17,896 nt of DNA from Deltaproteobacteria bacterium (GTDB lineage: Bacteria > DRYD01), in NCBI GenBank assembly GCA_028276365.1, contig JAPYWL010000021.1, forward strand, positions 1 to 17,896, written 5' to 3'. Positions 1-17,896 of the stretch are shown in pieces. Each line of letters begins with the position of its first letter. Within the stretch, counting starts at the first letter, position 1. The notes below the pieces were generated by a model. That model saw only the letters and a program-made list of their open reading frames with translations, was not told the DNA's origin and searched no databases. A program made the position numbers and the translations under genes.

Positions 1-50
1 TACAGTGATATTATCTTCATCTTTCAATTCCCCTATGGGTAAGCTAAACT
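1..50 (-). CRISPR. Edge of a CRISPR array: one repeat (21-49/50) and a partial spacer (1-20)
   Basis: Read on the minus strand, bases 49 to 21 begin GTTTAGC, carry a CCC-ATA-GGG inner palindrome and end in ATTGAAAG. This is the usual plan of the 29-30 base repeats of type I-B and III systems, in which the last eight bases become the 5' handle of the crRNA. In that orientation the array is transcribed leftward, so this is the leader-proximal repeat and bases 20 to 1 are the start of the newest spacer. Only one copy lies in the window, so repetition itself is not seen. The call rests on the repeat's form and on a cas6 gene 535 bases away pointing the same way. Confidence 0.72.
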
Positions 51-345
51 CGTATGCTATATATCTGCTCCAATATAATAATTATCTAAAAAAATGGAAA
101 ATCCTTCATATAAATTTTTAATAAAAAATATCCGTCGATGTGCAGTAGGGTAATTTTCCTGGGGGGATCGACAGATTCAGTATTACCAAGCAAAAAGCAT
201 AATTTATAAACAAAAAACAAAAATCCAATATTGACTTTTGTCAATTTTTTTGAATACCCAAAAACCGATCGACAGAAATTAAAAAATAAAAAAAAATAAA
301 AAAAAAATAAAAAAAATAAAAAAGTAAAAAAGAAAAAAATAAAAA
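51..345 (-). promoter_or_regulatory. Probable CRISPR leader
   Basis: This non-coding stretch lies just upstream of the leader-proximal repeat. It is AT-rich apart from short GC islands. It carries GTCGAT at 134-139 facing ATCGAC at 167-172, and the ten bases GATCGACAGA occur at 166-175 and again at 267-276. It also holds a 6-bp palindrome at 230-245 (ATTGAC, four T, GTCAAT) and the A-tract at 281-345. The position, lack of open frames and AT-richness fit a leader that drives array transcription and guides spacer integration. I could not settle on a promoter. The TTGACA on the minus strand (244-239) has no good -10 at normal spacing, and TATAAA (minus 208-203) has only a weak -35. Confidence 0.55.
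281..345. repeat. Phased A-tract, low-complexity
   Basis: These 65 bases are all A except six T (287, 297, 308, 317, 325, 340) and two G (324, 332). The first four T fall 10, 11 and 9 bases apart, close to one helical turn, so TpA steps interrupt A-tracts in phase. Such DNA is usually stiff or curved. It sits between cas6 and the CRISPR leader core. Confidence 0.8.
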
Positions 346-521
346 CTTTAATTAATACTCAATAACAAAAGGACTATATTCCTCATCAAAAATTAATTAT
401 AAATTAAATGTTTTTGAATCTTAAACAATTCTAATCTAATTATGTTCCCAAAAAGACACATTCCTATTAAATTTCTTTAATTTAATTGTAGTAGATAGCT
501 TTATTTAATCTAAATTTAACG

Positions 522-548
522 AAAATTTAATAAAAATTTAATAAAAAT
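522..548. repeat. 11-base tandem repeat, about 2.5 copies
   Basis: AAAATTTAATA occurs at 522-532 and 533-543, followed by a partial copy to 548. It lies just past the 3' end of cas6, on the T-rich side of the hairpin at 553-569. No function is evident. Confidence 0.7.
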
Positions 549-569
549 CTCCTATGCTATTATAGCATA
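540..569 (-). terminator. Possible intrinsic terminator or hairpin after cas6
   Basis: TATGCTA (553-559) and TAGCATA (563-569) form a perfect 7-bp stem with a 3-base loop, 15 bases past the cas6 stop. On the minus strand it is followed by GGAGA and then TTTTTATT. The T run starts five bases after the stem, which is later than ideal. If it works poorly, cas6 transcripts would read into the CRISPR leader and array. Confidence 0.4.
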
Positions 570-584
570 TATAAAACAATCTCT

Positions 585-1316
585 TTATCCTTTAACTTCA
601 AACATACCAAAGCCTTGCGAATTTTTTGATCCCAAACCAGTACTCCAAGCAAATTTTAATATTTCTTCATTCCCACTTATTTTATATATACCTTCATATG
701 AAATTATACAGTTATTTTTATAAACTATAACTTTTTTATCCCTTTTATTATCAAATTTAAGAAGCTCAATATCAAAATCAAAATTATCCACATTATAATC
801 CTTGTTATATGCTCTGTATTTTTTTAATAAATTTTGTTTTATTAATTCATAAAACTTATTTTCATTAGGAGAATAAAAATAAGTTTTGTTATCTATAGTA
901 CTATAAACTGTTATTGGAGACAAAAGATATATAATATTTTCTTTTTGATTAAAATTAGGAAGTTTAATAACTTCTACAGATTTCAAATATAAAATGTTAT
1001 CCTCTAATTCAAAGGAGCTTTTCTTTATAAATGAATTAGAAATATCAACTAAAAATTCATCTAAAACAGAAGATAGATAAAAAAATATTTCTTTTCCAAA
1101 ATTAAACTTATTATTAGAAATACTTGGTTTAGGGTATATTTTAGAAAAAACAAATAATTTATAAACCCTATTGTTAAATCTAAATCCTTCATTATGTAAA
1201 AAATTAGATAACTTCTTACTTTTAATACTGTTATAAATAAAAGATTGTAAGATATAATTATAATGAAAAGATAATTTAATTTCTTTATCTGAGTAAAAAG
1301 TAAATTTCAATCTCAT
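585..1316 (-). CDS. cas6: CRISPR-associated endoribonuclease Cas6
   Basis: Cas6 cuts the long CRISPR transcript inside each repeat to release crRNAs with an 8-base 5' handle. The 243 residues match the family length (about 240-250). The signature Gly-rich loop is at the C terminus (about 224-239, with GLGSKNSQGFG). Near the N terminus are the usual hydrophobic strands, then Y28, H41 (in FLHNEGF) and K53 or a nearby Arg, placed like the Tyr-His-Lys active-site set of Pyrococcus Cas6; this residue matching is inferred from motif position. The ATG is preceded at 12 bases by AAGGAA, with a stronger AGGAG farther away. The gene points toward the CRISPR repeat at the left edge and no other cas gene lies on this side, so the effector and adaptation genes must be beyond the array or elsewhere. 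Confidence 0.93.
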   Translation of the reverse strand: MRLKFTFYSDKEIKLSFHYNYILQSFIYNSIKSKKLSNFLHNEGFRFNNRVYKLFVFSKIYPKPSISNNKFNFGKEIFFYLSSVLDEFLVDISNSFIKKSSFELEDNILYLKSVEVIKLPNFNQKENIIYLLSPITVYSTIDNKTYFYSPNENKFYELIKQNLLKKYRAYNKDYNVDNFDFDIELLKFDNKRDKKVIVYKNNCIISYEGIYKISGNEEILKFAWSTGLGSKNSQGFGMFEVKG

Positions 1317-1673
1317 ACTAAGGTATATTTCCTTAAGATCTCCTTTTTAATTTTATTAATTTTATATTTTTGCCTAAGGATTATTATTTTATATATTTTT
1401 ATCAAAAATCCTCTTTTTTAAAAAAAAGTATATCAAAAAAACAAAAAGGTATTTTTATTGAATTTTATCAATATTTTTAGAGTATTTGATATTTAGAGTA
1501 TTTAATATATTGATATTACTTAAAAAGGGAATCATTAAAGTTAATAATCTCTTTTGTAGTTTTTATATTCAATTATAAACTAAAGGATTTTTATAATTTA
1601 AAAGTAAAATAGAAAATATAAACAATAGGAAATATTTTAAGTAGGTTAGAAAAGAAAGAAAAGGAGGAAAACT
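1317..1673. other. Divergent intergenic region, cas6 / S9 peptidase
   Basis: There is no convincing gene here. It must hold the promoters of two divergent genes, but the extreme AT content offers many TATAAT-like hexamers (for example 1592-1597) without a clear -35 partner. A 12-base direct repeat, TTTAGAGTATTT, lies at 1476-1487 and 1492-1503 (16-base period) and could be an operator. A 5-bp inverted repeat (1319-1323 / 1331-1335) sits in the cas6 leader. Confidence 0.5.
1476..1503. repeat. 12-base direct repeat between divergent genes
   Basis: TTTAGAGTATTT occurs twice with GATA between the copies, giving a 16-base period. The position between divergent cas6 and peptidase genes allows a regulator-binding role, but the AT-rich background makes chance repeats common. 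Confidence 0.4.
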
Positions 1674-1721
1674 ATGAATACAAAAATATTTAAAGCAAGG
1701 TTAATTTTATATATTTATTAG
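1674..1721 (+). other. Out-of-frame start of the peptidase signal peptide (or a 15-codon leader ORF)
   Basis: AAGGAGG at 1661-1667 is the best ribosome binding site in the area. It precedes ATG at 1674, which opens MNTKIFKARLILYIY and stops at TAG 1719-1721. The peptidase frame read back from 1721 stays open to a TAA at 1691-1693 and supplies a hydrophobic core (FIYLLVMIVASNF). One extra base between 1674 and about 1700 would join the two into a normal Sec signal peptide: basic start, hydrophobic core, then VLS. The alternative is a real leader peptide coupled through the TAGTG overlap to the GTG start at 1721. Confidence 0.7.
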
Positions 1722-3763
1722 TGATGATTGTAGCTAGCAATTTTAAATTTGTCCTTTCAAATGAGAAAGAAAAATATATTAGTAATATAGAAAATAGTAA
1801 TATAAAAAAGAGTCTTAAGGGAGTGAATGATAAGATGGTTGAGCTAATTCCAAGAGAAATTTTATTTAGTGATTTTGATAAGAGCTACGTTGAAATAAGC
1901 TCTGATGGTAAGTATATATCATTTTTAGCCCCATATAATGGAGTGTCAAATATTTGGGTTGCACCTGTTAATGATATAAATTCTGCTAAACCTATAACTA
2001 AGGAAAATGAAAGAGGAATTACTGAATTTCCTAGCTTAGTATGGTCCTATACAGGAGAAATTATTTACATGAAAGATAATAAAGGAGATGAAAATTGGGG
2101 GATTTTTAGTGTAAATCCATTAACAGGAGAAAATAAAACCTTATTTTCCCAAGAGAATATACAAGCACAAATCCTAAAAGTAAGTAGATCTATTCCAAAT
2201 GAAATTCTAATAATGGCAAATGCTAAAGATAAAAGTGCTTATGATATATATAGATTAAATTTAAAAACAAAAGAACTAAAAACAGTTTTTGAAAATAAGG
2301 AGAATTTTTTTCCTATAACAACAAACGAAGATTATAATTTGATATTATTATCAAAAGTTAGAGAAGATGGTGGAGTGGATTTTTTTCTATACAAAGATGC
2401 TAAGGTGATTTTCATTTTTGGAATAAATGTAGAAGATACCTTAACAGCTTTAGGACAATCTTATTATGAATTTGATGCTTCTAACAATAAGCTATACTTT
2501 TTTGATAGTACAAACAGGGATACCAGAGCATTAGCAGAAATTGATCTAATTTCTTTTAAAAAAAATATTATATTTGGAACTGATATAGCAGATATTTCAG
2601 ATGTTTTATTTGAACCGGTTAGTAATATTCCCCAAGCAGTGGCATATACTTATGATAGAAAAAAATGGGTTATCCTAGATGAAAAAATAAAAAAAGATTT
2701 TGAATATTTATTGTCTTTAGAAAATGGAGAAATGGATATATTAAGCAGAAGTGAAGATGATCAATATTGGATTATTTCTTATGATTTTGATGATAAACCT
2801 AAAAGATATTATATTTATAATAGAAAGAAAAAAGAGGTTAACTTTTTGTTTAGTGCTAAAAAAGCTTTAGAAAATATACCGTTAGCTAAGACTTACCCTG
2901 TTGTTATAGAATCCCGAGACGGTTTAAAATTAGTTTCCTATTTAACATTACCTATATTGGAGGATAAAGGAGGAAAACCTTTAAGACCTTTACCTATGGT
3001 TTTATCTGTACATGGAGGACCATGGTATAGAGACACATGGGGATTTAATAGACTAAACCAATGGTTAGCAAATAGAGGATATGCTGTTTTAGAGGTTAAT
3101 TATAGAGGATCTACAGGATTTGGTAAAAGTTTTATAAGTGCCAGTTATAAAGAATGGGGAGGGAAGATGCATAATGATCTTGTTGATGCCGTTAAATGGG
3201 CAATTGAAAATAATATAGCAGACCCTAAGAGAATAGCAATTTTTGGAACAAGCTATGGAGGATATGCTACTTTAGTAGGTTTAACATTTACTCCGGATCT
3301 TTTTGCTTGCGGGGTTGATTTATTTGGTCCATCTAATCTTTTAAGTTTCTATGAATCTATGCCATCTTATTGGAAACCATTTATTAATTTTTTTAAAAAA
3401 AGTATAGGAGATTTAACAAAAGAAGAAGATAGAAAGCTTTTAATGTCAAGGTCTCCGATTTATTTTGTTGATAATATTAAAAAGCCGCTTCTAGTAGCGC
3501 AAGGGGCAAATGATGTAAGGGTTAAAAAAACTGAATCTGATCAAATAGTTAAAGCAATGAAAGAGAGAGGATTACCTGTTATATATATTTTATTCCCTGA
3601 CGAAGGACATGGATTTATAAAACCTGAAAATAAAATAGCTTTTTATTCTATTATGGAAAAATTTTTAGCTAAATACTTACAAGGAAAATATGAACCTATA
3701 AGAAAACAAGAATTAAAAAGATCTAGTATGATAATTTTAGAAGGAAAAGAATTTATAGAGTAA
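1721..3763 (+). CDS. S9 family peptidase (prolyl oligopeptidase / acylaminoacyl-peptidase type)
   Basis: This is a serine peptidase of clan SC that trims peptides through a beta-propeller gate. About residues 45-385 are propeller-like repeats (SPDG-like blades such as ISSDGKYISF). Residues about 395-665 are the alpha/beta-hydrolase domain, with the oxyanion-region HGGPW and the triad S511 (GTSYGG), D598 (GANDVRV) and H630 (DEGHGF), all intact. The given start is GTG 1721, next to ATG 1724, and has no ribosome binding site. The true start is probably ATG 1674 in another frame (see that entry), which would give an exported protein. Export plus an intact triad suggests peptide scavenging outside the cytoplasm; the substrate is unknown. 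It stands alone, between cas6 and the initiator tRNA. Confidence 0.93.
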   Translation: MMIVASNFKFVLSNEKEKYISNIENSNIKKSLKGVNDKMVELIPREILFSDFDKSYVEISSDGKYISFLAPYNGVSNIWVAPVNDINSAKPITKENERGITEFPSLVWSYTGEIIYMKDNKGDENWGIFSVNPLTGENKTLFSQENIQAQILKVSRSIPNEILIMANAKDKSAYDIYRLNLKTKELKTVFENKENFFPITTNEDYNLILLSKVREDGGVDFFLYKDAKVIFIFGINVEDTLTALGQSYYEFDASNNKLYFFDSTNRDTRALAEIDLISFKKNIIFGTDIADISDVLFEPVSNIPQAVAYTYDRKKWVILDEKIKKDFEYLLSLENGEMDILSRSEDDQYWIISYDFDDKPKRYYIYNRKKKEVNFLFSAKKALENIPLAKTYPVVIESRDGLKLVSYLTLPILEDKGGKPLRPLPMVLSVHGGPWYRDTWGFNRLNQWLANRGYAVLEVNYRGSTGFGKSFISASYKEWGGKMHNDLVDAVKWAIENNIADPKRIAIFGTSYGGYATLVGLTFTPDLFACGVDLFGPSNLLSFYESMPSYWKPFINFFKKSIGDLTKEEDRKLLMSRSPIYFVDNIKKPLLVAQGANDVRVKKTESDQIVKAMKERGLPVIYILFPDEGHGFIKPENKIAFYSIMEKFLAKYLQGKYEPIRKQELKRSSMIILEGKEFIE

Positions 3764-3911
3764 TAAAAACAAAAAACTAATTAATCAAACTAAATAATTT
3801 TTAACCTATATTTTTAGAGGTTATTTAGAAGTAAAATAGGAAATAGAATTTAATAGAGACTAAATAAAAAAGAAGGGATTGGGGTAAGGTTATAGAATAT
3901 TATAAAAGGAT

Positions 3912-3983
3912 CGCGGGATGGAGCAGTGGCAGCTCGTTGGGCTCATAACCCAAAGGTCGTGGGTTCGAATCCCACTCCCGCAA
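3912..3983 (+). tRNA. Initiator tRNA-fMet (CAU)
   Basis: A complete 72-base cloverleaf with GTTCGAAT in the T arm and anticodon CAT in the loop CTCATAA. Two features mark it as the initiator rather than elongator Met or Ile2. Position 1 is C opposite A72, leaving the first acceptor pair unpaired, and the anticodon stem ends in three G-C pairs (GGG/CCC). The 3' CCA is not encoded (the gene is followed by ACT...). No clear promoter was fixed; TTGGGG (3879-3884) with TATAAA (3901-3906) would leave almost no leader. Confidence 0.96.
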
Positions 3984-4265
3984 CTCTATCTTTAACTCCT
4001 GAAATCCCTGACCCCCCTACACAAAAAAACTAAACATTAATACCCACATTATTAGATATCTTTAAATTCTAAGTTAATTTATTCTCTATTTTTTTATTCT
4101 ATTTTTAACATTTTTTTAACAAATAAAATGGATTATATATTTTTTTTTAAAATACTATTAAAATAAGGTGTATAAAAATCAAGCAAAAAGGGAATATTAA
4201 TAATAAAGAGAAATCTATATTAGATAAAGTGAAATTAGAAAACTTAAAATAGGGGGGAAATAAAA

Positions 4266-5294
4266 ATGAAAAAGTTAAACAAAATAATAACAATAATAAG
4301 CATAACATTACTAATTGTATTAAACATAATTAATTTTTCATATGCTCAAGTTATAAATGGTAAATTTGTTAGATTTGGAGTAGATAGCATTGTTATTAAG
4401 ACTGATAATGAAGTTTTAAATCTACCTATTTCTCAGGATCTAAAAGTAATTGATATGAATGGAAATATAATAAGTGCAGCTTCATTATACGAAGGTGCTA
4501 ATGTAACAGTAAATTATGAAAACGGATATGTCTTTTTTATTAGTGTAGATAACTTTAATTTAGTTAATCAAAATATAAATAATAATAATAAACCTGAATA
4601 TCAAATATTACTAAAAAATTATCAAAATACCCCTATTTATAAAAACGATGGTTATAGTATACCTGTTAAAATTTCTTATGTAGGATATCTCCCAGTTGAT
4701 TACCAGTATATTTATGCTTATAAAATTGATCCAAATAATGTAAATTATCCTTATTATAATTATACTCCAGTAACTAATTATGCGTATGCTTCTCCTGAAT
4801 TAAAAACTTATAAAGATTATTTAGCATACGATAACATGATGTTGGTTAATAATCCATCAAGTAGAGTATATTACGAACTTAAGTCAAGCGAATTTAATAA
4901 TAATATACCTAACTATTACTATTTAGCACAATTTCAACCTAAGTATTTAGAAAATCCAAATAAGAATAATATCCAAAATAACGATTACTATATAGCTAAT
5001 AATTTTAACAAAAATATTAATAATATTAGTAACATTAATCCTAATAATTCTTTACTTTATGGTAAAGTTGTTTATATGGATAATAATAATATGAATATCT
5101 ATACTTACGATAATAGTAAAATAGCTTTAAAATTAGACGAGACTACAAATATTTTCGTTAAAAAAGATGGAAAATATATTTTATTAAATAATAATATGGC
5201 TTTAAATGAAGTTTTAAATAAAAATATCCAAGTATATGTTAAAAACTACAATGGACAATTGATTGCAGATACTATTATAATACAAAATCAATAA
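4266..5294 (+). CDS. Secreted Asn/Tyr-rich protein with two similar beta domains
   Basis: I do not recognise a named family. A Sec signal peptide covers residues 1-27 (two lysines, long hydrophobic core, SYA then Q28). Residues about 28-92 and about 262-342 look alike: each begins with Gly-Lys plus a strand, has a short strand around I-x-I, a residue pattern like 'L ... T ... I ... G', then a block ending in V-x-V and a final strand. This pattern recalls DUF5666-like small beta domains, an inference from pattern only. Between them lies about 170 residues of Asn- and Tyr-rich low-complexity sequence with clusters such as NYPYYNYTP. The G-rich AGGGGGG at 4251-4257 precedes the ATG. It is probably an exported surface or matrix protein. 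Confidence 0.7.
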   Translation: MKKLNKIITIISITLLIVLNIINFSYAQVINGKFVRFGVDSIVIKTDNEVLNLPISQDLKVIDMNGNIISAASLYEGANVTVNYENGYVFFISVDNFNLVNQNINNNNKPEYQILLKNYQNTPIYKNDGYSIPVKISYVGYLPVDYQYIYAYKIDPNNVNYPYYNYTPVTNYAYASPELKTYKDYLAYDNMMLVNNPSSRVYYELKSSEFNNNIPNYYYLAQFQPKYLENPNKNNIQNNDYYIANNFNKNINNISNINPNNSLLYGKVVYMDNNNMNIYTYDNSKIALKLDETTNIFVKKDGKYILLNNNMALNEVLNKNIQVYVKNYNGQLIADTIIIQNQ

Positions 5295-5374
5295 ATCAAT
5301 TAAAGAATAATAAAAAAGAATAATAGAAAGCAATAAAAATAAAGTATAAATTTCAAGAAAGGATTTAATTTTTA

Positions 5375-5902
5375 ATGGAAAATTTTAGAATAACCTATAA
5401 TTACTTAAATCTTATAGATAAAATTATAGAAAAAATAAACCAAAATAAAATAAATTCGTTTGAAATAAATAATAATGATTTCTATCTAAAGGTTAAAATA
5501 AACAATAAAAATCTAAAAGAAAACCGAAATAAAAGTTATACTAAAGAATATAAAGATAAAAATAATCAAAATAATAGTAAACTTTCTGAAATTAATTTAT
5601 CTACTTTAAAAGAAAGAATAGAAGATGGATATAAGATAATATTTTATGAAGAGAATAATGAAAAATATGTAGATATTGTTTCTACTTTAGTAGGTAGGTT
5701 TTACTTAGCTAATAATAAAGATATCAAAATTACCAAGGGATCTATTGTTAAAGCTAACACTATTTTAGGGTATATTGAAATACTTAATATATATTATTAT
5801 ATTAAACTTGATTTTGATGTTAAGGTAGAAGAAATATATGCTGAAAATTTGCCATTTGTTCAGTATTCTTCTAAACTCTTTAAACTAAAAGTAATTAATT
5901 AA
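5375..5902 (+). CDS. Biotin carboxyl carrier-like (AccB-like) protein lacking the biotinyl lysine
   Basis: The 175 residues follow the plan of AccB, the biotin carrier of acetyl-CoA carboxylase. An N-terminal helix-plus-strand (about 10-45, with IDKIIEKI then FEINNNDFYLKV) comes first, then a polar Lys/Asn linker, then a lipoyl/biotinyl-type beta barrel from about 103 (VSTLVGRFYL, GSIVKANTILGYIEI, VEEIYAENLPFVQYSSKLFKL). In AccB the barrel carries E-A-M-K-M with biotin on the Lys. Here the matching segment reads E135-I-L-N138-I, so Asn replaces the acceptor. No accC, accA or accD lies nearby. AAAGGA at 5357-5362 supports the ATG. It reads like a repurposed carrier fold, so classical carboxylase activity is unlikely. 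It lies 80 bases upstream of rseP on the same strand. Confidence 0.82.
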   Translation: MENFRITYNYLNLIDKIIEKINQNKINSFEINNNDFYLKVKINNKNLKENRNKSYTKEYKDKNNQNNSKLSEINLSTLKERIEDGYKIIFYEENNEKYVDIVSTLVGRFYLANNKDIKITKGSIVKANTILGYIEILNIYYYIKLDFDVKVEEIYAENLPFVQYSSKLFKLKVIN

Positions 5903-5982
5903 TTTTTTAAAATTAATATATTGATAAAAATTTAGGAAAATAAATGAAAAATTGTCATTAATTTTCGTTAGGAGGAATAAAG

Positions 5983-7116
5983 ATGGAAATAGCATTTAAT
6001 ATATTATCAAATGTTTTTAGCATATTATTAGTTGTTTTTGCATTCTTTTTTATTATATTATTTCATGAATATGGTCATTACTTGGGATGTAAAATAACGG
6101 GAGTTAAAGTAGAGGAATTTTCAATAGGTTTAGGAAAAGAATTATGGTCTAAGATTATAAACGGCACAAAATATAGTTTTAGATTATTACCGTTAGGAGG
6201 GTATGTTTTACCTGAAGGAGAAAATTATGACCCTAATAATGTAAGTCCAACGAATTTCTATGCAAAACCTTTATACTCTAGATTTCTTATTATATTTTTA
6301 GGGCCATTTTTTAATTATATATTAGCTTTTGTTATATTCTTTCTTGCTTTTGCTTTTTTTAATCCTACTGTAACGACTGAAGTTTTTATGCTAAAACCAA
6401 ATACACCTGCCTATTCTTATTTAAAAACAGGAGACATTATCTTACAAGTAGATAATTTAGTTTTAGATTATAAGGATGGTCAAAAAATGATAGATTACAT
6501 TCATCAAGCAAAAGATAAAGAATTATACATAAAAATAAAAAGGGGAAGTGAAATAAAAGAGTTTAAAATAAAAACTTTATGGGATAAAGTAAATAATTTT
6601 GCGTATATAGGTTTTAATCCTAAATCAAAAGTATTTTTTGAACTAAATTTTATAAGAGGTTTTAATAAATCAATAACTACTATTTATGATGTAACTGCTA
6701 AATACTTAAATGTTATAATAAGTATATTTACGGGACATATACCATTAAAAACTGTTTACGAACAAAGTGCAGGACCTATTGGAATAACTAAAATAATGTA
6801 TGATTTTGCTAATCAGGGGATTTATGATTATTTAATATTAGTGGGTTTGATAAATGTGATAATAGGTTTATTTAATTTATTTCCTTTTCCAGCCTTAGAT
6901 GGTGGAAGATTATTATTTATTATATTTAATTACATATTAATTGGAATATCTTTAATACTAAAGAAAGTTGGGATTTATACTAAAAATATTGTTATAACTC
7001 CTGATAAGGAAGAAATTTTTCATAAAGTAGGATTAGTAATTTTATTAGTATTTGTAGTATTGGTATCTTTTAATGATGTGGGTAGGATTATAAGAGGGGA
7101 AAACTTTATAAAGTAA
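5983..7116 (+). CDS. rseP: Site-2 membrane zinc metalloprotease RseP
   Basis: An intramembrane protease that cuts transmembrane anchors such as anti-sigma factors and leftover signal peptides. The zinc site H28-E-Y-G-H32 lies in the first membrane segment. A conserved GxxLP-type turn follows (LLPLGGYVLPEGE). One PDZ domain spans about 125-205 (NTPAYSYLKTGDIILQVD). The second catalytic motif is in the C-terminal membrane part (NLFPFPALDGGRL, D306 as third zinc ligand). The length of 377 residues is normal for single-PDZ forms. TAGGAGG at 5970-5976 sets the ATG. It probably shares a transcript with the carrier-like gene upstream, and tRNA-Leu begins 19 bases after its stop. No sigma or anti-sigma gene is adjacent. 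Confidence 0.96.
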   Translation: MEIAFNILSNVFSILLVVFAFFFIILFHEYGHYLGCKITGVKVEEFSIGLGKELWSKIINGTKYSFRLLPLGGYVLPEGENYDPNNVSPTNFYAKPLYSRFLIIFLGPFFNYILAFVIFFLAFAFFNPTVTTEVFMLKPNTPAYSYLKTGDIILQVDNLVLDYKDGQKMIDYIHQAKDKELYIKIKRGSEIKEFKIKTLWDKVNNFAYIGFNPKSKVFFELNFIRGFNKSITTIYDVTAKYLNVIISIFTGHIPLKTVYEQSAGPIGITKIMYDFANQGIYDYLILVGLINVIIGLFNLFPFPALDGGRLLFIIFNYILIGISLILKKVGIYTKNIVITPDKEEIFHKVGLVILLVFVVLVSFNDVGRIIRGENFIK

Positions 7117-7135
7117 GAAATATAATAATATAAAA

Positions 7136-7221
7136 GCCGGAGTGGCGGAATTGGCAGACGCAGGAGACTCAAAATCTCCCGCCCTTTAACGGGCGTGCGG
7201 GTTCGAGTCCCGCCTCCGGCA
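7136..7221 (+). tRNA. tRNA-Leu (CAA)
   Basis: A class II tRNA of 86 bases with acceptor GCCGGAG/CTCCGGC, anticodon CAA in loop CTCAAAA (reads UUG), a long variable arm (CGCCC..GGGCG) and T arm GGGTTCGAGTCCC. The discriminator is A at 7221 and CCA is not encoded. It lies 19 bases after the rseP stop and just before the interleaved element, so it may be cut out of a longer transcript. Confidence 0.96.
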
Positions 7222-7224
7222 ATA

Positions 7225-7302
7225 TAGCGTTCTTACTACCGCCTGCTGGGTTAAGAACGCTACCAAAATTAAGGCGGTATATAAATAGCCCAGTACCTTA
7301 AT
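7225..7302 (+). ncRNA. Interleaved inverted-repeat element between tRNA-Leu and the DUF151 gene (candidate structured RNA)
   Basis: Four complementary pairs are packed into 78 bases. Pair A, TAGCGTTCTTA (7225-7235) with TAAGAACGCTA (7252-7262), is a perfect 11-bp stem with a 16-base loop. Pair B, TACCGCC (7237-7243) with GGCGGTA (7273-7279), is a perfect 7 bp. Pair C, TGCTGGGTT (7244-7252) with AGCCCAGTA (7287-7295), is 9 bp with two G-U. Pair D, ATTAAGG (7268-7274) with CCTTAAT (7296-7302), is a perfect 7 bp. A and D can form two hairpins whose loops are mutually complementary through B and C. A, B and C cannot all nest, which implies a pseudoknot, kissing loops or alternative folds. It ends 12 bases before the DUF151 start codon, which has no ribosome binding site. 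I recognise no known riboswitch or ribozyme. Confidence 0.6.
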
Positions 7303-7314
7303 AAAAATAAAATT

Positions 7315-7860
7315 ATGAAGTTAAAGAAAGTGAAAATTTATCAATTAGCTACGGATATAGTCACTGATGATGCTGTAGTTATTCTAAAAGATGAAGAAAA
7401 TAAAAATATCTTACCTATTGTTATAGGGCATTTTGAAGCATCGAGTATTGCTATAGCTTTAGAAAAACTTAAAATAGAAAGACCTATGACTCATGACTTA
7501 ATTAAAAATATATTCGAATCCTTAGGAATAACCGTAGAAAAAATAGTTATTACTGAACTAAAGGGATCCACTTATTATGCTAAAATATATCTAAATTATA
7601 GGGATAAAATCTATGAAATAGATGCAAGACCAAGTGATAGCATAGCCATTGCTGTTAGAATTAACGCACCTATTTATGTAAATGAGAGTTTATTAGAAAA
7701 TGTACCAATTGTAGAATATACCGAAAAAAGTAATGAAGTTAAAAGTATCTCTAATTTACCAGAAGATGAAGAAAAACAAAGGTTTAAACAGTTCCTTGAT
7801 AAAATTAAACCTACTGACTTCCTTAGGTATTTTAAGGAAGGGGAAGAAGAAAAAGATTAA
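7315..7860 (+). CDS. DUF151 bifunctional nuclease-family protein
   Basis: The BFN/DUF151 fold fills residues 1-135. It shows the family core: VVILKDEENKNILPIVIG, then EASSIAIAL, RPMTHDLI, then ARPSDSIAIAVR near residue 100. Plant and Thermotoga members of this family have reported or proposed DNase/RNase activity; the exact role in bacteria is unsettled. The C-terminal tail (about 150-180) is charged and contains EKQRFKQFLDKIKPTDF, as in many homologs. The ATG at 7315 has no Shine-Dalgarno. Just upstream lies the interleaved element, which could control translation. The mtnP gene follows after 69 bases. Confidence 0.92.
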   Translation: MKLKKVKIYQLATDIVTDDAVVILKDEENKNILPIVIGHFEASSIAIALEKLKIERPMTHDLIKNIFESLGITVEKIVITELKGSTYYAKIYLNYRDKIYEIDARPSDSIAIAVRINAPIYVNESLLENVPIVEYTEKSNEVKSISNLPEDEEKQRFKQFLDKIKPTDFLRYFKEGEEEKD

Positions 7861-7929
7861 TATTAAAAAACAATATTATTAAGAAACAACAAAAAAATAG
7901 AAGTAAATAATATAGAAAGGAGTTAAAAA

Positions 7930-8757
7930 ATGGAAAAAACAATTAAAGCAGATATAGGAGTTATAGGAGGTACTGGATTCTATTCATTTTTAGATGCTGT
8001 AGAAATTAATGTAGAAACTCCTTACGGGCCTACCTCAGATAAAATAGCTATAGCAGAAATAGACTCTAAAAAAGTAGCTTTTATCCCCAGACATGGGAAA
8101 GATCATAAATACCCACCATCTTTAGTACCTTATAGAGCTAATATCTGGGCATTGAAAAAATTAGGGGTTAAATTTATATTAAGTCCTTGTGCTGCAGGAT
8201 CTCTACAACCTTACATAAAACCTGGGGATATAGTTATCTTAGATCAAATATTTGATAGAACTACTAAAAGAGCTAGCTCTTTTTATGAAGGACCTGTTAC
8301 TACACATGTATCGTTTGCTTACCCCTATTCAGAATACTTAAGAAAAATTATAATAAAAGAAGCACAGAATTTAGGATTATCTTATCATCCTAAAGGTACA
8401 GTCGTTGTTATTGAAGGGCCAAGGTTCTCTACTAAAGCTGAAAGTAGATATTACACTAAGATGGGATTTGAAGTTATAAATATGACTCAAATGCCAGAAG
8501 CTATCTTAGCACGAGAATTAGAAATATCCTTTGCTGGTATCGCTTTGATTACTGATTATGATGTAGGTTTAGAAGATGACCCATCTATTGAACCTGTATC
8601 TCATGAATTAGCTGTCCAAAATTTCATTAAAAATCAAGAAAAACTAAAAAAATTATTAATTAATGTTATAAAAAATATAGATATTACTTACCAAGATGAA
8701 GCCCATAGCGCTTTAAAAAATGCCAGGTTTAATCAGAATATTATCAATTTATTTTAG
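7930..8757 (+). CDS. mtnP: S-methyl-5'-thioadenosine phosphorylase
   Basis: It splits methylthioadenosine with phosphate into adenine and 5-methylthioribose-1-phosphate, clearing the by-product of polyamine synthesis and other SAM reactions. Visible motifs are the phosphate-binding IGGTGFY (about 12-18), the RHG loop (54-56), the family block GTVVVIEGPRFST (about 156-168), the substrate Met in INMTQMPEA, and T208-D209-Y210-D211. The Asp pair there favours adenine nucleosides over 6-oxopurines. The length of 275 matches the family. AAAGGAG at 7916-7922 fixes the ATG. It follows the DUF151 gene on the same strand, and a weak hairpin overlaps its stop codon. Confidence 0.94.
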   Translation: MEKTIKADIGVIGGTGFYSFLDAVEINVETPYGPTSDKIAIAEIDSKKVAFIPRHGKDHKYPPSLVPYRANIWALKKLGVKFILSPCAAGSLQPYIKPGDIVILDQIFDRTTKRASSFYEGPVTTHVSFAYPYSEYLRKIIIKEAQNLGLSYHPKGTVVVIEGPRFSTKAESRYYTKMGFEVINMTQMPEAILARELEISFAGIALITDYDVGLEDDPSIEPVSHELAVQNFIKNQEKLKKLLINVIKNIDITYQDEAHSALKNARFNQNIINLF

Positions 8758-8777
8758 TTTTTAACTAATTTTTATTT
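8754..8777 (+). terminator. AT-rich hairpin with T run at the mtnP stop
   Basis: TTAGTT (8754-8759) and AACTAA (8763-8768) form a 6-bp stem around TTT, followed by TTTTTATT. The stem overlaps the TAG stop codon. The 13-base GTTTTTAACTAAT recurs at 8778-8790. The stem is weak, since it has only one G-C pair, but it lies at a convergent gene boundary where a terminator is expected. Confidence 0.4.
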
Positions 8778-8842
8778 GTTTTTAACTAATCTTTACAAGA
8801 AATATAGATTTTCTATAAACTTTGAGAATAGATAATCAAGTT

Positions 8843-9400
8843 TCAGTTTACTTTTTGGAGCTTTATTTCTTTTGGAGTGTTTAATTCCACAATAAATCTG
8901 TATCTACCTGTTTTAACTGGTTGCCCATTCATATCAACTTGTTCCCATACAGTAGGGAAAACAAGTTTTTCAAAAGGTTTTAATGTTATAGAATAAGGAT
9001 TAGGAACTTGTTTTGTTTTAGGTTTATTTGTCCAAACTGTTATATAATATTTAGTTAATCCTAAGCTCATTGGCCTTAAAACAGTTATATATGCTATATC
9101 TGGAGAGTTGAATTTTATTTCCTTTTTTGAAGAAGTAGTATTCTTTATTATTAAATACAATATTACTTTTTCCCCTATATCGTACTTATCTTTATTAGTA
9201 TAAAAGCTTATTTCTAACCCATCTAAAATTACCTTATCTTTTTTAGATAAAGTTTTTGAATTATATACATTATTTACAATTGATAAAACTATATACAATA
9301 AAACAATAATTAAAATAAAATTTCGTAAGGATTTTTTAGATTCTACTTTTTGTTGTTCACTTATTTCAGCTGCTTTATGTTTTATTTTAGGTTTTAACAT
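8843..9400 (-). CDS. Membrane-anchored BsuPI-domain protein
   Basis: There is one transmembrane helix at about 27-46, after a basic cytoplasmic start with several Lys. This puts the rest outside the membrane. Residues about 58-172 resemble the BsuPI domain (intracellular proteinase inhibitor of Bacillus): an Ig-like beta sandwich with GEKVILYLIIKNTTS and the signature WEQVDMNGQPVKTGRYRF. The domain may bind or inhibit a protease, but many BsuPI proteins have no known target. It is the last gene of the operon, starting four bases after pgi. No strong ribosome binding site precedes the ATG, so translation may be coupled to pgi. Confidence 0.82.
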   Translation of the reverse strand: MLKPKIKHKAAEISEQQKVESKKSLRNFILIIVLLYIVLSIVNNVYNSKTLSKKDKVILDGLEISFYTNKDKYDIGEKVILYLIIKNTTSSKKEIKFNSPDIAYITVLRPMSLGLTKYYITVWTNKPKTKQVPNPYSITLKPFEKLVFPTVWEQVDMNGQPVKTGRYRFIVELNTPKEIKLQKVN

Positions 9401-9404
9401 AATA

Positions 9405-10802
9405 TTATATAAGGATTCCTAAGATAGGTAAATTAAGTTTTTTAGTAGTAATTAAATCCCCTAATGCTTGATATACAAATAAATCATTAATCTGTAGTGA
9501 TACTTGTTTTTGGGGATAATTGAGAATTTGAATAAATAGTCCTTTTTTAGGGCCACCTTTATATAGTTGACCAATAGAATGAAGATACCTTGGCCCTAAA
9601 CTCAATACTACTGAAATTCTAAACTCTTTTATTAATTCTTCCCTTAATTCTTCTAAATTATCCACTTCTTCATAATCCCCATAAAATTGAATAGATATAT
9701 AAGTTATATCTTTGTTTATATTTTGTTTAATAAAATCAAATATCTTATTTTTTATTGAATCAAAGTCTTCTAATTTTAAATAATAATCTTTAAGATTGTA
9801 ATTCATTTTATTTTTTAAGATTTCATTTGTGATATCCTTAGATAATTTAACATCGGGCTGGTTAAATGGATTAACTCCTATTAATGAGGCTATTAAAACC
9901 GTTTGAATAAACCAAAGATACATATATGAAAATATATTATCTATTTTTTCTAAATTATATTCCTTTAAAGTATATTCATTTGTATTATAGTTATATTTTA
10001 TGGGGTAAATAATAGGTAATACTCCTTTATTGTTTTTACCTGTACTCTCAGCTATTAATTGTTCTAACCAGTAACCCATATATTTTTTATTTTGAGAATT
10101 ATAATAAAAAACTATTTCAAAATAATTTTTGTCTACTTTAGAAAGTAGAATATTAAATAATTCATAATCTACTAAATCATTAATATTCTGTTTGGTTTGA
10201 TTTATTATGTAAGGTATATCTTTTAAATTAATATCTATTAAATAGGCGGGAACTAATCCGAATTCTGTAAAAGCAGAATATCTACCACCTATGTTTTCGT
10301 TTGGATTAATAACTACCAAATCTTTATAATTATTTCTTATCTCTAAATCCAAAAGAGTATTTTTATCTGTTATAAAAATAAAATTATTGCTATTAAAATA
10401 TTTTTTAAAAAAATATCTAAATAGGGTATCAGTTTCAATAGTAGTTCCTGATTTACTTGATACTATAAATAGATTATTTTTATTATAAATGAATTCTTCT
10501 ATTTTATAGATATAATCGGGATTAACGGTATCTATAACTATTAATTTATTATTATTGGGTAGTATTTTGGAGTAAGCTAAAGCTGATAAACTTGATCCTC
10601 CCATCCCTAATAAAATATAATTATCAAAATGTTTATAATCTTTTAATTTGTTTTCTATATTTTGTATAACTTGTTCAATATTTAAATCTATCCAATCTAT
10701 TCTATTCTCTATTTCTTGATCTTTTATCCAAACACTTGTATCTTTATTTAAAACTCTTTTTATTAAATCATTTATTTTATTTTTTATTTCTAAACTATAC
10801 AT
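9405..10802 (-). CDS. pgi: Glucose-6-phosphate isomerase (TalPgi-type)
   Basis: It interconverts glucose-6-phosphate and fructose-6-phosphate in glycolysis and gluconeogenesis. The two SIS domains are marked by LGMGGSSL (65-72), SSKSGTTIET (115-124), GGRYSAFT (172-179) and AESTGK (251-256, with E252 as likely catalytic Glu). NPFNQPDV lies at 311-318, and the C-terminal GPRYLHSIGQLYKGG (403-417) has H408. That last motif is typical of the isomerase half of fused transaldolase/isomerase (TalPgi) proteins. Here the isomerase stands alone at 465 residues, with no transaldolase in the window. GAGGAG upstream sets the ATG. It lies three bases after the 95-residue gene. Confidence 0.93.
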   Translation of the reverse strand: MYSLEIKNKINDLIKRVLNKDTSVWIKDQEIENRIDWIDLNIEQVIQNIENKLKDYKHFDNYILLGMGGSSLSALAYSKILPNNNKLIVIDTVNPDYIYKIEEFIYNKNNLFIVSSKSGTTIETDTLFRYFFKKYFNSNNFIFITDKNTLLDLEIRNNYKDLVVINPNENIGGRYSAFTEFGLVPAYLIDINLKDIPYIINQTKQNINDLVDYELFNILLSKVDKNYFEIVFYYNSQNKKYMGYWLEQLIAESTGKNNKGVLPIIYPIKYNYNTNEYTLKEYNLEKIDNIFSYMYLWFIQTVLIASLIGVNPFNQPDVKLSKDITNEILKNKMNYNLKDYYLKLEDFDSIKNKIFDFIKQNINKDITYISIQFYGDYEEVDNLEELREELIKEFRISVVLSLGPRYLHSIGQLYKGGPKKGLFIQILNYPQKQVSLQINDLFVYQALGDLITTKKLNLPILGILI

Positions 10803-10805
10803 ACT

Positions 10806-11093
10806 TTAGTTCTCCTCTTGTAATGGTTCTTCTTTTTTTAATAATTCTTTTAGTTTGTTTAGGTTATCTTTTTCGTAAAATAATTTATAAAAGAACTCTA
10901 TTTCAATTGGATTAATAAAAATGGATAAAAAGGGTTCACTTACTAAGACAGCGCTACCTATTATCCTTCTAAACGGATAAACTATTTCTAATAAAAAAGA
11001 AGCTATATTCTCTAATTCATATTTTTTTATTAATTCATAAATTTTTTGGATTTTCTCTAAATCAAGGTTATTATTATTTATAGTACTATCCAT
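10806..11093 (-). CDS. Small hypothetical protein, 95 residues
   Basis: I do not recognise the family. The middle (about 31-62) is hydrophobic, with paired Arg in YPFRRIIGSAVLVSEPFLSIF. The flanks are charged and likely helical (LEKIQKIYELIKKYELENI at the start, LKELLKKEEP at the end). It could be a small peripheral membrane protein or a partner of the membrane protein encoded 51 bases upstream; that is inference from context. It ends three bases before pgi. Its ATG has no Shine-Dalgarno. Confidence 0.75.
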   Translation of the reverse strand: MDSTINNNNLDLEKIQKIYELIKKYELENIASFLLEIVYPFRRIIGSAVLVSEPFLSIFINPIEIEFFYKLFYEKDNLNKLKELLKKEEPLQEEN

Positions 11094-11126
11094 CTTTTTA
11101 TAAATTATTTATAGATATCTTTTTAG

Positions 11127-11153
11127 TTAATTAATTTAATTAATTTAATTAAT
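11127..11153. repeat. 9-base tandem repeat, three copies
   Basis: TTAATTAAT is repeated exactly three times across the stop codon of the membrane-protein gene (stop at 11145-11147). The last residues of that protein are coded within the array. Length changes here would alter the C terminus or the spacer to the next gene. Confidence 0.8.
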
Positions 11154-11945
11154 TTTGATACCGAGCCATTGGTTTATTAAGAAATTAAATATTTGGATAG
11201 CTAAAGAAGCGCGAGCCATAACAGTAAATCCAAAAGCTGTTCCAAATCCTATCATCAAAAATATTATCCCTATCTTTACTATATTCAATACTGCTCCTTT
11301 AAACTCTACTGCAAAATAAAAATATAATAAAGTAGATAAAACTCCTATTATCATTATAATTGTTGAAATCCAATCTATATTTCCTGTTGAAATACTAAAT
11401 ATGGGGTTTATTGTAGAATTTATTTGTTTTACCACATCAGCTATACCAGTAGAATATATATTTATACCTGCAGTTACCCCTATTATAAAAGCAATAGATA
11501 TTCTGCTAACCCACCCTATCTTAGGGAATAGTTTTGCCAAAACCATTAACCCTAATATAGTTGGAATAATTATATTTAAAAGAGCTAAAAAATTATTAGC
11601 CAATGAAGGAATTCCTATACTATACTTATAATCCCCTACTATTGGTAATAATAAATTAAAATTAAAGTATGGAATTATTTGTTCTTTAGCAATAGTGTTA
11701 TGTAGATAATTTGTGTATAGTATTTTTTCTAGGTTAATAACTATATTGGGATAAAAATAACTCCAATAGGTATAAACTACCCAGTATCCTGCAGATACCC
11801 CTATAAATAAGTGTTCAGCAAATTTGTAAAAAATATTATCTTTATATAAAAAACTATATATAAATAAAACTAATAAAGCGTAAACCCATACAAATACATC
11901 TGTGGAAATATTTACACTAATACCTAGTAAAAAACCTACTTCCAT
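11145..11945 (-). CDS. Multi-pass membrane protein of unknown function
   Basis: There are about six hydrophobic helices: 15-34, 43-62, about 117-138, 146-168, 190-213 and 220-244. The most conserved-looking part is FYKFAEHLFIGVSAGYWVVY at about 39-58; small residues and aromatics mix there as in helix-packing cores. No transporter, enzyme or sensor signature is visible. It is placed between the CofE-like gene (77 bases upstream) and the 95-residue gene (51 bases downstream) on the same strand, so the three probably act together. The ATG is chosen as the only good one before helix 1 and has no Shine-Dalgarno. Confidence 0.85.
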   Translation of the reverse strand: MEVGFLLGISVNISTDVFVWVYALLVLFIYSFLYKDNIFYKFAEHLFIGVSAGYWVVYTYWSYFYPNIVINLEKILYTNYLHNTIAKEQIIPYFNFNLLLPIVGDYKYSIGIPSLANNFLALLNIIIPTILGLMVLAKLFPKIGWVSRISIAFIIGVTAGINIYSTGIADVVKQINSTINPIFSISTGNIDWISTIIMIIGVLSTLLYFYFAVEFKGAVLNIVKIGIIFLMIGFGTAFGFTVMARASLAIQIFNFLINQWLGIKIN

Positions 11946-12022
11946 ATTTTATATTATTTTATTTCTATATTTTAGTTATTTTCCCTTTTTATAATTTTTT
12001 ATAGTTTTTTATTTTAAATAAA

Positions 12023-13285
12023 TTAATTAGATAGGAAAACAATAGGAGTTTGCTGATCATCATTCCCTTGAGGATTACTTCTTAAATTAGTAATTACCAA
12101 ATTATTTAATTCTTTATTACTGGAACCTAAGATATCTACTTTCCCTAAATCATTAGCATCTACAACAAATATATCTATTTGAATATCTTTTATCCCATTT
12201 TCAGCTAAATTAGATATTAATTTATTTTTGAAATTAATGGCCCACTCCTTAGGATTATCAGGTGCTAAAACTACATACTTATCATACGGTCTAATTGTAC
12301 CTCCAGCATCATCTACTGCTGCTGCTTTTCTACCTGCTATAACATAAAACCAACCACTCTTTTTTAAAAACTTCCCAATTATACCTGCTATTATTCCTAT
12401 ATAAAACCTTATAAACCCTATTTCTTGAATAACTTTTGTTAAAGCATAGCCACTTGATAATGAACTATCTTCATTAAAATAATGATTGAATAACTCAGAT
12501 ATAAAATTGGTTTCTATTGAAAATACATTAAAAGCTCTTTTTTGAATTATCGCTACTAAACTCTCAGCTATTGATATTAACACTTTATTATTATTTAGCC
12601 CATTATTTCTTGATTTTAATAATTTAATTCCTTCTGTTATTAAATTAATAAGATATTCTTCATTTTCAAAATGTGTTATTATCGGGGTTTTTAAACAATA
12701 TATTTTGATCTTATCATTTGATTTATCTATTATTTCTAATTTTTCTTTTTCTTGATAATAAAATGATTTAAAAATATTTTCTAATTCCTTCGGTAAATTA
12801 GTATCTATTTTATTGAAATCTTTTAAATTAAACTCTTTATATAAATTTCTTATGGGTTTTAGATCATAATACAAAATATTTAAACTTAAATAAAAATTCT
12901 TTAAATCTTGGATATCAAAATTATAAAAATCTTTTAATATAAAAATAAAATAAACTTTATGCTCTTTATCCTTTTTTAAAATTAAAGTATCAAAGTAAGT
13001 ATTTGAAAAATTATTTATAGATAATTTAAAATAATTTAAAGAAGGAGGATTAAGAGATGGGATTATATCTAATATTATCGCATGAAATAAACCTTCATTT
13101 TTCAATAAAACTTCAAATATAATTGCTTTTTTCTCTTTAGCTGCTTCTATATAGTTTATTAAAAATACTTTGTTTAAGCTGATTTTTAACTTAGAGTTTT
13201 TTCTAAAAAAATATAAAAAAAATACAATAATAAATGGAGCTAAGAGTAATAAAGAAAAAACTAATATAAAAATAAAAAATAACAT
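12023..13285 (-). CDS. Membrane-anchored CofE-like (F420-0:gamma-glutamyl ligase-like) protein
   Basis: A transmembrane helix at about 3-27 is followed by a 165-residue region with no family I recognise (beta-rich, with YLSLNILYYDL). From about 195 the protein follows the CofE fold: KIYCLKTPIITHFENEEYL, VLISIAESLVAIIQKR (about 235-250), AGRKAAAVDDAGG (317-329), PYDKYVVLAP, VVDANDLGKVDILGSS (374-389) and the C-terminal NPQGNDDQQTPIVF. True CofE adds glutamates to F420-0. Related proteins occur in bacteria not known to make F420, so the substrate is uncertain. No other F420 gene is in the window. It is second in the operon and starts without a Shine-Dalgarno. Confidence 0.8.
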   Translation of the reverse strand: MLFFIFILVFSLLLLAPFIIVFFLYFFRKNSKLKISLNKVFLINYIEAAKEKKAIIFEVLLKNEGLFHAIILDIIPSLNPPSLNYFKLSINNFSNTYFDTLILKKDKEHKVYFIFILKDFYNFDIQDLKNFYLSLNILYYDLKPIRNLYKEFNLKDFNKIDTNLPKELENIFKSFYYQEKEKLEIIDKSNDKIKIYCLKTPIITHFENEEYLINLITEGIKLLKSRNNGLNNNKVLISIAESLVAIIQKRAFNVFSIETNFISELFNHYFNEDSSLSSGYALTKVIQEIGFIRFYIGIIAGIIGKFLKKSGWFYVIAGRKAAAVDDAGGTIRPYDKYVVLAPDNPKEWAINFKNKLISNLAENGIKDIQIDIFVVDANDLGKVDILGSSNKELNNLVITNLRSNPQGNDDQQTPIVFLSN

Positions 13286-13312
13286 TTTTATTTATTATTT
13301 TTAGATTTATTT

Positions 13313-14254
13313 TTAGATTTCTGTTATTGTATTATATTCTTTATCTATTAATCTTAAAGTAGGGTTTTCTGAATCTCCATAAATTATTACTAAATAATTA
13401 TCAGTTTTTATTATATCAATAACCTGATTAGGTAAGTTTAAAGTGTTTTTTAGATTGCCACCAATAGAGTATATCCTAATATTAGTACTTTTATCAGTTA
13501 TTATTATATCTGAATTATTTAGTGCATATAAAGCGATTTTATCTTCCGGATTTAGCTGAATTTCTTTTAGGTTTTGAAAATTAAGTGTATATAAATTTAA
13601 TTTCCCATCACTTGTTAAAACTAAAAACTTATTTTTTTTATTATCTACATCTATATAATTAACTATTCTATCAAAGTCTAACTTTTTCTTTTTATTTATA
13701 AAGTTAAACCATAAAAAATTAGATATGTTATACAAATAAACAAATCTGTTAGCACTAATTAAAAAACTATTATTTGAAAGATATACTAAATTTGAAGGCT
13801 TTAAGATTGTGTCATTCTTTAAGTATATTAATTTATCATTTTTTATTTCGCATATATTAATAGTTTTATTTGTTAATAATAAAAATTTATAATAATTTTC
13901 CAAAGCATTTAAAGAATATAAAAATAATGGCTCATAATTAATATTAAACTGTTTGTCAAGTCTTAGAATTATATTGTTAGCAATAGAAATAGAATTATCA
14001 GATAATAAAGCTAAGTTATCATTATCAATATAAAAAATACTTTTTATTGAAAGAGGAATATCTTTAGTTTTTATTAATTTTTTATTTTCTAAATCCCATA
14101 GGAAATATTTTCCATATGGAGATAAATAACTTAAAAATTTTTGGTTATAACTTATTGTAGTATTGGATAATACTGGATTTATTAGTAATAAAAATATAGT
14201 TATAAATATTTTAGCAAGTTTAAGATGGATTTTAGTTTTATATTTTTTATTCAT
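13313..14254 (-). CDS. Exported beta-propeller-like protein
   Basis: The N terminus is a Sec signal peptide (MNKKYKTKIHLKLAKIF, then a hydrophobic core to about residue 30 ending VLS). The remaining 280 residues are a run of short beta repeats with WD40/PQQ-like texture, each with a Leu-rich strand, a D-N or D-G turn and a second strand (for example FLVLTSDGKLNLYTLNF, IITDKSTNIRIYSIGG). It probably forms a propeller that binds a partner outside the membrane; no ligand or enzyme motif is visible. The ATG lies 12 bases from the 3' end of tRNA-Thr and has no Shine-Dalgarno, so the mRNA may start where the tRNA is cut off. Confidence 0.72.
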   Translation of the reverse strand: MNKKYKTKIHLKLAKIFITIFLLLINPVLSNTTISYNQKFLSYLSPYGKYFLWDLENKKLIKTKDIPLSIKSIFYIDNDNLALLSDNSISIANNIILRLDKQFNINYEPLFLYSLNALENYYKFLLLTNKTINICEIKNDKLIYLKNDTILKPSNLVYLSNNSFLISANRFVYLYNISNFLWFNFINKKKKLDFDRIVNYIDVDNKKNKFLVLTSDGKLNLYTLNFQNLKEIQLNPEDKIALYALNNSDIIITDKSTNIRIYSIGGNLKNTLNLPNQVIDIIKTDNYLVIIYGDSENPTLRLIDKEYNTITEI

Positions 14255-14266
14255 AGTTGTTTAATT

Positions 14267-14338
14267 AGCTGGGGATGGGATTTGAACCCACGACCTGCTC
14301 ATTACGAGTGAGCTGCTCTACCTCTGAGCTACCCCAGC
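14267..14338 (-). tRNA. tRNA-Thr (CGU)
   Basis: A 72-base cloverleaf on the minus strand. Acceptor GCTGGGG pairs with CCCCAGC, the D arm is GCTCAGAGGTAGAGC, the anticodon loop is CTCGTAA with anticodon CGT (reads ACG), and the T arm is GTGGGTTCAAATCCCAT. The discriminator is U, as is allowed for Thr. CCA is not encoded. It sits at the head of the six-gene minus operon, 12 bases before the propeller-like gene. Confidence 0.96.
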
Positions 14339-14459
14339 GATATTTTTTTACCTCTTTTTAATATCTTTGATTATTATTTAGATTTATATTTTTTTTTCCC
14401 TTCTTAAGGATTTTATTTAAGATTTATTAAAATATAATATAGAAAGGAGGAAATTTAAA

Positions 14460-15056
14460 TTGTATCTGGTTTTGGATTTGGAAACAACTGGTACTGAAGT
14501 AGGATATCACGAAATAATTCAAATAGGAGCAGTTTTATTGGACCAAAATTTTAACGAAATATCTACTTTCTTTAGTAATGTTTGCCCTATATATGAAAAC
14601 CGATTCTCAAAAGAAGCACAAAAAGTTCATTACTTATCCTTCTTAGATCTAAAAAATTCTCCAGCTATATATGAACTAATCCCCGAATTTGAAAATTGGA
14701 TTATTAAATCCTTAAAATTAAAAACTAAAAAAGATTTAAAACAGCTAATTTTAGCAGGGCAAAGCGTTTATTTTGATATTATCTTTTTACAGTACGCTTA
14801 TAAACAAAACCAACTACCTTATCCATTTTCTCACAAAATATTAGATCTAAAAATCTTAGCTTTTTACTATTTTACTATATTACAGAATAACAGTATAGAA
14901 GTTCCTAAAAGTTTAAGTTTAGATTCTATTGCTAATTTCTTTAACTTAAAAAGAACTTCTAAAGTCCATAATGCCTTAGAAGATGCTATCCTTACTGCCA
15001 AATGTATATCCATTATCTTAAATAACTCTAAACAATTTAAAATAATTAAAGAATAA
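14460..15056 (+). CDS. DEDDh 3'-5' exonuclease (DnaQ/epsilon-like)
   Basis: This is a stand-alone nuclease of the DnaQ superfamily, which removes 3' nucleotides with two metal ions. All four acidic residues and the His are present: D6 and E8 in LDLETTG, the Exo II Asp in GQSVYFDIIFLQ (about 105), and H170 with D175 in VHNALEDAILTAK. Length 198 fits small proofreading-type or PolC-exo-like nucleases. Start is TTG: GGAGG at 14446-14450 lies 9 bases upstream and no ATG offers a better fit. Without a polymerase gene nearby, it may act in repair, proofreading or RNA turnover. It is monocistronic, with convergent genes downstream. Confidence 0.92.
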   Translation: MYLVLDLETTGTEVGYHEIIQIGAVLLDQNFNEISTFFSNVCPIYENRFSKEAQKVHYLSFLDLKNSPAIYELIPEFENWIIKSLKLKTKKDLKQLILAGQSVYFDIIFLQYAYKQNQLPYPFSHKILDLKILAFYYFTILQNNSIEVPKSLSLDSIANFFNLKRTSKVHNALEDAILTAKCISIILNNSKQFKIIKE

Positions 15057-15117
15057 ATTAAAATAAAATCTAAGAGCGGAGTAAATTTAGAAGATACCTT
15101 TTTTTATAATTAATTTT

Positions 15118-15750
15118 TTATAATTTTTTTATTAAATTTTTACTAAATTTTTTACTAAAGTCTATGTCGGGAATTCCTATTAAATAAGTTTCATTATCCT
15201 TAGTTATTAGTTGTAGTTTCTTATTTTTTAATTGTTTTTTATATTCTTGATAAATTTGGCTTAAAGATTTATTTAGTATATACATTCTTTGATTATTGGA
15301 TCCTTTATAAATTTTATTTGTTTTTTTGCTTTCAATAAATGGACCGTCTATTAAAACATCTATATATTTTAAGATATCTCCATAATTTTTTTGTAAATAA
15401 TTAAATTTATACCCACTGTATAAAAGAATATCGTTAAATTTTAATTCTTTAAGTTTTTTTAGTAAAGTATAAAGTGATGTGCTTTGATCAAAAGGTTCCC
15501 CACCACTTATCGTTATTGATTTAGTATTATAAATCTCTGAATAATAATTAATTTGATCTATTACTTGTGCTATTGTTTTTTTATATTTTTTATCAAATTC
15601 CCAAGTATGCTTAGATATACAACCTTTACATCTTATACTACATCCTTGAAACCAAACACCTATCCTTATACCTGGCCCTAATGTTAACACAGGAGCATAT
15701 ATTAAATTAATTAATACACTTGTATTTGATTCTTTATCTCTATAATTCAT
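15118..15750 (-). CDS. NrdG-like radical SAM activating enzyme
   Basis: This is a small radical SAM protein with one 4Fe-4S cluster, held by C37-x3-C41-x2-C44 in GCSIRCKGC, followed by KHTW as in NrdG. SAM-binding SGGEPF is at about 99-104. The C-terminal half has LIDGPF and the KGSNNQR block seen in anaerobic ribonucleotide reductase activases. Such proteins make a glycyl radical on a partner (NrdD in the classical case). No nrdD lies in the window, so the partner is elsewhere or different. The start ATG overlaps the murF stop by one base (TAATG), which suggests coupled translation. Confidence 0.88.
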   Translation of the reverse strand: MNYRDKESNTSVLINLIYAPVLTLGPGIRIGVWFQGCSIRCKGCISKHTWEFDKKYKKTIAQVIDQINYYSEIYNTKSITISGGEPFDQSTSLYTLLKKLKELKFNDILLYSGYKFNYLQKNYGDILKYIDVLIDGPFIESKKTNKIYKGSNNQRMYILNKSLSQIYQEYKKQLKNKKLQLITKDNETYLIGIPDIDFSKKFSKNLIKKL

Positions 15751-17396
15751 TAAAGATCACTTAATAAAATATTTACAACTTTTTCTAAGTGTATAGCTCT
15801 TGAACCTTTTATATCTATTAAAATTTTTTCTTTATTATCCCTAATTTTTAATTGTTTTATATGATCTATTAAATCATCTACATTTTTAAAGGATAAAACA
15901 TCATTTAAAATATCATTATTTAAAATATCGTTTTTACTAATTTTATTAAATATTTTATTAAATTCAGAGCCTACTAAGAAAACCTTAATTTTATATTTAC
16001 TCTTATTTAATAAATTTAAGATCTTGTTAAATATAAGTAAATGATAAAATTTAGAAAATTTACCTAATTCTAACATATCTCCAAAAATTAAATGAATCTT
16101 ATCAAAATAGTTGGATATCTTAAAAACTACATTTAAATTTTCCTTCATAGATAAAGGATTACTGTTATAGCAATCATCTAATATATATAAATTACCATTT
16201 CTTTTAAAATTAAATCTATTTTCTTCTAAGGATTTATTAAATAAATCTTTTTCAATAAAATTAAAAAAATTTAGTAAAACTTCATTTTTTATTTCTTTTG
16301 CTTTATTTAGTTTTAAATTTATTAATTTATTAACAAAGAATAAAGCCATTAAAAAGTTTCTTAGAATACCTTTAGATAATATGGAATTTATTTCAAATTT
16401 TTTACTTAACTTTCCAAATTTTAAATTAAATATAGTAAAAAAAGTATTATTTTTATTGATTATTTTGTAATTAAAAATGTAGTAATTTTTATTAGGTAGG
16501 ATAAATGATTTAGGATTTTTTACATGTTTTTTTATTTTATATTCTGTAGGTATAATAAAAAACTCTTTGTTGTTATTAATTAAATACTTTAGTAATTCTC
16601 CTTTAGCTTTATTAACCCCCATTATATTACCTACTTGTAAAATATGAGCTGGACCTATTGAAGTTATAATCCCATAATCTATGTCAGCTATATTAGCTAA
16701 ATATTCTATTTGGCCAAATCCCCTCATCCCCATTTCTAATATAGCGTACTTTGTATATTTATTAATTGAAAAAATACTAAAAGGGACTCCTAATTCATTG
16801 TTAAAACTTTTTTTACTATAAATAATTTGGTCCTTAAAGAAAAAAGATAATAAATTATATAGGATATTTTTAGTTGTTGTTTTACCTGCTGAACCTGTTA
16901 TCCCTATTACTTTCAAATCACTTATAGCTTTTACTTTTTTTATAAAAATCTTTGAAGTTAATCCTATAAACCTTATACTATCATTAACTACTATAAAAGC
17001 TTTATTATATTTTTTAAATAAATTTAGAAGGTTTTCTTTGTTTAATTGATAAAAATTTTGTTCAATTATAACTAAATCAATATTTTTTTCTAAAAGTTCA
17101 TTAATGAAATTATGACTATCAAAATTTTCTCCCTTGATACATACAAAAATCTTTATAAATTTTAATTTATCTTCAATTAGGGCTTTATTTAAATCATCTA
17201 TTAAATTTAAGTTTTCTTGAAAAATCCTTGTATCAGTATTAATTGAGTAAGGGAATAAAATATAGTAATCTTTAAAATTATTTAAATTAAATTCATCTGT
17301 AATTTTTAAAATGCTATTATTCGAGAAATCAGAAATTTTAAAATAAAAATGCTTATTTAATATATCGTTTATTGGGTTTATTTTTTTTAGTTTCAT
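15750..17396 (-). CDS. murF: UDP-MurNAc-tripeptide--D-alanyl-D-alanine ligase MurF
   Basis: It adds D-Ala-D-Ala to the peptidoglycan precursor in the cytoplasm, using ATP. The N-terminal substrate domain has GENFDSHNFI (89-98), the MurF version of GxxFDGHDF. The ATP-binding domain has P-loop GSAGKTTT (168-175), SFNNELGVP, the LEMGMRGFGQI block, SIGPAHI and NKAKGELL, which holds the likely carbamylated Lys. The C-terminal domain has DDCYNSNPLSM, GDMLELG and KGSRAIHLE near the end. At 548 residues it is longer than the usual 450-460. Extra residues lie in the N-terminal domain (about 60-85) and around 310-390. It is preceded by an unrecognised gene rather than murE. Confidence 0.95.
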   Translation of the reverse strand: MKLKKINPINDILNKHFYFKISDFSNNSILKITDEFNLNNFKDYYILFPYSINTDTRIFQENLNLIDDLNKALIEDKLKFIKIFVCIKGENFDSHNFINELLEKNIDLVIIEQNFYQLNKENLLNLFKKYNKAFIVVNDSIRFIGLTSKIFIKKVKAISDLKVIGITGSAGKTTTKNILYNLLSFFFKDQIIYSKKSFNNELGVPFSIFSINKYTKYAILEMGMRGFGQIEYLANIADIDYGIITSIGPAHILQVGNIMGVNKAKGELLKYLINNNKEFFIIPTEYKIKKHVKNPKSFILPNKNYYIFNYKIINKNNTFFTIFNLKFGKLSKKFEINSILSKGILRNFLMALFFVNKLINLKLNKAKEIKNEVLLNFFNFIEKDLFNKSLEENRFNFKRNGNLYILDDCYNSNPLSMKENLNVVFKISNYFDKIHLIFGDMLELGKFSKFYHLLIFNKILNLLNKSKYKIKVFLVGSEFNKIFNKISKNDILNNDILNDVLSFKNVDDLIDHIKQLKIRDNKEKILIDIKGSRAIHLEKVVNILLSDL

Positions 17397-17407
17397 AAAA
17401 TGCTTTT

Positions 17408-17896
17408 TTAATAAGGTGTATAGATTTCATATGAACATTTATAAATTTCATTAACTATTTCTTCAAATTTTAAATTAGTATCTGTTAGCTTATAGTTTTT
17501 AGGAGTTATTAAAAGTAAATTTTTATTTATCTCAAAATTTAAACTAAAAGTAATAGAACTAAGATGATTAATTATTGAATTTATACATTCTTTGCAAATT
17601 ATTTCCTTATTAAAATAAAAAAGTAATTTTATATTTTGTAATTTTAAATTAGAAGATATATTTAATAAGGGATTTAATATTGAATATAAATTTTTGTTTA
17701 ATATAGTTTGGTCAAAGACAAGAACAAGAATTTCAATGTCATTTTTATTATCAATACTTATATTTTTATTTATCAAAAAGAAAGCGGATTTTATATTAGG
17801 AATATCTTTTAGATTAATTAAAACGTATTGTTTTTCTATTTTATTTAACTTTTTTTCAAAAATTATATTTAATCTGTTTATTTCAGCAAAAGAATT
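17408..17896 (-). CDS. Partial gene of unknown function, 5' end beyond the window
   Basis: The frame is open from the stop at 17408-17410 to the last base, about 162 codons with no stop, so the TTG at 17774-17776 is unlikely to be the start. I do not recognise the family. Visible features are beta-like stretches (IEILVLVFDQTI, NIKLLFYFNKEI), a C-K-E-C pair in IICKECINSI, and an acidic helical end (LKFEEIVNEIYKCSYEIY). It ends 11 bases before murF on the same strand and is probably in the same operon. A cell-wall or division role is possible by context only. Confidence 0.75.
   Translation of the reverse strand, partial: NSFAEINRLNIIFEKKLNKIEKQYVLINLKDIPNIKSAFFLINKNISIDNKNDIEILVLVFDQTILNKNLYSILNPLLNISSNLKLQNIKLLFYFNKEIICKECINSIINHLSSITFSLNFEINKNLLLITPKNYKLTDTNLKFEEIVNEIYKCSYEIYTPY

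Follow-up and report, generated by a model that had tools for sequence, protein, structure and literature searches.

A pseudoknotted RNA family ahead of start codons with a probable translational function and a link to TnpB-like elements

The locus and its element

The window is a stretch of 17,896 nucleotides from a Deltaproteobacteria bacterium, in which a tRNA-Leu gene is followed by a short structured element, the gene of a BFN (bifunctional nuclease, DUF151) domain protein and what is probably an mtnP-like phosphorylase gene, whose name is that of the preliminary description (Table 1). As had been noted there, the element lies just after the tRNA and before a start codon without a Shine-Dalgarno sequence, while the mtnP-like gene has its own, AAAGGAG. 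Only 3 nt separate the tRNA from the element, so there is no room for a promoter between them.

Table 1. Features of the element and its neighbours, in window positions
Feature	Position	Strand	Sequence	Remark
tRNA-Leu (CAA)	7136..7221	+		Directly upstream of the element
Stem A, 5' arm	7225..7235	+	TAGCGTTCTTA	Covaries across lineages
Stem B = S1, 5' arm	7237..7244	+	TACCGCCT	Family core CCGCC at 7239-7243
Stem C = S2, 5' arm	7245..7251	+	GCUGGGU	
Stem A, 3' arm	7252..7262	+	TAAGAACGCTA	Within loop 2 of the pseudoknot; covaries across lineages
Stem D, 5' arm	7268..7274	+	ATTAAGG	Non-conserved, probably incidental
Stem B = S1, 3' arm	7272..7279	+	AGGCGGTA	Family core GGCGG at 7273-7277
Loop 3, conserved	7278..7287	+	UAUAUAAAUA	Family form WATANAAAT
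Stem C = S2, 3' arm	7288..7294	+	GCCCAGU	
Stem D, 3' arm	7296..7302	+	CCTTAAT	Non-conserved
BFN (DUF151) domain protein gene	7315..7860	+		ATG 20 nt past S2
mtnP-like phosphorylase gene, inferred	7930..8757	+		Next after the BFN gene

The complementary segments A, B and C were found where they had been described, in the non-nesting arm order A B C A' B' C'. Stem A has 11 bp, and stem B has 8 bp instead of the 7 bp given at first. Stem C pairs GCTGGGTTA (7245-7253) with TAGCCCAGT (7286-7294) over 9 bp, including two G-U; 7 of these are compatible with stem A, because the last two pairs use 7252-7253, which A needs. Among 2000 dinucleotide shuffles of the region, a stem of at least 11 bp appeared in one, and two crossing stems of at least 7 bp in 10.

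Regarding the fourth proposed stem, D, its 5' arm shares 3 nt (7272-7274) with the 3' arm of B, and the minimum-energy nested fold of the element contains A and D only (z -2.6). Other copies conserve stems A, B and C or show covariation in them, whereas D is missing from the congener's orthologous copy and, judging by the sequences, is outside the family structure. Consequently, the suggestion of a translational switch with two hairpins, A and D, is unsupported, as D is not conserved; it is also the only alternative stem, and no alternative fold is conserved.

The preliminary description had also called for a comparison with Rfam. Against all 4227 models at curated thresholds, the window and ten related loci yielded tRNA matches only, and sensitive scans of two copies of the element gave no credible match. 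Concerning self-cleavage, no Rfam ribozyme matched and no catalytic motif was identified. Literature searches found no earlier description, and the family is apparently undescribed.

The family and its distribution

A DNA search returned the orthologous copy in the sole congener (G001), with 80% identity and the same gene behind it, and short matches elsewhere. The family plan is CCGC[C/T], 0-4 nt, a variable arm, a loop of 0-50 nt, [A/G]GCGG, WATANAAAT(A) and the complement of the variable arm. Searching this pattern gave 7-32 matches per genome in G000 (the window's genome) to G005, against 0-7 with a reversed control, and zero in G006, and a finder fitted 111 of 120 anchors to an H-type knot. 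Pattern matches in Flavonifractor and Oscillospiraceae (L179, L183) were discarded as coincidences within coding sequence.

With a covariance model, copy numbers, all lower bounds, were 18 in the window's genome, 23 in a Tepidanaerobacteraceae MAG, 19 in Thermovorax, 15 in Fervidicola, 8 in a Thermosediminibacteraceae bin and 6 in Sulfurihydrogenibium yellowstonense, with one or two each in Thermodesulfobacteria, an Aquificota bacterium, a Hydrogenothermaceae bacterium, bacterium GBS-1, bacterium 42_11 and genome G147. One further copy is present in G420, from the same phylum as G147, and another small phylum has one copy in each of its four genomes (L198, L199, L200, L310). These four knots precede an adenylate-forming-ligase-like (phenylacetate-CoA ligase-like) gene, assigned by reading the sequence only. 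In a broad sample, the knot occurred in 10 of 386 genomes. The distribution is patchy and mostly thermophilic, comprising Thermosediminibacterales, Aquificota, Thermodesulfobacteria and others, with dozens of copies in the window's genome and family and 1-23 outside that family. Carriage by phages, plasmids or viruses was looked for and none was found.

Covariation and structure

Three tests of the structure, all independent of folding energy, agree. First, S2 arms score 17.3 with their own partners, compared to 9.6 ± 0.46 with partners swapped between copies. Second, stem A in the long forms of many lineages scores 21.6, compared to 11.75 ± 0.73 when swapped. Third, 24 aligned long forms contain 94 double-changed cells against 32 after shuffling, with changes on both sides in 10 of 10 A pairs and 6 of 7 S2 pairs, and sliding the partners by one column abolishes the signal. 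S1 is nearly invariant (CCGC/GCGG, followed by the conserved loop WATANAAAT), and its pairing therefore rests on the conservation of both arms; a scan without the CCGC requirement found CCGC in 50 of 55 family loci, these loci having been fetched mostly by a GCGG-containing pattern. As to the compensatory changes that the preliminary description had wanted looked for in relatives, A and C covary strongly, and B is fixed in both arms.

As S1 is fixed while A and S2 vary, S1 and loop 3 form the core, and A and S2 are structural stems free in sequence. Loop 2 seems tolerant of insertions, as two loci (L037, L080) carry inserted hairpins there at an orthologous gene, duplicated in the congener. 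With its crossing S1 and S2 and the covariation of S2, the element is best described from its sequences as an H-type pseudoknot leader. The structure is established by computation; its function we infer.

Position relative to genes

Within the window's family, the knot stands in sense just ahead of the start codon of 87 distinct genes, and nearly every copy is sense-oriented. Across all lineages, and with intervening hairpins discounted, the start codon lies a median of 15 nt past S2 (10-90% range 10-23 nt); in copies with a long intervening hairpin, the effective distance is unchanged. This constrained position in sense orientation is that of a translational leader, and the spacing is the strongest pointer to translation initiation. 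In addition, 37 of 89 copies have a sense open reading frame upstream whose stop lies at most 200 nt away, in many cases at most 30 nt, so the knot is not merely a feature of 5' ends, and local action at the start codon is favoured.

The genes behind the knot are unrelated and mostly housekeeping. They encode ribosomal proteins S2, L17, L32, S15, L7/L12 and L31; RecA, AsnRS, ArgRS, Jag, SufC, Frr, trigger factor, SSB, ATP synthase delta and ACP; PRPP synthetase, ATP-citrate lyase, ribityllumazine synthase, a glycine C-acetyltransferase family member, a disulfide oxidoreductase, CutA, aspartate-semialdehyde dehydrogenase and the BFN nuclease of the window, as well as S4 and GAPDH, these two identified by reading translations only. 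Consequently, an attenuator private to the DUF151-mtnP transcript, as once proposed, is unsupported, because the same RNA family precedes dozens of unrelated genes. The placement is also conserved: 13 of 17 copies in the window's genome have a counterpart before the orthologue in the congener, two full compensatory changes separate the members of the glycine C-acetyltransferase pair, and the rpsD and cutA copies are common to a second genus.

A Shine-Dalgarno core precedes 24% of knot genes, compared with 32% of other genes (p = 0.2); as this difference is not significant, the counts do not demonstrate that the knot replaces the Shine-Dalgarno. In several lineages with few copies, a good Shine-Dalgarno follows the knot. 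A Shine-Dalgarno-free mode of initiation is nevertheless possible from the sequences.

Association with TnpB-like elements

In Fervidicola, Thermovorax and the Thermosediminibacteraceae bin, the knot forms the 3' (right) end of a repeat of about 1.75 kb, present in 14-16 copies per genome, some partial, in the first two. In these three lineages and Sulfurihydrogenibium, it lies 40-110 nt past a TnpB-like open reading frame. The protein of the repeat has RuvC-like motifs but no zinc ribbon, and matches TIGR01765 and TIGR01766, with weak matches to guided TnpB; the Sulfurihydrogenibium version is 50-52% identical. TnpB relatives at loci L257 (Sulfurihydrogenibium) and L244 keep the D/E/D RuvC-like motifs and have a long C-terminal tail, with the zinc ribbon missing.

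The left flanks of these elements are CGGAGG, TGGAGG, CGGGAGG and GGGAGG, less clearly GGCGG and AAAGG, and the right ends are CCAGG, a few bases ahead of host start codons, including that of rho. In Thermosediminibacterales, the element separates rho and other genes from a GGAGG-like sequence upstream, and therefore its right end must supply the start region. Several TIGR01765 elements of Thermovorax and Fervidicola (L244 157-1900, L245, L248, L250, L251) were apparently targeted between Shine-Dalgarno and start codon. From their TnpB, ends and flanks, the elements may be read as IS607-like, because IS607 TnpB has an AGGAG TAM and a structured right-end RNA (PMC11061315).

A TnpB gene adjoins the knot only in Thermosediminibacterales and Sulfurihydrogenibium, not in the window or its family. 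Protein, PF07282 and TIGR01765 searches for a diverged TnpB in the window's family did not find one, PF07282 returning only ordinary TnpB, in G002 and G005. The congener has about 11 near-identical long copies without TnpB, each ahead of a different gene (L107-L109, L111, L115, L118-L120, L122, L124, L125) and resembling a recently amplified non-autonomous element; several share a similar CAGG right end. A TTGTGC..TATAAT 'promoter' in these repeats was reread as the upstream hairpin that they have in common with the TnpB elements.

Taken together, this association raises the alternative that the knot is a candidate guide-RNA scaffold of TnpB, a right-end element RNA whose host copies would be what is left of elements that had inserted next to Shine-Dalgarno sequences, retained by chance or serving a TnpB in trans. 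The place of the knot behind the TnpB-like frame in four lineages, the profile matches, the near-identical congener copies and the IS607 precedent all speak for it. However, TIGR01765-type TnpB is absent from G000-G006 and from most other knot genomes, genomes that lack it preserve orthologous copies through compensatory changes, and the RAGATH-18 model gave no match in L244 100-2000 at E<0.5. We consider this explanation unlikely. It had also been proposed that the idea would fall if many dispersed copies revealed a simple mobile repeat, which turned out half true; the copies are indeed dispersed, and in some lineages they sit on a TnpB-like element, but most keep the structure while diverging in sequence and are orthologously fixed.

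Proposed mode of action

The reading that we favour, with slightly better than an even chance of being right, is that the knot belongs to a family of cis-acting leader RNAs that serve the following gene as a docking or insulating module in translation initiation. In the mRNA, stem A would close a loop whose 3' side pairs with the downstream strand, giving S1 (CCGCC/GGCGG) and S2, with the conserved A/U loop 3 crossing S1. The end of the knot, about 15 nt before the start codon, would then mark the upstream edge of the 30S docking place, and the stable module would keep the A/U-rich and often Shine-Dalgarno-less stretch before the AUG open. In the window, RNase Z would cut off the tRNA, and the BFN mRNA would then begin with the knot. 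The likely source of the knot, or the means of its spread, would be the right end of a TnpB-like element inserting beside Shine-Dalgarno sequences; thus, it was perhaps derived from or spread by a transposon. Regarding the preliminary reading as a whole, the A-B-C knotted RNA stands, with a likely cis role related to translation, while the D switch and the single-transcript role fall away.

A bolder form of this reading, which we put forward only tentatively and with low confidence, is that the transposon-derived knot is a general movable start-site module, in place of or added to the Shine-Dalgarno, recruiting ribosomes to dozens of core genes; a TnpB-like element targeting the Shine-Dalgarno would spread it, with the host gene still translated.

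Knotted folds can stall 5'-to-3' exonucleases, and the knot might instead protect or process mRNA 5' ends, blocking 5'-to-3' decay. Some copies begin about 10-15 nt after a -10-like box (L190, L309, L180, L186), and the window copy would form a 5' end after tRNA processing. However, many copies are intercistronic and such a role does not require a fixed distance to the start codon, which makes it improbable.

A little less probable again is that the knot works as a riboswitch or is bound by a global RNA-binding regulator, with a regulon of 20-40 genes. Compact H-type riboswitches sit ahead of start codons, and a fixed S1 and loop 3 beside drifting A and S2 resemble binding pockets; the invariant parts could equally be recognized by a protein or small ligand, a point against the favoured reading. 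On the other hand, Rfam riboswitches are unmatched, all gene classes are included in sets that differ between lineages, no alternative fold is conserved and the transposon linkage is hard to explain. Finally, a promoter or DNA-only element is rejected, since the crossing helices covary and the orientation follows the gene.

The knot thus represents a new family of RNAs whose function is probably translational and whose association with TnpB elements is striking. This structured family is missing from Rfam 15, has three helices that covary or are fixed, stands in multiple copies before essential genes and crosses phylum borders. Two questions become testable with it: can a compact knot define where translation begins without relying on the Shine-Dalgarno, and do TnpB-type elements that land next to Shine-Dalgarno sequences provide their hosts with start-site RNA?

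Comparison with known systems

Among H-type pseudoknot riboswitches, preQ1-I and others are likewise small knots with an A-rich loop 3 near the start codon. The present family differs from them in having no Rfam match, an extra outer stem A, genes that share no pathway and no sequestered Shine-Dalgarno.

In Escherichia coli, the tisB mRNA has a standby pseudoknot in its 5' leader that is needed for translation initiation, a likeness and not membership, as it concerns a single mRNA, lies far from the ribosome-binding site, has another structure and forms no repeated family (PMC7708055). As for the IS607 right-end RNA, RAGATH-18, its covariance model does not match, and most knots here are TnpB-free and precede housekeeping genes; however, it too is a structured, pseudoknotted RNA 3' of a TnpB gene, and the AGGAG TAM of IS607 resembles the GGAGG-like left flanks of the elements described here (PMC11061315).
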